Assembly (NCBI RefSeq): GCF_000368585.1
Contig: NZ_KB849558.1
Location: 972,722-1,036,721, forward strand
DNA: 64,000 nucleotides
Source: Acinetobacter venetianus RAG-1 = CIP 110063
GTDB lineage: Bacteria > Pseudomonadota > Gammaproteobacteria > Pseudomonadales > Moraxellaceae
Direction of reading: 5' to 3'
Part shown: positions 1 through 64,000 of the stretch, piece by piece
Layout of the letters: each line of letters opens with the position of its first letter
How positions within the stretch are numbered: the first letter of the stretch is position 1
Notes under the pieces: model-generated
The model's input: only the letters and a program-made list of their open reading frames with translations
Databases searched by the model: none
What the model was told of the DNA's origin: nothing
Program-made: the position numbers and the translations under genes

Positions 1-4
1 ACAA

Positions 5-292
5 ATGAATATAGTTAAGCAAAAAATTCAGCCTGATTGGTGGTTAAAAACATTTTCAGGTGCTGTGCTAGGTTTCATTTTCTCATTAGCCGCTGGTTCT
101 CTTATTCTGATTTTGTCAAAAGCTTATATTGATTCCGCACTAGCTCCACAATTAGGAATGTGGTCAATTCCATGGATCTGGCTGTTTGTATTCTTCCTTG
201 CGTATTTCATTCCTAAAGGCTGGCAAAGCCTGTTTATTTTTAGCATTGCGAACGTGGTCGCTTACACGTTGTTATTTTGTTTAAGGGGCTAA
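5..292 (+). CDS. DUF3649-type small inner-membrane protein
   Basis: A 95-residue protein that looks like the DUF3649 family, for which no activity is established. Three hydrophobic segments are visible at about residues 16-38, 50-67 and 74-92, so nearly the whole chain is membrane. Only four bases precede the ATG, so the ribosome-binding site and any earlier start lie outside the window. The stop is one base before the ATG of the PepSY-protein gene, which implies one operon. In related bacteria this pair usually follows a TonB-dependent siderophore receptor; an iron-uptake role is inferred from that, and the receptor would have to lie left of the window. Confidence 0.7.
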   Translation: MNIVKQKIQPDWWLKTFSGAVLGFIFSLAAGSLILILSKAYIDSALAPQLGMWSIPWIWLFVFFLAYFIPKGWQSLFIFSIANVVAYTLLFCLRG

Positions 293-293
293 A

Positions 294-1946
294 ATGAAAA
301 TCCGCGCAGATATTATTAAAACAGGCAAAAATCTACATACTTGGGTCGGCATCACAGCTGGGATTCTTTTGTTCATTTGCTTCTTCGCTGGTGGATTGAC
401 GATGTTTCAACATCAACTCAGTCAATGGGCGACACCACCTCAGCAAAAATTAGCTGCCATCGAGCCAAAGAATTACAACCTACTGATTGAACAAGTTCAA
501 ACCAAATACCCTGAAACATTAAAAGCATTTACCTTAAGTTTTAACTCACCTGAAGGCCATAATGCACCAATCCAATGGGAAGCAAAACATGATGAAGATG
601 ATCATCATGGAATCAATATTGCACAAACTAGAATGATGGCAACACTTGATTCACAAGGAAACCTGATTGCTAAAGAAGAAAATATTTCAAAATTAGGTTG
701 GTTAATCGAACAATTGCATGAAACTGCTGGTATTCCCGGCATGATCGGACATCACACCGCAGGTGTCATGGTAATGGGTGTTGTTGCCGTTTTATATTTT
801 CTCGCAATTATGTCAGGATTAATTGTGCTCTTACCAACTCTGGTCAAAGATTATTTCGCCGTAAGAGAAGGTAAAAATAAAAAGCGCTTTTGGTTAGATA
901 CACACAATGTCGTAGGTATCACTAGCTTACCCTTTCATATCATAATTAGTGTCACAGTGGTTGTTTTTGCTTTCCATGATATTTTTTATGGTGCACTTAC
1001 ACAGCTTGTATCAAAGGACAAACCGCTATTTGAGCGACCACCACTAGTCAAAATAGTTGAGCCAATTGCACCACTAGACATAAATAAGATTTATCTAAAT
1101 ATCCAAAAAGCAGCACCAGATTATCGCATTGATGGCATTCGATTTAATCAGCTTGATCATCCTCAAAGAGCCTCAGCATTTGTCTCTTTGTACCATCCTG
1201 ATCGTATGCTACGGGGCGATAACTTTGATTATATGTCTTTTAACCCATATCAAAATGCACCTTATCCAACTAAAACCTTATCCACTGAAGAAAATGCTGC
1301 TGCCTCTCTGATTCGTTCAATGTTTGCCTTACATTTTGGTAATTATGGTGGTGAGCCAATCCGTTGGATTTATCTAATTTTTGGTTTAGGTGGCGCTTAT
1401 CTGTTCTATTCAGGCAATATTTTGTGGATTGAAACACGGTTACGTAAGCAGAAGAATCCAAACCTACCTGTACCTAGCCAGCGCAAGGATGTGATATTTA
1501 TTGCTAACCTTACCATTGGCGCCTGTCTGGGTTGTATGCTCGGTATTTTTACCAGTATGCTTATAGGACGTTGGGGTTACATCATTCCAGTGCAATTACA
1601 AAGTCATAACCATGTGTTTATGTATAGCTACTATTCTGTCTTTATAGCCTGTATTTTATACAGTTTTATCATAGGTACAGCGAAGGTCCTACCAAGATTA
1701 TTGTTATCAATTGCAATAATTTTGTTGTTACTTCCTACCACCTCATTGCTTGCTTATATCTTTCCTATTCAGAGTCTTTGGCATTCGACAGGCAATTTAA
1801 TATGGATTGATGTGGTGGCAATTTTATTTGGACTAGTATTCCTACGTTTCTATCAACAAGCAAATCATCGAGCAAAAACAGCACCGATAGGTTCTATTTG
1901 GTCTACGCAAGTTTTGAAGAATGATTCGAAAATAGTTGAAAACTAA
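294..1946 (+). CDS. PepSY-associated transmembrane protein, probable iron-uptake partner
   Basis: A 550-residue membrane protein of the PepSY-associated TM helix family. The first membrane helix is at about residues 17-38, followed by a large periplasmic part with an acidic, His-rich patch (HDEDDHHG, near residue 100), then helices near 157-183, 210-232 and 357-380 and four more in the last 150 residues. Members of this family often sit beside siderophore receptors and some act as inner-membrane ferric-siderophore reductases; that reductase role is family knowledge and is not proved here. It is translated right after the DUF3649 gene. A perfect 13-bp hairpin follows the stop. Confidence 0.8.
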   Translation: MKIRADIIKTGKNLHTWVGITAGILLFICFFAGGLTMFQHQLSQWATPPQQKLAAIEPKNYNLLIEQVQTKYPETLKAFTLSFNSPEGHNAPIQWEAKHDEDDHHGINIAQTRMMATLDSQGNLIAKEENISKLGWLIEQLHETAGIPGMIGHHTAGVMVMGVVAVLYFLAIMSGLIVLLPTLVKDYFAVREGKNKKRFWLDTHNVVGITSLPFHIIISVTVVVFAFHDIFYGALTQLVSKDKPLFERPPLVKIVEPIAPLDINKIYLNIQKAAPDYRIDGIRFNQLDHPQRASAFVSLYHPDRMLRGDNFDYMSFNPYQNAPYPTKTLSTEENAAASLIRSMFALHFGNYGGEPIRWIYLIFGLGGAYLFYSGNILWIETRLRKQKNPNLPVPSQRKDVIFIANLTIGACLGCMLGIFTSMLIGRWGYIIPVQLQSHNHVFMYSYYSVFIACILYSFIIGTAKVLPRLLLSIAIILLLLPTTSLLAYIFPIQSLWHSTGNLIWIDVVAILFGLVFLRFYQQANHRAKTAPIGSIWSTQVLKNDSKIVEN

Positions 1947-1955
1947 TTTTTAGTT

Positions 1956-1990
1956 AACACCATGATCTATGTTGGAAGATCATGGTGTTT
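1956..1990 (+). terminator. Hairpin terminator after the PepSY gene
   Basis: Perfect 13-bp stem (AACACCATGATCT at 1956-1968 with its complement at 1977-1989) and an 8-base loop, ten bases after the PepSY stop. The following T-run is short, so termination strength is uncertain. It also lies just downstream of the converging acetyltransferase remnant. Confidence 0.6.
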
Positions 1991-1997
1991 CTTATCA

Positions 1998-2516
1998 TTA
2001 AATTGCTTTTTTCATTTCAATAAGCTGAATTGGCACTAATGGCTGCCCTACTTCTGCCTCTATCGGATAAGCTTCTATACGATCTGTTCTGCAATATCCA
2101 CGGCGCTCATAAAATGAAATCAATTCAACTCTCACATCTAATACATACATAATGAATTGAGACGCATCAGGATGATGATTAGGAACATAATTTTCTACAA
2201 ATCCAAGCATTTCACGCCCATAATCTGAATTTTGAACCTTTGGATCAATGGCAAAAGTTCCTATTTCAACCGTATCTTGATTAAAGGTTAAACCAATACA
2301 CCCCACCATCAAACCTTGTTCATTCTCACCAATTAACAACTGAAAATTCTCTTGTTCCAAATCTCTTTCTAATTGTTGAATAGTAATTCTATTTCCCTGA
2401 ACAAAAGACTTCTCAGTAGTCCAACTTCGACTCAATTGATCTCTATAGGCTTAATTGATCAGTTTAGTTAATTGCTCAATGTCGTCTGTAAGCGCTTTTC
2501 TAATATTTAAAGGCAT
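1998..2516 (-). pseudogene. GNAT-family N-acetyltransferase, interrupted by one in-frame stop
   Basis: Read from the ATG at 2516 the frame gives MPLNIRKALTDDIEQLTKLIN, then TAA at 2453-2451 (codon 22), then continues without shift as AYRDQLSRSWTTEK to the stop at 1998. The text on both sides of the stop is ordinary GNAT sequence: the first beta strand and helix, then the usual ligand-contact loop, an acetyl-CoA region near GREMLGFVENYV, and a C-terminal RVELISFYERRGYCR segment. One C-to-T change (CAA to TAA) would explain it. A shorter product could start at TTG 2435 but would lack the first strand and helix of the fold, so I call it a pseudogene. A sequencing error is the main alternative. 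Confidence 0.8.
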
Positions 2517-2536
2517 TTTTAGAATTTTAAACACAA

Positions 2537-2562
2537 TAAAAAAACCGATGATAACATCGGTT
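2537..2562 (-). terminator. Rho-independent terminator of the DUF2057 gene
   Basis: Stem AACCGATG (2543-2550) with CATCGGTT (2555-2562), loop of four; on the minus strand the stem is followed by a T-run (A-run at 2538-2544 on the plus strand). It lies 36 bases past the DUF2057 stop. Confidence 0.85.
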
Positions 2563-2598
2563 CTTGTATAACTTTAAAAGAATTAATTCTTAAATAAA

Positions 2599-3273
2599 CT
2601 AGTTCGTTTGACCAGCCAACCAAGCCATAAACTTTTGACGCTCGGCTTTAGAAGCCTTCTGCCATAAATCCACCAGTTGTTGATCTGTTGTTTTAGCAGT
2701 ACCAGCTACAGCTGCTGTTGTCACTACAACAGGTGCGGCAGCTTGCGCATTAGCAGCATAAACTGGCGCTGGCTGGTTGACGGTGTTGTTCTTATTTTTT
2801 TGCGTCAAATCAAGCGTACGGCTTAAGAAGTTGCCACCAGAGAACCAAGGTTGTGCTTCATTATTCGCACCTGTTTGCTGAACTACGAGTTTATTATTTT
2901 GATCGTATAACCCAACCGTTGGTTGATCAGCATATTTTTTGGCAGCATCAAAGCTTTTTGGAGCGCCAACTAATGCTAAACGATATGATGAATTGTCTTG
3001 TAAATTTGGTGCTTGAATTGTAACGACACCTGATTTTACGATGTCATGCTCACCATTCAAATGCTCAAAATATTCACGATAGCGAACATTTACAGTTAAA
3101 TTACCTGGATCTACTTGGTAGTTATTCTTCTTAGACGGAATCAATCCATTATTTACTTCTTGACCATTTACAGCAAGAATCACGATCTCTTCAGGTGCAG
3201 TGATTGTAACTGCTGAAAAAACTGAACTACTTAATAATAACCCGAAAGCAGCAACACCAACTCTTAAAGACAT
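2599..3273 (-). CDS. DUF2057 (UPF0319) family secreted protein
   Basis: A 224-residue exported protein of the DUF2057 family, function unknown. The start is placed at ATG 3273 because GAGAAGAG lies just before it and because residues 1-20 then form a signal peptide (SLRVGVAAFGLLLSSSVFSA, cleavage after the second Ala likely); an earlier start would add 27 residues in front of the signal. The mature part begins with VTITAPEEIVILAVNGQEV, the usual DUF2057 opening, followed by a Tyr/Arg-rich core. The C-terminus carries an Ala/Val-rich linker and then a charged helix ending in KFMAWLAG. It stands alone with its own terminator. Confidence 0.8.
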   Translation of the reverse strand: MSLRVGVAAFGLLLSSSVFSAVTITAPEEIVILAVNGQEVNNGLIPSKKNNYQVDPGNLTVNVRYREYFEHLNGEHDIVKSGVVTIQAPNLQDNSSYRLALVGAPKSFDAAKKYADQPTVGLYDQNNKLVVQQTGANNEAQPWFSGGNFLSRTLDLTQKNKNNTVNQPAPVYAANAQAAAPVVVTTAAVAGTAKTTDQQLVDLWQKASKAERQKFMAWLAGQTN

Positions 3274-3452
3274 TAGACTCTTCTCGATATAAACATTTAT
3301 GAAATCGTATGCACTATGCAATGCGATTGTGACTATTTTATGACAATAAACCAAACTGTCTATTCTATCAATTCGGCTTTTTTAAGATATATACATTATT
3401 TTTAATGATATACACCATCATTCTTTAGGCGAATATTTCTATTTAATGACAT

Positions 3453-3484
3453 AAAAAAAAGAGCACGTTAACGTGCTCTTTTTT
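3453..3484 (-). terminator. Terminator of the nitroreductase gene
   Basis: Ten-base stem AAGAGCACGT (3459-3468) with ACGTGCTCTT (3471-3480), A-run on the left and T-run on the right, so it can work on either strand. It lies directly after the stop at 3500 of the minus-strand nitroreductase gene. Confidence 0.9.
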
Positions 3485-3499
3485 AGGTACAGATGAAAC

Positions 3500-4096
3500 T
3501 TAGTTAAAAGTTTTAAAGCGTGCAGCATCGTCCATGTAAGTTTTTTCGCCAGCAGCTGCTTCAATTGAACCAAAGACAAGCTGTGCACGTAATTTCCAGT
3601 TTGCTGGGATATCAAAAGTTTGCGCAACTTCTTCATCAATAATTGGATTATAGTGTTGTAATGAGGCACCCACACCAATTTCAGATAAAGCTGTCCAAGT
3701 CGCAAATTGAGCGATTGCACTTGAATGTTCAGACCATACTGGGAAATTGTCAGCATAAAGAGCAAACTGTTCCTGTAAGCCTTTTACTACATCTTGATCT
3801 TCATAAAATAATGCTGTACCAAAGCCAGCTGCAAAGCTATCAATTTTTGCATTTGTACCTTCAAAAGCTTCAGCTGGTACGATTTTACGTAGAGTTTCGC
3901 GAACAATATTCCAGAATGTTGTATGAGACTCACCATATAACGTCACAACGCGTGAAGTTTGTGAGTTAAATGAAGACGGGCTTTGCTTAACAGCTTCACG
4001 AATCGTCTCTTCAATTGTAGTTTGATCGACTGAAAGATTTTTACCAATTGCATAGATAGTACGACGTGATTTAATGCTATTTAAGAAGTTACTCAT
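3500..4096 (-). CDS. Nitroreductase family protein (FRM2/HBN1-like)
   Basis: A 198-residue flavoprotein of the nitroreductase superfamily, in the short branch related to yeast Frm2/Hbn1. The FMN-site opening is clear (SIKSRRTIYAIGK, residues 7-19), followed by the QSPSSFNSQTSRV segment (38-50) that binds the cofactor, and a C-terminal LRAQLVFGSIE. Expected activity is NAD(P)H-dependent reduction of small nitro or quinone compounds; the physiological substrate is unknown. The length fits the branch. It is a single gene with its own terminator. The promoter region (4097-4228) shows nothing definite. Confidence 0.85.
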   Translation of the reverse strand: MSNFLNSIKSRRTIYAIGKNLSVDQTTIEETIREAVKQSPSSFNSQTSRVVTLYGESHTTFWNIVRETLRKIVPAEAFEGTNAKIDSFAAGFGTALFYEDQDVVKGLQEQFALYADNFPVWSEHSSAIAQFATWTALSEIGVGASLQHYNPIIDEEVAQTFDIPANWKLRAQLVFGSIEAAAGEKTYMDDAARFKTFN

Positions 4097-4228
4097 GTTG
4101 TTATGCCTCTTGTACCCTTCGGGTGTTATCTTGGATTGAATGTAGTGTATAACGGTACATTTTTTTGTTATAGCCTAAAAAACATGACAGATCGTTTTAT
4201 TTTTGCAACGGTGAAATTTTATTATAAA

Positions 4229-4253
4229 TAAAAAACTCCACACGAGGTGGAGT
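4229..4253 (-). terminator. Rho-independent terminator of ftsY
   Basis: Stem ACTCCAC (4235-4241) with GTGGAGT (4247-4253), five-base loop; on the minus strand a T-run follows (A-run 4230-4235). Located 20 bases beyond the ftsY stop. Confidence 0.85.
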
Positions 4254-4272
4254 CTATCTTAACCACAAATAA

Positions 4273-5388
4273 TTACTTATCTGTTTCAAATAATGCTGCG
4301 ACAAATGATTTTGCTGAGAAAGGACGTAAATCATCAATTTTCTCACCTACACCAATATAGCGAATTGGCACGTGAGTACGACTTGCGATATTAAATAGCA
4401 CGCCACCTTTTGCCGTACCATCTAATTTAGTAATGGTAATACCAGTTAAACCAACCGCTTCATCAAACAGTTGAACTTGGTTAATTGCATTTTGACCTGT
4501 ACCAGCATCAACGATTAACATAATTTCATGCGGTGCAGTTGCATCAATTTTTTGCATCACACGTTTAACTTTTTTCAACTCTTCCATCAAGTTAGACTTG
4601 TTTTGCAAACGCCCTGCTGTATCAGCAATCAATACATCAATGCCTTTGGCGCGTGCGCTTTCAAAAGCATCAAAAATGACTGATGCGCTATCTGCACCAT
4701 GACCTTGTGCAACTACTGGGATGTCATTTCGCTCGCCCCAAATTTGCAATTGCTCAGTTGCTGCTGCACGGAAAGTATCACCCGCAGCCAACATGACTTT
4801 CTTACCTTCACTTTGTAAACGCTTTGCAAGCTTACCAATGGTTGTCGTTTTACCGACACCATTCACACCAACCATCAAAATGACATAAGGTGATTTGTTC
4901 GGATCAATATGCAAAGGTTTTACACGCGGAGCAAGTAAAGCCACCAGCTCTTCCTGCAATGCTTTATACAGTGCATGTGAATAGATCAAGTCACCACGTG
5001 CCGTTCTTTCCGTAAGATTTGCAATGATTGTTTTGGTTGCATCTACACCAATGTCAGCAACAAGAAGTTGTTCTTCAACTTCCTCTAACAACTCATCATC
5101 AATCTCTTTGCCGCCAATTAAGATATTGACCATACCATCCGTAAAACTACGACGTGTTTTGGTCAAGCCATCTTTCATACGACCAAAGAAGCCTGATTTT
5201 GCTTCTTCTTGAACTGCTGGACTAGAAACCTCTTCTACAGCAACAATTGGAGCTTCTACTGGAGTTTGCTGCTGTACAGGTTCAACAATCGGCACATCAA
5301 CAGCAGGTAAACTTGGTAACGTAACATCATCATCACCGATGTCAGCATCTATCAAGAATTTGTTTTGCATATTCGATTGCTGTTGCAT
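4273..5388 (-). CDS. ftsY: Signal recognition particle receptor FtsY
   Basis: GTPase that docks ribosome-SRP complexes at the inner membrane. Start chosen at ATG 5388 because AAGGA lies seven bases upstream; a longer frame adds 30 residues without a good ribosome site. The 371-residue product has an acidic, Pro/Val/Glu-rich N-terminal A domain (to about residue 62), a helical N domain, and the G domain: P-loop GVNGVGKTTT (174-183), DTFRAAA (204-210), DTAGR (about 256-260) and TKLDG near 320. All SRP-GTPase motifs are intact. It is monocistronic, with a terminator after it. In many bacteria ftsEX follow ftsY; here they do not. Confidence 0.97.
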   Translation of the reverse strand: MQQQSNMQNKFLIDADIGDDDVTLPSLPAVDVPIVEPVQQQTPVEAPIVAVEEVSSPAVQEEAKSGFFGRMKDGLTKTRRSFTDGMVNILIGGKEIDDELLEEVEEQLLVADIGVDATKTIIANLTERTARGDLIYSHALYKALQEELVALLAPRVKPLHIDPNKSPYVILMVGVNGVGKTTTIGKLAKRLQSEGKKVMLAAGDTFRAAATEQLQIWGERNDIPVVAQGHGADSASVIFDAFESARAKGIDVLIADTAGRLQNKSNLMEELKKVKRVMQKIDATAPHEIMLIVDAGTGQNAINQVQLFDEAVGLTGITITKLDGTAKGGVLFNIASRTHVPIRYIGVGEKIDDLRPFSAKSFVAALFETDK

Positions 5389-5506
5389 GTCGATTCCTTG
5401 AGAAAAAAGCAGCTTTTTAAATGTGGGCGAGTTTAGCACAAATTGATTTCTTTTACCCGATACGGGCAACCCATTCATTTCTAAATAAAAATGAATTGAT
5501 TAAAAC

Positions 5507-5836
5507 TCATTCATCATCTTGTGCCATTGCAGGATATTGCTTAATACGATTTGATTCGAACTGATAAGCATTTAAAAGTTTCAAATATTCTACACGGCGA
5601 ATTTGATCATGTTTCAGTATTGATTCTGCCATATCTTGAGTTTTCGGATGGCTCGCTTGTTGAGAATATTGAATGACTTTTTGATATTGAAGTTGGTTAA
5701 TCGGACGTAAAATTGCACTGTATGCAAGTATGAAAATCGCAGCAATAACAATAGATACCAAAATATTATTAAATTGATCTATTTTGGTTTCAAATTTTGA
5801 CTGTAAAAGTTTATGTTTAGAAAGTATCGACAGCAT
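5507..5836 (-). CDS. Small single-pass membrane protein, unknown
   Basis: A 109-residue protein with no family I recognise. One clear membrane helix (about residues 26-44, LVSIVIAAIFILAYSAIL) follows a basic N-terminal stretch, and the rest is a polar, Gln-rich helical tail, probably periplasmic or coiled. It is on the same strand as ftsY, 118 bases upstream of it, and is followed by a gap containing no clear terminator, so co-transcription with ftsY is possible. The coding call rests on length, an ATG start and typical Acinetobacter codon use. Confidence 0.6.
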   Translation of the reverse strand: MLSILSKHKLLQSKFETKIDQFNNILVSIVIAAIFILAYSAILRPINQLQYQKVIQYSQQASHPKTQDMAESILKHDQIRRVEYLKLLNAYQFESNRIKQYPAMAQDDE

Positions 5837-5947
5837 AACCTACCTCAGAATTATCTGTAGTTTATGTGTCATACGCATTTTCAACAAGCCCTACATTCAA
5901 CAAGTCACGATTTCGCAACTCATTGAACGTAGTAAAATTCAGATAGG

Positions 5948-6307
5948 CTAGCTCATTAAACTGCGAACAAATGCAAAATAGAGAATGAAGGCAATGATCA
6001 CCAGACTGATAAAAATAGCAAACATTCCCACCCCACTTTCTGCATCAGCAGGATGTAAATCATCATCATCTGCAATACTTCTTAGCTCACCATCATAGAT
6101 TTGATAAAAGCGATCTTTTTCAGCAGGACTTAAATGACTTGCAAAATCATAAACACGTTTACGCTGAGCTAAGCAGTAATCACCTAAATGAATTTCCTGA
6201 TGAAATATAGCTTCATCAAGCAGTTTTCGATGATGATCTGCAAGTTCGATAATTTGGCTTTCTAATGGCGGCACATCCAAGTTTACACCATCAATTACAT
6301 TTGACAT
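5948..6307 (-). CDS. Small tail-anchored membrane protein, unknown
   Basis: A 119-residue protein not assigned to a known family. The start is ATG 6307 because a strong AAAGGAGA lies eight bases before it; an earlier in-frame ATG at 6364 has no ribosome site. Residues 1-85 are soluble and acidic, with DHHRKLLDEAIFHQEIH and an LSPAEKDRFYQIYDGEL segment and a run of four Asp. A single hydrophobic helix (about 93-114, GMFAIFISLVIIAFILYFAFV) lies at the C-terminus, so the protein is probably anchored by its tail with the body in the cytoplasm. Confidence 0.7.
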   Translation of the reverse strand: MSNVIDGVNLDVPPLESQIIELADHHRKLLDEAIFHQEIHLGDYCLAQRKRVYDFASHLSPAEKDRFYQIYDGELRSIADDDDLHPADAESGVGMFAIFISLVIIAFILYFAFVRSLMS

Positions 6308-6533
6308 GTTATTCTCCTTTTCTATTATTCTCATATTGATTCTACTTAAAATTATTTCCCGCAAATGTTTAATCGTGTAAGCTTTTATTTACGAAATGAC
6401 ACCCAAAATATTTGACAATTCAATCATTATTGTCATAATACTTTAACAATTCAAAGTTAAAGTAGCTTAAATTCAAAGTAAAGTATCTTTGAATAGAAAT
6501 TGCGGTAATCATAATTAAAATAAGGAGTTATAT

Positions 6534-6767
6534 ATGATTCAACATTTTACTAACCATGAATTAGAGCATGTATATGCTAATGCGGTAAATACAATTCAGT
6601 CGCAAAAAAACTTCCAAGATGCAGTGAAAGAGCTTGAAGAAGTAGCAAAAGCAGGTCACGGTAAAGCGGCATTATTTTTAGCAGAGTTGTATTATCAAGG
6701 CTTCCGTGTAGAACGTGATTCCCTGAAAGCACAGTATTGGCAGAAGATGGCAACCTTACAAGCATAA
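6534..6767 (+). CDS. Short Sel1/TPR-like repeat protein
   Basis: A 77-residue soluble protein with a good AAGGAG seven bases before the ATG. After an N-terminal helix it contains one Sel1-like unit (AGHGKAALFLAELYYQGFRVERDSLKAQYWQKMA in two helices, about residues 40-73), the helix-turn-helix type used for protein-protein contacts. It is too short to form a superhelix alone. No partner is suggested by the neighbours. A hairpin terminator follows at once, so this is a separate small transcription unit. Confidence 0.7.
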   Translation: MIQHFTNHELEHVYANAVNTIQSQKNFQDAVKELEEVAKAGHGKAALFLAELYYQGFRVERDSLKAQYWQKMATLQA

Positions 6768-6770
6768 AGA

Positions 6771-6795
6771 AACGTCACTTAGGTGGCGTTTTTTA
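6771..6795 (+). terminator. Terminator of the Sel1-like gene
   Basis: Eight-base stem AACGTCAC (6771-6778) with GTGGCGTT (6783-6790), one G-U pair, followed by a T-run to 6794. Confidence 0.85.
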
Positions 6796-7240
6796 ATACC
6801 TTCTTTCATCCCCTATCATCTTACTCGCACTGCGCCAAAGCTTAGTTGCTTTGACTTGCTCAGGTGGCATTTTTAATATCTTACATTTTATAAATACAAT
6901 TCTTCTTAGCATCGGTTTAATGCTACAGAGCTTATTAGAGTTCTAAATGCCAAGGCATCCTTAGATGCAGATTTATTCACTAATTATACAAAGTAGCTAG
7001 AAGCCCTTGCACGATGGAGAGTTTTAACAATTTTCTATGTATTAGTTTTTTGATTTCCTTGATCAACAAAACACCCCCTTTTAAATCAAAGTCGCAATTT
7101 ATGTTATTAATGGTGATGCAGGTCTTTATTTTCTTATAAACAAGAATATTTGCTTACGATTTACATGAACTGTTTAAACATAAATGCCATCTAGATTTCT
7201 TATAATAAAACATAAGTTTGAATACTATTAGTTTAATAAC
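6796..7240 (+). other. Intergenic region without a supported gene
   Basis: About 445 AT-rich bases. It holds a second, imperfect copy of the preceding terminator's right half (AGGTGGCATTTTTAATATC at 6862-6880, compared with 6781-6799), a small hairpin CAAAGC/GCTTTG (6836-6853), and a 28-codon open stretch ending at 6996 that reads like a protein C-terminus but has no start. It probably contains the promoter for the DUF2750 gene at its right end. Confidence 0.4.
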
Positions 7241-7618
7241 ATGTATCGGTTTAACCATTTTCAACCAGTCTCTAAAGAGTTGATGATTAAAATTTCAATT
7301 CTAAAAACAATGATGTATTGCGGTGTTCTTTGGGGATTATATCATCAGGGTTGGGCAATCAAGTCTGATCAAGATGGTCCAGTTTTCCCATTTTGGCTAA
7401 ATGGCGTTCAAGCACATCGTTATGCAAAATCGCATTGGAAGCATTACAAACCACGAAAAATCACCCCGAAAGATTTCCATGAATCTCTTTTACCGACACT
7501 TACTCGTTTGCAAGTAGAGCCTGCTCTTTTCAATTCATCACATCGTAAATTTAAGCTTTCAACCCAACAAATGCAGCATTTCTTTTTTATGCATGATGCA
7601 GCAGTTATGCCTGCCTAA
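7241..7618 (+). CDS. DUF2750 domain protein
   Basis: A 125-residue soluble protein that matches the DUF2750 pattern: a helix, then VLWGLYHQGWAI (about residues 29-40), VFPFWLNGVQAHRYAKSHW (48-66), YKPRKITPKDFHESLLPTL (69-87) and a closing strand region. The family has no known function; members are often immunity-like or regulatory small proteins, which is not evidence for this one. No strong Shine-Dalgarno sequence is seen before the ATG. The neighbours give no functional hint. Confidence 0.75.
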   Translation: MYRFNHFQPVSKELMIKISILKTMMYCGVLWGLYHQGWAIKSDQDGPVFPFWLNGVQAHRYAKSHWKHYKPRKITPKDFHESLLPTLTRLQVEPALFNSSHRKFKLSTQQMQHFFFMHDAAVMPA

Positions 7619-7754
7619 GTGCGACAACGTACAATGATGACTTTTTAAGCATTTATGAGAAAAAGTTATCATTGTAAGTAAATTAGGGCTTTGCAATTAA
7701 AAAAAATACCGTTAAGTTAAATGAAAATGACAATACAACACAGGTGGATAAACA

Positions 7755-8186
7755 ATGACAATCGTTGCTCAAGTCATCAAGAATAAAGCAGTACAATCAA
7801 TTTTTACAATCTCACCAAATGCGACTGTACTTGAAGCAATTAAAATTATGGCAGAGAAAGGTGTTGGTGCATTAGTCGTTGCAGAAGATGAAAAAGTCAT
7901 CGGAATTTTTTCAGAACGTGACTATACACGTAAGATCGCATTGATGGAGCGTTCATCAAACAACACCCCTGTTTCAGACATTATGACTTCTAAAGTTATT
8001 TCAGTTGGGCTGAATCATACTGTAGAAGAATGTTTACAACTTATGACTGATCGGCATTTACGTCATTTACCTGTTTTAGAACAAGAGAAACTTGTAGGCT
8101 TTATTTCGATTGGCGATCTCGTTAAAGCAGCAATGGATGATCAACGCATTTTAATTGAGCAACTTCAGCAGTACATCTCAGGATAA
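7755..8186 (+). CDS. CBS-domain pair protein
   Basis: A 143-residue protein made of two CBS domains in tandem (about residues 8-63 and 73-134), with the typical ATVLEAIKIMAEKGVGALVV and HTVEECLQLMTDRHLRHLPV signatures and the IFSERDYTRK loop between them. Such stand-alone pairs bind adenosine nucleotides (AMP/ATP/NADH in studied cases) and act as sensors; the target is unknown. A GGTGG element precedes the ATG. It converges on argD and shares a bidirectional terminator with it. Confidence 0.9.
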   Translation: MTIVAQVIKNKAVQSIFTISPNATVLEAIKIMAEKGVGALVVAEDEKVIGIFSERDYTRKIALMERSSNNTPVSDIMTSKVISVGLNHTVEECLQLMTDRHLRHLPVLEQEKLVGFISIGDLVKAAMDDQRILIEQLQQYISG

Positions 8187-8194
8187 TAAGCAAT

Positions 8195-8222
8195 AAAAAA
8201 GGGCAATTAATTGCCCTTTTTT
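8195..8222. terminator. Bidirectional terminator between the CBS gene and argD
   Basis: Twelve-base perfect stem (8197-8208 with 8209-8220; core AAGGGCAATT) with A-run left and T-run right. It separates two convergent genes. Confidence 0.9.
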
Positions 8223-8232
8223 ATTTGTCGAA

Positions 8233-9447
8233 TTAAGCTTTTAAAAAATTCTTAATTGCAGGAACAAGACGTTTCAACAATTCATCTGCTTGATCTTGAG
8301 TCATATTTAATGGTGGAAGCAAACGCACTACAGAACCTGCTGTAACATTCACAATTAACTGATACTCATCGCGTGCGATCGCTACAAGCTCTGAGCAATC
8401 TTTAGGTAATTGAATACCGATCATCATACCAAAACCACGTACTTGTACATTATGCTCTGCTAATTCTGCCTTGAGCTGCTCAACAATATAAGTACCAACT
8501 GTAGCTGCATTTTCAACAGCATTTTCTTTCTGTAGCGTATCAATCACTGTATAGACTACGCGAGAGCCCAATACTGTACCGCCATATGTTGAACCATGGC
8601 TTCCAGCGCCTAGTAAACCGACAGCTTTACCTTGAGTCATCACCGCACCAATTGGAAAGCCATTCCCTAGACCTTTTGCTGTTGTCATTACATCAGGCAC
8701 AATATTGGTATGTTGGTAAGCAAAGTATTTACCTGTACGACCATTCCCTGTTTGAATTTCATCGAGCATCATCAACCAATTATGTTGATTACATAAGGCA
8801 CGCACGTCTTCCAAATAGCTAAAGCCTTGTGGTGCTGTATTCACACCACCTTCACCTTGAATCGGTTCTATCAGAATAGCAACGATATCTGGATGGTGGA
8901 TTGCAGCTTCTTGAATCGCTTCCACATCACCAAATGGAACACGAATAAAACCTTCAACTAATGGTGCAAAACCTTCTTGAACTTTCTTATTCCCAGTCGC
9001 AGATAAAGTCGCTAAAGTACGACCATGAAATGATTGCTCAGCAACTAGAATTTTAGGATTGCTAATCCCTTGCTTAGCACCAAACTTACGTGCAATTTTA
9101 ATCGCACCCTCATTTGATTCTGCACCACTATTTGAGAAGAAAATTTCTTCCATACCAGAAACTTCAGCAAGTTTTTGAGCCGCAGCGGTTTGCCAAGGGA
9201 TTTCAAATAAATTACTAGTATGAATTAATGTTGCAGCTTGCTCAGCAATTGCTTCCGCAATCACTGGGTGAGCATGACCTAAACCACATACAGCAATACC
9301 TGTTAAAGCATCTAAGTACTCAGTTCCATCTGCTGTATATAAGTAAGCCCCTCGTCCTCGTACAAAGCTGATCGCTTGGCGACCATAAGTAGCCATAAGA
9401 TGTGATGGTTGATCAGGTTGTACAGGAGCAAGAGTGATATTAGTCAT
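8233..9447 (-). CDS. argD: Acetylornithine/succinyldiaminopimelate aminotransferase
   Basis: PLP enzyme of arginine synthesis: converts N-acetylglutamate semialdehyde and glutamate to N-acetylornithine and 2-oxoglutarate; ArgD enzymes often also serve lysine synthesis. The 404-residue chain shows the class III aminotransferase marks: SNSGAESNEGAIK (105-117), SFHGRT (139-144), the PLP-contacting Asp of LDEIQTG (D229) and the Schiff-base lysine K258 in TTAKGLGNGFP. The C-terminal part ends with VRLLPPLNMT. Length is normal. It is a single-gene unit. Other ornithine-type aminotransferases are similar, but the overall pattern fits ArgD best. Confidence 0.93.
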   Translation of the reverse strand: MTNITLAPVQPDQPSHLMATYGRQAISFVRGRGAYLYTADGTEYLDALTGIAVCGLGHAHPVIAEAIAEQAATLIHTSNLFEIPWQTAAAQKLAEVSGMEEIFFSNSGAESNEGAIKIARKFGAKQGISNPKILVAEQSFHGRTLATLSATGNKKVQEGFAPLVEGFIRVPFGDVEAIQEAAIHHPDIVAILIEPIQGEGGVNTAPQGFSYLEDVRALCNQHNWLMMLDEIQTGNGRTGKYFAYQHTNIVPDVMTTAKGLGNGFPIGAVMTQGKAVGLLGAGSHGSTYGGTVLGSRVVYTVIDTLQKENAVENAATVGTYIVEQLKAELAEHNVQVRGFGMMIGIQLPKDCSELVAIARDEYQLIVNVTAGSVVRLLPPLNMTQDQADELLKRLVPAIKNFLKA

Positions 9448-9610
9448 AACAAACTCAATCTATCGTTAGTTGTAGTGGAAAAAGTTATATAAGCAAAAAC
9501 TTGAGTAGATTGAAAGCTTAAACTCACATTTATACAAGAAAAATCTTTATCAATAGCCCCAAGTGATTTTTTCGGTATATAATTTACGGAGATTAGTTGA
9601 GGATCTATCT

Positions 9611-9952
9611 ATGACGGAACAAGCGCGTGATACAGTAGCGTTAATTCGTGATCAAATTGCGAAACACCCTGTTTTACTTTACATGAAAGGCACTCCACAA
9701 TTCCCGCAATGTGGTTTTTCTGCTCGTGCAGTAGAAGCACTTAGCCAAATTGGTCGCCCATTTGCCTATGTAAATATCTTGGAAAATCAAGATATTCGTG
9801 CAACTTTACCTCAAATTGCGAACTGGCCTACTTTCCCACAATTATGGGTAAACGGTGAGTTAATTGGTGGTAGCGATATCATGCTTGAAATGTTCCAAAA
9901 TGGTGAGTTAAAACCATTAGTTGAACAATACAGCCCTGCACCTGAAGCATAA
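9611..9952 (+). CDS. grxD: Monothiol glutaredoxin Grx4/GrxD
   Basis: Monothiol glutaredoxin that carries or relays [2Fe-2S] clusters using glutathione and its own cysteine. ATG 9611 is chosen because GAGGA lies seven bases before it and the 113-residue product matches the family length; an upstream TTG frame adds 16 unrelated residues. The CGFS active-site motif is at residues 34-37, preceded by YMKGTPQFPQ, and the WPTFPQLWVNGELIGGSDI glutathione-binding region follows. All key residues are present. It is monocistronic with a terminator behind it. Confidence 0.96.
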   Translation: MTEQARDTVALIRDQIAKHPVLLYMKGTPQFPQCGFSARAVEALSQIGRPFAYVNILENQDIRATLPQIANWPTFPQLWVNGELIGGSDIMLEMFQNGELKPLVEQYSPAPEA

Positions 9953-9965
9953 GCTGTAAACATAG

Positions 9966-9993
9966 AAAGCCAATCAAATGATTGGCTTTTTTA
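9966..9993 (+). terminator. Terminator of grxD
   Basis: Eleven-base stem AAAGCCAATCA (9966-9976) with its complement (9979-9989), two-base gap, then T-run to 9992. Confidence 0.9.
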
Positions 9994-10004
9994 TTTCTGG
10001 CTTT

Positions 10005-10328
10005 CTAGTTTTTACTAAATCCAACATATCTGTACATTCCCTCTACCCCCAAATCAGCTTTGAAAATTTGCATATCAGGATAGTTTGCTTGGCTAACACA
10101 AGCAAAAACATTCATATTAGGATCTTCATGTATCTCATCGACAGATTGAGATAAAACCTCTTCAAAACGATCTGCAATAAATTCAAAACCCAAATCCATT
10201 GCCATAAACAAAGTATGCTCACATGGCTGAATGTATTGTTCTTGGTTCCAGTCTAATACAGCATGATGACAATATGGACATAGAATATTTACAGTTGCAT
10301 CTGCAACCTCAATGAGTTGGAAAGACAT
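10005..10328 (-). CDS. Small protein with a Cys-pair motif, unknown
   Basis: A 107-residue soluble, acidic protein that I cannot assign to a named family. Near the N-terminus it has CPYCHH (residues 17-22) followed 14 residues on by CEH (36-38), a spacing that could bind one zinc ion, although a second full Cys pair is missing. The remainder has alternating helices and strands (FEFIADRFEEVL, then MYRYVGF at the end). It converges with grxD. ATG start, no strong ribosome site. Confidence 0.65.
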   Translation of the reverse strand: MSFQLIEVADATVNILCPYCHHAVLDWNQEQYIQPCEHTLFMAMDLGFEFIADRFEEVLSQSVDEIHEDPNMNVFACVSQANYPDMQIFKADLGVEGMYRYVGFSKN

Positions 10329-10456
10329 AGCATTTCATCAAAAAAATTTCTGCCATTATAGAAGTATTTTACCAATACAAAAAATATCGAATAAGCTCTT
10401 ATTTTTGCAACGATAAATATATAAAATAGATAATGTTGCAGAAATGGAATTGAATA

Positions 10457-11377
10457 ATGTTGACGGATTTAGATGATTTTTATTGTTTTGCGCTCGTTGT
10501 TGAGCATGGTGGTTTCAGTGCAGCTGAACGAGCAACAGATATTCCAAAATCTAAATTAAGCCGCAGAGTTTATAATCTTGAAGAACAACTCGGTGTTCGT
10601 CTGATCCAACGAAGTTCACGTCATTTTGCTGTGACTGATATTGGTATGGATGTTTATCGTCATGCACAAGTAATGATGAATGCAGCTCAGGCAGCCCATG
10701 ACGTAGTCAACCACTTAAGTAGTGAACCTCGCGGTGTGATCAAAGTTAGCGTACCTGTCGATATCGCTCAAAACCAAATGGCAAAAATATTGCCAGCATT
10801 CCTTAAAAAATATCCTGAAGTTCGTGTTCAGATGATGGTCAGTAACCGTCGTGTTGATGTCATCAATGAAGGAATTGATCTCGCTTTACGCGTTCGCTCG
10901 AAATTAGACGACGATCCAAACCTTGTTTTAAGACAATTTGAAGCAATCGAACAGCGTCTCTTCGCAAGTCAAGCGTATTTAAATGAGTTTGGTCATTTGT
11001 CTACACCAGAACAACTAAGTGAACATCGCATCATTAGCATGGCAGAAGAGCATCTAGATCAAAACTTCTTACTCACAGGTCCTGATCATCAACAAAAGAA
11101 AATTAAAGTTAATCCCGTTATCATGGGTTCAAACTTATTAATGCTTGCAGAATTGGCCAGTCAAAATTGTGGTATTGCCCTACTTCCAGACAGTATTGCT
11201 CAAGACTTCATTAAAACAGGTCAACTGATTAAGGTTCTACCTGAATGGACTGCACCACATGGTATTTTCCATGCTGTCTATCCATCACGACGTGGCTTAT
11301 TACCTGCAGTTCGTGTATTTATTGATTATCTTGTCGAACAACTGACATTGTGCTCTACAAAAAAAAGGCCCGATTGA
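10457..11377 (+). CDS. LysR-family transcriptional regulator
   Basis: A 306-residue LysR-type regulator. The winged helix-turn-helix covers residues 1-60 (LDDFYCFALVVEHGGFSAAE, then KSKLSRRVYNLEEQLGVRLIQR), and the substrate-binding domain with the fold of periplasmic proteins runs from about 90 to 298. The sequence resembles the group that regulates neighbouring or distant oxidoreductase genes (AaeR/DmlR-like). No divergent target gene is present: the upstream neighbour is also read away from it, with a 128-base gap that could hold its own operator. Its stop codon lies inside the terminator stem. Confidence 0.9.
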   Translation: MLTDLDDFYCFALVVEHGGFSAAERATDIPKSKLSRRVYNLEEQLGVRLIQRSSRHFAVTDIGMDVYRHAQVMMNAAQAAHDVVNHLSSEPRGVIKVSVPVDIAQNQMAKILPAFLKKYPEVRVQMMVSNRRVDVINEGIDLALRVRSKLDDDPNLVLRQFEAIEQRLFASQAYLNEFGHLSTPEQLSEHRIISMAEEHLDQNFLLTGPDHQQKKIKVNPVIMGSNLLMLAELASQNCGIALLPDSIAQDFIKTGQLIKVLPEWTAPHGIFHAVYPSRRGLLPAVRVFIDYLVEQLTLCSTKKRPD

Positions 11378-11389
11378 TATCGAGCCTTT
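11361..11389. terminator. Bidirectional terminator between the LysR gene and map
   Basis: Stem AAAGGCCCGAT (11364-11374) with ATCGAGCCTTT (11379-11389), one mismatch, four-base loop; A-run left. The LysR gene's TGA (11375-11377) sits in the loop. It separates convergent genes. Confidence 0.7.
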
Positions 11390-11399
11390 CGCTTTTTCA

Positions 11400-12197
11400 T
11401 CAAGAAATAGTTGGGTAGTCGCCAGTTCCCTCAGGCCATGGCGTTAATAATTCAAAGCCATCATCTGTCACCGCAACCATATGCTCCCATTGAGCTGATA
11501 GGGACTTATCTTGTGTAACAACAGTCCATCCATCATTTAGCTCTTTTACATATGGTTTACCTGCATTCACCATAGGTTCAATCGTAAAGACCATGCCTTT
11601 TTTCAAAACCATGCCTTGACCTTTTTGGCCATAATGCAGAATATTCGGTTGCTCGTGATAAACACGGCCAATTCCATGCCCACAGTATTCACGAACAATA
11701 CTATAACCTTCACGATGTGCAACGGATTGAATGGCAAATCCAATATCACCCAATGTCGCGCCTGGCTTTACTGTACGAATCCCTGCTAGCATCGCTTCAT
11801 AAGTTGTATTCACAAGTTTTTTAGCCTCAGGGCTAACTTGACCTACAAAATACATTCGACTTGTATCACCGAAATAGCCATCTTTAATAACGGCAACGTC
11901 AATATTTAAAATGTCACCCTCTTGCAAAATCTTTTTTGCTGAAGGAATGGCATGACAAACTTCTTCATTTACAGAAATGCAGGTCGTTTTGGTAAAGCCG
12001 TGATATCCAACATTTGCAGGAATAACTTGCAATGTATTTACAATATAATCATTACAAATGTCGTCTAAATACTCCGTACTGACGCCCGGCTTTATATAAG
12101 GTCCTATCATTTCTAAAACTTGTGCCGCTAAACGCCCTGAGATACGAAGTTTCTCAATGTCTTGTTCCGTTTTGATGGTCACAGTAGAAGCTCTCAT
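11400..12197 (-). CDS. map: Methionine aminopeptidase, type I
   Basis: Removes the initiator methionine from nascent proteins in the cytoplasm using two divalent metals. The 265-residue chain has the type I pattern without a 60-residue insert. The five metal ligands are visible: Asp in NIDVAVIKDG, Asp in FGDTSR, His in REYCGHGIGRVYHEQP, Glu in FTIEPM and Glu in QWEHMVAV. The substrate-site HGF is at about residue 66 (GYHGFTKTTC). Often map sits beside rpsB; here it stands alone, and many Acinetobacter carry more than one map, so it may be a second copy. Confidence 0.93.
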   Translation of the reverse strand: MRASTVTIKTEQDIEKLRISGRLAAQVLEMIGPYIKPGVSTEYLDDICNDYIVNTLQVIPANVGYHGFTKTTCISVNEEVCHAIPSAKKILQEGDILNIDVAVIKDGYFGDTSRMYFVGQVSPEAKKLVNTTYEAMLAGIRTVKPGATLGDIGFAIQSVAHREGYSIVREYCGHGIGRVYHEQPNILHYGQKGQGMVLKKGMVFTIEPMVNAGKPYVKELNDGWTVVTQDKSLSAQWEHMVAVTDDGFELLTPWPEGTGDYPTIS

Positions 12198-12556
12198 TCG
12201 AGATATTCCTTATTTAAAAAATCAAAAATAAAAATATAGATCATATATCTATATCTGTTCTATTTAGCGTTTATCAATAGTTGTACGCTTTAGCTATAAA
12301 TTGTTCAATCCTTTCAGAATTGAATCTAATCACTATTTTACATTTAATTCCGACTATGGGGATAGGAAAAAAGTATAAAAACTCCCATTTTTTTAGTTTT
12401 AAAACCTTTTCAACAAATTAAGTTTACCAATGCTAATCCTATGATTTTAATAATTTCTTTTTAGTCAAAAATAAACCAATTTTCACATAAAATTAGTTTC
12501 AAATGACTACATTTATGTTCTAGAATTCGCACTTTTATTTTATTCCTCCCTGTTTT
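12198..12556. other. AT-rich divergent promoter region, map / brnQ
   Basis: About 360 bases between two divergent genes. It contains no reading frame of note. A seven-base inverted repeat TATAGAT/ATCTATA spans 12235-12253, 38 bases before the map start; in such AT-rich DNA it may be chance. Promoters for map and brnQ should be here but I cannot place them with confidence. Confidence 0.4.
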
Positions 12557-13858
12557 ATGAACCATCTTCGTACAGGAGATATTATTGCTTTAGGTTTTAT
12601 GACCTTCGCACTTTTTATTGGTGCGGGTAATATTATTTTTCCTCCCATTGTTGCTCAACAAGCTGGTGAGCACGTATGGCTAGCTGCATTTGGATTTTTG
12701 ATCACCGCAGTAGGTCTACCAGTCATTACGATTATGGCTTTGTCGAGAATGCAAGGCTCTATTGAAATTATCAGCTCCCCCTTAGGTCGTTTCGCAAGTT
12801 TATTGCTCACTATCGTTTGTTATTTGTCTGTTGGTCCACTCTTTGCCACACCTCGAACAGCAACGGTTTCTTATGAAATTGGTTTTGCACCCTATTTCGG
12901 AACATCTAGTAGCAGTTTATTTATCTATAGCGTTATTTATTTTGCTTTAGTAACAGCTGTTTCTTTATATCCAAACAAACTTTTAGATACAGTCGGTCAC
13001 GTACTTGCCCCTTTAAAAATATTTGCACTTGCAATACTTGGTATTGCTGCAATTGTGATTCCAACGGGCTACATCTCACCGCCAATTAACAAGTATGTTT
13101 CAAGTCCAGTTTCAGAAGGCTTCGTAAATGGTTATCTAACCATGGATACTTTGGGCGCATTGGTATTTGGTATTGTCATTATCCAAGCTATTCAATCACG
13201 CGGTGTCACTGACTCGAAACTGATCACGAAGTACGCAATTATCGCCAGTTTGATTGCAGGCGTTGGTTTAACACTTGTTTATATCAGCTTATTTAAACTT
13301 GGCTTAGGAAGTCATGAAGTTGCAGCAAATGCTGACAACGGTGCAATCATCCTACATGCTTATGTACAACATGCATTTGGTGATTTAGGTTCCCTATTCC
13401 TCACAGGTCTAATCTTTCTTGCATGTATGGTTACAGCAATTGGTTTAACTTGCGCATGTGCTGAATATTTCACTGAACTTACAGGCTTACCCTATAAACT
13501 TCTCGTTTTCATTCTAATCGGCTTCTCTTTAGTAATCTCAAACTTAGGTTTGACTAAATTGATTGCAGTTTCAGTACCTGTCCTTAGTGCAATCTATCCT
13601 CCAGCGATTGTCGTGATTATGTTGAGCTTCTTCTGGAAACGTTGGAATAAACCATCATTAGTCGTTGGTTCAGTTACTGCTGTCGCTTTTCTATTCGGTA
13701 TTATCGAGGCGATTAAAGCAGCTGGTTTCACTGAGCAATTACCACAATTTATTGCCCATTTACCATTGAATGAACAAAACCTCGCTTGGTTATTACCGTC
13801 ACTGGCTGTTTTGTTTATCTCGATTGTGATTGATCGAGCGATTAAACAAAAAAGTTAA
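12557..13858 (+). CDS. brnQ: Branched-chain amino acid:cation symporter BrnQ
   Basis: Inner-membrane LIVCS-family carrier that imports leucine, isoleucine and valine with Na+ or H+. The 433-residue chain has about twelve hydrophobic helices, with the family's opening LRTGDIIALGFMTFALFIGAGN (helix 1, with the broken GAGN) and the conserved GPLFATPRTATVSYE around residues 94-108. Length is normal. The ATG has no clear Shine-Dalgarno (pyrimidine-rich just upstream), so expression may be modest or use another signal. An extended inverted repeat behind the stop may end the transcript. Confidence 0.93.
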   Translation: MNHLRTGDIIALGFMTFALFIGAGNIIFPPIVAQQAGEHVWLAAFGFLITAVGLPVITIMALSRMQGSIEIISSPLGRFASLLLTIVCYLSVGPLFATPRTATVSYEIGFAPYFGTSSSSLFIYSVIYFALVTAVSLYPNKLLDTVGHVLAPLKIFALAILGIAAIVIPTGYISPPINKYVSSPVSEGFVNGYLTMDTLGALVFGIVIIQAIQSRGVTDSKLITKYAIIASLIAGVGLTLVYISLFKLGLGSHEVAANADNGAIILHAYVQHAFGDLGSLFLTGLIFLACMVTAIGLTCACAEYFTELTGLPYKLLVFILIGFSLVISNLGLTKLIAVSVPVLSAIYPPAIVVIMLSFFWKRWNKPSLVVGSVTAVAFLFGIIEAIKAAGFTEQLPQFIAHLPLNEQNLAWLLPSLAVLFISIVIDRAIKQKS

Positions 13859-13861
13859 AAT

Positions 13862-13963
13862 GATTTGTCGTTAAAATAATGTTTTACCCAAACATGATTT
13901 TAGCTATACAAAAGATGTTCTTTTACCCAATGTTCATTTTTTGTTTACGACAAATCTTTTTTT
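13862..13963 (+). terminator. Long inverted repeat with T-run behind brnQ
   Basis: GATTTGTCGT (13862-13871) is matched by ACGACAAATC (13947-13956), followed by seven T's. The 75-base loop holds a nested hairpin ATGTTT/AAACAT (13879-13895) and a second copy of TTTTACCCAA (13882-13891 and 13921-13930). It can be a branched terminator for brnQ, though the loop is much larger than usual; another structured RNA or an operator pair is possible. Confidence 0.45.
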
Positions 13964-14251
13964 AATTTTAGTCTTTTAAGCACAATTTAAGTTTTTAAGC
14001 AGAAATTAGCTAGAATCCGATCTTTACTAAACTTTTCAAAATGTAAAATTTCTGCATTATATTTAAAATAAAAATAGCATAAATTCACTAAAAAAATAGT
14101 TAAACACTATAGAAATCAATACATTCATAAATTTATTTAAAAAATAGTCAGCATACCTATTGAAATACTTAGAAATTAGCAGTACAACTTTAAGAATAAT
14201 TCTGACAAAAATGATTTGGTTTTTGTCATCACGACACAAGGAGGGATGGAG
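13964..14251 (+). other. AT-rich intergenic stretch before a small membrane-protein gene
   Basis: Roughly 290 bases, strongly AT-rich, with no frame or RNA gene that I can support. A purine-rich AAGGAGGG at 14238-14245 at its right end is the ribosome-binding site of the next gene. Confidence 0.4.
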
Positions 14252-14512
14252 ATGTTATCATTACATTTCAACAAGCAAGTCTTCATTAACACTCTGAAGG
14301 CTAACGATTCAATCGTATATGCAATAACACCGCTAGCACTGATGGCCACGTTGTTATTTCAAGGCACAATTAAAGGTAATCTCAAACCTGAATATTTTGC
14401 TTATGCGCTGATTGTTTCTGTTGCCTTTTGTACGTGGGGGATTGTCGATCGTAAATTTCGACAGATGAGCGCCCAGCGCCAAAAAGTTTCTGTAGGGAAA
14501 ATGGATGAGTAA
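14252..14512 (+). CDS. Small two-helix membrane protein, unknown
   Basis: An 86-residue protein of no family known to me. An exceptionally good AAGGAGGG ends six bases before ATG 14252, which is why I prefer this start over the ATG six bases earlier or an upstream TTG. Two membrane helices are seen (about residues 22-38 and 48-64), joined by a short loop, with a basic C-terminal tail (DRKFRQMSAQRQK). The strong ribosome site suggests high translation. The stop codon lies in the loop of a terminator. Confidence 0.65.
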   Translation: MLSLHFNKQVFINTLKANDSIVYAITPLALMATLLFQGTIKGNLKPEYFAYALIVSVAFCTWGIVDRKFRQMSAQRQKVSVGKMDE

Positions 14513-14526
14513 TCATCCATTTTTTA
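14500..14526 (+). terminator. Terminator overlapping the stop codon
   Basis: Nine-base perfect stem AATGGATGA (14500-14508) with TCATCCATT (14513-14521), loop GTAA, then T-run to 14525. The TAA stop of the upstream gene forms most of the loop. Confidence 0.85.
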
Positions 14527-14979
14527 ATTCCAAAAACTAAAAATAGTTCCAAACAATAAAAGCCCTGTAGCACCCAGCTCTACTACAATTAAACCTAACA
14601 TCATAATTGTCATACACCAGCCCGGAAGCGTCCATTTTCCTAATTGATGTGGCTGTTTAAATTGGTTAGTTGTATCTTTTAAACACCCATGAACGATATA
14701 AATTAAAATCGACATTGAGAAAAAGAAAAGATTGGCAACCACACAGAACAGACTTAATTCATTTGATAGAATCGTAAAAGAGCTCAGTACAGCTAAAATC
14801 AAACTTGCTGCTGCGTATAAAAGACTACTGCGATGAGCAATGTCAACATAGTAATGTGCTCGTGCCAGAGCAGAATTTCGAATTTGATAGTATTTCCAGA
14901 CGCCAGTAATCATTCCAACCCAAAGAAAGATCCCACTAAAAACAATTGCCAATTCGGTTGCAGTTGTTAAAACCAACAT
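14524..14979 (-). CDS. Four-helix membrane protein, unknown
   Basis: A 151-residue integral membrane protein that I cannot place in a characterised family. Hydrophobic helices lie at about residues 7-27, 52-70, 76-96 and 120-146, with basic loops (KYYQIRNSALARAHYY, then KDTTNQFKQPHQLGKW) expected in the cytoplasm. It converges with the preceding small gene and partly overlaps the terminator region. No functional clue comes from the neighbours. Confidence 0.65.
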   Translation of the reverse strand: MLVLTTATELAIVFSGIFLWVGMITGVWKYYQIRNSALARAHYYVDIAHRSSLLYAAASLILAVLSSFTILSNELSLFCVVANLFFFSMSILIYIVHGCLKDTTNQFKQPHQLGKWTLPGWCMTIMMLGLIVVELGATGLLLFGTIFSFWN

Positions 14980-15110
14980 CTCGTATCCTACATGTTTCTT
15001 TTTTTAAAACGGTATATTACATAATTTTTGACTTTTTAGTCATTAAATAATCAAGTTTCTTTTTGGAACTGATGTACAGTAGAAAAATACAAACACAAGA
15101 GTATTGCTTG

Positions 15111-15968
15111 ATGAATACCTTTGAATCTCTATGGATTAGCTGTAAAGATGGCTACCAACTTGCTGCACAGTATTACCCAACGGAAAAATCTACCAAAGAA
15201 TTTCCTATTTTGATTTGCCCTGCAACTGGAATCACAAAAAACTTTTATCATGCTTTTGCCGAATGGTTAAATCAGCAAGGGTACAATGTATTAAGTTTTG
15301 ACTTTCGTGGTATTGGACAGTCCCTACATGGAAAATTAAAAGACTCGAATGCAAGTATTAATGACTGGGGGCAATTAGACATCCCTGCTGCGATTGAAGT
15401 ACTTTTAAATCGAACACAATCGGAAAAGGTCATTATCATTGGACACAGTGCGGGTGGACAATTACTTGGAATCAATCCACATTACAATAAAGTTGCCAAA
15501 GTCCTCGCAATCGCTGGATCAACTGGACATGTCAAAGGCCTAAAAGGCAAAACAAAGCTCCTTGCGCCACTGATGTTTAACGTGATCTTCCCTGTTTCAA
15601 GTTTTATAAAAGGATATGGTGCCACCCAATTCATCGGAATGGGTGAAAACCTACCTAAAAATGTTGCAAAGCAATGGGCCGAATTTTGTAGTAAACCCGG
15701 TTATGTAATGAATGCGATTGGGAAAACTATTTTTGATGACTATCATCAAGAAATTCAAATCCCAATTACATCTTTCTGGGCGACAGATGATGAGATTGCA
15801 ACGGAAACTAACGTACAAGATCTTTTGCGCTTATATCCGAATGCTCAAACAAAATTTATTGAACTCAACCCTCACAAATATGGATATAAGCAAATCGGAC
15901 ACATGGCGATGTTCAAAAAGTCTCATCATAAGCTATGGCCACTATTAGAAAAGGAATTAGCGATTTAA
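15111..15968 (+). CDS. Alpha/beta hydrolase
   Basis: A 285-residue serine hydrolase of the alpha/beta fold. The nucleophile elbow GHSAGGQ (Ser near residue 110) is intact, the oxyanion strand reads PILICPATGITKNFYH, and DFRGIGQS follows as in lipases and acyltransferase-like members. The acid would be Asp in FWATDDEIA and the base His in KQIGHMAMF near the C-terminus. Substrate unknown. ATG 15111 is chosen because the alignable fold begins directly after it; ATG 15072 would add 13 residues and neither has a strong ribosome site. Monocistronic. Confidence 0.8.
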   Translation: MNTFESLWISCKDGYQLAAQYYPTEKSTKEFPILICPATGITKNFYHAFAEWLNQQGYNVLSFDFRGIGQSLHGKLKDSNASINDWGQLDIPAAIEVLLNRTQSEKVIIIGHSAGGQLLGINPHYNKVAKVLAIAGSTGHVKGLKGKTKLLAPLMFNVIFPVSSFIKGYGATQFIGMGENLPKNVAKQWAEFCSKPGYVMNAIGKTIFDDYHQEIQIPITSFWATDDEIATETNVQDLLRLYPNAQTKFIELNPHKYGYKQIGHMAMFKKSHHKLWPLLEKELAI

Positions 15969-15997
15969 TTTTGATTTACCATAAAGTTTTACGTTTT

Positions 15998-16038
15998 GCG
16001 TATCTGAACCTGTAATCCTGTTTAGATGCGCTTTTTTT
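15998..16038 (+). terminator. Terminator of the alpha/beta hydrolase gene
   Basis: Twelve-base stem GCGTATCTGAAC (15998-16009) with GTTTAGATGCGC (16020-16031), two G-U pairs, ten-base loop, seven T's to 16038. Confidence 0.85.
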
Positions 16039-16608
16039 GCTTAAGAAAAGATACCAGTAATTTTCATCTTTAAGCAAATTTATGATTTATAAGATATTCA
16101 TTAAAATAACTAAAGATTGGTTAATAAAACTACACTCGTATAATTTTGAAACTTTTAATTGTTAAAAAAACTCCTAAAAATGTGATAAAGAATGTATTTA
16201 TTCATCTTATAAATGAAGTTTAATAAGCCACTTTTTAACCAACTGTTTAAACCAAAGTGCTGTATTCACTACCATTTATTTAATGAATGAATTTATTTAA
16301 TTTTTTTATGACATTTGAGACAGAATTTTTTTATAAAAAAGTCACGTCATAATTTGTATTTATTTTCTACAATACACCTGTTCCGAACAGTAGCTAAGAT
16401 GCAAAACTTAAGGTACATCATTGGGGGCAAATGCATAGGTAAAATCATCATAAATAACATTTTTATATGTTTTTTCGATAATTTACTTATACATAATAAA
16501 GATAGCAATAGAGCTTCTTTAAGGAAGATTTGTTATAAATGGAATGGTAGAAAATTCAAGTTTTATTGTCTTTTCTAACAGGTATTATAGACATTTCATG
16601 GAATCTAA
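16039..16608 (+). other. Long AT-rich leader region before the MarR gene
   Basis: About 570 bases with no supported gene. An 87-codon open frame at 16315-16578 is present but its Lys/Ile/Phe-rich composition and lack of a ribosome site argue against coding. The unusually long gap suggests a long untranslated leader or regulatory region for the MarR-type gene. Confidence 0.4.
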
Positions 16609-16627
16609 GAGCTAGGTTTTCTAGCTC
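16609..16627 (+). promoter_or_regulatory. Hairpin just upstream of the MarR gene
   Basis: Perfect inverted repeat GAGCTAG (16609-16615) and CTAGCTC (16621-16627) around GTTTT, 27 bases before the MarR start and just ahead of its AGGAA ribosome site. It could be an operator for self-control or an RNA hairpin in the leader. Confidence 0.45.
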
Positions 16628-16654
16628 ACCGTAACAAGCATAGGAAATATGTAG

Positions 16655-17119
16655 ATGCCTAAAAAATATGCGCGTTTTTTACCTACAGCCGAATCATTTA
16701 ACTTAGAAGACTTCCCTTTTTACTGGATTTCTCAAGTAAATGCTCAGTACGTCCAAAACATCGATAACGTACTTAAGAAGTATGGTTTAGACAATTCTCG
16801 CCGCCGTATTTTGCTTGCATTGAACGTAAAACCTCATGCAAGTGTTTCTGAACTTTCAGATATGGTAATTTCCAAAATGTCGACAACGACAAAAATCGTT
16901 TATCGTTTGAAAGATGAAGGCTATATCGAGACTTATTCGTGTAAGGAAGATGGGCGTATTACTCGTGTCCATTTAACAGAAAAAGGTCAAGAAATGATAG
17001 TTAAGATTAATGATTTGACGTCTGTCATCCTAGAGCAGTCTTTTGATGGTTTAACACCATTGCAAATTGAAAAAACGATGGAAATTTTACGCCATATGTT
17101 TAAAAACCTTGCTCGCTAA
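16655..17119 (+). CDS. MarR-family transcriptional regulator
   Basis: A 154-residue MarR-type regulator. The winged helix-turn-helix lies at about residues 58-115 (ASVSELSDMVISKMSTTTKI recognition region, then the wing SCKEDGRITRVHLTEKG), between N- and C-terminal dimerisation helices. The signature DGR...LTEKG is intact. Such proteins usually repress genes near them in response to small ligands, but no co-oriented or divergent target is adjacent. AGGAA precedes the ATG by ten bases. The long leader with a hairpin hints at autoregulation. Confidence 0.9.
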   Translation: MPKKYARFLPTAESFNLEDFPFYWISQVNAQYVQNIDNVLKKYGLDNSRRRILLALNVKPHASVSELSDMVISKMSTTTKIVYRLKDEGYIETYSCKEDGRITRVHLTEKGQEMIVKINDLTSVILEQSFDGLTPLQIEKTMEILRHMFKNLAR

Positions 17120-17135
17120 GTCATTTAAACATAAT

Positions 17136-17166
17136 AAAAAAAGCTTCTTTAAAGAAGCTTTTTTTA
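17136..17166. terminator. Bidirectional terminator between MarR and SRAP genes
   Basis: Thirteen-base perfect palindrome (17138-17150 with 17151-17163; core AAGCTTCTTT) flanked by A- and T-runs. Separates convergent genes. Confidence 0.9.
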
Positions 17167-17183
17167 TTTGAAATAATCTTCAT

Positions 17184-17846
17184 TTAATCAAACATATTCA
17201 ATTGCGGTGTGATCTTTTCAATTCTTGCTTTTGGTACATGTGAACACTCAAACTCTTCAACAGGAAAACCTTTCATATGCTCATTAAGTTGATACGGTTG
17301 CTTTAAACTCAACCAATCATCCAAACGTGTGTCAGGTATCACAACGACTGATCTTTTTACATCACCTGGTTCATGAAAATCTTTCATCATCGGATGATCA
17401 ATTGCATCCATCGTAAGCATCGCCGCTGAGCGGATAATTTGATCATTTAACTTACGAATTTCATAGAGTGCTGCGATATAAAAAGCTTTACCATCTTTGC
17501 GTCGAACACCCCAGCGTTGCGGCTTATTTTCGATATACTTGCTTTCATAGAATTCCGAAACTGGAATTACACCAAATTTGCATTTGTAAGCAGCATCCTG
17601 AAAGCTTGGCTTTTGAAAAATTGTCTCATGTCTAGCATTATAGGTATGCTTTGAAATATTGATATCTTCAGACCATTTCGGTACCAATCCAAACAACACT
17701 TCACGCCACTCCAAACCATGATCAGATTTAAATAACAAAGGCGTTTTATAGCTAGGATAAACTTCCTCTGCATATTCAAATGGAATCAGTGGCAACTCGA
17801 GTTGCTTAGACTGTTCGATGGTTAATGGTTTATAGTTCGCACACAT
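17184..17846 (-). CDS. SOS response-associated peptidase (SRAP/YedK-HMCES family)
   Basis: A 220-residue SRAP protein. This family covalently caps abasic sites in single-stranded DNA through the amino-terminal cysteine that is exposed after removal of Met. Cys2 is present (MCANY), as are the DNA-contact Asn of YNARHE (N70), the Glu in SEFYES (E101) and the His in KDFHEP (H158). The last motif is usually H-x-R-M-P, and here is HEP, a small departure. The chain length is normal. No LexA-type site is evident upstream. It is followed by the MarR terminator. Confidence 0.92.
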   Translation of the reverse strand: MCANYKPLTIEQSKQLELPLIPFEYAEEVYPSYKTPLLFKSDHGLEWREVLFGLVPKWSEDINISKHTYNARHETIFQKPSFQDAAYKCKFGVIPVSEFYESKYIENKPQRWGVRRKDGKAFYIAALYEIRKLNDQIIRSAAMLTMDAIDHPMMKDFHEPGDVKRSVVVIPDTRLDDWLSLKQPYQLNEHMKGFPVEEFECSHVPKARIEKITPQLNMFD

Positions 17847-17872
17847 GTGTTATGTCGTTTAGCTCAGATTTA

Positions 17873-17899
17873 AAAATAAAAAGGAGGTTGCCCTCCTTT
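17873..17899 (-). terminator. Terminator of the 2OG-Fe(II) oxygenase gene
   Basis: Stem AAAGGAGG (17880-17887) with CCTCCTTT (17892-17899), loop of four; on the minus strand a T-run follows. Confidence 0.85.
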
Positions 17900-17914
17900 T
17901 CATATATTCTCTAA

Positions 17915-18535
17915 TTATCCAAATAACTTTTTCATCTTCGCGCTTAATCCATGCACAAAACGATGTTTAGCATTTGCTTTGTCACTGGTTAAAAAGTTGA
18001 TTTGGATTGATTGACGTTGTCCTTCATAAGGTACATAACCATGCCAACCATTATCTGTCACTTTAAAAGCAACCAAAGTCCCAGGGCCAGCATTAATTTC
18101 TTCAACATAATCATCCATATTCTTTTCATCATTAAGAATACGTAAGCGACCTGTTGGCGCATCCCAAGATTCATTCAAATAAATCAAAATTGTAAGAAGC
18201 TTGGTTTTTGAATCTGAATGAATACGACCATCTTTTTGACGTGAATAGCCACGTAAAGTAATCATCATTGGATGTTCCATAACATCCACATCAAACTTAT
18301 CTGTCAGAATTTGACGAAATTCTTTAGAATCTAATGATTTTAGAAAACGGTCAAAATTTGGCTTTAACTCTACATCTGCAAGGTTATAACTTCCACCCTG
18401 CTCGATCTTAGGGAAATCTTGAATTACCGCCTTAACTTCATCGTCTACAATTGAGTTTTCAACTACAAAATAAGGATATGGTGAAGTTGAAACTTGCGCT
18501 TCTTTGAGAGCATCTAATTTTAAAATATGTGACAT
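17915..18535 (-). CDS. 2-oxoglutarate/Fe(II)-dependent oxygenase
   Basis: A 206-residue member of the prolyl-hydroxylase-like 2OG-Fe(II) oxygenases. The iron triad is clear: H106 and D108 in GRIHSDSKT and H165 in DNGWHGYVP, with R174 in GQRQS positioned to bind 2-oxoglutarate. LLTILIYLNESW is the usual strand after the HxD. Substrate unknown; relatives act on small molecules in sugar or peptide contexts. The gene has its own terminator and stands between the SRAP gene and glcB on the same strand. Confidence 0.85.
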   Translation of the reverse strand: MSHILKLDALKEAQVSTSPYPYFVVENSIVDDEVKAVIQDFPKIEQGGSYNLADVELKPNFDRFLKSLDSKEFRQILTDKFDVDVMEHPMMITLRGYSRQKDGRIHSDSKTKLLTILIYLNESWDAPTGRLRILNDEKNMDDYVEEINAGPGTLVAFKVTDNGWHGYVPYEGQRQSIQINFLTSDKANAKHRFVHGLSAKMKKLFG

Positions 18536-18670
18536 CGTTATGATTCGACTGAATGATAAAAATCAAAATAGATTATAGCAAAAATTTTATGAGTAAGATG
18601 TTTAATCCTGTTTTTCAATCTGGAGGAGTTATCAAATAAATTTCACTTTTAAAAAGATTAGCTTACTAAC

Positions 18671-18694
18671 AAAAAAGCCTCCGAAGAGGCTTTT
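18671..18694 (-). terminator. Rho-independent terminator of glcB
   Basis: Nine-base stem AAAAGCCTC (18673-18681) with GAGGCTTTT (18686-18694), loop CGAA; on the minus strand a T-run follows. Fifteen bases past the glcB stop. Confidence 0.9.
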
Positions 18695-18708
18695 CATTTT
18701 AGATGATA

Positions 18709-20871
18709 TTAATCACCTGTATAACCTTTAAGTTTTAAACGAGCAGCGTGTAACAATGGCTCTGTATAACCAGATGGTTGCTCAGCACCCTTGAAGATCA
18801 AGTCAGAAGCAGCTTGGAATGCAATACCATCAAAGTTTGGCGCCATTGGTGTATAAAGTGGATCATTCGCATTTTGCTGATCAACAATTACAGCCATACG
18901 CTTAAGTACTTCTTCAACTTGTGCACGCGTTACGATACCGTGACGTAACCAGTTAGCAACGTGTTGTGAAGAAATACGTAAAGTTGCACGATCTTCCATT
19001 AAACCAACGTTGTTGATATCTGGAACCTTAGAACAACCTACACCAAGGTCAACCCAACGAACTACATAACCCAAGATACCTTGACAGTTATTTTCAAGCT
19101 CATTGTTCAACTCTTCAGCAGTCCAGTTTGTTTCTGGTGCAAATGGAGGTGTTAACAAGTCATCAAGTGTCAACATATCTTCAGCAGCCAATACATCTTG
19201 ACGTGCTTTAACGTTGATTTGATGATAATGCAATGCATGAAGTACTGCACCAGTTGGTGATGGAACCCAAGCACAAGTCGCACCAGCATTTGGATGAGCA
19301 GTTTTAGTTGCTAACATATCTTTCATGCTGTCTGGTTTTGGCCACATGCCTTTACCAATTTGAGCTTTACCTTGCAAACCACACGCTAGACCAATTGCAA
19401 CGTTACGGTTTTCGTAAGCAGCGATCCATTTTTGTGTTTTAACAGCTTCTTTACGAACAACTGGAGCAGCCTCCATAGATGTATGGATTTCGTCACCTGT
19501 ACGGTCCATGAAACCTGTATTGATAAAGATGGTACGATCTTTAGCAGCAGCAATACAGTTTTTCAAGTTCACTGATGTACGACGCTCTTCATCCATAATA
19601 CCGATTTTAAGCGTTTTAGCTGGTAAACCAATTGCTTGTTCAGCACGCTCAAATAATTCAACGGCGAAAGCAACTTCTTCAGGCCCATGCATTTTCGGCT
19701 TAACGATATACATAGAACCTTTACGAGAGTTATGGTTCTCGTTTTGACCACGGATATCAGCAATTGTAAGTAACGGCGTTACCAACGCATCCATGATGCC
19801 TTCAAATACTTCTTCACCTTCTACAAGGATCGCTGGATTCGTCATCAAGTGACCAACGTTACGAAGAAGCATCAGTGAACGACCATGTAAAGTTGTCGTA
19901 CCACCAATTAAGTTTTGAACTGTACGGTCTTTATTTAAAGCACGAGTAATCGTCTTACCATTTTTCTCGATAGATTCTTGAAGATCACCCTTCATCAAAC
20001 CTAACCAGTTACGATAACCTTCAACTTTCTCTTCAGCATCTACAGCTGCAACAGAGTCTTCTAAATCTTGAATCGTTGTGATTGCTGCTTCAAGTGTTAA
20101 ATCTTTTACACCAGCCGCATCAGTTTTGCCAATTGGGCTATTCGCATCGATATCAATGATAACGTGTAAACCATTGTTCAACAGAACGATTTCTGTTGGA
20201 TTAGCAGCATCACCATTGAAACCTACAAATTGAGATTCATGCGCTAAAGATGTAGTAGAACCATCTTTAAGTGTTACTGCTAAGCCGTTATTTACAACAG
20301 CGTATTTAGTCGCATCCGCATGTGAGCCTTGCGCTAATGGGAAAGTTTGATTTAAGAAATCTTTAGCGAATGCAATCACTTTGTCGCCACGAACAGGATT
20401 ATAGCCTTTACCCTTTTCTGCGCCATTTTCTTCTGAGATTACATCTGTGCCATAAAGCGCATCGTACAATGAACCCCAACGTGCATTTGCAGCATTTAAG
20501 CAATAACGTGCATTACGTACTGGTACAACAAGTTGCGGACCTGCTAATAATGCAATTTCTTCATCTACATTTTCAGTCGTTACTTTAAAGTCTGCAACTT
20601 CTGGTTCAAGGTAGCCAATTTCTGTTAAGAATGCTTTATATGCATTTAATTCGAATTTATTGTTGCGATGCCATTCATCAATCTTTGCTTGAAGTTCATC
20701 ACGTTTAGCCAATAGCGCCTTGTTCTTTGGGCTTAGGTCGACAACGACTTGCTCGAAGTTTTTCCAGTAAGTTTCACTATCTAAACCAGAACCTGGTAAA
20801 GCTTCATTTTCGATGAAATCGTAAAGTTCTTTAGCAATCGCTAGCTTGCCTTGTTGAATACGTACAGTCAT
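18709..20871 (-). CDS. glcB: Malate synthase G
   Basis: Joins glyoxylate and acetyl-CoA to malate, allowing growth on acetate, fatty acids or glycolate. At 720 residues it is the long, monomeric G isoform, not the short AceB form. Seen in sequence: the N-terminal clasp region, the TIM-barrel catalytic region with [14 protein letters not shown], then [15 protein letters not shown] (substrate-site Arg and Glu) and [20 protein letters not shown], and the C-terminal plug with the catalytic Asp in the VEDRAT-like [21 protein letters not shown] precedes the ATG. A perfect inverted repeat at 20911-20932 overlaps its likely promoter. Confidence 0.97.
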
Positions 20872-20910
20872 TGTCTTTCCTGATGGTGCTAACTTTTTAT
20901 AACAAGAAAC

Positions 20911-20932
20911 CTAGTATACCGATTTATACTAG
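20911..20932 (-). promoter_or_regulatory. Inverted-repeat operator candidate before glcB
   Basis: CTAGTATA (20911-20918) and TATACTAG (20925-20932) form a perfect 8-bp inverted repeat with a six-base centre, 40-61 bases before the glcB start. On the minus strand it includes TATACT, a plausible -10 box, so a bound repressor would block RNA polymerase. GntR- or IclR-type control of malate synthase is known elsewhere; the regulator here is unknown. Confidence 0.5.
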
Positions 20933-21134
20933 CCTGAATAGTAATATCACATTCCTAAATAGTAAGCATTTTCTCCATTAGAAGTATTGACAAGTTTAAC
21001 TTTATGTTATTGACAAAACATCAAATATACGGAGAAATATCCCTTTTTAGTTTGTAATTTACTTATTTCCATTAAACCCATTTATATATAACAAAATTCA
21101 ACCAAGAATAAAGCCTTCTCTGTATCGAATTTAT

Positions 21135-21164
21135 AAAAAAAGGCATTCCGTAGAATGCCTTTTT
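21135..21164 (-). terminator. Terminator of zapE
   Basis: Twelve-base stem (21137-21148 with 21153-21164; core AGGCATTC/GAATGCCT), loop CGTA, runs of A and T on both sides. It begins right at the zapE stop. Confidence 0.9.
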
Positions 21165-21166
21165 AT

Positions 21167-22312
21167 TTATGAAGTTTTTGCGACTTGTATTTGTCGATGC
21201 TCAGAATGTAAATAATCATCAGATTGCATTTCGAGTAAACGTGATCTAGTCCGTTCAATCTCGAAAGCCAATTTTGAACCTTCGTATAGTTCAATAATTG
21301 AGTCTTCAGAGGTAAGCAAAAGCTTTACACCACGATCATAGAACTCATCGACCAAATAAATAAATCGACGCGTACCTTCGGATAAGAAATCTGTTAAATG
21401 CGGTACGTTACTCACTAAAACGGTATTGTAAATATTCGCAATTTCAATAAAGTCAGCTGGGCTTCTTGGTTTGAAACATAGTTCAGAAAACTCACACCAC
21501 AAAACATCTTCGGTATGACCTAAGGTCTCTACAATACGATTATTAATCATGATTGGAGAATTCGACTGAACTTGTGTTTGCGTCAATGCCTTAAAGCGAT
21601 CCGATAACCAAGACTGTGCATCATTGGTTAATGGATACTTAAATAATTGTGCTTGCTTTAAAACACGTAAACGGTAATCAACACCTGCATCAACATTCAA
21701 AACCGTACAGTTTTTTTGTACTAGCTCAATTGTTGGTAAGAAACGATCGCGGTGAATACCATTTTTATATAATCCTTCTGGTGCAATATTTGATGTGGCG
21801 ATCAAAGTAATTCCGCGCTCAAATAGCTTTTGAAATAAATCACTTAAAATCATCGCATCGGTAACATTCGACACAAAGAATTCGTCAAAACAAATCACAA
21901 CAGCATTTTTATAGATCTGATCAGCTACCAAATCCAATGGATTGCGTTGGCCAGATAACTTGTTCAACTCTTTGTGAACATGTTGCATAAAATGATGGAA
22001 ATGCATACGTGTTTTACGACGGAATGGAACAGCATCATAGAACTGATCCATTAGCCATGTTTTCCCACGACCTACACCACCCCACATATAAACACCTTTT
22101 GGATAGGTCTGACGACGGAAACGTCGAAATGCCTTCTTTGATGCTTTATAGCGAGTGAGTAACTCTTTCCATACTCGATCTAACTCTTGCACTGCCTCAG
22201 CTTGCGCTTCATCTGGCATGAATTGTCCTGAATCAAGTGCTTGAGCATAACGCTCTGCAGGTGATGTTGGGATAAATGCAGTGCTATATGAGTCTGGTTT
22301 AGAATTTGACAT
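21167..22312 (-). CDS. zapE: Cell division protein ZapE (AFG1-like ATPase)
   Basis: A 381-residue AFG1-family P-loop ATPase. In E. coli ZapE acts at the constricting Z-ring, especially in stress. Walker A is GGVGRGKTWLMD (about residues 78-89), Walker B is VICFDEFFV, and sensor region reads LIATSNIAPEGLY with the Arg-rich finger HRDRFLP following. The ending FEIERTRSRLLEMQS is also typical. Length is normal. It is a single transcription unit. Confidence 0.93.
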   Translation of the reverse strand: MSNSKPDSYSTAFIPTSPAERYAQALDSGQFMPDEAQAEAVQELDRVWKELLTRYKASKKAFRRFRRQTYPKGVYMWGGVGRGKTWLMDQFYDAVPFRRKTRMHFHHFMQHVHKELNKLSGQRNPLDLVADQIYKNAVVICFDEFFVSNVTDAMILSDLFQKLFERGITLIATSNIAPEGLYKNGIHRDRFLPTIELVQKNCTVLNVDAGVDYRLRVLKQAQLFKYPLTNDAQSWLSDRFKALTQTQVQSNSPIMINNRIVETLGHTEDVLWCEFSELCFKPRSPADFIEIANIYNTVLVSNVPHLTDFLSEGTRRFIYLVDEFYDRGVKLLLTSEDSIIELYEGSKLAFEIERTRSRLLEMQSDDYLHSEHRQIQVAKTS

Positions 22313-22430
22313 AAGGTGTTATTGCAATTTTAATTGGTGAAAATTATATCGAACATTGAGTTCAAAGACATTAGATTTTAGGCTTAATTATCATAGAGTT
22401 TAAACATCATAATGTACCATTTTTAATCAT

Positions 22431-23450
22431 TTAATTATTTCGATTATATTGTCTTGGGCTCTGTCCAAACCATCTTTTGAACGCATGATTAAACGCTGCT
22501 GGTTCAGAATAACCAAGCAATTCTGCCACTTGTTCAATCGAATATGAACTGTCTTCTATAAATTTTATTGCCTTCTGTTTGATCAGACGTTCACGAATTT
22601 CTTTATAGCTGGTCTGCATTTGCTGCAATTGATGTCTTAATGTACGCTCAGGAATATGTAAAGCACATGCCGTTTCTGCCATCGTTGGAATGATTCCATT
22701 TTGCAGCTCTAAATAATCTTCGACATACTCAACAACAGTAAGTTTTTGCTTTTCACTTTTCTGCAAGTTCGCTAAGTCTTGTAGGCATTTTTCTTCATAA
22801 ACACGACAAGTAATCGCATCAGCAGAAGGAATTTTTACTTTTAAAATTTCGATATCATTCAGAATAAACGATGCTTGTTTACAGTCGAATTTGACATCTT
22901 GTCCATAATATTCTTGATATGCAGATAATAATGATAAATCAGCAGGTCTTTGAAATGGTAATTCAATTTTAATTTTAGGCGTTTCAAGCCCCATCATCTT
23001 GAAAATATCTTGCAAAAACTTATAAGTACCTGAAATTTCGCATTGTGCTCTTAAATGACCTAAGTGAGTGTCCAATTGAACAGGCTGATAATCTAAATAG
23101 ATTTGATGCTCAGTAATATTGAGATCCAATGAACCAAAAAGATGAGTTAAACGCTGAAAACGGACACCATTGTGCAAAGCAGTATGTAAATTCTCACTTG
23201 TTACCAACAACATGAGAAAAGGCCCATAACCTGCGAGTGCATAATGCTGACCGATAAACAGACCTTGTTCAGCACGAAGATCCTGACTAATATGTTGTAA
23301 AATATCCCATTCAATTGCATCTGGAATAATAGAGCTTGGATCTAAAGCATCAGCTTGAATTCCCATATCTGCGAGGCGAGCATCCACATCAATACCGACA
23401 TGCCGCATGCCTTGAATCAAATACATCAATCCGAGGATAGATCTTTTCAT
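22431..23450 (-). CDS. AraC-family regulator, divergent to the monooxygenase
   Basis: A 339-residue regulator with an N-terminal sensing domain of the arabinose-binding-like AraC type (about residues 10-200) and a C-terminal pair of helix-turn-helices (about 235-335, including HIPERTLRHQLQQ and SIEQVAELLGYSEPAAFNHAFKRWFGQSPRQY). Start is set at ATG 23450; a TTG seven codons earlier is possible. Its divergent position to the flavin monooxygenase gene, 157 bases apart, suggests that it controls that gene. Regulators of this group often activate catabolic oxygenase genes in response to the substrate. Confidence 0.9.
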   Translation of the reverse strand: MKRSILGLMYLIQGMRHVGIDVDARLADMGIQADALDPSSIIPDAIEWDILQHISQDLRAEQGLFIGQHYALAGYGPFLMLLVTSENLHTALHNGVRFQRLTHLFGSLDLNITEHQIYLDYQPVQLDTHLGHLRAQCEISGTYKFLQDIFKMMGLETPKIKIELPFQRPADLSLLSAYQEYYGQDVKFDCKQASFILNDIEILKVKIPSADAITCRVYEEKCLQDLANLQKSEKQKLTVVEYVEDYLELQNGIIPTMAETACALHIPERTLRHQLQQMQTSYKEIRERLIKQKAIKFIEDSSYSIEQVAELLGYSEPAAFNHAFKRWFGQSPRQYNRNN

Positions 23451-23607
23451 CTCATCAAATACAATTCTCAAAACTTTAATGTTGTACTACAAAAGAATGA
23501 GCAAATAAATTGCCGAAATGATCAAGTTTTGCGTCTATACAATCATATTTAATCTCAACAAAACCTTTAAAATTGAGCAAAATTTAGCTGTATATAGGGC
23601 GTAGGCT

Positions 23608-25122
23608 ATGCGTGAAGTATCCCAAAATGCGATTCAAAAAACTAAAGTTGCAATTATTGGTGCTGGTTTTGGTGGATTAGCAATGGCAATTCGACTATTA
23701 CAAAGTCAAATCAATGATTTTGTAATTTTAGAAAAGACCAATGATGTCGGTGGTACATGGCGTGAAAACCAATATCCTGGTGCAGCTTGTGATGTTCAAT
23801 CACATATGTATTCACTTTCATTTGCACCTAAAACAGACTGGTCAAAGCGTTACGCTGAGGCAGATGAAATTTTTGAATATATTCAAGATATTACTGAGCA
23901 ATATAAACTAAAAGATTATTGTAAGTTTAATCATGAAGTGACCAATGCCGAGTTCGACGAAACTCGTAATGTTTGGACTTTAGAGTTAAAAGATCAGCCA
24001 ACTCTTGAAGCTCAATTTGTTATCTTTGCCTCTGGACCTTTACACGTTCCTCAAGTTCCGCATCTTAAAGGAATAGAGAAATTTAAAGGCAAAGTATTCC
24101 ATTCTTCACAATGGGATCACGACTATAGTTTAGAAGGTAAATCTGTTGCATCCATTGGTACAGGCGGCAGTGCTATTCAATATATCCCTGAAATTGCGAA
24201 AGATGTTAAACAACTTTATGTGTTTCAACGCACAGCAGCATGGGTGATTCCGCGTGACGAACGTAAATATTCACAACTGAGTAAATCACTCTTTAAAGCT
24301 TCAAATATTTATCGTCAAATCCACCGCACTCGCCTGTACTGGACTAATGAATCACGTGTTGTACCGATTGTACAACCACAAATTATGAAATATGGACAAA
24401 AACTTGCTGAAGCATTTATCCGCTTCCAAGTGAAAGACAAGGAATTGGCGAAAAAACTAACCCCAGACTTTGTTATGGGCTGTAAACGTATTTTGATCTC
24501 AAACAAATACTTCCCTACCTTTAATCGTAAAAATGTTGAATTGGTAACTGATGGCATCCAAGAAGTGACTGCAAACGGAATCATCACCAAAGATGGTCAA
24601 GAGCGTCAGATTGATTGCTTGATTTACGGTACAGGCTTTATTACTGACCCGCGTATTTACTTAAAGCACTTTAACTGTGTCGGTCGTAATGGGATTGAGC
24701 TTAAACAAGCATGGAAAGATGGTGCAGAAAGTTATTATGGTGTAAGCACTAAGAACTTCCCTAACCTATTCCAACTCTTAGGGCCTAATACGATTCTTGG
24801 TCATAACTCGGTAATCTTCATGATCGAGTCACAAGTGAATTACATCTTACAGCTCATTCAAACCGTAGATAAAACTGGCACACAAGCTGTTGAAATCAAA
24901 CATGATGTACAAGATCAGTTTAATGAACGCGTACAAGAACAACTGAAAGGAACAGTTTGGCAAGCTGGCGGTTGCAGCAGTTGGTATCAAGCGGCTGATG
25001 GTAAAAACTTCTCTTTATGGCCAACTTATACTTGGAAATATTGGCTAGAAACTCGCAAAGTAAATGTTGCTGATTATAACTTTATGAGCACAACAGCGAA
25101 TGCAAAAAACAATGCAGCTTAA
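23608..25122 (+). CDS. Flavin-containing monooxygenase, Baeyer-Villiger type
   Basis: A 504-residue FAD- and NADPH-dependent monooxygenase. The FAD-binding GAGFGG is at residues 18-23, the NADPH-binding GTGGSA at 184-189, and between them the Baeyer-Villiger signature FKGKVFHSSQWD (159-170, pattern FxGxxxHxxxWD) is complete. Such enzymes insert oxygen beside a ketone; the substrate (cyclic, aryl or long-chain ketone) cannot be read from the sequence. It has the length of the type I class. It is divergent from an AraC regulator and is followed by a strong terminator. Confidence 0.92.
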   Translation: MREVSQNAIQKTKVAIIGAGFGGLAMAIRLLQSQINDFVILEKTNDVGGTWRENQYPGAACDVQSHMYSLSFAPKTDWSKRYAEADEIFEYIQDITEQYKLKDYCKFNHEVTNAEFDETRNVWTLELKDQPTLEAQFVIFASGPLHVPQVPHLKGIEKFKGKVFHSSQWDHDYSLEGKSVASIGTGGSAIQYIPEIAKDVKQLYVFQRTAAWVIPRDERKYSQLSKSLFKASNIYRQIHRTRLYWTNESRVVPIVQPQIMKYGQKLAEAFIRFQVKDKELAKKLTPDFVMGCKRILISNKYFPTFNRKNVELVTDGIQEVTANGIITKDGQERQIDCLIYGTGFITDPRIYLKHFNCVGRNGIELKQAWKDGAESYYGVSTKNFPNLFQLLGPNTILGHNSVIFMIESQVNYILQLIQTVDKTGTQAVEIKHDVQDQFNERVQEQLKGTVWQAGGCSSWYQAADGKNFSLWPTYTWKYWLETRKVNVADYNFMSTTANAKNNAA

Positions 25123-25140
25123 TCAATAATTCTTCATAAT

Positions 25141-25169
25141 AAGCAGGTTATTTATAACCTGCTTTTTTT
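25141..25169 (+). terminator. Terminator of the monooxygenase gene
   Basis: Ten-base stem AAGCAGGTTA (25141-25150) with TAACCTGCTT (25155-25164), loop TTTA, T-run to 25169. The next start codon begins at 25170, the base after the run. Confidence 0.9.
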
Positions 25170-26087
25170 ATGCATTCATTTATTCTGATCTTCCAAATAT
25201 TTATTGCGATTAGCTTAGGCTATTTTATAGCACCCCATCTTTCTAAAAATCTAAAGCAATTTGTCTTTAAAATTCTTCCTTATTTTTCTTATATTCTATT
25301 AGTAAGTGTGGCATTTGAATTGACCCAAGCGCTCAATCATATTGATCATCCTACAACTATCCTTCCGCCAGCAATCTTGATTGCTTTTACGACCTCGATT
25401 GGTTCATTCTTTGTTTGTTTATTGACGTACAAATTGATTGATCGGCAAAGCTTACAAGGCAAGATTTCATTACACCTATTTGTGGATGCTTTAAAAAATA
25501 TAGCCAAAGCATTTCTAGCGCTAGGTATCGGTATTCTACTAGGTATATTAATAAATAGGTCTGAAATACAATTTGAGTTCAATAGTTGGTATTTATTACT
25601 CATTTTTATTTTTCTCATCGGTGTCGAACTGGCGTTTACACAATTTGACCGTAGCTGGTTAAGCTGGCGAATTCTCTTAGTACCTCTAGCCGCTTTTATC
25701 GGCTCTTGCCTTGCAGCACTCTTTAATTATTTACTCTTGTGTAAGCAGTATCATCTAAATGAAGTTATGGCCTTAGCCCAAGGTTACGGCTGGTATTCAA
25801 TGTCTGGAATTTTATTCACTGAATTGCACTCACCTAAGCTAGGTGGAATTGCCTTATTAACAGATCTATTTAGAGAAATTTTTGCAATTTTATTGATGTA
25901 TTGCCTAGGTTGGCGTTTCCCTCGCTCTGCAATTTCCAGCGCAGGTGCCACCTCAATGGACGTTACACTTGCGATGGTAAAACAATCGTGCGGTACGCAT
26001 TATGTGCCCCATGCAATGATGAGTGGATTAATTTTATCGTTACTTGCACCATTATTAATTAGTTTATTTTTGAGCTTAAATTTCTAA
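25170..26087 (+). CDS. Lysine exporter LysO-family protein
   Basis: A 305-residue inner-membrane protein of the LysO (YbjE, DUF340) family, whose studied member exports lysine and thialysine. About eight hydrophobic helices are visible, with the family's features LPYFSYILLVSVAFEL (helix 2), the GYGWYSMSGILFTEL segment (about residues 209-223) and the C-terminal GATSMDVTLAMVKQSCG. The only sensible start is ATG 25170, directly after the previous terminator's T-run, so there is no Shine-Dalgarno and hardly a leader. Expression may come from readthrough or from a promoter inside the upstream gene. Confidence 0.85.
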   Translation: MHSFILIFQIFIAISLGYFIAPHLSKNLKQFVFKILPYFSYILLVSVAFELTQALNHIDHPTTILPPAILIAFTTSIGSFFVCLLTYKLIDRQSLQGKISLHLFVDALKNIAKAFLALGIGILLGILINRSEIQFEFNSWYLLLIFIFLIGVELAFTQFDRSWLSWRILLVPLAAFIGSCLAALFNYLLLCKQYHLNEVMALAQGYGWYSMSGILFTELHSPKLGGIALLTDLFREIFAILLMYCLGWRFPRSAISSAGATSMDVTLAMVKQSCGTHYVPHAMMSGLILSLLAPLLISLFLSLNF

Positions 26088-26113
26088 TTACTAAAAAACC
26101 ATGCAATTCAAAT

Positions 26114-26146
26114 AAAAATAGGTGGTAATTCATACCACCTATTTTT
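26114..26146. terminator. Bidirectional terminator between lysO-type gene and pyrF
   Basis: Fourteen-base stem (26114-26127 with 26133-26146; core ATAGGTGGTA), loop ATTCA, A- and T-runs. Separates convergent genes. Confidence 0.92.
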
Positions 26147-26160
26147 ATAAAACAAATGAG

Positions 26161-26841
26161 TTAGATAGAAGCTAAAATTGATTTCAACATTTCAGTCGGA
26201 TTCTCAGCCTTAGTAATTGGTCGACCAATGACTAGATGAGTAGAACCATCTAACATTGCTTGTTTAGGTGTGACAATGCGTTTTTGGTCATCTGCATTTG
26301 AACCTTCAGGACGAATACCCGGCGTCACCAATGCAAACTCTTGACCCAACATGTCACGTAGAATTTTTGCTTCTTGTGCTGAGCATACAACACCATCTAA
26401 ACCACTTTCTTGAGTTAATTTCGCTAAACGTTTTACGTGTTCGACTGGTTCAATATCTAAACCAATATCACGTAAATCCTCACGACCCATTGAAGTTAAA
26501 ACTGTGACTGCAATGAGTTGAGTCTTATAGTTACCTGCTTTTAAACGCTCTACACAGGTTTCCATCATTTTACGACCACCAGATGCATGTACATTGACCA
26601 TCCACACACCTAAGTCAGCAGCAGCGCATACAGCTTGGGCTGTCGTATTTGGAATATCATGGAATTTTAAATCAAGGAATACTTCAAAGCCTTTATCTTG
26701 TAAATTTTTAACAACCGATGGCCCTTCATGCGTAAATAATTCTTTACCAACTTTGACGCGACAAAGTGACGGATCAAGCTGTTCTACAATTGTTAAGGCG
26801 TCATATTGGCTTTTTGCGTCTAAGGCAACAATAATACTCAC
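26161..26841 (-). CDS. pyrF: Orotidine 5'-phosphate decarboxylase
   Basis: Last step of UMP synthesis: decarboxylates OMP. The 226-residue TIM barrel has the catalytic Asp-Lys-Asp arrangement in [12 protein letters not shown] (about residues 56-67), the opening VALDAKSQ, the phosphate-gripping [16 protein letters not shown] (about 173-188) and VIGRPIT at 204-210. The start is GTG at 26841, supported by GGA nine bases upstream. The next gene upstream, a regulator, ends 108 bases away. Slightly shorter than the E. coli enzyme but with all motifs. Confidence 0.96.
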
Positions 26842-26949
26842 GAATCTAGTTCCATCACATAAAAATCGGCTTAATTATAGAGTGAATAATAAAATGAACA
26901 AAGTATGAAAACACGCTTAATCAAAAAAAGCATTTCTATCAAACCTAAA

Positions 26950-27498
26950 TCATCTTTGTTCGGAAATTAATATTGCACGTGTATCTAATTCTAATGCTTC
27001 AAAAATATGATCTTGATCAGCAGGATAACAAATATAATCTCCTTCCTCCAATATCATTGGTTCAGTAATCAAGCCGACTTTCGCTTTACCTTTCATAATA
27101 ATAATGTGCTCAACACTACCAATCGGATGCGGTTTACTGCAACGCGGCTCACCGGGCTGAGTTGTCAAGATATAAACATCACGTCTTGCACCTGTCGGAC
27201 AGTTTGCTAATAAGATTGCTTGATAATGTGCTACTTCTGATGAAACAGATGGGCCTTCGCCGAAACGAATGACTTGGGTTTGAGCAATATTGCTTTCCAT
27301 TAATTTAGCAAATGGAATGTCCAAAGCTACACACAATGCCCATAAGGTTTCTAAACTAGGATTTCCTTGTGCGGCTTCTAACTGAGATAAAGTCGATTTT
27401 GCAATACCAGCACGTCTAGCGACTTCTGCTAATGATAATCCAGCTTTTTGTCTCTCTCTCTGCAAACCTTTTGCAACGATTTCAATTGGCAATGACAT
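26950..27498 (-). CDS. XRE-family regulator with cupin domain
   Basis: A 182-residue regulator: helix-turn-helix of the XRE type at about residues 9-62 (LSLAEVARRAGIAKSTLSQLE), then a C-terminal cupin sensor (PHPIGSVEHIIIMKGKAKVG... EGDYICYPADQDHIFEA). ATG 27498 is preferred to an ATG 14 codons earlier, because family members start about ten residues before the first helix and because an operator-like repeat then lies directly upstream. It is divergent from azlCD; regulators of this type commonly repress an adjacent azlCD-like exporter, so that is the inferred target. Confidence 0.88.
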   Translation of the reverse strand: MSLPIEIVAKGLQRERQKAGLSLAEVARRAGIAKSTLSQLEAAQGNPSLETLWALCVALDIPFAKLMESNIAQTQVIRFGEGPSVSSEVAHYQAILLANCPTGARRDVYILTTQPGEPRCSKPHPIGSVEHIIIMKGKAKVGLITEPMILEEGDYICYPADQDHIFEALELDTRAILISEQR

Positions 27499-27514
27499 AG
27501 TACACCATAAAAAA

Positions 27515-27571
27515 CGTTCGTTCGTTTTGACGAACAACATGACAATGCACTATTATATCGTACGTTCGTTT
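27515..27571. promoter_or_regulatory. GTTCGT/ACGAAC operator cluster between XRE gene and azlC
   Basis: GTTCGTTTTGACGAAC at 27520-27535 is a perfect 6-bp inverted repeat with a four-base centre; one more GTTCGT overlaps at 27516-27521 and another lies at 27564-27569. The cluster sits between the XRE start (27498) and azlC start (27588), where a regulator would control both genes. Confidence 0.65.
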
Positions 27572-27587
27572 GTTATAGAAATCTGAT

Positions 27588-28244
27588 ATGTCTAATAAAA
27601 TACACTATGGTCTAATCAGAGCGATTATTTTGATCTCAATTGCCACAGGCATCGTTGGGATTTCATTAGGTGCTGTAGCTGCCAGTTTCAATATACCGCT
27701 CTGGATTCCACTTATTCTTTCGCTGACAGTTCTTGCTGGTGCTGCTGAATTTACGTTTGTTGGTATGATTGCAACAGGTGCAAACCCTATTTTTGCAGCA
27801 TTCACAGGTATTCTCATCAATTTACGACACTTACCATTTGGACTATCCGTTGCTGATTTTATAGAAAAAAATGCTTTACGTTTTGTCGCCTACCACATCA
27901 TGAATGATGAAAGTGTTATGTTTGGATTGAGCCAAAAACAACCAGCTTTAAAAAAATCAGCATATTGGATGTGTGGAATAGGTATCGCTATTCTTTGGCC
28001 AGTCGGCGTAATCATTGGTTATTTATTAAGTCAGAATATTCCAAATATTTATGCCTTCGGGATTGATGCGGCATTTCCTGCCATTCTCTTTGCATTGATA
28101 CTTCCTCTGTTGAAAAATAAAACGACTCGAAACAGAGTATTTCTAGGCAGTGGGTTATCTTTAGCCTCTATTCCTTTTTTACCGACAGGCCTACCAGTTT
28201 TACTTTCTATGTTTGGTTTACTCCTAGGGAGAAAATCAAAATGA
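27588..28244 (+). CDS. azlC: AzlC-family branched-chain amino acid exporter subunit
   Basis: Large subunit of the AzlCD (LIV-E) exporter. The 218-residue chain has about seven hydrophobic helices and the family signature GAAEFTFVGMIATGANPIF and NLRHLPFGLSV near residues 48-88 and a conserved YHIMNDESVMFG. With AzlD it is expected to pump out branched-chain amino acids or their analogues. The azlD ATG overlaps its stop by four bases, so the pair is translationally coupled. The operator cluster upstream suggests control by the divergent XRE regulator. Ribosome site is weak. Confidence 0.9.
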   Translation: MSNKIHYGLIRAIILISIATGIVGISLGAVAASFNIPLWIPLILSLTVLAGAAEFTFVGMIATGANPIFAAFTGILINLRHLPFGLSVADFIEKNALRFVAYHIMNDESVMFGLSQKQPALKKSAYWMCGIGIAILWPVGVIIGYLLSQNIPNIYAFGIDAAFPAILFALILPLLKNKTTRNRVFLGSGLSLASIPFLPTGLPVLLSMFGLLLGRKSK

Positions 28245-28567
28245 AATACGATACAGTTTATATAGTTGCAGGCATTGCGATCTTATCAATCGGAACTTAT
28301 CTCATTCGATATTCTGGCATTTACCTTGCGAATCGAATTGCCTTTAAAGAGCATCATCGACAAATGCTTTCAGATTCAGCTTGCGTTCTTTTATTTACAC
28401 TAGCTATATTCAATACAATTTTTACAGAGAATGAATTTAGTGGAATAAGCAAAATAATTGGCGTTTCGGTTGCAATTTTATTTGCTTGGAAAAGATACTC
28501 TTTGATTGTTGTTATTTTAGTCGCAATCGTAGTAACAGCAACTTTAAGATATTTAGGTTTTTCTTAG
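28241..28567 (+). CDS. azlD: AzlD-family exporter small subunit
   Basis: Small partner of AzlC: 108 residues, four hydrophobic segments (about 6-23, 44-60, 65-82 and 86-104) and the family's GTYLIRYSGIYLANRI beginning. The ATG overlaps the azlC stop (ATGA), which implies coupled translation. A bidirectional terminator follows within five bases. Its function is known only jointly with AzlC, as an amino acid exporter. Confidence 0.88.
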   Translation: MKYDTVYIVAGIAILSIGTYLIRYSGIYLANRIAFKEHHRQMLSDSACVLLFTLAIFNTIFTENEFSGISKIIGVSVAILFAWKRYSLIVVILVAIVVTATLRYLGFS

Positions 28568-28568
28568 T

Positions 28569-28608
28569 AAAAAAATAGCTCCTTGATTAACACAAAGAGC
28601 TATTTTTT
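28569..28608. terminator. Bidirectional terminator between azlD and lapA
   Basis: Eleven-base stem AAAAATAGCTC (28571-28581) with GAGCTATTTTT (28597-28607), 15-base loop, runs on both sides. It ends azlCD from the left and the rpsA-side operon from the right. Confidence 0.85.
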
Positions 28609-28637
28609 AGATTATAAATAATCTTAGAATTCTTTAA

Positions 28638-29003
28638 TTACAGTGGAGTACGAGATTGACCTTCAGGATTAATATCCAGAACAGTTTTCTCATGCCTTAC
28701 ACTTGCAGCAGCTTCAGCAGCAGCCTGTTGTGCAAGTTGAATCTGCTCTTTTCTAAGGTGATCAATATCTTTACGTAAACGCTTGATTTCCCAACTTGTT
28801 TGGAACACTCGGAAAACCTGAACACCCAACAATAAACCAACAACAATTCCTAATGCTAGGGTTAACAAAAGTAATAAACCCAAACGCATTGCAGGAACTT
28901 GAGTAAATAATAGATCTACTTGTAATTCCGCTGGATTCTGAAGAACCAAGGCTAAAGCATAGCCAAAAATAGCAACGAGTAATGCAATTAATACATAGCG
29001 CAT
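28638..29003 (-). CDS. lapA: LapA/YciS-type (DUF1049) membrane protein
   Basis: A 121-residue inner-membrane protein of the LapA (DUF1049) family, whose E. coli member works with LapB in controlling LPS synthesis. Two helices (about residues 3-21 and 42-64) flank the conserved ALVLQNPAELQVDLLF stretch, and a cytoplasmic coiled helix follows (WEIKRLRKDIDHLRKEQIQL). ATG 29003 is chosen because AGAGGT lies seven bases before it. It follows ihfB closely, in the order seen in many gammaproteobacteria (rpsA-ihfB-lapA); lapB and pyrF usually follow and are not adjacent here. Confidence 0.88.
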   Translation of the reverse strand: MRYVLIALLVAIFGYALALVLQNPAELQVDLLFTQVPAMRLGLLLLLTLALGIVVGLLLGVQVFRVFQTSWEIKRLRKDIDHLRKEQIQLAQQAAAEAAASVRHEKTVLDINPEGQSRTPL

Positions 29004-29021
29004 AAGCTGCACCTCTCTTTT

Positions 29022-29324
29022 TTATTTAGCTGATTCGTTTACCGCATCACGAAGTGCTTTACCAGGTTTGAAATGAGGAACTGCTTTTGCCGCAACATCA
29101 ACTGCTCTACCTGTCTTAGGATTACGACCTAAACGTGGTTCACGGTGATGTAAAGCAAAGCTACCAAAACCACGAATTTCAATACGATCACCACTCGAAA
29201 GTGCTTCGATCATCTGATCAATCATGATCTTAACTGCATCTTCAACCAAAGGCTCAGCTAAGTGTGGGTTTTTAAGTGCAATCCGTTCAATTAAATCAGA
29301 TTTATTAAGTGCTTCAGTCGTCAT
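29022..29324 (-). CDS. ihfB: Integration host factor subunit beta
   Basis: Beta chain of IHF, the heterodimeric DNA-bending nucleoid protein. At 100 residues it has all family marks: [30 protein letters not shown] (dimer core), the beta-ribbon arm ending [23 protein letters not shown] with the intercalating Pro. It lies between rpsA and lapA on the same strand. A long hairpin sits between rpsA and this gene, so ihfB may be made partly from its own promoter. Confidence 0.96.
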
Positions 29325-29385
29325 TGATGACCTCTTTAATTATCGCTACTTCTCAATGTTTTTAATAATAACCTGTTTAAATACA

Positions 29386-29423
29386 AAACGGTAGCGCAGT
29401 ACATCAATACTACGCTACCGTTT
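29386..29423 (-). terminator. Long hairpin between rpsA and ihfB
   Basis: Eleven-base stem AAACGGTAGCG (29386-29396) with CGCTACCGTTT (29413-29423); AGTA/TACT inside extends it after a small bulge. On the minus strand only four T's follow. It may be a partial terminator, an RNA-processing site or part of a leader for ihfB. Confidence 0.55.
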
Positions 29424-29438
29424 ACAGTATTTTTGTAT

Positions 29439-29475
29439 AAAAAAGTACGTCTCTGTTACAAGAAACGTACCTTTT
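29439..29475 (-). terminator. Terminator of rpsA
   Basis: AAAAGTACGT (29441-29450) pairs with ACGTACCTTTT (29465-29475, one extra base), with a 14-base loop; on the minus strand a T-run follows. It lies directly behind the rpsA stop. Confidence 0.7.
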
Positions 29476-29481
29476 AACAAA

Positions 29482-31164
29482 TTACTTCATTTGAGCTTTA
29501 ATTAAGTCACCAATAGTCTTAGGACCATTGCTTTCTGCAGCTTGAGTAGCAGCAGCTTGACGAGCGTTGTTCACAGCTTCTTTCTCTTCAGCTTCGTCTT
29601 TCGCTTTGATAGACAAGTTGATAGAGCGTGATTTACGATCAACGTTAATGATCTTCGCTTCAACTTCTTGACCAACTTCTAAGAATTTAGTCGCATCTTC
29701 AACGCGATCACGGTTGATTTCAGATGCTTTAAGAGTTGCTTCGATGTCATCAGCTAACTTAACTGTAGCGCCTTTAGCGTCAACAGCAGTTACAGTACCT
29801 TTAACTAAAGCACCACGTTCATTCGCAGCTAAGAAGTCATTGAATGGGTCGCTGTTTAATTGCTTGATACCAAGGCTGATACGGTTACCTTCAGCGTCTA
29901 CAGATAAGATAACTGCTTCAACTGTGTCACCTTTCTTGTAACGACGGATAGCTTCTTCGCCTTGTTCGTTCCAAGAAATATCAGATAAATGCACTAAACC
30001 GTCGATACCACCAGATAAACCGATGAAGATACCGAAGTCAGTGATTGACTTGATCGTACCAGAAACTTTTTCGCCTTTTTCATTAGACTTAGCAAACTCT
30101 TCCCATGGGTTAGCACGAGTTTGTTTGATACCTAAAGAAATACGACGACGTTCTTCGTCAACTTCAAGAACCATAACATCAACTTCGTCACCGATCTGAA
30201 CTACTTTAGATGGGTGGATGTTTTTGTTTGTGTGGTCCATTTCTGAAACGTGTACTAAACCTTCAACGCCTTCAGCGATTTCAGCAAAGCAACCGTAGTC
30301 AGTTAAGTTAGTTACGCGTGCTTTAACGATAGAACCTTTAGGATAACGGCTCATGATCGCTAACCATGGATCTTCGCCTAATTGCTTAAGACCTAATGAT
30401 ACGCGGTTACGCTCACGGTCAAACTTAAGTACTTTAACAGTAACTTCTTGACCAACTTCAACCACTTCTGAAGGGTGCTTAATACGCTTCCAAGCCATAT
30501 CTGTGATATGAAGAAGACCATCAATACCGCCAAGATCAACGAACGCACCGTAATCAGTAAGGTTCTTGATCGTACCAGTAACTGTTTGACCTTCTTCAAG
30601 TTGAGCAAGTAATGCTTCACGGTCAGCTGAAGATTCAGCTTCCATAACTGCACGACGAGATACAACAACGTTGTTACGTTTAGCATCAAGTTTGATTACT
30701 TTGAACTCTAACTCTTTACCTTCAAGGTGAGTTGTGTCACGGATAGGACGAGTGTCAACTAAAGAACCTGGTAAGAATGCACGTACAGGACCGATGTCAA
30801 CAGTGAAACCGCCTTTAACCTTACCAGAGATAACACCAGTAACGATTTCGCCGTCTTCAAAGATTTTCTCAAGTTTAGTCCAAGTTTCAGCACGCTTCGC
30901 TTTTTCACGTGATAAAACTGTTTGACCCATACCGTTGTCAAGTGCTTCAACAACTACGTCAACAGTATCGCCAACTTGAACTTCAAGTTCACGTTGTTCA
31001 TTTAAAAATTCAGCACGGTCAACTACGCCTTCAGATTTAAGGCCAGTGTCAACAGTAACCCAGTCAGAATCGATACTAACAACAGTACCTTGGATGACTG
31101 CACCCTTTTCAACGTTGAGGTTTAATTCACTTTCTTCAAAGAGGGCTGCAAAAGATTCGGTCAT
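29482..31164 (-). CDS. rpsA: 30S ribosomal protein S1
   Basis: Largest ribosomal protein; brings mRNAs to the 30S subunit and unfolds their leaders. The 560-residue chain carries six S1 (OB-fold) domains at about residues 20-88, 105-171, 190-260, 275-347, 362-434 and 450-520, the middle ones with [19 protein letters not shown]-like cores. It lies downstream of cmk and upstream of ihfB, the common order. S1 represses its own translation in E. coli through the leader; the 115-base cmk-rpsA gap would hold such a leader. Confidence 0.98.
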
Positions 31165-31279
31165 GATATACCTGATAAAGTCCGCGGTCTTGGATCAGAC
31201 AAGGCCGGTTTAGTTAAGTTGTTACATTGTCCAAAAAATCTGATCAAGCAATGCTTCAACTGATAAAAAAACTGTGTAT

Positions 31280-31960
31280 CTATTTTATACAGCTATTGAT
31301 ATAGTCAACCATTAACTGAAACACCTCATCGATGCCTATTGTAGAACTATCAATGATATACGCGTCATCAGCTGGCTTAAGCGGAGCAACTGTACGCTCC
31401 ATATCTCGCTTATCTCTAGCTTGTATGTTAGATAAAATGTCGCTTATTTTAGCATCAAGACCCATGCCCTGCAACTGTTTTACGCGTCTCTCAGCCCGAG
31501 ACTCAGCCGAAGCAGTTAAATAAATTTTCGCTTGGGCTTCTGGAAAAATAGAAGTTGCCATGTCACGGCCATCAGCAACTAAACCAGGTGCTTGAATAAA
31601 TGCACGTTGTCGTTCAAATAATGCTTTACGCAGTTCAGGAACAGCAGCAACTTTAGATGCGTACTCGCCCACTTGTTCAGTTCTAATCGTATTTGTTACA
31701 TCAATTCCATCTAGGAAAATCAAAATCGAGTTTTCAGTTGACTTGAATTCGATATTTAAATTCAATGCACAATCAACACATTGGCTAAGTGCTGTATCAA
31801 GCTGATCCAACAATCCTTTTTGAAACAATGACAGCCCAAGCAAACGATAGAGTGCGCCAGAATCTAATAAATTAAAATGATAATGTGCGGCAATTTTTGC
31901 AGCCAATGTACCTTTACCAGATCCACTCGGACCATCAATCGTAATAATATGAACTGTCAT
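31280..31960 (-). CDS. cmk: Cytidylate kinase
   Basis: Phosphorylates CMP and dCMP to the diphosphates. ATG 31960 is taken because AAGAGA precedes it; a TTG eight codons upstream would overlap the neighbouring gene. The 226-residue enzyme has the P-loop [10 protein letters not shown] (about 8-17), LDSGALYR (35-42), the nucleoside-binding [13 protein letters not shown] (about 152-164) and the lid [10 protein letters not shown]. It begins 13 bases after the SRPBCC gene ends and lies before rpsA, the usual partner. Confidence 0.96.
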
Positions 31961-31973
31961 TCCAATCTCTTTT

Positions 31974-32414
31974 TTATGAAGCAACTGATTTGGCTAATTT
32001 AGAAAATCCTAGTGTAATGGCTGCTTTTAGTTGTGCAAGAACTAATTTGCTTACAAAAGGTGCTTTTGCTGTTAATTCAATCTTATAAGTCACAAGCGTG
32101 ATGTATGGCGTGATTTCTTTAAAGTCAATTTGTCCCAAATGATGTTTTACCAATGGGTTATTAATCAACTTATATTCGATACGTTTATTTTCTTCTAATA
32201 ACGTAATTTCTTCTTGCAGCGGCTTAATTGGGCCAAAACCCATACGACGAACAGAGCCAACACCATCAGGGCGTTGCGGATCAGCAGAATTTTTTACACG
32301 TACCACTTGAACTGGAGCGAAAGCTTTGTTGTAAGTTGAATGTTTTGACAATAATTCAAAAACTTCAGAAATCGGAGCATTAAATTCTTTTTTTACAGTG
32401 ATTGCATTACGCAT
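31974..32414 (-). CDS. SRPBCC-family lipid/ligand-binding protein
   Basis: A 146-residue protein with the SRPBCC (START/polyketide cyclase-like) fold: a first strand and helix ([19 protein letters not shown]), a central sheet with [19 protein letters not shown] and [15 protein letters not shown], and a long C-terminal helix ([19 protein letters not shown]) closing the cavity. Such proteins bind a hydrophobic ligand or catalyse small reactions; the ligand is unknown. It is 13 bases upstream of cmk and probably shares its transcript. Confidence 0.82.
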
Positions 32415-32480
32415 AACTTCGCCTTTTTGATCTAACCAAAATCATGGGAGGCTTAGTGTGCCACAACTAATGAAACATTT

Positions 32481-32990
32481 TTAATCATTTAAGGACGTTT
32501 TAGATAAACGATTTTTCTTTTTTTCATCTCTTCTTTTCTTGAAAAAATGACTTAATTGATTTGAGCATTGCTGCTGCATACAGCCATGCTCAAACGTAAA
32601 CTTATGGTTGTAATATCCGTTCTCTAGTAACTGTCGAGCACTCACTAAAGAACCAGCTTTAGGTTCGGTTGTTGCAAAAACAACTTTTTGCACACGCGCA
32701 TGAACCAATGCACCTACGCACATCGTGCAAGGTTCAAGAGTTACATAAAGAACAGCATCATCAGGAAGGCGGTAATTTTGAATTGACGTACAAGCAGAAC
32801 GTAATGCTTGAATTTCAGCATGAGCTGTCGGATCAGACAGTTTAATCGGAGCGTTATAACCTGCACCAATAATCTTACCATCACTTACAATCACTGCTCC
32901 AACTGGAATTTCCCCATCTGCCGCAGCTAATGCAGCCTGCTCGTAAGCAAACTGCATCCAATATTCATCGTCTATATTTCTTTCAGTCAT
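32481..32990 (-). CDS. tadA: tRNA-specific adenosine deaminase
   Basis: Deaminates A34 of tRNA-Arg(ACG) to inosine. The 169-residue chain has the zinc deaminase motifs HAE (57-59) and PCTMC (87-91), preceded by DGEIPVGAVIVSDG, and the C-terminal FFKKRRDEKKK, as in E. coli TadA. It lies six bases downstream of the enoyl-CoA hydratase-like gene on the same strand, suggesting one transcript ung - hydratase - tadA. Confidence 0.95.
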   Translation of the reverse strand: MTERNIDDEYWMQFAYEQAALAAADGEIPVGAVIVSDGKIIGAGYNAPIKLSDPTAHAEIQALRSACTSIQNYRLPDDAVLYVTLEPCTMCVGALVHARVQKVVFATTEPKAGSLVSARQLLENGYYNHKFTFEHGCMQQQCSNQLSHFFKKRRDEKKKNRLSKTSLND

Positions 32991-32996
32991 GACAAA

Positions 32997-34118
32997 TTAT
33001 GAAACAACGCCATATTGTCTCAACAATGCATTCCAGCTATCAATATCTGTTACTGGAGGATGATCTGACAAAATATCTTTTAAGGTAATTTTTTCAGCAG
33101 CTTTCCATTCTGGTGAAAGATCCTTATCCACCAAACGTGCACGTACACCTTCTACAAAGTCTGGATGGCGTATTTTCCAATCTGAAATTTGCGCTTCAAG
33201 AGCAAAAACCTCATCCCAAGCATGACCTTGCTTGCCCCACTGCCATAACAACCATGTGATTGCGGCAGTGCTTGGAGAACCCTTCTGTAAATTCTCACTT
33301 GCTTGACGTAACCAGTCACTACTCGCTTCGCTCAAACCGATGATGGCTTGATAGTCATATTCAAAGCTTTGTCCACGACATACGCTATGAATAACATCAA
33401 TAGAATTTTGCAATGGCCCAGAAGCTACAGGTCTGTGTAAACTATTTAAAGTGTCATCAATTGCACGAAATGCGCCTGCTGGATAATGATTCCAGTCAAC
33501 ATTGAGAACTTTTTGAAGCACGTTATCTCGTTGAGCCTCACAAATATGTGTCGCCCAGCCAATGCTAAATGCACCAGCAGCCGTCATGATCGAACCAGTT
33601 AGACCTGTAAATAGACCAATTTGTCCACGATCAGCTAAAAAACGACTACCACCTACATCTGGATATAAACCGATATTGATTTCTGGCATTGCCAAACGTG
33701 AATATGGCGTAACTAGACGGAATGGAGCTGCCATAAACAGCCCAAGACCACCACCCATCACATAGCCTTCACCCCAAACGACAATTGGCTTAGCATAATT
33801 ATGAAGTAATAAATCTAAAGCATATTCCTGCTCAAAAAATTTGTTTGCAGTATCAACTTCATTATTAATAACTAATTGACGAAGTTTACGAACATCACCA
33901 CCTGCGCAGAATGCTTTAGGCGTTGTTGAATCAAACCAAATCGCTTTTACACTTTCATCGACGTGAAAGTCTTCAAACACTTTCAACAAGGCACTAACAA
34001 TAGATTCATCTAATGCGTGTAAAGATTTTGGTCTGTTAAGACGAACAATACGCCAACCATTTTTTGCCTGTTCGATAACTAAATCAGGATGATAGCTACT
34101 TAAATCGGGAGAAGTCAT
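32997..34118 (-). CDS. Enoyl-CoA hydratase/isomerase family, 3-hydroxyisobutyryl-CoA hydrolase-like
   Basis: A 373-residue crotonase-fold enzyme of the ECH_2 type. FCAGGDVRKL (about residues 70-79) and GEGYVMGGGLGLFMAAPFR (about 116-134) form the oxyanion hole, and MPEINIGLYPDVGGSRFL follows. The length and C-terminal helical part match 3-hydroxyisobutyryl-CoA hydrolases of valine breakdown, but hydratases of similar length exist, so the exact reaction is inferred. Its ATG overlaps the ung stop by one base (TAATG), and tadA follows, so it is in a mixed operon without other valine genes. Confidence 0.85.
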   Translation of the reverse strand: MTSPDLSSYHPDLVIEQAKNGWRIVRLNRPKSLHALDESIVSALLKVFEDFHVDESVKAIWFDSTTPKAFCAGGDVRKLRQLVINNEVDTANKFFEQEYALDLLLHNYAKPIVVWGEGYVMGGGLGLFMAAPFRLVTPYSRLAMPEINIGLYPDVGGSRFLADRGQIGLFTGLTGSIMTAAGAFSIGWATHICEAQRDNVLQKVLNVDWNHYPAGAFRAIDDTLNSLHRPVASGPLQNSIDVIHSVCRGQSFEYDYQAIIGLSEASSDWLRQASENLQKGSPSTAAITWLLWQWGKQGHAWDEVFALEAQISDWKIRHPDFVEGVRARLVDKDLSPEWKAAEKITLKDILSDHPPVTDIDSWNALLRQYGVVS

Positions 34119-34831
34119 TATGCGTCCAATTGCCAGTCTATAGGCTCAATGCCATGTTGTTTCAAATAATCATTTGTTTTTGAAAACACTTTACAACCAA
34201 AAAAACCACCTCTATTCGCTGAAAGCGGAGATGGATGCGCTGCAGTCAGCACAAGGTGTTTATTGCGATCAATGCGTTGCCCTTTACGTTGCGCATAAGC
34301 ACCCCATAAGATAAAGACAACTCGCTCACGTTGTTCATTTAACGTATCAATCACAGCATCGGTGAAGTCTTCCCATCCTTGCTTTTGATGTGATGTCGGC
34401 TGCCCAGCAGCAACTGTAAGTACACTATTTAACAACAATACACCCTGAGCCGCCCATTTACTTAAATCTCCATGACGAGAAATAGGCACAGCTAAGTCAG
34501 TATGTAACTCATGAAAAATATTACGCAAAGATGGAGGTAATGCAACCCCTCTTTGTACAGAAAAACTTAAGCCATTCGCCTGATTTGGGCCATGATAAGG
34601 ATCTTGTCCCAAAATTACGACCTTCACATTATTTAACGGCGTAGTGTTGAATGCATTAAAAATTTGCTTACTTGGCGGATAAATCGTTTTCTGTGCAAGT
34701 ATCTCTTGTTGCAAAAATTCACGCAAATTATCCATCTTCTGACTGAGAAGAAAATCTGATAGTGAAGTTTTCCATGAGTCATCCAACTGAACTTTATTTA
34801 ATTTGTCCTGCTGTTGTTCAGTAAATTGCAT
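34118..34831 (-). CDS. ung: Uracil-DNA glycosylase
   Basis: Family 1 enzyme that removes uracil from DNA. The 237-residue chain has the water-activating motif [18 protein letters not shown] and the DNA-leucine loop [16 protein letters not shown], with [12 protein letters not shown] between them. ATG 34831 is preferred because AAGGA lies shortly upstream. Its stop overlaps the next gene's start by one base. All catalytic residues (Asp of DPYHG, His of HPSP) are intact. Confidence 0.97.
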
Positions 34832-34875
34832 CAAAATTCCTTGAAATTAATTCGCTCAATAAATTGATAAAGTAT

Positions 34876-35472
34876 TTAAATATTTACTTGTAGTTCTACA
34901 TTCGGGTTTTGAAACTTCATACCATTTTTCAGTTTTTCATACATCTGCGTATCGCTCCACTCGGACTGTACTTGTTCAGAAAAAATGATTTGCTCTAAAT
35001 CCAACAAGCCCATTTGCTCATTATCGATATCTTCTTGGAAGCTTTGAGCATAGCCCGTATCTGTCTCATGCACGATCACAGAATACACCTCAACATCACC
35101 CTCACCATTCTGAGTAGAAGTCGAGTTTAATACTTGTTGAGCAATGAAAAAGAAAATACGTGAAAACTGCTCTGCCGAAGGTGAAACTGGTAAGGAAATC
35201 CAGCGAGCACTAAACGTTTTACATGCATCTATGTACGCGGCATCATCTTTTTGCCAGAAACAAATCGCATGGTCAAAACTATCAAACAACTCTTTAATGA
35301 CGCCTTTTAAAAGACCAAAATCATAAACCATTTGTCCATGATCAAGCTTTGACGCTTTTAATAATAATTCAACTTTATAACTATGCCCATGAATCGAACG
35401 CTTACAACGATCCGATGTACAATTTCGTACAATATGAGCATTTTCAAACTTAAATAATTTACGAATTAACAT
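34876..35472 (-). CDS. queD: 6-carboxytetrahydropterin synthase, long QueD variant
   Basis: Pterin synthase-family enzyme, probably making 6-carboxytetrahydropterin for queuosine synthesis. It has a zinc-binding HGHSY (about residues 29-33), a second His in SFDHAI, and VHETDTGYA near residue 134. The cysteine before HGH is in RCKRSIHGH, one residue further away than in E. coli QueD (CGRLHGH). At 198 residues it exceeds the usual 120, with an insertion after residue 75 and a 55-residue tail. Long forms of this pattern occur in other proteobacteria such as Campylobacter, so it seems to be a real subclass. Exact reaction is inferred. Confidence 0.8.
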   Translation of the reverse strand: MLIRKLFKFENAHIVRNCTSDRCKRSIHGHSYKVELLLKASKLDHGQMVYDFGLLKGVIKELFDSFDHAICFWQKDDAAYIDACKTFSARWISLPVSPSAEQFSRIFFFIAQQVLNSTSTQNGEGDVEVYSVIVHETDTGYAQSFQEDIDNEQMGLLDLEQIIFSEQVQSEWSDTQMYEKLKNGMKFQNPNVELQVNI

Positions 35473-35579
35473 GCACCAAGCTAATCTTTATCTGCAAACG
35501 AATTTTATTATAAAGCAAAAGAACTAGCATTGGGATTGATTTTAAATCTTGTCACCATTTGCAAACTCAATGATGAAAA

Positions 35580-36539
35580 TTAATTAAAAGGTGCAAGACT
35601 TCTTGAGTAAACAGTAACTTGCCTATCTTTTCTCACCATAGAGCTAGTAAATTGGCGTTTCCGTTCGCTTAAAACAACTTCAATTTGAGCAGTGAAATAA
35701 TTTGATTTGCTATCTAACAGCCCTGCAACATCATTTTTTGTCTGATCCTCAACCCCAGAAAAAGCATTTAACTTCCACAAATCATCAACATTATTAAAAT
35801 AAGTTAAATTAGAGAGTTTTGCTTTTAATTCTTGATCGAGTGCGTTTACATCCACTCTTGGATCTATACTTGCCAATAATAAGGCCGATGCAGTATTCAT
35901 GTTGACTTTAGTTTGCTCTGGTAAAGCCGTCACATAAGGCTTAATCAAATCATAGTTTTTACCTTCAAAGCCTTTGACAAGCTTCAACTCATCAACATTA
36001 TGAAACATTGTATTCGATGCCAAATAAGCAGGATTTAAACCTTGATAATAGTTACTCTCAGCCCCCATAGCACCAGTCGTTTCATCATCACTGTCCTGCC
36101 AATCAATTACAGCCTGACTTAATTCTGCTGGAAGCCCAACTCGCTGCAAAAGTTTTTCAAACCAACGCTTGGCTGCTTCATCAACTTTACCATCAGATTT
36201 AACCAAATTATTCAGGTTAAATTTACCAGATTCATCTAATAAACGACCAGATACAGCACCATCTTCAACTGAAAATGGGGGCATAGGCTTTGCCCAATTT
36301 TCCTGTAAATGATCAATACTGCTGCCGTTATCACTGTCTTGAATCAATAACTCAGAAAAAAAAGCTTCAGCACTCTTGGCATATAGTAAAGACTGATCTT
36401 GCCGCATCAAATATCCTGTATTTTCAGCAGTATTTGATTGTCGCTTTGCGATAGTTGCAGCCAAAATAGTCGCTAAAGCAACCATAACCAAAATCGTTAA
36501 TAATGCAACGCCATGTTGTGATTGATTCTTTATCATCAT
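35580..36539 (-). CDS. gspK: Type II secretion minor pseudopilin GspK
   Basis: Largest minor pseudopilin, expected at the tip of the T2SS pseudopilus. The leader is short (cleavage after G10 in SQHG/VALLTILVM) and the mature +5 residue is Thr, not Glu; absence of Glu5 is a known mark of GspK. A membrane helix covers about residues 11-31, then a large helical periplasmic insert typical of GspK, including VDWQDSDDE-like AVIDWQDSDDE and NMNTASALLLASI. 319 residues. Its ATG overlaps the gspJ stop by one base. Unlike GspH, I and J it lacks the long repeated leader. Confidence 0.93.
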   Translation of the reverse strand: MMIKNQSQHGVALLTILVMVALATILAATIAKRQSNTAENTGYLMRQDQSLLYAKSAEAFFSELLIQDSDNGSSIDHLQENWAKPMPPFSVEDGAVSGRLLDESGKFNLNNLVKSDGKVDEAAKRWFEKLLQRVGLPAELSQAVIDWQDSDDETTGAMGAESNYYQGLNPAYLASNTMFHNVDELKLVKGFEGKNYDLIKPYVTALPEQTKVNMNTASALLLASIDPRVDVNALDQELKAKLSNLTYFNNVDDLWKLNAFSGVEDQTKNDVAGLLDSKSNYFTAQIEVVLSERKRQFTSSMVRKDRQVTVYSRSLAPFN

Positions 36540-37276
36540 TATTGACCATCCTGATTGGTACGAAGCAGACTATAAATCCATTCATAATCTGTTCCTGCTA
36601 CCGTAAGCTGGATTTTCAATCCTAATGGTAGCTTTTTTAGTTCTACTACATTATTTGGATCATTGATATTTTCTGGCCATTGGGTTAATTCTTGAGGATT
36701 CAAAACAGTTACTTTAAATTGATCTACATTTTCAAGCAAAGTACTTGAAACAGGTTGAATACGATTTGGGATATTCAAGTTTGAATATTTAAGTCTATAT
36801 ACTTTTTTCTGTGCCGAATCATAACGATACTCTATTCGCTCATAAGGTGACAAACCTTGCTTTAGAGGATCTGAGACACCCGCCTTACTGAACATAAAAC
36901 TTCTATCGTTGAGCACCAAAGCAGCCTGTATTTGCCTCCCATCATTTGCTGTTAAAGGAATAATTTGCAAACTGTCTCTTAAAATTTGCTGATACGCATC
37001 TTGCAATTCAAATAAATGTGTCTCATGTTCAGCATTACGATCTTTGACTTTAAGCAGATAATCAAAAACCTTCCAACCCATCATTGAAAGCACAGCAAAA
37101 ATTGCGATCGCAACCAACAGCTCCACTAAGGTAAATCCTAAAACTGATTTCTGACGAGCAATGCTCGACCTTACTGCAAAGCAGGGAACTAAGCTTCGAG
37201 TGTTTGAATTAACCAAGTCAAACTTTGGTTGAGCACTAGAAACTGATGAAATACCAAACACATTTTTATTATTCAT
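36539..37276 (-). CDS. gspJ: Type II secretion minor pseudopilin GspJ, long leader
   Basis: Minor pseudopilin of 245 residues. The prepilin peptidase site is G47 in VLG/FTLVE (Glu at mature +5), followed by the membrane helix LLVAIAIFAVLSMMGW and a GspJ-type periplasmic domain (MFSKAGVSDP, ERIEYRYDSAQKKVYRL). A 46-residue stretch before the site is far longer than the usual 6-20 residues; it contains NTRSLVPCFAVRSSIAR, which resembles the leaders of GspI and GspH. The ATG overlaps the gspI stop. No ATG lies closer to the cleavage site. Confidence 0.9.
   Translation of the reverse strand: MNNKNVFGISSVSSAQPKFDLVNSNTRSLVPCFAVRSSIARQKSVLGFTLVELLVAIAIFAVLSMMGWKVFDYLLKVKDRNAEHETHLFELQDAYQQILRDSLQIIPLTANDGRQIQAALVLNDRSFMFSKAGVSDPLKQGLSPYERIEYRYDSAQKKVYRLKYSNLNIPNRIQPVSSTLLENVDQFKVTVLNPQELTQWPENINDPNNVVELKKLPLGLKIQLTVAGTDYEWIYSLLRTNQDGQ
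37137..37258 (-). repeat. Palindromic repeat copy in the gspJ leader
   Basis: This in-frame segment is related to those in gspI and gspH. It contains the palindrome CGAGCAATGCTCG (37155-37167) and AAGCTTCGAGTGT (37192-37204), which matches GAAGCTACACTTCGAGTGT in the gspH copy. It is the most diverged copy. Confidence 0.6.
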
Positions 37277-37782
37277 TATGTTCTAGCTTTTGCTGGATAA
37301 TTAAAAAATACAACATTAGTAATTCCCGCTTCTACTTTGCCTTGATCAGCATTAAATAAGCTAACTTGCAGTTCAATACGTTGTATTTTGGGGCTAATCG
37401 TTGATTGTGCTTTTTTATCAATTTGCCACGTTTCACCTTGAGAGGTCACTTGTTTAGATTGAGTTCCATCTAGCCACTCTTGGTTCATTTCCATCGTGGC
37501 AACTTCATTCATAGCAACAAACTGTGCTTTGGTCCGTAAAATTGCATTTGAAGTCGACTGAGTGTATTGCATCGCTATTTTTGTTAAAGCAATTGCTGCG
37601 ACTGCAAAGATAGCCAATGCGACCATAACTTCAAGCAAGGTAAATCCTGAGACACGATTAAATCGAGCAACGCTTGATCGTGTCGCAAGACGAGAAGCTA
37701 TGCTTTGAGTTGCAGGATGAGCCAAACATAATTTCGTCTGAGTACCTGAAAGAACACTATGTTTTGAGTATCTAATTTTCAT
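37276..37782 (-). CDS. gspI: Type II secretion minor pseudopilin GspI, long leader
   Basis: Minor pseudopilin of 168 residues. Cleavage is expected after G46 (RVSG/FTLLE, Glu at mature +5), followed by the membrane helix VMVALAIFAVAAIALTKIA and a small GspI domain (ending VEAGITNVVFF). The 46-residue leader is unusually long and its last 28 residues (from TQSIASR to RVSG) are the same as those of GspH. The gene overlaps the end of gspH by 11 bases and abuts gspJ, so the four pseudopilin genes form one operon, h-i-j-k. Confidence 0.92.
   Translation of the reverse strand: MKIRYSKHSVLSGTQTKLCLAHPATQSIASRLATRSSVARFNRVSGFTLLEVMVALAIFAVAAIALTKIAMQYTQSTSNAILRTKAQFVAMNEVATMEMNQEWLDGTQSKQVTSQGETWQIDKKAQSTISPKIQRIELQVSLFNADQGKVEAGITNVVFFNYPAKART
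37636..37770 (-). repeat. Palindromic repeat copy in the gspI leader
   Basis: 81 bases at 37636-37716 match 38282-38362 in gspH with five substitutions (94% identity). The imperfect palindrome TCGAGCAACGCTTGA (37663-37677) lies within. The remainder, to 37770, matches the distal gspH copy more loosely (ACTCAGACGAAATT on the coding strand against ACCCAGACAAAATT). Confidence 0.85.
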
Positions 37783-38638
37783 TTACTTTACCCAAGTGAT
37801 CTAACTCGAATTCGTGCCCAATTGCTTGTTGCTGATAATAAAACTGAATCCGAACAGGTTTAACCTCACCATTGCCAAGCCAAATTAACTGAGGTGCCTT
37901 ACCACCCAACAAATCTTCATTGTTAGCTTTTGGATAACTCTCATTATCCAGACTTTCAATGCTAAATGAAACTTGCTCAGGTAGCTGACGTGTTTTGAAT
38001 TCTACATAAGGCTGCCAAGTCCGATCTTCTTGTTGAATTTGTTCTTTGCTCTGATCGTGATATTCAAACAAATTATAGCTAAACGGTGCGACATCAGTCG
38101 CATTCTGTGTATTTAAAGCAAATACCTTAGCTTGATCCGTTGCTTCTTTATTAATCTTTTTTAGATCTAAAATAAACATCTCACGGGCTTGCATCGCTCT
38201 ACGCTGGTCAACACCACCAATATTCAATACAACCAAAGATGCCATAATCGTCATGATCACAATAACGACCATAACCTCAATCAAGGTAAATCCTGAGACA
38301 CGATTAAATCGAGCAACGCTCGATCGCGTCGCAAGTCGAGAAGCTATACTTTGAGTTACAGGCTTAGTTAAACGTTTCTCCCTGAAAAGCCCAGCTTCGC
38401 AAGAAGGCAAAGCTCTATGCTCGAAGTGAGCAAATTTTCGTCGAACAACGCGCGGTTCTACCGCACAAGAAGCTACACTTCGAGTGTGAGGATGAACAAG
38501 ATGAAATTTTGTCTGGGTATTAGACATAGAACTATGCTCAGGGTTGACGCATTTAAATCGAGCATAGCTTGAAACTTTAGCAAACCGAGAAATAAGATGT
38601 CGTTTGCTTCTTTGTCGACTATGCTGCGAGCAGTTCAT
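37772..38638 (-). CDS. gspH: Type II secretion minor pseudopilin GspH with a 116-residue leader
   Basis: Minor pseudopilin with the cleavage site RVSG/FTLIE and membrane helix VMVVIVIMTIMASLVVLNI, then a GspH-type domain (ARE-rich helix, KAPQLIWLGNGEVKPVRIQF). From ATG 38638 the product has 288 residues, with the cleaved Gly at 116; the mature part, about 172, is normal for GspH. The leader is basic, with Arg, Ser, His and Cys, and is made of repeated segments. ATG 38527 is an alternative, still leaving 79 leader residues. No ATG, GTG or TTG codon lies in the last 26 leader residues. It begins 12 bases after the tetR stop. Confidence 0.82.
   Translation of the reverse strand: MNCSQHSRQRSKRHLISRFAKVSSYARFKCVNPEHSSMSNTQTKFHLVHPHTRSVASCAVEPRVVRRKFAHFEHRALPSCEAGLFREKRLTKPVTQSIASRLATRSSVARFNRVSGFTLIEVMVVIVIMTIMASLVVLNIGGVDQRRAMQAREMFILDLKKINKEATDQAKVFALNTQNATDVAPFSYNLFEYHDQSKEQIQQEDRTWQPYVEFKTRQLPEQVSFSIESLDNESYPKANNEDLLGGKAPQLIWLGNGEVKPVRIQFYYQQQAIGHEFELDHLGKVNEN
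38282..38620 (-). repeat. Tandem palindromic repeats in the gspH leader
   Basis: At least two repeat units in frame. Palindromes seen: ATCGAGCAACGCTCGAT (38308-38324), GCGGTTCTACCGC (38452-38464) and ACACTTCGAGTGT (38475-38487). The phrase GCTCGATTTAA on the coding strand occurs twice (38306-38316 and 38553-38563) with matching flanks. No stop codon interrupts the frame. Confidence 0.8.
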
Positions 38639-38650
38639 TGTATTGACCAA

Positions 38651-39265
38651 CTATGTCGTAATTGTTTCAAGTTGCTTCGGCATGGCTAAAGCTTGTTCGA
38701 TATATGCAACTCGCAGAGTATCTCTTGAACCAAGATAACGCTGGTAAAAACTTGAATTGAGAATAACGGCAGCGCCATAAGTCAAAGACCAAATGGATGC
38801 TAAATAATCACGCGTTGTCATCGTACTATTAATATCCAACAAATAGCTTTCTGTCATACGAATAATAATACGCAAACGCTGACGACGAACTTTATATAAC
38901 TCACTAAATAATAGCTGTATACCTTGACCTGTTGTCGATAAACGCTCTTCTATCTGATGAAATAATGCTGTGCGTTCAGGATGATGTAAATGATGCAACA
39001 TAAAGAAAGCCAAATGTTCAGGAAAACTTTTTTCAGTGTCCTGAATCATTTCCAAAAGCATTCGCTCATTACGAATGATTAACAACATATACAATTCATC
39101 TTTACTTTGAAAGTGTTTGTATAATGTGCCTTTGGCAAGATCTAACTCTGCTGCAAGAGCATCCAAGGTCATGCCTGCTTCACCATTTTCTAATAGGAGT
39201 TGCTCAGCGATTTGAAAAATTAATACTTCTCGTGCTCTAAACTGAGCTTGACGATCCATTTTCAC
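38651..39265 (-). CDS. TetR-family transcriptional regulator
   Basis: A 204-residue TetR-type repressor. The helix-turn-helix is at about residues 30-56 (MTLDALAAELDLAKGTLYKHFQSKDEL), and the remainder is the helical ligand-binding and dimer domain. The start is GTG 39265, with GAGAG seven bases upstream; ATG 39259 is also possible. It lies between tatD and gspH on one strand, with gaps of 34 and 12 bases, so it is in a tatD-tetR-gspHIJK string. Its target is not evident; self-control of this string is possible. Confidence 0.88.
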   Translation of the reverse strand: MKMDRQAQFRAREVLIFQIAEQLLLENGEAGMTLDALAAELDLAKGTLYKHFQSKDELYMLLIIRNERMLLEMIQDTEKSFPEHLAFFMLHHLHHPERTALFHQIEERLSTTGQGIQLLFSELYKVRRQRLRIIIRMTESYLLDINSTMTTRDYLASIWSLTYGAAVILNSSFYQRYLGSRDTLRVAYIEQALAMPKQLETITT

Positions 39266-39299
39266 GTGATAACTCTCTTCCTAGTACAACAATAACCGT

Positions 39300-40073
39300 T
39301 TATTTCAAATTTAAGAGATTCTCGAAATTTTGTGTGGTAATCATACCAATCTCTTCAAGCGATTTATCATATACATCACTTAGTGCTTTTGCTACATAAG
39401 GAACATATTTTGGTTCATTCGTTTTACCGCGATATGGCACAGGTGCTAAATAAGGACTATCTGTTTCTATTAGCACTCGATCAAGTGGTACTTGTTTTGC
39501 AACATCTCGCAAATCTTGGGCATTTTTAAATGAAATAATCCCAGAGAAAGAAATATAGTAGCCACAATCCAACACAGCTTTGGCTGTTTCCCAGTCTTCA
39601 GTGAAGCAATGTAAAATACCATGTGTCGATTGTTCAGTTCTAATGATATCAACAGTATCGTGTTTAGCTGATCGGGTGTGTACAACAACTGGTTTCTTTA
39701 CTATTTTTGAAGCCTGTATATGACGAGCAAAGCATTGTTTTTGTTCTGTAATAAAATCTGTACTGTGATAATAATCCAAGCCAGTTTCACCTAGCGCCCA
39801 AACTTTTTCAGATTGGGCTAGTTCAACCAAATAGTCTGTTGTTGCTCTTGTCATCACATGATCATCTTCACAAGGATGCACGCCTACGGTATATCCAACA
39901 TCGTGATGACGAGATGCGATTTCTGCCAATTTAATATGATCATCAAGATCAACTGAAATCCCCATGAACTTCGAAACACCTGCAAGTCGAGCTTGTTCAA
40001 GTGCTTGATCTAAGTTTCCTTCATAAGGACTTAAATCCAACATGGTTAAATGGCAATGCGTATCAACAAACAC
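39300..40073 (-). CDS. TatD-family metal-dependent DNase
   Basis: A 257-residue TIM-barrel metal hydrolase of the TatD/YcfH group. Metal ligands: VDTHCH at 3-8, Glu in GETGLDYYH (about 96-104), His in VVHTRSAKHDT, His in GILHCFT, and Asp in ETDSPYLAP near residue 205. The start is GTG 40073 with AGGA nine bases upstream. Enzymes of this group are 3'-5' exonucleases or deoxyribonucleases. It follows pilZ by 25 bases, the conserved holB-pilZ-tatD order. Confidence 0.93.
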   Translation of the reverse strand: MFVDTHCHLTMLDLSPYEGNLDQALEQARLAGVSKFMGISVDLDDHIKLAEIASRHHDVGYTVGVHPCEDDHVMTRATTDYLVELAQSEKVWALGETGLDYYHSTDFITEQKQCFARHIQASKIVKKPVVVHTRSAKHDTVDIIRTEQSTHGILHCFTEDWETAKAVLDCGYYISFSGIISFKNAQDLRDVAKQVPLDRVLIETDSPYLAPVPYRGKTNEPKYVPYVAKALSDVYDKSLEEIGMITTQNFENLLNLK

Positions 40074-40098
40074 TATTTTTTCCTATCTACGACTATAA

Positions 40099-40443
40099 TT
40101 ACATTGTATAACTTGGGCGATCTAAAGCCTTAGATCCTGCCAACAATTTTTCAGCTTCATTTTTATAATACACACCTTTTTCTCCCACAAGCTGGATTGC
40201 AAAGCCTTGTGGTTTAAAATGAGTATGTTTTTGAGAAATCCAAATTACTTTCCCTGTGAGTGGTATTTTCTGAGATTGTTCTGGTAAGGTCGCCAGCACG
40301 AAAACTTCTTGCCCCATTTTCACAGCTTGTTTAGTTGGAACAAATAAACCTCCGCCTTGAACAAAAGGCATATAGCTAGATTGCAAGGTTGCTTTATCAG
40401 GAATATTTACCTGTATAATCCCACCCATCATTTGCGGCTGCAT
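40099..40443 (-). CDS. pilZ: PilZ domain protein, type IV pilus assembly
   Basis: A 114-residue PilZ protein of the type IV pilus kind. It begins GGIIQVNIPDKATLQSSYMPFVQGGGLFVPT, as in Pseudomonas PilZ, which does not bind cyclic di-GMP and lacks the RxxxR motif; the corresponding Arg residues are also missing here. It is needed for pilus assembly with PilB and FimX in studied species. Neighbour order holB-pilZ-tatD is conserved. An inverted repeat lies 58-90 bases upstream. Confidence 0.92.
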   Translation of the reverse strand: MQPQMMGGIIQVNIPDKATLQSSYMPFVQGGGLFVPTKQAVKMGQEVFVLATLPEQSQKIPLTGKVIWISQKHTHFKPQGFAIQLVGEKGVYYKNEAEKLLAGSKALDRPSYTM

Positions 40444-40702
40444 AACATTCCCCTGTTAAATTTAAACTTAAATCATTCTTATATAACTAAATATTCTAAA
40501 AATCGATCAAATATATATTCCATTTGATTGATTATGAATAATCAGATTGCAAAAAACCGTAGACAAAAATTACGTTATTTCTTGATTTGATTATAAGAAA
40601 CATTAGATGAAACAACAAACAATGTTTTGCATCTAACTCCCTCATCAAACTGCATATGCACAGCAATTAAACACATATTTTTCATAACACATCTAGTGAA
40701 AT
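40444..40702 (-). other. Promoter region of the pilZ-tatD-tetR-gspHIJK string
   Basis: With the holB terminator this gap is 312 bases. It has no reading frame of note, and is AT-rich. The only structured element is the inverted repeat at 40501-40533, described separately. It is the last sizeable gap before gspK, so transcription of the seven genes probably starts here. Confidence 0.5.
40501..40533. promoter_or_regulatory. Inverted repeat upstream of pilZ, operator candidate
   Basis: AATCGATCAAAT (40501-40512) and ATTTGATTGATT (40522-40533) pair at 11 of 12 positions around a nine-base centre. The size and shape suit a dimeric regulator such as the downstream TetR protein; no binding data are available from sequence. 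Confidence 0.45.
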
Positions 40703-40726
40703 AAAAAACAGAGCCTATGCTCTGTT
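40703..40726 (-). terminator. Rho-independent terminator of holB
   Basis: Eight-base stem AACAGAGC (40707-40714) with GCTCTGTT (40719-40726), loop CTAT; on the minus strand a T-run follows. It ends the envelope operon before pilZ. Confidence 0.88.
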
Positions 40727-40755
40727 CTTATTTAACAACTCATAACACAATCATT

Positions 40756-41736
40756 CTAGGAAACATTCATAAGTTGGATAAATAACTCATCCATAACCAA
40801 TTGAGTTTGAACATTTTGCTCTACCATCAGCTTTTTATGTTGTAAATCACTATAAATCTCAAAAAGTTTTTCTAAATCATAGCATTCGGCTAATGCTTGA
40901 AAATCCAAATCATAGTTACGCGTTGATTGATTGAGCTTCAAACTAATCAAATCACCTAGCAGATATTCAAACATGGTGACAAACTCTGAGAAATTCAGCT
41001 CTTTAGACCACTTAGCAGAATAGTTCAAAGGCATATTTTTTTCAGAGACTAGTTTCAGCCAATCACTTAAAAAGTTACTTCGCTTAGAAAGCCATTCACT
41101 TTGTTGAAGTTCGATTGCGCTTAATGGCATATCATTTGCCAAATTTAGTAGCAATGAAACTTGCTCTGCGGAAATATCTGGTAATTGCTGCTGAACAAAC
41201 TGCTGAGCATCCTGAATCGTTAAACGATCTAAAGCAAAATGCTGTAGACGACTACGAATCGTCGCCGGTAATTTTAAATAGTGATCTGCTAACAGAATAA
41301 GAACAACGCGCTCACCAGGTTCTTCCAATGTTTTTAGTAAAGCATTAGAGGATGCAATATTGAGTGCTTCAGCTGGTTCGATCACAACCACACGCCAGCC
41401 CTCACCGGTTTGTTGAACAAATGGAAGTAAATCTCGAATTTTTTCGATTTTTATTTTCGCATTTTGTTTCTTATTTTCTTCATCTGTTGTGATGTGAACA
41501 TAATTAGGATGTGTATCCGATTTCAACCACTGACAGCTACTACACTCACCACACGCTGATTGAGCTTTTTTATTTAAACACAGCACCCAAGCGACAAAAC
41601 GTTGTGCAAACTCTCGTTTTGCACAGCCTTCCTTGCCATAGAAAAGTAAGCCATGCCCAATATCGGGAAAACGTGTTGTTAACAGCTCCCAAGTTTGTTC
41701 ATGCCAAGGATAAATCATCGGATGTAAATCGACCAT
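40756..41736 (-). CDS. holB: DNA polymerase III delta' subunit
   Basis: Clamp-loader subunit of 326 residues. Visible: a degenerate P-loop (LFYGKEGCAKREFA, not able to hydrolyse ATP as usual in delta'), the zinc-binding CGECSSC region with an earlier Cys (CLNKKAQSACGECSSC), then NALLKTLEEPGERVVLILLAD and the SRC-equivalent RSRLQHFALDRL. It starts six bases after kdsB and is the last gene of the run before a terminator. Confidence 0.95.
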   Translation of the reverse strand: MVDLHPMIYPWHEQTWELLTTRFPDIGHGLLFYGKEGCAKREFAQRFVAWVLCLNKKAQSACGECSSCQWLKSDTHPNYVHITTDEENKKQNAKIKIEKIRDLLPFVQQTGEGWRVVVIEPAEALNIASSNALLKTLEEPGERVVLILLADHYLKLPATIRSRLQHFALDRLTIQDAQQFVQQQLPDISAEQVSLLLNLANDMPLSAIELQQSEWLSKRSNFLSDWLKLVSEKNMPLNYSAKWSKELNFSEFVTMFEYLLGDLISLKLNQSTRNYDLDFQALAECYDLEKLFEIYSDLQHKKLMVEQNVQTQLVMDELFIQLMNVS

Positions 41737-41742
41737 TATATA

Positions 41743-42504
41743 TTATTCAAATAAGCTTACAGGCATTGCATTTAGACGATCTAAATCAGCTTGCGTATCT
41801 ACGCCAGGTGGTAAGTTAGCCTCAGCTACGGCTATTGCAATACGATGACCATTCTCTAATACACGTAGCTGCTCTAAACTTTCTAACTTTTCAAGCTTAC
41901 CTTGATCCCAAGTTACATATTCTTGTAGTAACTTCACACGATAGGCATATAAGCCTAAATGACGAAATGCTTGATCATGTAGTTTAGCTTCTGTTTCTTT
42001 TGCACCATCACGATCATAAGGAATAGTTGCTCGACTAAAATACAATGCTTCATTACGATTGCTCATGACAACTTTTACAATGCTATCACGGTGAAACTCA
42101 TCCAGACTATGGATCGACTCGCACAAAGTAGACATCGAACATTGTGGATTATCAACCAAGAGCTGAGATACTTGTTGTACTAGTTGTGCAGGTAATAATG
42201 GTTCATCACCTTGTACATTGACAATAATATCATCCTGCGCCCAGCCTTTTAGACGAGCAACTTCACTGAGACGATCTGTACCAGAAGGATGATCCGCACT
42301 TGTTAATACAACATCTACCCCCTCTGCACGACAAACTTCTGCAATTCGCTCATCATCCGTAGCAACACACAAATCATCAAACCCTGCTACTTTTTTAGCT
42401 TGATCCACCACACGTAAAATCATTGGACGACCATGAATTAGTAATAATGGCTTCGCTGGCAAACGTGAACTCGCAAAACGAGCAGGAATAACAATATGTT
42501 TCAT
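41743..42504 (-). CDS. kdsB: CMP-Kdo synthetase (3-deoxy-manno-octulosonate cytidylyltransferase)
   Basis: Activates Kdo with CTP for the LPS core. The 253-residue enzyme starts [18 protein letters not shown] (nucleotide-binding), then [24 protein letters not shown] and [11 protein letters not shown], and later [12 protein letters not shown] and HLGLYAYR, all characteristic of KdsB. It follows lpxK by nine bases, as in Pseudomonas and other relatives, placing LPS sugar and lipid A steps in one operon. Confidence 0.97.
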
Positions 42505-42513
42505 GATAGTGCT

Positions 42514-43527
42514 CTAAAAAAATTGAATACCGACTTGTTGTAATTGTTGTTTCAACAACTCATAACAATCGGATGATAGAACTGCTTCAACAGGAACAAC
42601 CCAAATCGGGATATTAAAATTAGGGTTTTGTGATAATAATGCCTTAAATTTCACAGCATCTTTTTCAGTCGTAATGATTGCATCCTGATTATCAAAAGTT
42701 AAGTCTGAAATCTCATAATCATGGTGATCTGGAAATTCATGTGCTTGGTACTGAATCACGCCAATTTGACTCAATGTTTGATAAAAACGTTCAGGAAAAC
42801 CTATTCCTACGACAGCATTAAAATATTTTTCTCGGTCAAACAAAACAGAATCAAGATTTTTATTTAACAGATAAGGCAAGCCTATTTGTAAATGCATATT
42901 ATTGGAAACTTGAGCAGCTTTAGCTTTGGTATGGTAAATAACAGTACTATGCGATAAACGAGCTTTTGGTTCACGCAAATAACCTTCAGGTAATAATCTT
43001 TCATTACCCAAACCTCGATTCTGATCTAGCACGATCCATTCAATCTGACGATCAAGTGCCCAATGCTGAAGACCATCATCACTAATAATCAAATCTAATG
43101 TATGAGATTGCAATAACAACTCTATAGAGGCTTGGCGATTAGGCCCAACAGCCATAGGCACACTGGTAGACTGTACAATCAATGCTGGCTCATCCCCAAC
43201 AGTATCTGGTTCTGATAAACGATTAACCAATGCTGGGAAAGGCCCTTGCCCCCCATAACCACGACTGATCACGCCAACGCGGATATTATGCTGTTGTAAA
43301 TGCTTAACCAACTGAATTAATAAAGGTGTTTTACCACTACCGCCTACAGTAATATTACCAATCACCATCACTGGTACTGGCGCTTTATAAACAGTTTTAA
43401 TGCCAGATTTATACAGAGATTTATTCAGATTAAATCCGAGTCGATACAACCATGACAATGGACGCAACACAATTAACCATGAGGCTTGTTTATTCCAAGC
43501 ATCCTGTATATGTTGCGCTAAAGACAT
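42514..43527 (-). CDS. lpxK: Tetraacyldisaccharide 4'-kinase
   Basis: Adds the 4'-phosphate to the lipid A precursor at the inner membrane. The 337-residue protein has the membrane-associated N-terminus and the P-loop GNITVGGSGKTPL (about residues 56-68), VISRGYGGQGP, the DDGLQHW catalytic motif (about 152-158) and TTEKDAVKF. It lies between msbA (two-base gap) and kdsB. Confidence 0.97.
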   Translation of the reverse strand: MSLAQHIQDAWNKQASWLIVLRPLSWLYRLGFNLNKSLYKSGIKTVYKAPVPVMVIGNITVGGSGKTPLLIQLVKHLQQHNIRVGVISRGYGGQGPFPALVNRLSEPDTVGDEPALIVQSTSVPMAVGPNRQASIELLLQSHTLDLIISDDGLQHWALDRQIEWIVLDQNRGLGNERLLPEGYLREPKARLSHSTVIYHTKAKAAQVSNNMHLQIGLPYLLNKNLDSVLFDREKYFNAVVGIGFPERFYQTLSQIGVIQYQAHEFPDHHDYEISDLTFDNQDAIITTEKDAVKFKALLSQNPNFNIPIWVVPVEAVLSSDCYELLKQQLQQVGIQFF

Positions 43528-43529
43528 CC

Positions 43530-45257
43530 TTAGTTTTCCTCAAAATTACGTTCATGCAACTGATAGTACATACCATTTTTTGCAAGTAATTCTGCATGTG
43601 TACCTTGTTCAACAATCTGTCCTTTATCCATCACCACAATCAAATCAGCATTTTCAACAGTAGATAAACGGTGTGCAATCACAATCGTAGTACGGCCCTG
43701 CATTGCCTCATCAAATGCTTGCTGGATAAAATATTCAGATTCGTTATCTAAGGCACTCGTAGCCTCATCCAAAATTAAAATTGGAGAGTCTTTTAAAATA
43801 GCTCTCGCAATTGCAAGACGCTGACGCTGACCACCAGACAAGTTTAGACCCTGCGCACCCAAAATAGTGTCATAGCCTTGAGGAAGGTTCATAATAAAGT
43901 CGTGTGCATAAGCTGCTTTCGCCGCAGCAATTACTTGCTTATCACTTGCATCTTGTAATTGACCATAAGCGATGTTGTCACGAACTGAACGATTAAAAAG
44001 TACAACTTGCTGATTCACCATCGCAATTTGTGAGCGCAAACAAAGTAATTCAATATCTTTTACGGGAATATCATCAAAATAAATTTGCCCACTGCTCAAC
44101 TCTTGGAAGCGAGGTAACATATTTACTAGAGAAGTTTTTCCTGCACCCGACCGTCCGACCAGCGCAACTGTTTGCCCTGCACGAATATCTAAAGAAAAAT
44201 CTTTAATCGCTTTCGTGCCATCCTCATATTGCAAGCTTGCTTGATCAAAGCGAATATTACCCTTTAGCTCAGGTTTAAGCTGACCGTTGTTTTCTTCTTC
44301 AGGTAAATCGAGTAATTCAAAAACAGAATGTGCCGCTGCTAGTCCACGCTGTAATTTTTCATTAATATCAGTTAAGTTTTTAACTGGTTTTGAAATTAAA
44401 CCAGCAGCAGTGATATATGAAACAAATTCACCTGCAGAGGTGTCACCAAACACTTGTGGTCTCAAAGCCAGCCAAAGAATTACAGCCATCGCACACGACA
44501 GAATCAATTGAACAATTGGACTGTTAATATTTTGAACAACAACCATTTTTAAACCACGACGAAGGTTCTCTTCAGATGATTTATAAAAACGTTGTTGTTC
44601 AAATGCTTCGCCAGTAAAACTCTTTACAACAGAGTTACCGTTAATCGTTTCTTGCACGACATGGTTTACATCACCCATCGTGTTTTGAACTTGAATAGAC
44701 AGCTTGCGCATACGTTTAGCCGCCACACGAACAAGAATTCCAATCACAGGCATGAAAACGATAATACAAAGTGTTAAACGCCAATTGGTGTAAAGCAAAT
44801 AACTTAATAGACCAATGACGATCAAGCCATCTTTAACTAAAGTTTGTAATGAATCAGAAGATGCGGCAGTCAGCTGTTGAACGTTGTACATCAACTTAGC
44901 GCTAATATGACCTGACGTATTATCTAAATAATACTGTGCAGGGAGTCTTAATAGCTTTGCATAAACTTCTTGACGAATACTAAATACCAATCGTCTTGAA
45001 ATAACCGCTGTAAAGTACCCACCAAGGAATAAACCCACACCACGAAAAAACATCAACAAAACGATGAGTACTGGAAACCAATCTAAGTTTTCACGACTAC
45101 CATTTTGTATAGCATCAATAATATATTTAAGAAGTTTCGCAACAGAAACTTCTGTAGCAGCGTTGATTCCAAAACCGATCAATACAAATAAGGCTACGCC
45201 CCAATAAGATTTTAAATAAGCTAAAAGGCGAACATAAACCTTAAAATCTTGATTCAC
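43530..45257 (-). CDS. msbA: Lipid A export ATP-binding/permease protein MsbA
   Basis: Homodimeric ABC flippase that moves lipid A-core across the inner membrane. The 575-residue chain has a six-helix membrane domain (to about residue 310) and an ATPase domain with Walker A GRSGAGKTSL, signature LSGGQRQRLAIARA, Walker B ILILDEATSALD and the switch His in VIAHRLSTV. The start is GTG 45257, overlapping the exbD stop by four bases (GTGA). The gene order exbB-exbD-msbA-lpxK-kdsB is conserved in relatives. Confidence 0.95.
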   Translation of the reverse strand: MNQDFKVYVRLLAYLKSYWGVALFVLIGFGINAATEVSVAKLLKYIIDAIQNGSRENLDWFPVLIVLLMFFRGVGLFLGGYFTAVISRRLVFSIRQEVYAKLLRLPAQYYLDNTSGHISAKLMYNVQQLTAASSDSLQTLVKDGLIVIGLLSYLLYTNWRLTLCIIVFMPVIGILVRVAAKRMRKLSIQVQNTMGDVNHVVQETINGNSVVKSFTGEAFEQQRFYKSSEENLRRGLKMVVVQNINSPIVQLILSCAMAVILWLALRPQVFGDTSAGEFVSYITAAGLISKPVKNLTDINEKLQRGLAAAHSVFELLDLPEEENNGQLKPELKGNIRFDQASLQYEDGTKAIKDFSLDIRAGQTVALVGRSGAGKTSLVNMLPRFQELSSGQIYFDDIPVKDIELLCLRSQIAMVNQQVVLFNRSVRDNIAYGQLQDASDKQVIAAAKAAYAHDFIMNLPQGYDTILGAQGLNLSGGQRQRLAIARAILKDSPILILDEATSALDNESEYFIQQAFDEAMQGRTTIVIAHRLSTVENADLIVVMDKGQIVEQGTHAELLAKNGMYYQLHERNFEEN

Positions 45258-45682
45258 TCGGTGAAACCTCTAGTTGGAACTTTTGTGCTGATATTGACGT
45301 TTACAAAACCTAATTGGCCTGCAACATCCATAACTCGAATTACATCTTGATGAGTTGCCTTAGCATCCGCCGCGATAATAAACATAAAATCTCTGCGGTC
45401 TTGTGCAACTTGCTTAATTGCAGTGCTGAGATCAGCAACATCTTTGGAGGATAATGCTTGACCATTCACGGAATAATGCCCTGTGGAGTCTACCATGATT
45501 TCAATTTTATGATCGAATTGTTTAGGTGGAACACCCTGAGCATCTGGCAATGTTAGATTTATACGGCTTTGCTGACTAAAAGTCGTTGAAAGTAATAAAA
45601 ACACCAAAATAAATAACATACAGTCAATCATTGGTGTCAAATTAATATGAATATCTTCAACTTGAGAACGTTTAAATTTCAT
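45254..45682 (-). CDS. exbD: ExbD/TolR-family biopolymer transport protein
   Basis: A 142-residue protein with one N-terminal membrane helix (about residues 15-35) carrying the functional Asp (LTPMIDCMLFILVFLLLSTT, D19), then a periplasmic domain. It is the energy-transducing partner of the ExbB-like protein encoded 15 bases upstream. No TonB or TolA gene accompanies it; in this position beside msbA and lpxK the driven process is not known. Overlaps the msbA start by four bases. Confidence 0.9.
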   Translation of the reverse strand: MKFKRSQVEDIHINLTPMIDCMLFILVFLLLSTTFSQQSRINLTLPDAQGVPPKQFDHKIEIMVDSTGHYSVNGQALSSKDVADLSTAIKQVAQDRRDFMFIIAADAKATHQDVIRVMDVAGQLGFVNVNISTKVPTRGFTE

Positions 45683-45697
45683 GAGATCACCTATGCT

Positions 45698-46339
45698 TTA
45701 GCTTGCACGGCGATGTTCTTGAACATGTGGTACTTTTTTATAGAAAAGTGCTGCATGAAACAAAGTTGATTGTTGCTCGAGTTCAGCAACATACTCATGA
45801 ACAACTCGTTGGAAATATCGATAAGCAATCATCGCTGGAATTGCAATAAGCATCCCCACAGCAGTTGTAATTAGCGCCTTAGAAATACCTGGCATCATTG
45901 TACTTGCATTACCTGCTGAACCAACATCGATCACTAGAAATGACTCAATAATACCTAATACAGTACCCAACAAACCAAGTAACGGTGCAATTGCACTTAG
46001 TGTACCGAGAAAATTGATATTCTTTTCTAGATGAGTAATTTCTTGAGATGCTGCTGCTTCCATTTGAGCACGAGCAAACTGTTCACCTTGATCCCTATGA
46101 TCGTAACCAGCTTTTAGGATTCGTCCTAATGGACTGCGCATTGCCTGTTCTTGTTCTAACTTAGCAACAAGTGTTTCTAAATCAGCACCATTTACAAGTA
46201 AATCTTGTGGTAAAACTTGTGAGCGCTTTAATCTAAGATAACGCTCTAATGTAATCGCAACCGTAAAAATTGATGAGAGAATGAGAGGCAGCATTAACCA
46301 ACCGCCAGCCTTTACGAGTTCCCACATATTATTCCCCAA
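45698..46339 (-). CDS. exbB: ExbB/TolQ/MotA-family proton channel protein
   Basis: A 213-residue inner-membrane protein with three helices (about residues 9-28, 109-138 and 153-175), in the pattern of ExbB/TolQ. LSAIAPLLGLLGTVLGIIESF and ISKALITTAVGMLIAIPAMIAY are the two pore-lining helices of the family, with the conserved Thr in each. With the ExbD-like protein it forms a proton-driven motor, whose target is unknown here. The gene starts 35 bases after parB. Confidence 0.9.
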   Translation of the reverse strand: MGNNMWELVKAGGWLMLPLILSSIFTVAITLERYLRLKRSQVLPQDLLVNGADLETLVAKLEQEQAMRSPLGRILKAGYDHRDQGEQFARAQMEAAASQEITHLEKNINFLGTLSAIAPLLGLLGTVLGIIESFLVIDVGSAGNASTMMPGISKALITTAVGMLIAIPAMIAYRYFQRVVHEYVAELEQQSTLFHAALFYKKVPHVQEHRRAS

Positions 46340-46374
46340 TAATATTTAAAATATAACAGGACGCATCCTAAATA

Positions 46375-47262
46375 TTAGTTAGGTAAACAAATATTCAAAA
46401 TACCATCCAACTCATCCAATGAGTGGTAATGAATGACCATTTTCCCTTTGCCTTTTTGATTATGGTCAATTTTCACATTTGCTCCGAAACGCTCTGAAAG
46501 TCTCTGAGTTAAATGCTCAATATCAGGAGAAACTTGCACCTTTTCCTTTTCGGGTTTTGGTTCACTCCACTCACGAACTAATTGTTCAGTTTGACGCACT
46601 GACAAATCTTTTTCAATTACGATTTTAGCGACTTCCAATTGATCTTTTGCTTTCAAAGCTAGAATGGCACGGGCATGCCCCATATCAATTTGACCTTGCT
46701 GCATAAAATCTTTAATTGGATCAGCCAAGCTTAACAAACGTAATAAGTTACTTACTGTAGTACGAGCTTTGCCAACAGTATCCGCAATTTCCTGATGGCT
46801 TAAACCAAATTCATCATGGAAACGTTGTAGTGCAAGCGCTTGATCAATCGGATTTAAATCTTGACGTTGAATGTTCTCAATTAACGCTAAAGCAATTGCA
46901 ACCTGATCATTTAGATCTCGTACAATCGCAGGAATTTCTGCTAAGCCAGCGAGTTGGGCAGCACGCCAACGACGTTCACCTGCAATGATTTCGTAAGGAT
47001 GTTGTTCATCATCAACTGGACGGATGACGATTGGTTGCATTACACCATGCTTTTCAATTGATGATGCAAGCTCTTGTAAATCTTGTTCTTGGATAAAACG
47101 ACGTGGCTGATACTCACCACGTTTTAATAAATTAACATCAATTTGCTTGAGTTGACCATGATCTAAGGCTTGTGCTTCAAGTTGCAATTTTTCTTTTTGA
47201 ATTGAACCCAACAGCGCATCTAAACCACGACCTTTAGCCAATCCGCGTTTTTTGATGCTCAT
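46375..47262 (-). CDS. parB: Chromosome partitioning protein ParB
   Basis: parS-binding CTPase of 295 residues. The N-terminus has the CTP-binding region with GEYQPRR and the motif IIAGERRWRAAQLAG (about residues 90-104); the helix-turn-helix at about 155-180 reads LSHQEIADTVGKARTTVSNLL; the C-terminal part is a dimerisation domain. The start ATG overlaps the parA stop by four bases. I saw no close copy of the consensus parS palindrome in this window. Confidence 0.96.
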   Translation of the reverse strand: MSIKKRGLAKGRGLDALLGSIQKEKLQLEAQALDHGQLKQIDVNLLKRGEYQPRRFIQEQDLQELASSIEKHGVMQPIVIRPVDDEQHPYEIIAGERRWRAAQLAGLAEIPAIVRDLNDQVAIALALIENIQRQDLNPIDQALALQRFHDEFGLSHQEIADTVGKARTTVSNLLRLLSLADPIKDFMQQGQIDMGHARAILALKAKDQLEVAKIVIEKDLSVRQTEQLVREWSEPKPEKEKVQVSPDIEHLTQRLSERFGANVKIDHNQKGKGKMVIHYHSLDELDGILNICLPN

Positions 47263-48041
47263 ACCGCACTTCCTTTTTTCACTTTACTTTTCTTCAACAT
47301 TTCTGCTGCTAAATTCAAATATGCAACTGCGCCTTTTGAGCTTTTCTCAAAATAGATAACAGGCAAACCATGCGCTGGCGCTTCAGCTAAACGAATATTT
47401 CTTGGGATAACTGTGTCATAAAGTTTCTTACCAAAATATTGTTCTAATTCAGCCGAAACATCACGCGTCAATGCATTACGTGCATCGTACATGGTACGTA
47501 ATACCCCTACGATTTCCAAGTTTGGATTGAGGGCTTTTTGTATACGATCAATTGTTTGCGTTAGATCTGCTAAACCTTCCAAAGCATAATATTCACATTG
47601 CATTGGAATAATAACACCATTCACAGCCGCCAAGGCATTCACGGTGATTAGACTCAAACTTGGTGCACAATCTACAATAATATAATCGAATGCTGACTCG
47701 ACTTCCTTCAAAGCATTTTTCAGGATGAACTCACGCCCTTCTTGCTCAGCAATTGCAAGCTCTACACCAGCAAGTTCACGATTTGCACCTAAAACTTTAT
47801 ATCCTACTTCAGCTTTTTGAATTGCTGTTTCGATTGGCACCTCGCCTAACAGCACATCAGTTACAGAATAAAGTAAATCATTCTTTTGAACACCAGACCC
47901 CATGGTGGCATTCCCTTGCGAGTCCATATCGACTAACAAGACACGTTTTTTTAAGATCGCCAAAGACGCAGCAAGATTCACTGCTGTTGTGGTTTTCCCT
48001 ACACCACCTTTTTGGTTTGCAATCGCAATAATTTGAGCCAT
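47259..48041 (-). CDS. parA: Chromosome partitioning ATPase ParA (Soj)
   Basis: A 260-residue ParA/Soj ATPase. It shows the deviant Walker A KGGVGKTTTAVNLA (about residues 10-23), LLVDMDSQGNAT (37-48) and DYIIVDCAPSLS (about 116-127). The chain has no N-terminal regulatory domain, as is usual for chromosomal ParA. It lies 18 bases after rsmG, in the conserved rsmG-parA-parB order. Elsewhere this operon is near the replication origin; no dnaA or gidA gene is seen here. Confidence 0.96.
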   Translation of the reverse strand: MAQIIAIANQKGGVGKTTTAVNLAASLAILKKRVLLVDMDSQGNATMGSGVQKNDLLYSVTDVLLGEVPIETAIQKAEVGYKVLGANRELAGVELAIAEQEGREFILKNALKEVESAFDYIIVDCAPSLSLITVNALAAVNGVIIPMQCEYYALEGLADLTQTIDRIQKALNPNLEIVGVLRTMYDARNALTRDVSAELEQYFGKKLYDTVIPRNIRLAEAPAHGLPVIYFEKSSKGAVAYLNLAAEMLKKSKVKKGSAV

Positions 48042-48059
48042 GATTACCCTTAATATTTT

Positions 48060-48695
48060 TTATTGAATACGTTGAAGTAAAAGTAAATGACGTTGTTCAT
48101 CTAATCTCGGTACACGAAGCTCAACAACCTTACAAGAATATTCATCCTTCATTTGTTCAACCTCATCCGTTGGGATTAGACCTTTCATCGCCGCGATAAT
48201 GCTTTGTTGATGCATATACCGCTGTGCAGCATTTACAAAATCTGTCAGAGATGCAAAGGCTCTACTTGTAATGACATCGAACTGACCAAGTTCACCAATG
48301 CTATCTTCATTTTCAACACGTGTTTGAACTGCAATTACATTTGTTAGTTTTAAATCAGCAATAAATTGCTTCAAGAAACGAATCTTTTTTCCATTTGAAT
48401 CCAATAAGACACATGAACGCTCTGGTTGACATAATGCAATGATCATGCCGGGCATACCACCACCCGTACCAACATCCAACAAACGACCTTTTGGCAAATC
48501 TTTTAAAATACTTAAGCTATCTAATAAATGTTTAACCAACATTTCTTTTGGATCGCGAATGGCCGTGAGGTTATAAGCCTTATTCCAAAGCACGAGTGCA
48601 TCTTGATATTTCAATAAGAGAGTTAAAGCCTCTTCACTTAGATCTAAACCTAGTGCTTGGCTACCTTGCTTTAATTCTTGAAAAAAAGGATGCAT
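48060..48695 (-). CDS. rsmG: 16S rRNA (guanine527-N7) methyltransferase
   Basis: Methylates G527 of 16S rRNA with S-adenosylmethionine; loss gives streptomycin tolerance in other species. ATG 48695 is chosen because the product (211 residues) then starts MHPFFQELKQG, matching the family; an earlier start adds 18 residues. Motif I is LLDVGTGGGMPG (about 71-82), and VITSRAFASL is also present. It heads the rsmG-parA-parB group. Confidence 0.95.
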   Translation of the reverse strand: MHPFFQELKQGSQALGLDLSEEALTLLLKYQDALVLWNKAYNLTAIRDPKEMLVKHLLDSLSILKDLPKGRLLDVGTGGGMPGMIIALCQPERSCVLLDSNGKKIRFLKQFIADLKLTNVIAVQTRVENEDSIGELGQFDVITSRAFASLTDFVNAAQRYMHQQSIIAAMKGLIPTDEVEQMKDEYSCKVVELRVPRLDEQRHLLLLQRIQ

Positions 48696-48870
48696 AACGG
48701 TGTAACATCTCGATAAATTTGCTGTGCAGTATACCGATTTCTGATACAAGACACAGTAGGACTTGTTGAACGATTATGCAGTTAAACATCTATGTTCATG
48801 ATAAACTGCACAATCCATCAGTTTTTTGTCTTTCCTTATACAAATCAAAGAGTGACAAAAATTAATTTTA

Positions 48871-49560
48871 TTAGCAGATTACACCTTGTTTGATTTGCTG
48901 ATCAAGTTGTTCTAAGCGATCTGGTGTCCCTACATCAACCCAAATTGCTTGCATTTTTTCAGCTGAAACTTGTTGTTGTTGCATCGCTTGTTTAAGTAAA
49001 GGTGCTAACGGTCGTTTGCCATTTTCTAAACCCACAAACATTTTTGGCTTTAATACAGCAACACCGCTATACGTAAGTGCTTCACCGAGTTGATCTTGCT
49101 CAAAAGTGTAAGCCAAATCATTCGCTAGAATAAAATCGCCTTTGGTATGTTGTGGCGGGTTATCAACCAACACCAAGTGTGCTTGCTTATCACTTAAATC
49201 AACATCCAACAATGTAGAAAAATCCATTGTTGTCCAGACATCACCATTGACCAAAATAAAAGGATCAGTTCCTAGCAATGGTAAAGCATTAATGATGCCT
49301 CCTGCCGTTTCCAACCCCTCACCTTCATGAGACCATAATATCGTGACACCGAATTGAGAGCCATCACCCAAAGTATTTGCAAGTTTTTCACCCAACCATG
49401 CTGTATTGATGACAATTTCAGTTACACCAATCTTTTGTAACTTTTCAATATGCCAAACAATTAATGGTTTACCACCAACTTCTAGTAAAGGTTTAGGTGT
49501 GTTCAAGGTCAGCGGACGCATACGATTGCCCATACCAGCAGCTAGAATCATTGCTTTCAT
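48871..49560 (-). CDS. murU: N-acetylmuramate alpha-1-phosphate uridylyltransferase
   Basis: Makes UDP-MurNAc directly from MurNAc 1-phosphate and UTP in the peptidoglycan recycling pathway that bypasses MurA and fosfomycin. The 229-residue nucleotidyltransferase starts MILAAGMGNRMRPLTLNTPKPLLEV (the loop for the base and phosphates), then FILVNGDVWTT (metal-binding Asp) and a C-terminal WVDVGTPDRLEQL. It overlaps amgK by one base, as in Pseudomonas, which supports the name over a general NDP-sugar enzyme. Confidence 0.94.
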   Translation of the reverse strand: MKAMILAAGMGNRMRPLTLNTPKPLLEVGGKPLIVWHIEKLQKIGVTEIVINTAWLGEKLANTLGDGSQFGVTILWSHEGEGLETAGGIINALPLLGTDPFILVNGDVWTTMDFSTLLDVDLSDKQAHLVLVDNPPQHTKGDFILANDLAYTFEQDQLGEALTYSGVAVLKPKMFVGLENGKRPLAPLLKQAMQQQQVSAEKMQAIWVDVGTPDRLEQLDQQIKQGVIC

Positions 49561-50573
49561 TATGCTGCAACCTCATAGTCACCATATTTGATAATAAACT
49601 TTGGCATAACTACATCACGGATAAACTGCATAAAATCATTTAGTTCATCATAACCTTGGCTTTCTTCTAGCAGATACCACATTACACGCGGTAAATCTTT
49701 TAAATATCCCGATTTTCCATCACGCTCAAACAAACGAACGAAAATACCTAAAATTTTCAAATGACGTTGAATTGCCATTAAGTCCGCATCACGCTTGAAC
49801 TGTTCGAAATTACGATTTTCTTTCGCCGCTGCTGGCAATAAGTTATAGAAAACTCCAAACCATTCATAGACACGGTCAGCATTCCACTGCACGTAGGCGT
49901 CACGCGTAATGGAAATCAGATCATAAGTATCTGCGCCAATCACAGCATCCTGAAAATCAATCACCCCTAATTCTTGTTCATTTTCAATTTTCATCAAATT
50001 ACGACTGTGAAAATCACGATGCACAATGACTTGCGGTTGCTGAGTTGCCTCTACAGCTAGGAAATCAAATGCTTGCTCAATTGTTTCTAACTGCTGTTCA
50101 GAAGGCTGAATATTCAATGATGGTAACATCCAGTCCGTCAACAAACGCATTTCTGACATCAGTTTGTCATATGAATACTCTGGTAAATATTCTTTAGCAT
50201 CAATCTGCTGCAATTCAATTAACTGCTTAAAGCTTTGAGCGTAATATTGATCTACCGTCGTATCATTTAACAATGTAGATAAAACCACATCACCAAAATC
50301 CTCCAACAGCAACAGTCCTTGATCGAGATCTTTTGCAACGATATGCGGAACACGCACACCATGCTTGTCAAAAAACTCATCAATGGTCACAAATGGAACA
50401 CAATCTTCTTTTTCAGGCGGCGCATCCATAAGCATATATGTTTTGTTTTGTAACTTAACTCGTGCGTAACGACGAAAGCTCGCATCTCCTGCCAAAAAGC
50501 TGATCTCAAATTGATCTGATTGGAGAGTGGCTTGAAGCCAAGTTTGTATCAATTGTTCACGTTGTGTATTCAT
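49560..50573 (-). CDS. amgK: Anomeric MurNAc/GlcNAc kinase AmgK
   Basis: Phosphorylates MurNAc at C1, the step before MurU. The 337-residue aminoglycoside-phosphotransferase-like kinase shows FLAGDASFRRYARV at the N-terminus, the catalytic VIVHRDFHSRNLM (about residues 189-201) and the metal-binding GVIDFQDAVIGADTYDL. ATG 50573 is the start; the upstream TTG is less likely. It diverges from lptD, an order seen in other Acinetobacter and Pseudomonas. Confidence 0.94.
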   Translation of the reverse strand: MNTQREQLIQTWLQATLQSDQFEISFLAGDASFRRYARVKLQNKTYMLMDAPPEKEDCVPFVTIDEFFDKHGVRVPHIVAKDLDQGLLLLEDFGDVVLSTLLNDTTVDQYYAQSFKQLIELQQIDAKEYLPEYSYDKLMSEMRLLTDWMLPSLNIQPSEQQLETIEQAFDFLAVEATQQPQVIVHRDFHSRNLMKIENEQELGVIDFQDAVIGADTYDLISITRDAYVQWNADRVYEWFGVFYNLLPAAAKENRNFEQFKRDADLMAIQRHLKILGIFVRLFERDGKSGYLKDLPRVMWYLLEESQGYDELNDFMQFIRDVVMPKFIIKYGDYEVAA

Positions 50574-50691
50574 TTGCAATAAAATCTAAAACTAGCTGAG
50601 ATTTTGAAAGCTTAAGTGTAGCCACTTATCAACTTTTTCTCTATGATGCGACAATAATTAATTGTGAATTAGCGTACTGGTTAATGAGACA

Positions 50692-53145
50692 ATGAAACAT
50701 CAGTTTAAATTTAATCCTTTAGCAACTGCTATTTTGACACTCTTGTGTGGCGGCTCGATTCAATCAAGTTTCGCAGCAACAGATTCGTCTCATGTCTCGA
50801 CTTTAGACAATGCCCAGCTTAAAGCTAAACTTCAACAAGACCAAGAAAGCTTTCCTGGTCAAAAGTTTTTTCAACAGTATTACGTTGATAAATCTGCACC
50901 AGAAGCACAGTTACGTGATAACCGTTACTTAAGCTCTTCTTTCTGCCAAGGAACCTGGGTTACACCGATTAACCCCGAAACCAAAGCTGTTGATGCAAGT
51001 AGCACAACCTCTGTCATCACGGCTGACTATGGCCACTACAATCCTGAAGGTGATTCAGTCCTACAAGGCAACGTTATAATCGACCAAGAAGGACGAACCA
51101 TTCGTGCAGATCAAGTGACGATTGATTCAACTCAAACATATGCAAATGCACAAGGTCGTGTTCAGCTTGCACAATCAGGTTTATTAACGCAAAGTGACCA
51201 AATTAACTATAACTTAAAGACCCAAACTGGCGATTTAAACAATAGTTTTTATATTTCTGAACAACAACATGCACATGGCCATGCAAGTCAGATCAAACGT
51301 GCGAATGAAAATCTTGTTATTTTAAAAGATGCGAGCTATACGGCTTGCCCACCCGAGCAGAAACCAGCTTGGCGAATTCAAGCTAAAGAAATTGAGTTGA
51401 ATCAAGATACAGGCCGAGGTGTAACTCGCGGTACAAAGTTATATGTTAAGGATGTTCCAGTTCTCGCTGTACCCTACTTTAACTTCCCGATTGATGATCG
51501 CCGCACAACTGGTATTTTAAACCCGAACTTTGGTTATAGTAATGATGGTGGCGCTCAACTCACAGTTCCAGTATATCTAAACCTCGCACCAAACTATGAT
51601 TTAACGTTAACACCAAGCTACATGAGTAAGCGTGGTGTTAAGTTAGATGCCGAATTTAGATACATGACTGAAAACTTTGGTTCTGGTCGTATTTGGGGTG
51701 GTTATTTACCAACAGATAATCAATATGACAACAAAGATCGTGAAGATTTACATTTTCTACATAACTGGAAAATAAATGATCAATGGTCTACAAACCTAGA
51801 ATACAACCACGCTTCTGATAAAGATTATTTCTCTGACTTTAATACAAGCCCAAATTCAAAAACGGATTTGAACTTACGTCGCGCATGGGAGCTAAATTAC
51901 CAAAATGGTATTCCTGGGCTTAAGGCACAATTGAAAGTCGAAGACTTCCAAACACTGGATGAAACAATTAAAGATGCAGATAAACCTTATGCGCGTCTTC
52001 CACAATTCTTATTAAATTACGTTACTGGTGACCCTCAAGGTCTTCAATATGAATTTAATAATGATACAGCGTACTTCAAGAAATCAATTAATGATGGCTC
52101 CGCTTTAGAATCAAGTGGTACACGTATCTACAACCAATTTGCAGTTCGATATAACTACTTAACCCCATCTTGGTTCTATGCGATTCCTGAAGTTTCTGTA
52201 AGAAGCATCAACACTTATTATGATCAGGACGCCCAAGTAAATCGTGGATCTGATGATTTACAAAAGTCAGTTGTGGTTCCACAATTTACTTTTGCAACAG
52301 GTGTAACATTCGAAAAAGACGGTAAATACTTACAAAGCATTTCACCACGTGCCTTTTACGCATATTCACCTTACAAAAACCAAGAAGATTACCCGAACTT
52401 TGACTCAACAACAGCTTCAATTAGTTATGATCAACTCTTCAACCCTTATCGCTTCTACGGACATGACCGCTTAGATGACAATAACTTTTTGTCCTTAGGC
52501 GTAACATATAGCCTATTGGACACCGAAGGCTTAGAGCGAATCAAAGCGAGTATTGGACAGAGTTATTATTTTAGTGATAGACGCGTAACACTAAATCAAG
52601 AGCCAGATGAATTCGACAAACAACGTCGTACCGGCCCTATTGTAAGCTTATCTAGCCAACTCAACCAAAACTTCACTATTGCTGCGAATTCAGCATGGAT
52701 GGAGAATGGTGATAATGCTCAACGAGATTTTCAAGCTTACTTTGTAGGTGATAAAGGTAATCTCTATAACCTTGGTTATTTCTACCGTAAAAATATTCCA
52801 GATCGCCAAGATGCATACGACCAAGCTGTTGCATCCTTTATACAACCCGTAAAAGATAATTGGCGTATTATGGGTCACGCTCAATATGATTTAGATAATA
52901 ATTTAATGCGCGAATACTTACTCGGTGTAAATTATGAGTCTTGCTGTTGGGCAGTTTCTGTTTATGGCCGTTCTTACTACAACGACTTGGATGATCCGAA
53001 TCTTCCTGACGTTCATAGAAAGAAAGCCATCATGGCGGAGTTTACTCTTAAAGGGCTAGGTGCTTTAAACAACAAACTTGCATCTCTGTTAGAAAATAGA
53101 GTTTTGGGTTTCAACAAAATTAATCAATCTTGGACACAACGTTAA
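50692..53145 (+). CDS. lptD: LPS-assembly protein LptD
   Basis: Outer-membrane beta-barrel that inserts LPS with LptE. The 817-residue chain has a signal peptide (residues 1-28, ending SSFAAT), an OstA/LptA-like N-terminal jellyroll (about 105-260, VITADYGHYNPEGDSVLQGNV), then the barrel beginning near NFPIDDRRTTGIL. Cysteines usable for the rearranging disulfides are C83 (SSFCQG), one in SYTACPPEQ, and the pair ESCCW near 760. surA follows with overlap TAATG, as is usual. Confidence 0.97.
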   Translation: MKHQFKFNPLATAILTLLCGGSIQSSFAATDSSHVSTLDNAQLKAKLQQDQESFPGQKFFQQYYVDKSAPEAQLRDNRYLSSSFCQGTWVTPINPETKAVDASSTTSVITADYGHYNPEGDSVLQGNVIIDQEGRTIRADQVTIDSTQTYANAQGRVQLAQSGLLTQSDQINYNLKTQTGDLNNSFYISEQQHAHGHASQIKRANENLVILKDASYTACPPEQKPAWRIQAKEIELNQDTGRGVTRGTKLYVKDVPVLAVPYFNFPIDDRRTTGILNPNFGYSNDGGAQLTVPVYLNLAPNYDLTLTPSYMSKRGVKLDAEFRYMTENFGSGRIWGGYLPTDNQYDNKDREDLHFLHNWKINDQWSTNLEYNHASDKDYFSDFNTSPNSKTDLNLRRAWELNYQNGIPGLKAQLKVEDFQTLDETIKDADKPYARLPQFLLNYVTGDPQGLQYEFNNDTAYFKKSINDGSALESSGTRIYNQFAVRYNYLTPSWFYAIPEVSVRSINTYYDQDAQVNRGSDDLQKSVVVPQFTFATGVTFEKDGKYLQSISPRAFYAYSPYKNQEDYPNFDSTTASISYDQLFNPYRFYGHDRLDDNNFLSLGVTYSLLDTEGLERIKASIGQSYYFSDRRVTLNQEPDEFDKQRRTGPIVSLSSQLNQNFTIAANSAWMENGDNAQRDFQAYFVGDKGNLYNLGYFYRKNIPDRQDAYDQAVASFIQPVKDNWRIMGHAQYDLDNNLMREYLLGVNYESCCWAVSVYGRSYYNDLDDPNLPDVHRKKAIMAEFTLKGLGALNNKLASLLENRVLGFNKINQSWTQR

Positions 53146-54461
53146 TGAAGATAAAATCTTTTCAACATATCTTTAGAGCCACTGTTCTAGCTGCCCTAAT
53201 TTCTTCATCAATGCAAAGCTTTGCACAACCTACGGATGAGGTTGTTGCAATTGTTGATAGTAGTGTCATTCTTAAAAGTGATTTAGAACAAGGGATTGCA
53301 GAAACAGAACACCAGCTTAAAGCACAAAACAAAACTGTTCCCCCATTACAATATTTGCAAATGCAGGTTCTAGACCAGCTTATTGTTCGTCAAGCTCAGT
53401 TAGAGCAAGTAAAACGATATGGCATTAAACCTGATGAGAAAAGTTTAAATGCGGCTGTTCTAAAAGTTGCAAATCAATCAGGTGCAAATAGCCTAGAAGC
53501 ATTCCAACAAAAATTAGATGCGATTGCGCCAGGTACCTACGAGAGTCTACGCGGCCGCATTGCAGAAGATCTTTCGATTGGTCGTTTACGCCAACAACAA
53601 GTAATGTCGCGTATTAAAATTAGCGATCACGATGTTGAAAACTTTTTAAACTCACCTGAAGGTCAAGCTGCACTTGGAACACAAGCACATGTAATTCACA
53701 TGCGGATTTCAGGTGACAACACTGAAGAAGTTCAAAAAATAGCAAAAGAAGTTAAGCAAGCTTTAGCCAGCAATGATGACCCTAAAGCAATTAGCTCTAA
53801 ATTTTCTACTTCTACGGTAACTGTTGATGGTGCTGATATGGGCTTCCGCTCATTATCAGAAATACCAACTGAACTATCTGCACGAATTGCGCCATTGAAA
53901 GTTGGTCAAACCACTGAACTTATTAATGTTCGTGATGGTGTACATGTTTTAAAATTACTTGATCGCAAACAAAATGATCAAAAAGCGCTTGTGCCTCAAT
54001 ATCTAACACGTCATATCCTGATTCAGCCATCAGAAGTTGTTAGCCTTGATCGTGCTAAACAAATGATCGACAGCTTATATAATCGTGCTAAAGCTGGTGA
54101 AGATTTTGGCACTCTAGCTGCAACATATTCAAACGACACTGGCTCTGCACGTGATGGCGGTAGCTTAGGATGGGTAAGCCCAGGCACCATGGTTCCTGAA
54201 TTTGAACAAGTTATGAAAGACACACCTGTTGGTCAAGTCAGCAAACCATTCCAAACACAGTTTGGATGGCACATTCTGCAAGTGAGCGATACGCGTCAAC
54301 AAGACATGACCAAAGAAGTTCAAGAACGTATGGCTCGTCAAATTCTTGGTGAACGTCAGTTTGATACCGAGGTTGATAGCTGGATGCGTGAACTTCGTGC
54401 AAATGCCTATGTTGAAATCAAAGATGTGAGCTTAGACTCCAAAGCTCAACAAAATAAATAA
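53145..54461 (+). CDS. surA: Periplasmic chaperone/peptidyl-prolyl isomerase SurA
   Basis: Chaperone for outer-membrane proteins. ATG 53145 overlaps the lptD stop (TAATG). The 438-residue product has a signal peptide (to about residue 28, SMQSFAQ), the SurA N-terminal chaperone domain (VAIVDSSVILKSDLEQGI) and two parvulin domains (about 178-275 and 286-385; the second is the active type, HILIQPSE... GSLGWVSPGTMVPEFE). It is co-translated with its major client LptD. A terminator follows. Confidence 0.96.
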   Translation: MKIKSFQHIFRATVLAALISSSMQSFAQPTDEVVAIVDSSVILKSDLEQGIAETEHQLKAQNKTVPPLQYLQMQVLDQLIVRQAQLEQVKRYGIKPDEKSLNAAVLKVANQSGANSLEAFQQKLDAIAPGTYESLRGRIAEDLSIGRLRQQQVMSRIKISDHDVENFLNSPEGQAALGTQAHVIHMRISGDNTEEVQKIAKEVKQALASNDDPKAISSKFSTSTVTVDGADMGFRSLSEIPTELSARIAPLKVGQTTELINVRDGVHVLKLLDRKQNDQKALVPQYLTRHILIQPSEVVSLDRAKQMIDSLYNRAKAGEDFGTLAATYSNDTGSARDGGSLGWVSPGTMVPEFEQVMKDTPVGQVSKPFQTQFGWHILQVSDTRQQDMTKEVQERMARQILGERQFDTEVDSWMRELRANAYVEIKDVSLDSKAQQNK

Positions 54462-54465
54462 CAGA

Positions 54466-54494
54466 AATAAGCCAGCAATTTGCTGGCTTATTCA
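54466..54494 (+). terminator. Terminator of surA
   Basis: Ten-base palindrome AAGCCAGCAA (54470-54479) with TTGCTGGCTT (54481-54490), flanked by AAT and ATT. The T-run is short. Confidence 0.7.
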
Positions 54495-54511
54495 TCTCAC
54501 CTCTAAGAATA

Positions 54512-54539
54512 AAAATAGCGGCAATTGCCGCTATTTTTG
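54512..54539 (-). terminator. Terminator of fba, bidirectional
   Basis: Perfect 14-base palindrome (54512-54525 with 54526-54539; core AGCGGCAATTGCCGCT) with five A's and five T's at its ends. It sits 14 bases past the fba stop and can also back up the surA terminator. Confidence 0.9.
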
Positions 54540-54552
54540 CATTACAAAATGA

Positions 54553-55590
54553 TTATTTGTAACGATCAACCATTTTCTCTAAAGAGATTGGGCGAATCTT
54601 ATCTGCATTACCAGCCGTACCAAATGCTTCGTAACGAGCAACACAGATATCTTTCATTGCTTCAACTGTTTCACCAAAGAATTTACGTGGATCAAATTCA
54701 CTTGGTTTTTCAGACATCATACGGCGCATTGCACCTGTAGATGCCAAACGTAAATCAGTGTCAATATTAATCTTACGCACACCGTGTTTAATCGCTTCTA
54801 CAAGCTGATCTACAGGCACACCGTAAGTTTCTTTAATATCGCCACCATATTGGTTAATAATCGCTAACCATTCTTGTGGTACAGAGCTTGAACCATGCAT
54901 TACAAGATGCGTATTTGGCAATGCGGCGTGAATTTCTTTAATACGATCAATTGCCAAGATATCGCCTGTAGGTGGACGAGTAAACTTGTACGCACCATGA
55001 GATGTTCCCACAGCAATCGCTAAAGCATCAACATTTGTATCAGCAACGAACTGAGTTGCTTCTTCTACAGAAGTTAACAACTGAGAGTGATCTAGCACAC
55101 CTTCTGCACCAACACCATCTTCTTCGCCAGCCATACCAGTCTCAAGACTACCCAAGCAACCGATCTCACCTTCAACTGAAACACCACATGCATGCGCCAT
55201 AGCAACAACACGACGTGTTACATCAACATTGTAGTCATATGAAGTTGGTGTTTTACCATCAGCACCTAATGAACCATCCATCATCACTGAGCTGAAACCT
55301 AATTGGATAGAACGCTGGCACACATCAGGACTTGTGCCATGATCTTGGTGCATTACCACTGGAATATGTGGCCATTCTTCAATTGCAGCTAGAATAAGAT
55401 GACGTAAGAAAGGTGCACCCGCATATTTACGCGCACCTGCTGATGCTTGCACGATTACAGGTGAATTAGTTGCATCTGCTGCGAGCATGATTGCGCGCAT
55501 TTGTTCTAAGTTGTTTACGTTAAACGCTGGTACGCCGTAGTTATGTTCTGCAGCGTGATCCAAGAGCTGGCGCATTGAGATGAGTGCCAT
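54553..55590 (-). CDS. fba: Fructose-bisphosphate aldolase, class II
   Basis: Zinc aldolase of gluconeogenesis (Acinetobacter lack a complete glycolysis). The 345-residue barrel shows the metal site [12 protein letters not shown] (His and Asp), the second-metal region [13 protein letters not shown], the phosphate-binding [13 protein letters not shown] and [13 protein letters not shown], and [11 protein letters not shown]. The size and the sequence match the CalvinCycle-type class II A branch. A good GGAGGAT precedes the ATG. It is monocistronic. Confidence 0.96.
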
Positions 55591-55715
55591 AATATCCTCC
55601 CAGGTAATGCGCCATATTCTACATGTTGATTTATTTCAATTCAGCAACTAATCACAGTAAATCAAAAAAAATCCTCAATCTTTTGTGTAATTTGAGTACT
55701 AAATTGTATTTAAAA

Positions 55716-55755
55716 ATAAAAAAGATCAAATCACAGCATGATTTGATCTTTTTAT
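55716..55755 (-). terminator. Terminator of rhlB
   Basis: Fifteen-base perfect stem (55719-55733 with 55739-55753; core GATCAAATCA/TGATTTGATC), loop CAGCA, with runs of A and T. It begins 40 bases past the helicase stop. Confidence 0.92.
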
Positions 55756-55794
55756 AAATGTTTTTATTAAGTCAAATGATAGATTTTGTTTAAC

Positions 55795-56946
55795 TTAACA
55801 ATAACCTTCTAAACGTGTTAGAGGTAATTTCTTACCAATCGCCTTTTCAATCTCTGGCAAATAAAATGCATCATCTTCTGACAAGAAGCTGATACTCACA
55901 CCTTGTGCACCTGCACGACCAGTACGGCCAATACGATGTACATAATCATCAGACTGTTCAGGCAAAGTAAAATTAATGACGTGCGATACACCATCAACAT
56001 GAATACCACGACCCGCAACATCAGTTGCAATCATAATATTATTTTTACCCTGCTTAAATTGATCGAGCATTTTTAGGCGCTTGTCTTGCGCAATTTCACC
56101 TGACAACATACCAACTTTATAACCATCACGTTTCAAATGATCATAAAGACGACGTACTTGATCACGACGATTCGCAAAAATCATCACCTTATCAATCGGC
56201 TCATCTTTCAAAATTTCTTGTAGTAGTTTGTATTTATCTTTATTTTCTACAACATACACACGCTGCTCAACATCGTTATTAGTTTTCTGTTCAGGCTCAA
56301 TTTCCACCGTCACAGGCTCAAATAACCATTGACGCGCAAGATTCAAAACATCATAGCTAAATGTTGCTGAGAACATTAAAGTTTGACGTTGCTCTTTAAA
56401 TGGCGAATAACGAACGATTCGTTTTACTGACGGAATAAAACCCATATCAAGCAATCGGTCAGCTTCATCAATCACCAAAAATTCAATTCGATCCAACCAA
56501 ACTTCTTTTTGCTCAACGAAATCAATTAGACGCCCCGGTGTCGCCACTATAATGTCAACAAAGTTACGATCTAACATTTTCTTTTGTTTATCAAAATCTA
56601 CACCACCTAACAATGTTACGAGATGTAAGTCTGAAAATTTGGTTAATGCTTTTGCATCACTTTCAATTTGTAGTGCCAATTCACGGGTTGGCGCTAAAAT
56701 TAAAGCACGCGGCTCTCCACGGAAGCGCTGATCTTGAACTGGGTTATTCAATAAATCATTGATCACACTAATTAAAAAGGCTGCAGTTTTACCTGTACCT
56801 GTTTGTGCTCGACCAATAGCATCATGCCCTGCTAATGTATATTTTAAAACCTTTTGTTGAATCGGGGTCATTTTCGTAAAACCCAAAGCATCGATTGCTT
56901 TCTTCAACTGCGGATGTAAATTTAAGGTTTCAAAACCAGATGTCAT
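55795..56946 (-). CDS. rhlB: DEAD-box RNA helicase, RhlB-like
   Basis: A 383-residue ATP-dependent RNA helicase. All DEAD motifs are present: the Q motif GFTKMTPIQQKVL, motif I AQTGTGKTAA, Ia PTRELALQI, II VIDEADRLLD, III SATFS, V ATDVAGRGIHV and VI YVHRIGRTGRAG. ATG 56946 is chosen because GAGAG precedes it and the short N-terminus (TSGFETLNLHPQL) fits RhlB. The C-terminus is short (ends TRLEGYC), without the basic tail of E. coli RhlB. It may join the RNA degradosome; that is inferred. Confidence 0.93.
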   Translation of the reverse strand: MTSGFETLNLHPQLKKAIDALGFTKMTPIQQKVLKYTLAGHDAIGRAQTGTGKTAAFLISVINDLLNNPVQDQRFRGEPRALILAPTRELALQIESDAKALTKFSDLHLVTLLGGVDFDKQKKMLDRNFVDIIVATPGRLIDFVEQKEVWLDRIEFLVIDEADRLLDMGFIPSVKRIVRYSPFKEQRQTLMFSATFSYDVLNLARQWLFEPVTVEIEPEQKTNNDVEQRVYVVENKDKYKLLQEILKDEPIDKVMIFANRRDQVRRLYDHLKRDGYKVGMLSGEIAQDKRLKMLDQFKQGKNNIMIATDVAGRGIHVDGVSHVINFTLPEQSDDYVHRIGRTGRAGAQGVSISFLSEDDAFYLPEIEKAIGKKLPLTRLEGYC

Positions 56947-56994
56947 ATATGCTCTCGAACCATCAATGACCAAAAGAAAGTGGCTATTATAAAC

Positions 56995-57026
56995 AAAAAC
57001 GCCCCAAATAACATTGGAGCGTTTTT
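56995..57026 (-). terminator. Terminator of the cold-shock gene
   Basis: Thirteen-base stem (56995-57007 with 57014-57026; core ACGCCCCAA/TTGGAGCGT, one G-U pair) with a six-base loop; T-rich on the minus-strand side. It sits 22 bases past the csp stop. Confidence 0.85.
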
Positions 57027-57047
57027 ATATTGCGTTAAGGCAACAAA

Positions 57048-57260
57048 TTAGTCTAAAGGCTGAACGTTTTCAGCTTGGAAACCTTTTTGTCCTTGAACTA
57101 CGCTGAATTCAACGCGTTGGCCGTCACGTAATGAACGGTGACCATCACCAACGATTGCACGGAAATGAACAAATACGTCATCACCACCATTACGCTGAAT
57201 AAAACCAAAGCCTTTAGTGTCGTTAAACCACTTTACTACGCCTTGTTCACGAGCTGTCAT
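57048..57260 (-). CDS. Cold-shock domain protein
   Basis: A 70-residue Csp-type OB-fold protein. RNP1 (KGFGFIQ) and RNP2 (DVFVHFRAI) are intact, and the opening [14 protein letters not shown] is typical. It binds single-stranded RNA and DNA as an RNA chaperone. GAGGA lies seven bases before the ATG. The 355-base upstream gap, structured and AT-rich, probably contains a long leader as in other csp genes. Which member of the CspA group it is cannot be decided. Confidence 0.94.
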
Positions 57261-57615
57261 AAGTCAATCCTCAGATATTGAAAGATAAGGACCTTCCGGT
57301 GTTGCAAACAGCAGAGCCAACAAGGTTTTAAAATTTTTTATAATTTTAAAGCTTGTAATCATTCTGTAAAACTATCAACAATTTCCGGTTACATCCATTT
57401 GTTATAGGGTTTATTACAATAAATTATATCAAACACATCCTAAAACGCATCGAGCTTAACATGGGTTTATGACAATTAATAGATTTATTTAGACTATTTC
57501 AAATATTTCTATCTGTTTTTTTCAATAATTTAGCTGTTTTTCTGCTGTAATTTTCCACTCTAAAATTACAAAAAAGTTTGTTAAGATAATTTGCAATTAA
57601 GCTTCACGAATTATT
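57261..57615. other. Divergent region between the csp gene and the TusA-like gene
   Basis: No reading frame of note. The part next to csp (57261-57330) is less AT-rich, with GGACCTTCCGG and a GC-containing stretch, and may be a structured csp mRNA leader. The part from 57340 to 57600 is AT-rich and should contain promoters for both directions; none can be placed firmly. Confidence 0.4.
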
Positions 57616-57855
57616 ATGTCAGATACATCTCATTCACCTGAAATCATTGATGCAATGGGACAACCATGCCCTATGCCATTATTGATGCTGAAACGTGCTT
57701 TGAAAAAAGCTAATGCACCTAGACAATATTTATTGAAATCATCTGATCCACATAGTGAAATTGATGTAACACGATATTGCCAAATTCAGCAACTTCAATG
57801 CCAGCCTCAAAAAATTTCAGAGAATGAATTTCACTATTTAATTGAATCTATGTGA
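57616..57855 (+). CDS. TusA/SirA-like sulfur carrier protein
   Basis: A 79-residue TusA-family protein. The persulfide cysteine sits in the family motif DAMGQPCPMPLLMLKRAL (Cys19 in CPMP), followed by the second strand (QYLLKSSDPHSEID). TusA relays sulfur to tRNA 2-thiouridine or molybdenum cofactor pathways, but the family has many paralogues, so the partner is not known. It lies 131 bases before rpoH on the same strand. Confidence 0.88.
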   Translation: MSDTSHSPEIIDAMGQPCPMPLLMLKRALKKANAPRQYLLKSSDPHSEIDVTRYCQIQQLQCQPQKISENEFHYLIESM

Positions 57856-57986
57856 TTCTTTGCTAAACTCTTGGTAAAGACTAGATAGATAAATTTACAT
57901 TTCTATACTCAAATTTCCTTAGTGATGAAGAACATTCACATTAAGATGAAATTGTTGACTTAAATACCATCCTATAAGGAGAATCC

Positions 57987-58856
57987 ATGACTACTGACAG
58001 CAGCAATCAATTGATGCCCCTGTCATTGTCTGCGCCAGGTGTAAATCTCGGTGCATATATCAGTACTGTCAATCAAATTCCAATTTTAACTGCCGAGCAA
58101 GAAAAAGAGCTTGCTGAACGTTATTATTATGATCAAGACTTAGATGCTGCCAAATTATTGGTAATGTCTCATTTACGCTTTGTTGTACATATTGCACGTA
58201 GTTATGCGGGTTACGGCCTACCTCAAGGCGATTTAATTCAAGAAGGCAACCTTGGCTTAATGAAAGCCGTTAAACGCTTCGATCCAAATATGGGTGTGCG
58301 CTTAGTTTCTTTTGCGGTTCACTGGATTAAAGCTGAAATTCATGAATATGTGATTCGTAACTGGCGTATTGTCAAAATTGCAACCACTAAAGCGCAACGT
58401 AAATTATTCTTTAACTTACGCAGTCTTAAAAAATCAAGCAAACGCCTAACGCTGGAAGAAGCTCAAGCGATTGCTAATGATTTGAATGTGACTCCAGAAC
58501 AAGTACTTGAGATGGAGGGTCGTCTAACTGCTTATGATGCTGCTTTTGAAGCTCAAGGCGATGACAATGACGATACCCCACATACTGCTCCAGCTTTGTA
58601 TTTGGAAGATAATCGTTACGATCCTGCGCGTTTAGTTGAAGAAGAAGATTACGAAGCACAAAGCACATCTGCTTTGCATGAGGCCATGGATCAGCTTGAT
58701 GATCGTTCACGTAATATTTTACAACGCCGCTGGTTAGATGATGACAAATCAACCCTGCATGAACTTGCTGCTGAATATAACGTTTCTGCTGAACGTATTC
58801 GCCAACTTGAAAAAAATGCAATGGAAAAAATCAAAACTGCGATGTCTGCAAGTTAA
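57987..58856 (+). CDS. rpoH: Heat-shock sigma factor RpoH (sigma-32)
   Basis: Alternative sigma factor for heat-shock promoters. The 289-residue chain has region 1.2-2 with [19 protein letters not shown], the RpoH-type region 2.4 ([39 protein letters not shown]), the RpoH box [13 protein letters not shown] and region 4 ending [30 protein letters not shown] precedes the ATG by six bases. Length is normal. Heat control through the leader is known in E. coli; I could not fold the leader here. Confidence 0.97.
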
Positions 58857-58871
58857 AATCAAGACAAACAT

Positions 58872-58896
58872 AAGGGCGACAACGCCCTTTTGTTTT
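58872..58896 (+). terminator. Terminator of rpoH
   Basis: Seven-base stem AAGGGCG (58872-58878) with CGCCCTT (58883-58889), loop ACAA, then TTGTTTT. Confidence 0.85.
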
Positions 58897-58963
58897 ATCA
58901 AGCTTTGTTAAAAGCTTCGAATATGTTAACTTTGTTCATCAATTTTCAAGTTCCATTTTCATT

Positions 58964-59329
58964 ATGTGGATAGCAATTTCTGCGCTTAATCTTGCACTTG
59001 CAGTTATGTTAGGTGCTTTTGGTGCTCATGGACTTAAATCTTTTGCTACACCTGAGCAGCTTGCTTGGTGGAGTACAGCAACACAGTATTTTTTCTATCA
59101 CGCAATTGGTTTACTTATTTTAAGCGTGTTAAAAAACACCTCTCCTAGTTTCCCCATAAAAATCTCTTTTATTTTGATCCAAATTGGCATCATCTTTTTC
59201 TGTGGTTCGTTATACATTATGGCACTTGGCCTACCTAGAATCTTAGGTGCAATTACGCCAATTGGTGGTGCATTTATGATTGCTGGATGGGTAATGCTTG
59301 CATGGCAGGCAATCAAGCATGCGAAATAA
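58964..59329 (+). CDS. DUF423 membrane protein (YgdD-like)
   Basis: A 121-residue four-helix membrane protein of the DUF423 (YgdD/TMEM256) family. The conserved opening ISALNLALAVMLGAFGAHGLK is present, followed by QYFFYHAIGLLILSVL and GGAFMIAGWVMLAWQA. Function is not established. The ATG lies just upstream of thiS (ten bases after this gene's stop), so the three genes DUF423-thiS-thiG are probably one unit. Confidence 0.88.
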   Translation: MWIAISALNLALAVMLGAFGAHGLKSFATPEQLAWWSTATQYFFYHAIGLLILSVLKNTSPSFPIKISFILIQIGIIFFCGSLYIMALGLPRILGAITPIGGAFMIAGWVMLAWQAIKHAK

Positions 59330-59339
59330 GGATTGATTC

Positions 59340-59537
59340 ATGCACATCTATTTAAATGGTGAGTCAACAGACACGCCTTGCGAAAACCTTCAGCAACTCA
59401 TTCAAGCACTAGCATTAGAAGGCAAACGCTTTGCTGTAGAAAAGAACCAACAAATTATCCCGAAAAGTAGACTAGAGCAAACTGCAATTGCTCCTGAAGA
59501 TCGTATTGAAATTATTCAAGCTGTTGGTGGCGGCTAA
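59340..59537 (+). CDS. thiS: Sulfur carrier protein ThiS
   Basis: Ubiquitin-like sulfur carrier for the thiazole half of thiamine. 65 residues, ending AVGGG: the C-terminal Gly-Gly that is thiocarboxylated is present, with one Gly more than the minimum visible. An AAGGA lies seven bases upstream. The next gene, thiG, encodes its acceptor synthase. No TPP riboswitch is visible in the short gaps upstream. Confidence 0.95.
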   Translation: MHIYLNGESTDTPCENLQQLIQALALEGKRFAVEKNQQIIPKSRLEQTAIAPEDRIEIIQAVGGG

Positions 59538-59560
59538 TCGGCTAAAAATGGAGTAAGCCC

Positions 59561-60346
59561 ATGCAAGATTCCCCTTTAATTGTTGGTTCACGAACTTTTC
59601 AATCACGTTTGTTGGTTGGAACAGGTAAATATAAAGATTTAAATGAAACAGATTTAGCGATTCAAGCCAGTGGTGCAGAAATTGTCACCGTTGCGATTCG
59701 TCGTGTGAATATCGGACAACATGCCGATCAGCCGAATCTGCTTTCAGTGATTCCACCAGAGAAATACACCATTCTGCCAAATACTGCTGGCTGTTTTGAT
59801 GCAGATAGCGCGATTCGTACCTGTATGCTGGCTCGTGAGCTACTTGATGGTCACAATCTGGTAAAACTGGAAGTACTCGGTGATGAAAAAACCTTGTACC
59901 CGAATGTCACTGCAACACTGAAAGCCGCGCAGACCCTGATTGATGATGGTTTTGAAATCATGGTCTACACCTCGGATGATCCGATTGTTGCTCAAGAACT
60001 TGAAAGCATGGGTTGTGTTGCGATCATGCCTTTGGGCAGTTTGATTGGTTCTGGTCTTGGTATTTTGAATCCACATACCATTTCTATCATCAAAGAAAAT
60101 GCCAAAGTTCCTGTATTGGTGGATGCAGGTGTTGGTACTGCCAGTGACGCTGCCATAGCAATGGAGCTCGGTTGTGACGGCGTATTAATGAACACGGCGA
60201 TTGCTGCGGCTCAAAATCCAATTTTGATGGCTTCTGCAATGAAAAAAGCTGTTGAAGCAGGTCGTGAAGCATTCTTGGCGGGTCGTATGCCGCGTAAGCG
60301 TATGGCCAATGCCAGCTCGCCTGAAACGGGTTATTTCTTTAAGTAA
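59561..60346 (+). CDS. thiG: Thiazole synthase ThiG
   Basis: Forms the thiazole phosphate ring from deoxyxylulose 5-phosphate, ThiS thiocarboxylate and dehydroglycine. The 261-residue barrel has VGTGKYKD, the Schiff-base Lys in [29 protein letters not shown], and [32 protein letters not shown]. All are typical. The codon use in this gene (more CTG and GGC-type codons) looks slightly higher in G+C than the neighbours. A terminator follows. Confidence 0.97.
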
Positions 60347-60357
60347 GAAAAGAAATA

Positions 60358-60387
60358 CTAAAGGGAGCTTTTTAGCTCCCTTTTTAA
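60358..60387. terminator. Bidirectional terminator between thiG and the Nudix operon
   Basis: Stem AAAGGGAGCT (60360-60369) with AGCTCCCTTT (60374-60383), four-T loop, T-run to 60385. It ends both convergent transcripts. Confidence 0.9.
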
Positions 60388-60400
60388 TGCGATGATGATT

Positions 60401-60856
60401 TTATCTTGATTCGAGATTAACAAGATGAACAACATGATCACTTGATCGTAAAGCAAGATCACTTAAAACATCTGGCTTTAGCAGTTTGATCTCACTCTTT
60501 GGCATCCATGAAATCACTTGAGCAGCACTAGAGTCATCAACATAACTAGCTTTTGTTTGGATCTGACCTTTATAAATATAAAGAAATTCATGGAAATGTT
60601 TATCTACGATAGGATCATAGAAAAAGTTTTCAACAATCGCGAAAAGCACAGGGGAATTAAAATCTTCCCCAGTTTCCTCCAATACTTCTCGCTGAACCCC
60701 TTCTAAAGTAGTTTCTGAAAACTTTAATCGACCACCCACTAAAGAAATACTTCCATCAGGAAATGTAGAAACCAAAATCTGATCTTCATATTCTATCCAA
60801 GCAGCCACACGGATATTAAGCTTCCCCTCAGCTATCTCTAATGTTAAATCTTTCAC
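60401..60856 (-). CDS. Nudix hydrolase
   Basis: A 151-residue Nudix-fold pyrophosphohydrolase. The Nudix box is complete from residue 42 on (GRLKFSETTLEGVQREVLEETGED; pattern Gx5Ex7REUxEExGU). The enzyme is of the small single-domain class; substrate (nucleotide sugar, NADH, dinucleotide or other) cannot be read. The start is GTG 60856; a short GAG precedes it. It is the last gene of a four-gene operon with the HD hydrolase, an unknown small gene and yaaA. Confidence 0.88.
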   Translation of the reverse strand: MKDLTLEIAEGKLNIRVAAWIEYEDQILVSTFPDGSISLVGGRLKFSETTLEGVQREVLEETGEDFNSPVLFAIVENFFYDPIVDKHFHEFLYIYKGQIQTKASYVDDSSAAQVISWMPKSEIKLLKPDVLSDLALRSSDHVVHLVNLESR

Positions 60857-60885
60857 TTATCACTCAAAGGCTTCGTTTTAATCAT

Positions 60886-61503
60886 TTATTCTATTATATT
60901 TTTTAAATTCCCTTTCGCCCTTTGCTCAAAATTCTTTTGAAAATATTGCGTTTGATACAGCGGTTCAGCCTGATAAAAATGAGCTAAAACTTGTTTTCTT
61001 TTAATCGAATAAACATCTGGATCTACCCAAGCATACTCCTGTTGAATTTGCTGTTCATATTCATCGAAACGCTCTGGTGAAGCAGCTAGAATCGCCAAAT
61101 CAATATCCAATAAAAACTGTAAATCTAGCTCATCTGTTACCTCATGCCATTGGGTTGCAATAATCCATCGCTTTATCTTCTGAATGATATCGATTGATAA
61201 ATCTTGAGCCAGATACTGCTCGAACAGTTCAGCACTTTTTAACTCATTATCTTTGGCTTGCGGATCATAAACTACATCATGGAACCAGAGTGCCAATGCA
61301 ACAGCATGTGCATCATTTAAATCAGCTCGAATCGAGTCAACTAGAACCAGACATTCATATAAATGCTGAATTGTATGGTAAGCGCGATGCTTTTCACTAT
61401 AAGCAACTATTAATTTATTAAAAACTTTTCTCGGTTCAGAAAATTGATAATGTCGATCTAAATCGAACCATGAGTTTTCTAGGATCGCTAAATATTGTTG
61501 CAT
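60886..61503 (-). CDS. HD-domain predicted metal-dependent phosphohydrolase
   Basis: A 205-residue protein of the group annotated as predicted metal-dependent HD superfamily phosphohydrolases. The first His is in RAYHTIQHLYECL (about residues 38-50), the HD pair is in ALWFHDVVYDP (about 67-77) and the later Asp in LQFLLDIDLAIL. HD proteins of this group may act on nucleotides or phosphate esters; the substrate is unknown. It begins ten bases after the small gene upstream. Confidence 0.85.
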   Translation of the reverse strand: MQQYLAILENSWFDLDRHYQFSEPRKVFNKLIVAYSEKHRAYHTIQHLYECLVLVDSIRADLNDAHAVALALWFHDVVYDPQAKDNELKSAELFEQYLAQDLSIDIIQKIKRWIIATQWHEVTDELDLQFLLDIDLAILAASPERFDEYEQQIQQEYAWVDPDVYSIKRKQVLAHFYQAEPLYQTQYFQKNFEQRAKGNLKNIIE

Positions 61504-61513
61504 GATAGCCCCA

Positions 61514-61777
61514 TCACTGAATTTCTTTATTCAACCACTTCGCTAAAGTTTCTGCTTGTTTTCGATCGAGAAATAATTGATAAAGCTTACAGGAACCAAA
61601 CTCATGTTTAAGTTCCTGTTGACGTACTGGGTGATTTCCAAAACGAAAACGTCTTGTTCCATCAGCATCTAAAGGTAAGGCATAAACACCATAACTACGT
61701 GGTTCAGTCAGATGCCCTTTGATAGTGACTTGATCTGATGAGATTGCATGTTTTAATAAATGTTCTTTAGTTAACAT
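61514..61777 (-). CDS. Small protein, unknown
   Basis: An 87-residue soluble, basic protein that I do not recognise. The pattern is a mix of beta and helix: SSDQVTIKGHLTEPRSYGVYALP, then TRRFRFGNHPVRQQELKHEF, then CKLYQLFLDRKQAETLAKWL. It lies between yaaA (18 bases upstream) and the HD hydrolase (ten bases downstream), so it is co-expressed, but that gives no firm function. Confidence 0.65.
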   Translation of the reverse strand: MLTKEHLLKHAISSDQVTIKGHLTEPRSYGVYALPLDADGTRRFRFGNHPVRQQELKHEFGSCKLYQLFLDRKQAETLAKWLNKEIQ

Positions 61778-61795
61778 CTCACCTTTCCCCTTTTT

Positions 61796-62578
61796 TTAAG
61801 ATGCGTGTTGCTCATCCCTTTTAAATACCAATTCTTTATTTGAAGAACTTTCGGCATCAAAGTAATAACCTTCACTATCAAACGCTTTTAATTGTTCTGC
61901 TTGATTCAATTGGTTTTCAATCAAATATCTTGCCATTAAGCCACGCGCTTTTTTCGCATAGAAACTAATGACTTTATATTTTCCATTTTTTTGATCTAAG
62001 AATACAGGTTTAATAATTTCTGCCTGAATTTTCTTTTCATTCACAGATTTATAATATTCGTCAGAAGCTAAATTTACCAATACTTTTGCATCAATTTCAG
62101 CCAAATCTTGGTTAATTTGATCCGTGATCATATTTCCCCAAAATTCATATAAATTATGACCTCGTGCATTTTTTAGTTTTGTACCCATTTCTAAACGATA
62201 CGGCATCATCAAATCCAACGGACGCAACAAACCATAAAGACCAGACAACATGCGTAAATGCTGTTGGGCAAAATCAATGTCTTGATCTTTTAAATGATAT
62301 GCATCTAAACCTGTATACACATCACCTTTAAATGCAAACAAAGCTTGGCGTGCATTGGAAAAATCAAAATCCGCATTCCAGTCACGAAAACGATCAACAT
62401 TTAAGTTGGCAATTTTCTCACTTACACTCATCAAAGCGGCGATTTCGGTTGCAGATAACTTACGACATACATCTATCAATTGTTGTGATTGTTCTAATAA
62501 ACGAGGCTGTGTGTATGTGTCTGTCGGTAAAGCAGTTTCATAATCTAGTGTTTTCGCTGGAGAAATTAAAGCAAGCAT
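61796..62578 (-). CDS. yaaA: Peroxide stress protein YaaA
   Basis: A 260-residue YaaA (DUF328/UPF0246) protein. E. coli YaaA is induced by OxyR and lowers free iron in peroxide stress; it binds DNA bases. It shows the family signature [26 protein letters not shown] and [12 protein letters not shown]-like [16 protein letters not shown] 62578 is used because the preceding TTG has no ribosome site. It heads a four-gene operon on the minus strand. No OxyR site is recognised. Confidence 0.94.
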
Positions 62579-62702
62579 ATTCAATCAATATCAATTTATC
62601 TTAGTGAAACTATAACAGTTGATAATTTTTAATGCCAATTCGTGTTTTCATTGATCATTATCGGTAAAATAGTGGATTCTTCCATTATTCATTATTTATC
62701 TT

Positions 62703-63332
62703 ATGTCTGAGCAAATCTTCATCCAAGGTCCTGTTGGTCAAATCGAAATGTTTGTAGATCAACCCAAAGGTGAAATTACTGGCTTTGCTGTCGTCTGCCA
62801 CCCTCATCCTTTACAAGGTGGAACACCTCACCACAAAGTTCCCGTCCTATTGGCTCAGATATTTAATGAAATGGGCTGCGTTGTTTATCGCCCTAGTTTT
62901 CGCGGTCTATCAGGTAGTGAAGGCACGCATGACCAAGGACACGGCGAAACTGATGATATTATGACTGTCATTGAATACGCACGTTCAAAGCATGCAGGCT
63001 TAACATTCTACGCAGGTGGTTTCAGCTTTGGTTCTCATGTGTTAGCGAAATGCCAAGCCCAGTTGAGTGAAGACTTACGCCCAAAACAAATAATTCTATG
63101 TGGATTACCAACAGGTTCAGTCGTAGACCTACGTCACTATAAAACGCCAGCAATTGACGGAGATATTCTATTTGTTCATGGTGAACAAGATGATATTACG
63201 TTGCTTTCAGACATGATCGCTTGGGCAAAACCACAAAAGCATCCAATTACTATTCTGCCAGGTGCTAACCACTTCTTTACGGGTTATTTAAAGCAATTAA
63301 GACAAGTTATTTCTCGCTTTTTAAAACTGTAG
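62703..63332 (+). CDS. Alpha/beta hydrolase of the dienelactone hydrolase-like kind
   Basis: A 209-residue small alpha/beta hydrolase of the dienelactone-hydrolase-like group (similar to YtfJ-type UPF0227 relatives, family not sure). The nucleophile elbow is GGFSFGSH (about residues 99-106), with CHPHPLQGGTPHHKV as the oxyanion loop and FRGLSGSEG. The acid is Asp in HGEQDDITL and the base His in PGANHFFTG. Substrate unknown. No terminator is evident before the next gene. Confidence 0.85.
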   Translation: MSEQIFIQGPVGQIEMFVDQPKGEITGFAVVCHPHPLQGGTPHHKVPVLLAQIFNEMGCVVYRPSFRGLSGSEGTHDQGHGETDDIMTVIEYARSKHAGLTFYAGGFSFGSHVLAKCQAQLSEDLRPKQIILCGLPTGSVVDLRHYKTPAIDGDILFVHGEQDDITLLSDMIAWAKPQKHPITILPGANHFFTGYLKQLRQVISRFLKL

Positions 63333-63421
63333 AATTAACAACAAATTATTAAAAAAAGTATACTTGTTTTGAATCCGATGTCTGTTATATCAGTAAAGAT
63401 GAATAGGCATTAGGGTTCTAT

Positions 63422-64000
63422 ATGAAGTTAAATAAAAAACAGGGACTTTTTTTAAAGCAAACCATTGAGTATTGGCAACAACAAGGTACGATCACCCCTG
63501 ATGTTGCAAAGGATTTACAAAATAGCTTTTCTGTTCGCTCCTTTGATTGGGAACGGCTAGCTAAATATTCTTTTTGGATTTCAATGATCTGTGCAGTCAT
63601 AGCAATTGCTGCAATCACTGCCGATAAATTCTTATTAGATTTGATTGCGAGAATATTCGTTGACTCAAAGATCATCCCATGTCTGATTTTTGCTGGCGTG
63701 GCAACTGGTTTTTATGCTTTTGCCTATCGTCGACGCAAAACAAAACCATTACATCAATTTAGTAATGAGGCCATTATTTTTGCTGGCGTAATTTCCACTG
63801 CAGCTTCTGTTGCTTATTTTGGACAAGCAATCGACACGGGCAGCGGGCATTTTTCTTTATTATTTTTACTCTCCACTGTCATTTATGCTGCACTCGCATT
63901 TTGGTTTCCATCCAAACTCATTTGGGTCTTTTCACTTCTCTCCTTAGGTTCATGGTTCGGTGCAGAGACAGGCTATATGTCAGGTTGGGGCGCATACTAT
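63422..64000 (+). CDS. DUF2157-type membrane protein, 5' part only
   Basis: The first 193 codons of a gene that runs off the window edge without a stop. The N-terminus is a soluble helical segment (MKLNKKQGLFLKQTIEYWQQQGTITPDV start, in the pattern seen in DUF2157 proteins, where the protein opens with a helical head), then at least five hydrophobic helices from codon 55 on, with a basic loop (YRRRKTKP). No strong ribosome site precedes ATG 63422. Function unknown; family assignment is likely but only partial sequence is available. Confidence 0.75.
   Translation, partial: MKLNKKQGLFLKQTIEYWQQQGTITPDVAKDLQNSFSVRSFDWERLAKYSFWISMICAVIAIAAITADKFLLDLIARIFVDSKIIPCLIFAGVATGFYAFAYRRRKTKPLHQFSNEAIIFAGVISTAASVAYFGQAIDTGSGHFSLLFLLSTVIYAALAFWFPSKLIWVFSLLSLGSWFGAETGYMSGWGAYY

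Follow-up and report, generated by a model that had tools for sequence, protein, structure and literature searches.

The window, a stretch of 64,000 nucleotides from the Acinetobacter venetianus RAG-1 genome, contains on its minus strand the minor pseudopilin operon of a type II secretion system (T2SS), and raises the question of how three neighbouring prepilins came to have very long leader peptides. The genes are gspH (37772..38638, with its ATG at 38638), gspI (37276..37782, with its ATG overlapping the gspH stop), gspJ (36539..37276) and gspK (35580..36539). GspI (53.2 bits, cut-off 44.35 for NCBIfam TIGR01707), GspJ (70.7 bits, cut-off 64.85 for TIGR01711) and GspK score above the cut-offs of their NCBIfam families; GspH, with 72.6 bits (E 3.8e-20), falls under the cut-off of 80 for TIGR01708 and is so named because this is its best family match (second-best family 2.2e-6) and because of its position in the operon. 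The sole return for a GspH query against solved structures was a GspG chain (E 0.0044). Counting leader length from the in-frame ATG to Gly(-1) of the prepilin cleavage site, cleavage follows residues 116, 46 and 47 of GspH, GspI and GspJ, exactly as the preliminary description of this locus had it, and GspK has a normal leader of 10 residues in which no element is seen. The mature parts, operon order and cleavage motif of RAG-1 GspH, GspI and GspJ are those of an ordinary T2SS, but short-leader orthologues have leaders of ~5-14 residues; seven of the eight other PF07963 matches in the RAG-1 genome were read, and their leaders have ~6-15 residues. The sequences make it quite probable that the long leaders consist of copies of a small mobile DNA repeat that forms hairpins, has entered prepilin genes repeatedly and is tolerated as the prepilin peptidase removes the peptide.

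The GspH leader (38291..38638, minus strand, 116 codons) contains several repeat modules and ends with TCA GGA, encoding Ser-Gly; the GspI leader (37645..37782, minus strand) has 46 codons, and the GspJ leader (37136..37276, minus strand) has 47 and ends in Leu-Gly, the right end of its element having decayed. The leaders are mutually alignable, as had been claimed: those of GspH and GspI have in common a 108-nt repeat with 90% identity, which runs on into the mature coding part, and the GspJ leader is 61% identical. A covariance model of the element, R1, matches type A copies in the leaders of gspH (38292..38356, minus strand; G000:C3:1011013-1011077, E 1.5e-19) and gspI (37646..37710, minus strand; G000:C3:1010367-1010431, E 9e-21), both members of its training set, and detects a diverged copy from outside the training set in the gspJ leader (37137..37201, minus strand; G000:C3:1009858-1009922, E 1e-5). 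A search of positions 36500-38800 of the window against Rfam 15 returned no family at E<=1. The gspG gene of RAG-1, unlinked on another contig, carries the same kind of long leader, and the long leaders are therefore not confined to the operon. R1 has 17 matches at E<=0.1 in the RAG-1 genome, six of them in leaders (three in gspG and one each in gspH, gspI and gspJ); weak RAG-1 DNA matches at two further loci (L013, L016) were judged to be due to chance.

The element is a structured palindromic repeat of ~60-65 bp, consisting of a short first hairpin followed by CTTGCG, a stem, a loop, the second side of the stem and CTCA. The 17 pairs of the main hairpin form two helices; there is a bulge, and the loop is of three. 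Paired changes on both sides of the stem occupy 65 and 95 cells in two element alignments, and the covariation score was reached by none of 500 shuffles. Copies outside leaders pair likewise, some of them within the same alignments (L141; L137, L138, L144, L161, L162), and the hairpin structure is therefore a property of the element. The R1 training set was selected by a pattern that required CTTGCG and CTCAGG, with 98 matches, 77 of which had 31 or 32 bases between the motifs and 70 of which were distinct; seven of the 70 were left out of the model alignments (the first match at L074, L154, L146, L147, L159, L140 and L085), leaving 34 and 29. In a comparison of 119 Acinetobacter genomes, one per species, R1 had matches at E<=0.01 in 100, with a low copy number of 1-20 per genome at the R1 threshold, and the element was matched in six of 16 sampled genera of the family. 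Copies outside leaders are mainly intergenic or form the 3' ends of genes. A partial literature search, covering titles and the beginnings of abstracts, found no description of this element or of these leaders.

Leader copies are set in a fixed register at the cleavage codon. Among 150 listed R1 copies, 127 were classified and 23 left unclassified; 64 of the 127 lie in prepilin leaders, a share biased upwards by the training of R1 mostly on leader copies, and 61 of the 64 end exactly at the Gly(-1) codon, with the CTCA end directly before the GG of this codon, which places Ser-Gly ahead of the cleavage site. The other three are upstream tandem units, which were excluded from the stop count and the nearest-copy comparison. 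The register is the same in seven kinds of prepilin, the carriers beyond the operon being gspG and PilW-, PilE- and FimT/U-like genes. In the leader register, in-frame stops occur in none of the 61 leader copies versus 16 of the 63 others. No prepilin motif follows any of the 63 non-leader copies in any frame, and sorting the copies into classes therefore concealed no broken leaders. One in-frame copy lies within another gene, encoding a putative E1/ThiF-like protein (in genomes G006 and G028), so leaders are not the sole coding home of the element. The 3' end of ahpC was examined for sites with and without an element, and set aside for its mixed ends: of 20 ahpC 3' ends (11 from genomes without and nine from genomes with one to three R1 matches), 17 read QPN, one QPD and one QPEQD, the last (G046) having no visible element, contrary to the simple reading, and one (G016) was unreadable by the pattern; of the 30 best ahpC loci, 27 read CC|TGA, with an element behind not evident in all, and three (G021, G117 and G056) read CCAGAA with no element. 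Because these ends are mixed, the insertion junction is given as CTCA|GG by inference.

Leaders of GspH, GspI and GspJ range from 5 to more than 100 residues within the genus and vary between near relatives too, and on a FastTree phylogeny of three short proteins the minimum number of changes between long and short leaders is four for GspH, 14 for GspI and 14 for GspJ; 13 of the 119 genomes have no GspI match, and three of 318 leaders without an in-frame ATG (GspI of G018 and G086, GspJ of G044) were excluded from the leader statistics. Of the sister species G056 and G117, with mature gspI and gspJ parts 98-99% identical, G056 carries an additional 60-bp unit in gspI and another in gspJ, located directly before CTCAGG, and G037 exceeds G058 by one unit in gspI. 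A few bases adjacent to the junction also differ in these pairs, so that the gains are not perfectly clean; no clear target site duplication can be made out in them. The idea that units are always added beside the cleavage site was dropped because G067/G074, G084/G053 and G007/G108 differ farther upstream. By nearest-copy comparison, the leader copies form a prepilin-dedicated subfamily: for 54 of 61, a leader copy of another prepilin gene is nearer than any non-leader copy, the remaining seven being three ties and four that are nearer to a non-leader copy.

In a rival reading, the repeats are untranslated, synthesis starts near the cleavage site, and the elements act as 5' regulatory hairpins or are inert. 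A published caution that many REPs at the N-termini of open reading frames may be extragenic (PMC3733652) is in keeping with this, as are two observations on start codons: the GspG element leaders of some species hold an ATG six codons ahead of the cut, from which a normal short leader would be possible, and 20 of 88 long GspH, GspI and GspJ leaders hold one at a distance of 3-25 codons. However, 55 of the 88 have no ATG, GTG or TTG at 3-25 codons, including all three in the window, where the nearest start-like codon is a TTG at 27 (GspI and GspJ) or 40 codons (GspH); an internal start with a Shine-Dalgarno-like match occurs in only two of the 88. Counting against translation from the upstream start, few long leaders have such a match there (15 of the 88; among short leaders, 58 of 227). 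TCAGG stands at the cut in 89 GspH, GspI and GspJ genes; the reading frame of 87 of them extends without a stop to an upstream in-frame ATG, and that of gspI of G018 to a GTG occupying the place of the ATG, as is also found in gspJ of G044; the sole exception, gspI of G086, has a frameshifted leader and stops in its mature part. When the in-frame ATG nearest the gspH stop was chosen in each gene, it lay at -11, -14 or -4 in all 55 short GspI and in 47 of the 49 long ones, so that long- and short-leader orthologues, examined for evidence against the start codons taken in the preliminary description, proved to have the same start position. As this start codon holds its position over the gspH stop, translation of the leader is very probable, and an untranslated repeat is very unlikely. 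GspG of A. nosocomialis M2, for which theoretical masses of 18,549 Da at full length and 14,360 Da after processing are given, is described as undergoing a PilD-dependent shift (PMC4713064), and the mass computed for the mature GspG of A. seifertii is 14,360 Da. A translated leader might have been selected as a basic peptide holding the precursor at the membrane, or its hairpins for tuning the ratio of pseudopilins via mRNA. All 88 long leaders have a net positive charge, the hairpins are maintained by paired changes, and pS is low in leaders (0.18 versus 0.46 in mature parts); yet pN/pS, computed from 24 non-independent pairs (several sharing a genome) whose leaders are equally long and whose identity is 75% or more, is 0.75 in leaders versus 0.09 in mature parts, the leader peptide evolving almost unconstrained. 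Presence and length of the leader vary between near relatives, copies that encode no leader pair identically, and the scarcity of one-sided changes (9 cells versus 65 and 5 versus 95 in the two alignments) suits DNA more than RNA. Selected function is thus unlikely, and the earlier suggestion that the leader alters membrane targeting or offers a cytoplasmic surface found no support, the peptide being so variable in length and so little constrained.

The preliminary description left a choice between duplication and conversion within the operon and one element inserted in frame several times. A single leader spreading solely by duplication or gene conversion among neighbouring pseudopilin genes would account for the likeness of some same-genome pairs, whose last 60 nt are 88-93% alike (GspH/GspI of RAG-1 93%, GspI/GspJ of G115 93%, GspH/GspJ of G094 90%), and for the extension of the GspH/GspI repeat into the mature coding part. 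It fails for the copies in gspG and in type IV pilin-like genes, in intergenic places and at gene ends, and within-genome likeness is raised only slightly, 44 of 1000 permutations being as high; such an origin is highly improbable, although conversion may add to the spread. The second alternative, repeated in-frame insertion, is favoured by the dispersed copies, their shared register and the 60-bp gains between sister species. That the element is an ordinary REP or REPIN moved by a REP-associated tyrosine transposase (RAYT) is quite unlikely as well: it has the small, imperfect, bulged palindrome of a REP and supplies ends of open reading frames as REPs are described to do (PMC3733652), but PF01797 (Y1_Tnp), the one profile by which RAYTs were sought, has no match in the RAG-1 genome and is matched in 22 of the 119 genomes (20 above the cut-off) against 100 for R1, and GTAG is absent from both element ends in alignments A2 and A3, in which the element mostly starts with ACTC and ends with CTCAGG.

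Compared by description, REPs and REPINs of the GTAG class with a RAYT are also short bulged hairpins, mostly intergenic near gene ends, and may give stop codons, whereas the Acinetobacter element has two hairpins and few copies. CGTC-tagged REPs, which are described as likewise lacking a dedicated transposase and as intragenic in some cases, and which in Rickettsia conorii correspond to RPE-4 and RPE-6 (PMC3733652), are reported to have a CGTC end, 8-9 bp in the stem and 4-5 in the loop (PMC3733652); the element found here has CGTC at neither end, 17 pairs in the main hairpin and a loop of three. MITEAba12, from the same genus, is also a small non-autonomous mobile DNA, described as 111-114 bp long with terminal repeats in common with ISAba12 and 9-bp target duplications (PMC6382973). 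Closer in kind are the Rickettsia palindromic elements (RPEs), small palindromic DNA lying in frame within genes where the peptide is apparently tolerated (PMC10969869, PMC3733652). The Acinetobacter element resembles them in being a palindromic repeat present several times in one genome, as the R1 matches in RAG-1 show, and in its in-frame insertion into protein-coding genes, to which the register, the open leaders and the filled and less-filled sister species all point. RPEs are described as entering many unrelated genes (PMC10969869, PMC3733652), whereas almost all coding copies of the Acinetobacter element occupy the prepilin cleavage codon in a single register, forming a leader-specific subfamily.

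The repeat is thus predicted to enter a prepilin gene so that its CTCA end abuts the GG of Gly(-1), and to be translated there within the leader, from the start codon that lies upstream; PilD would then cut off the whole leader and release an unaltered mature pseudopilin. Because PilD would remove the whole leader, a selfish or neutral repeat may be safe at the leader site, and its insertions probably do little harm; selection on the gene, rather than for the leader peptide, would maintain the frame, and the subfamily resident in prepilin leaders would pass between prepilin genes. More tentatively, this subfamily may home to the prepilin cleavage codon, inserting before the GG of Gly(-1) of many prepilin genes in one reading frame, so that the host's prepilin peptidase erases its peptide from each mature protein.

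Mobile DNA can, on this evidence, sit cheaply within genes, in a part whose peptide product the cell removes. In Acinetobacter pseudopilins, neither the start codons nor the lengths of the leaders should habitually be "corrected", and the long leaders have a bearing on what leader length is accepted by PilD and by the route of membrane insertion. With pairs of sister species that differ by single units at a known site, it becomes directly testable how small palindromic elements insert, choose their targets and are translated. If the element does home to the cleavage codon, it would correspond, at the protein level, to an intron or intein, borrowing the leader peptidase of its host instead of bringing splicing of its own.

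The type II secretion pseudopilin genes gspH-gspI-gspJ-gspK lie on the minus strand within the window, and the cleavage motif places Gly(-1), the last residue of the leader, at residue 116 of GspH, 46 of GspI and 47 of GspJ versus residue 10 of GspK. A 108-nt repeat is common to the H and I leaders (90% identity; 61% for the J leader), and the long, related leaders that the preliminary description had ascribed to GspH, GspI and GspJ are thereby borne out. A DNA search of the strain's own genome with the H leader retrieved GspI and a second locus, on another contig, where a GspG gene (149.4 bits versus an NCBIfam cut-off of 88.85) directly 3' of a GspF-like gene has a leader built like those of H and I; long element-type leaders occur beyond the gspH-K operon in this genome. 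Seven of the eight other matches to the prepilin motif family PF07963 were read, and have leaders of approximately 6-15 residues. Of 119 Acinetobacter genomes, 106 have a GspI match, and each of these loci was read; counted from the longest in-frame ATG, leaders of at least 30 residues belong to 9 GspH, 47 GspI and 28 GspJ proteins of these 106 loci. On the mature-protein tree, the state changed between long (25 codons or more) and short a minimum of 4 (H), 14 (I) and 14 (J) times, and leaders of six residues are seen in three genomes whose mature GspI shares 94% identity with that of RAG-1 (G003, G079, G027).

The long leaders are made up of a palindromic DNA element of approximately 60-65 bp, in the order of a small first hairpin (most commonly ACTCGAAGC-ATA-GCTTCTCGT), CTTGCG, a bulged stem, a three-base loop and CTCAGG. 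CTTGCG and CTCAGG are invariant by construction, both having been required by the pattern used to choose the copies. Types A and B have 32 and 31 bases, respectively, between these two motifs. In 34 copies of type A and 29 of type B, drawn from leaders and other places and scored for pairing on the same sequences from which the structure was derived, 94.1% (A) and 87.5% (B) of cells are paired. Both sides changed in 65 (A) and 95 (B) cells and one side only in 9 (A) and 5 (B), and the fewness of the latter suits an element that folds as DNA. The covariation score was reached by none of 500 shuffles for either type, and the pair-type count of type B was unremarkable, 371 of 500 shuffles being as high.

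A covariance model of the element (R1), which is biased toward leader copies, has hits at E<=0.01 in 100 of the 119 Acinetobacter genomes (between one and 20 copies each) and in 21 of 61 sampled family genomes, representing six of 16 genera with Acinetobacter included. The matches in genera g7, g9, g10, g12 and g13 number up to 23 per genome, and no prepilin-leader copy was found among four loci read from other genera of the family. Of the 150 genus matches listed, 127 were classified (67 in loci already in the analysis, 60 in loci added to it): 64 lie in prepilin leaders, 36 in intergenic DNA, 18 at the 3' end of an oppositely oriented ORF and nine in other contexts. At E<=0.1 the RAG-1 genome has 17 matches, six of them in gspG/H/I/J leaders; the remainder that were read are mostly intergenic or at gene ends, with four in a single tandem array and a weak one (E 0.01) within a gene. 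The array (L167, approximately 1310-1570; G000:C1:143462-143714; sequence partly N) is flanked by putative recN-like and rlmB-like genes. At E<=0.01, four of 11 loci in this genome fall in its approximately 12 prepilin genes, which is most unlikely under random insertion at GG sites: rough arithmetic that assumes independent insertions gives a chance of about 2e-11 even with a guessed 12% of sites usable.

Six equal-scoring copies occur in genome G021, and the two that were read (L189, L192) adjoin what may be ribosomal RNA operons. Among the copies read, the sole clear coding copy outside prepilins and gene ends is an in-frame copy at approximately 900-963 on the reverse strand of L349 (G028) and L350 (G006), which adds about 21 residues near the C-terminus of an E1/ThiF-like (putatively tcdA-like) protein. 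In many species the element forms the 3' end of ahpC-like genes (L137, L138, L146, L305, L310, L356-L385), giving the peroxiredoxin a C-terminal PE, PEQG etc., with the element, or its beginning, supplying the stop codon. Intergenic copies such as L166, L155 and L143 form non-leader subfamilies of their own, and several copies ending in CTCATA have a similar right flank across species, L166 being near a minD-like gene.

The leader copies share a single register. Of 64 copies, 61 end identically in TCA GGN, encoding Ser-Gly at -2/-1, and the three without this end are upstream tandem units; Ser-Gly ends 78 of 88 long H/I/J leaders. Element leaders are found in GspG, GspH, GspI, GspJ and prepilins that we take, from their motif, to be PilW-like, PilE-like and FimT/U-like, four of which gave prepilin-type matches and no equivalog over cut-off in an NCBIfam scan. 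Of 63 non-leader copies, 60 keep CTCA, followed by GG in 49, TA in nine and TC in two, and ahpC ends are mostly ...QPN in element-poor or element-free genomes and mostly CC-TGA in relatives of RAG-1, with exceptions. On the basis of these variable bases and ahpC ends, the element probably ends at CTCA, and GG would be part of the target. Of 223 leaders with fewer than 20 codons, 202 have a Gly(-1) codon starting with GG, and the Phe-Thr that follows is encoded with an invariant TT.AC in 315 genes.

The frame is open and the start conserved. Of the in-frame gspI ATG codons, the one nearest the gspH stop sits at one of three overlapping positions (-11, -14 or -4) in 47 of 49 genomes with a long leader and in 55 of 55 with a short one. 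No start codon lies 3-25 codons before the cut in 55 of 88 long leaders, including the three in the window, and an internal start with a Shine-Dalgarno-like match occurs in only two of the 88; upstream starts have such a match in 15 of 88 long versus 58 of 227 short leaders. TCAGG stands at the cut in 89 H/I/J genes; the reading frame runs unbroken from an upstream in-frame ATG in 87 of these and from a GTG in one. The exception, gspI of G086 (L121), has a frameshift in its leader, which contains element copies, as well as stop codons in the mature region, and is likely a pseudogene. Stops in the leader register are present in none of 61 leader copies versus 16 of 63 others, the leader copies having been sorted as open frames before this count; no prepilin motif follows any of the 63 other copies in any frame, and so no broken leader was hidden by the sorting. 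In five GspG leaders formed by the element (L302, L303, L318, L322, L327), an ATG formed within the element six codons before the cleavage site is a possible internal start for this major pseudopilin. PilD processing of an Acinetobacter GspG is published: GspG of A. nosocomialis M2 is reported to have theoretical masses of 18,549 Da at full length and 14,360 Da when processed, and its mobility shift to require pilD (PMC4713064). The computed mature mass of A. seifertii GspG, which has an element leader, equals the 14,360 Da figure, and none of its possible full-length masses matches 18,549 Da, M2 being compared by these published masses alone.

Units are gained and lost between close relatives. 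Genomes G056 and G117, with mature H, I and J parts 98-99% identical at the DNA level, differ in gspI by one 60-bp unit directly 5' of CTCAGG (65 versus 45 codons) and in gspJ by another (61 versus 41 codons); gspI of A. kookii (G037) and G058 likewise differs by one unit (97 versus 77 codons). The junctions also vary at a few bases, and other pairs differ farther upstream in the leader, as expected from losses between repeats. Such differences between near relatives indicate that units are added to and dropped from the arrays in frame-keeping steps. Over 24 pairs, pN/pS is 0.75 for leaders and 0.09 for mature parts, and pS is 0.18 and 0.46, respectively, so the peptide is hardly constrained and the DNA either constrained or young. 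Net positive charge in 88 of 88 long leaders suits a cytoplasmic leader and may be a by-product. Among 61 leader copies, 54 are closer to a copy in a different prepilin gene than to any non-leader copy (three ties, four the reverse; mean best match 0.89 versus 0.80), and a GspG copy of G085 is 98% identical to a GspI copy of G025; same-genome likeness among H, I and J leaders is only weakly raised. This closeness across genes points to passage between prepilin genes, whether by transposition to the same target or by recombination at the common GGNTTTAC.

No publication describing the element was found in a partial coverage of the literature judged by titles and the starts of abstracts. As far as the available parts of the sources extend, Rickettsia palindromic elements make in-frame insertions (PMC10969869) and REPs can sit in ORFs and provide ORF ends (PMC3733652), and these are its nearest analogs in manner. 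The ends of the Acinetobacter element are unlike those of GTAG REPs, and the RAG-1 genome has no match to the Y1 transposase family (PF01797); attachment to one processing site sets the element apart from both classes as those sources describe them. In the mechanism that we propose, the element would insert before GG, the whole leader would be translated, PilD would remove it, and tolerance of the leader would explain its persistence.
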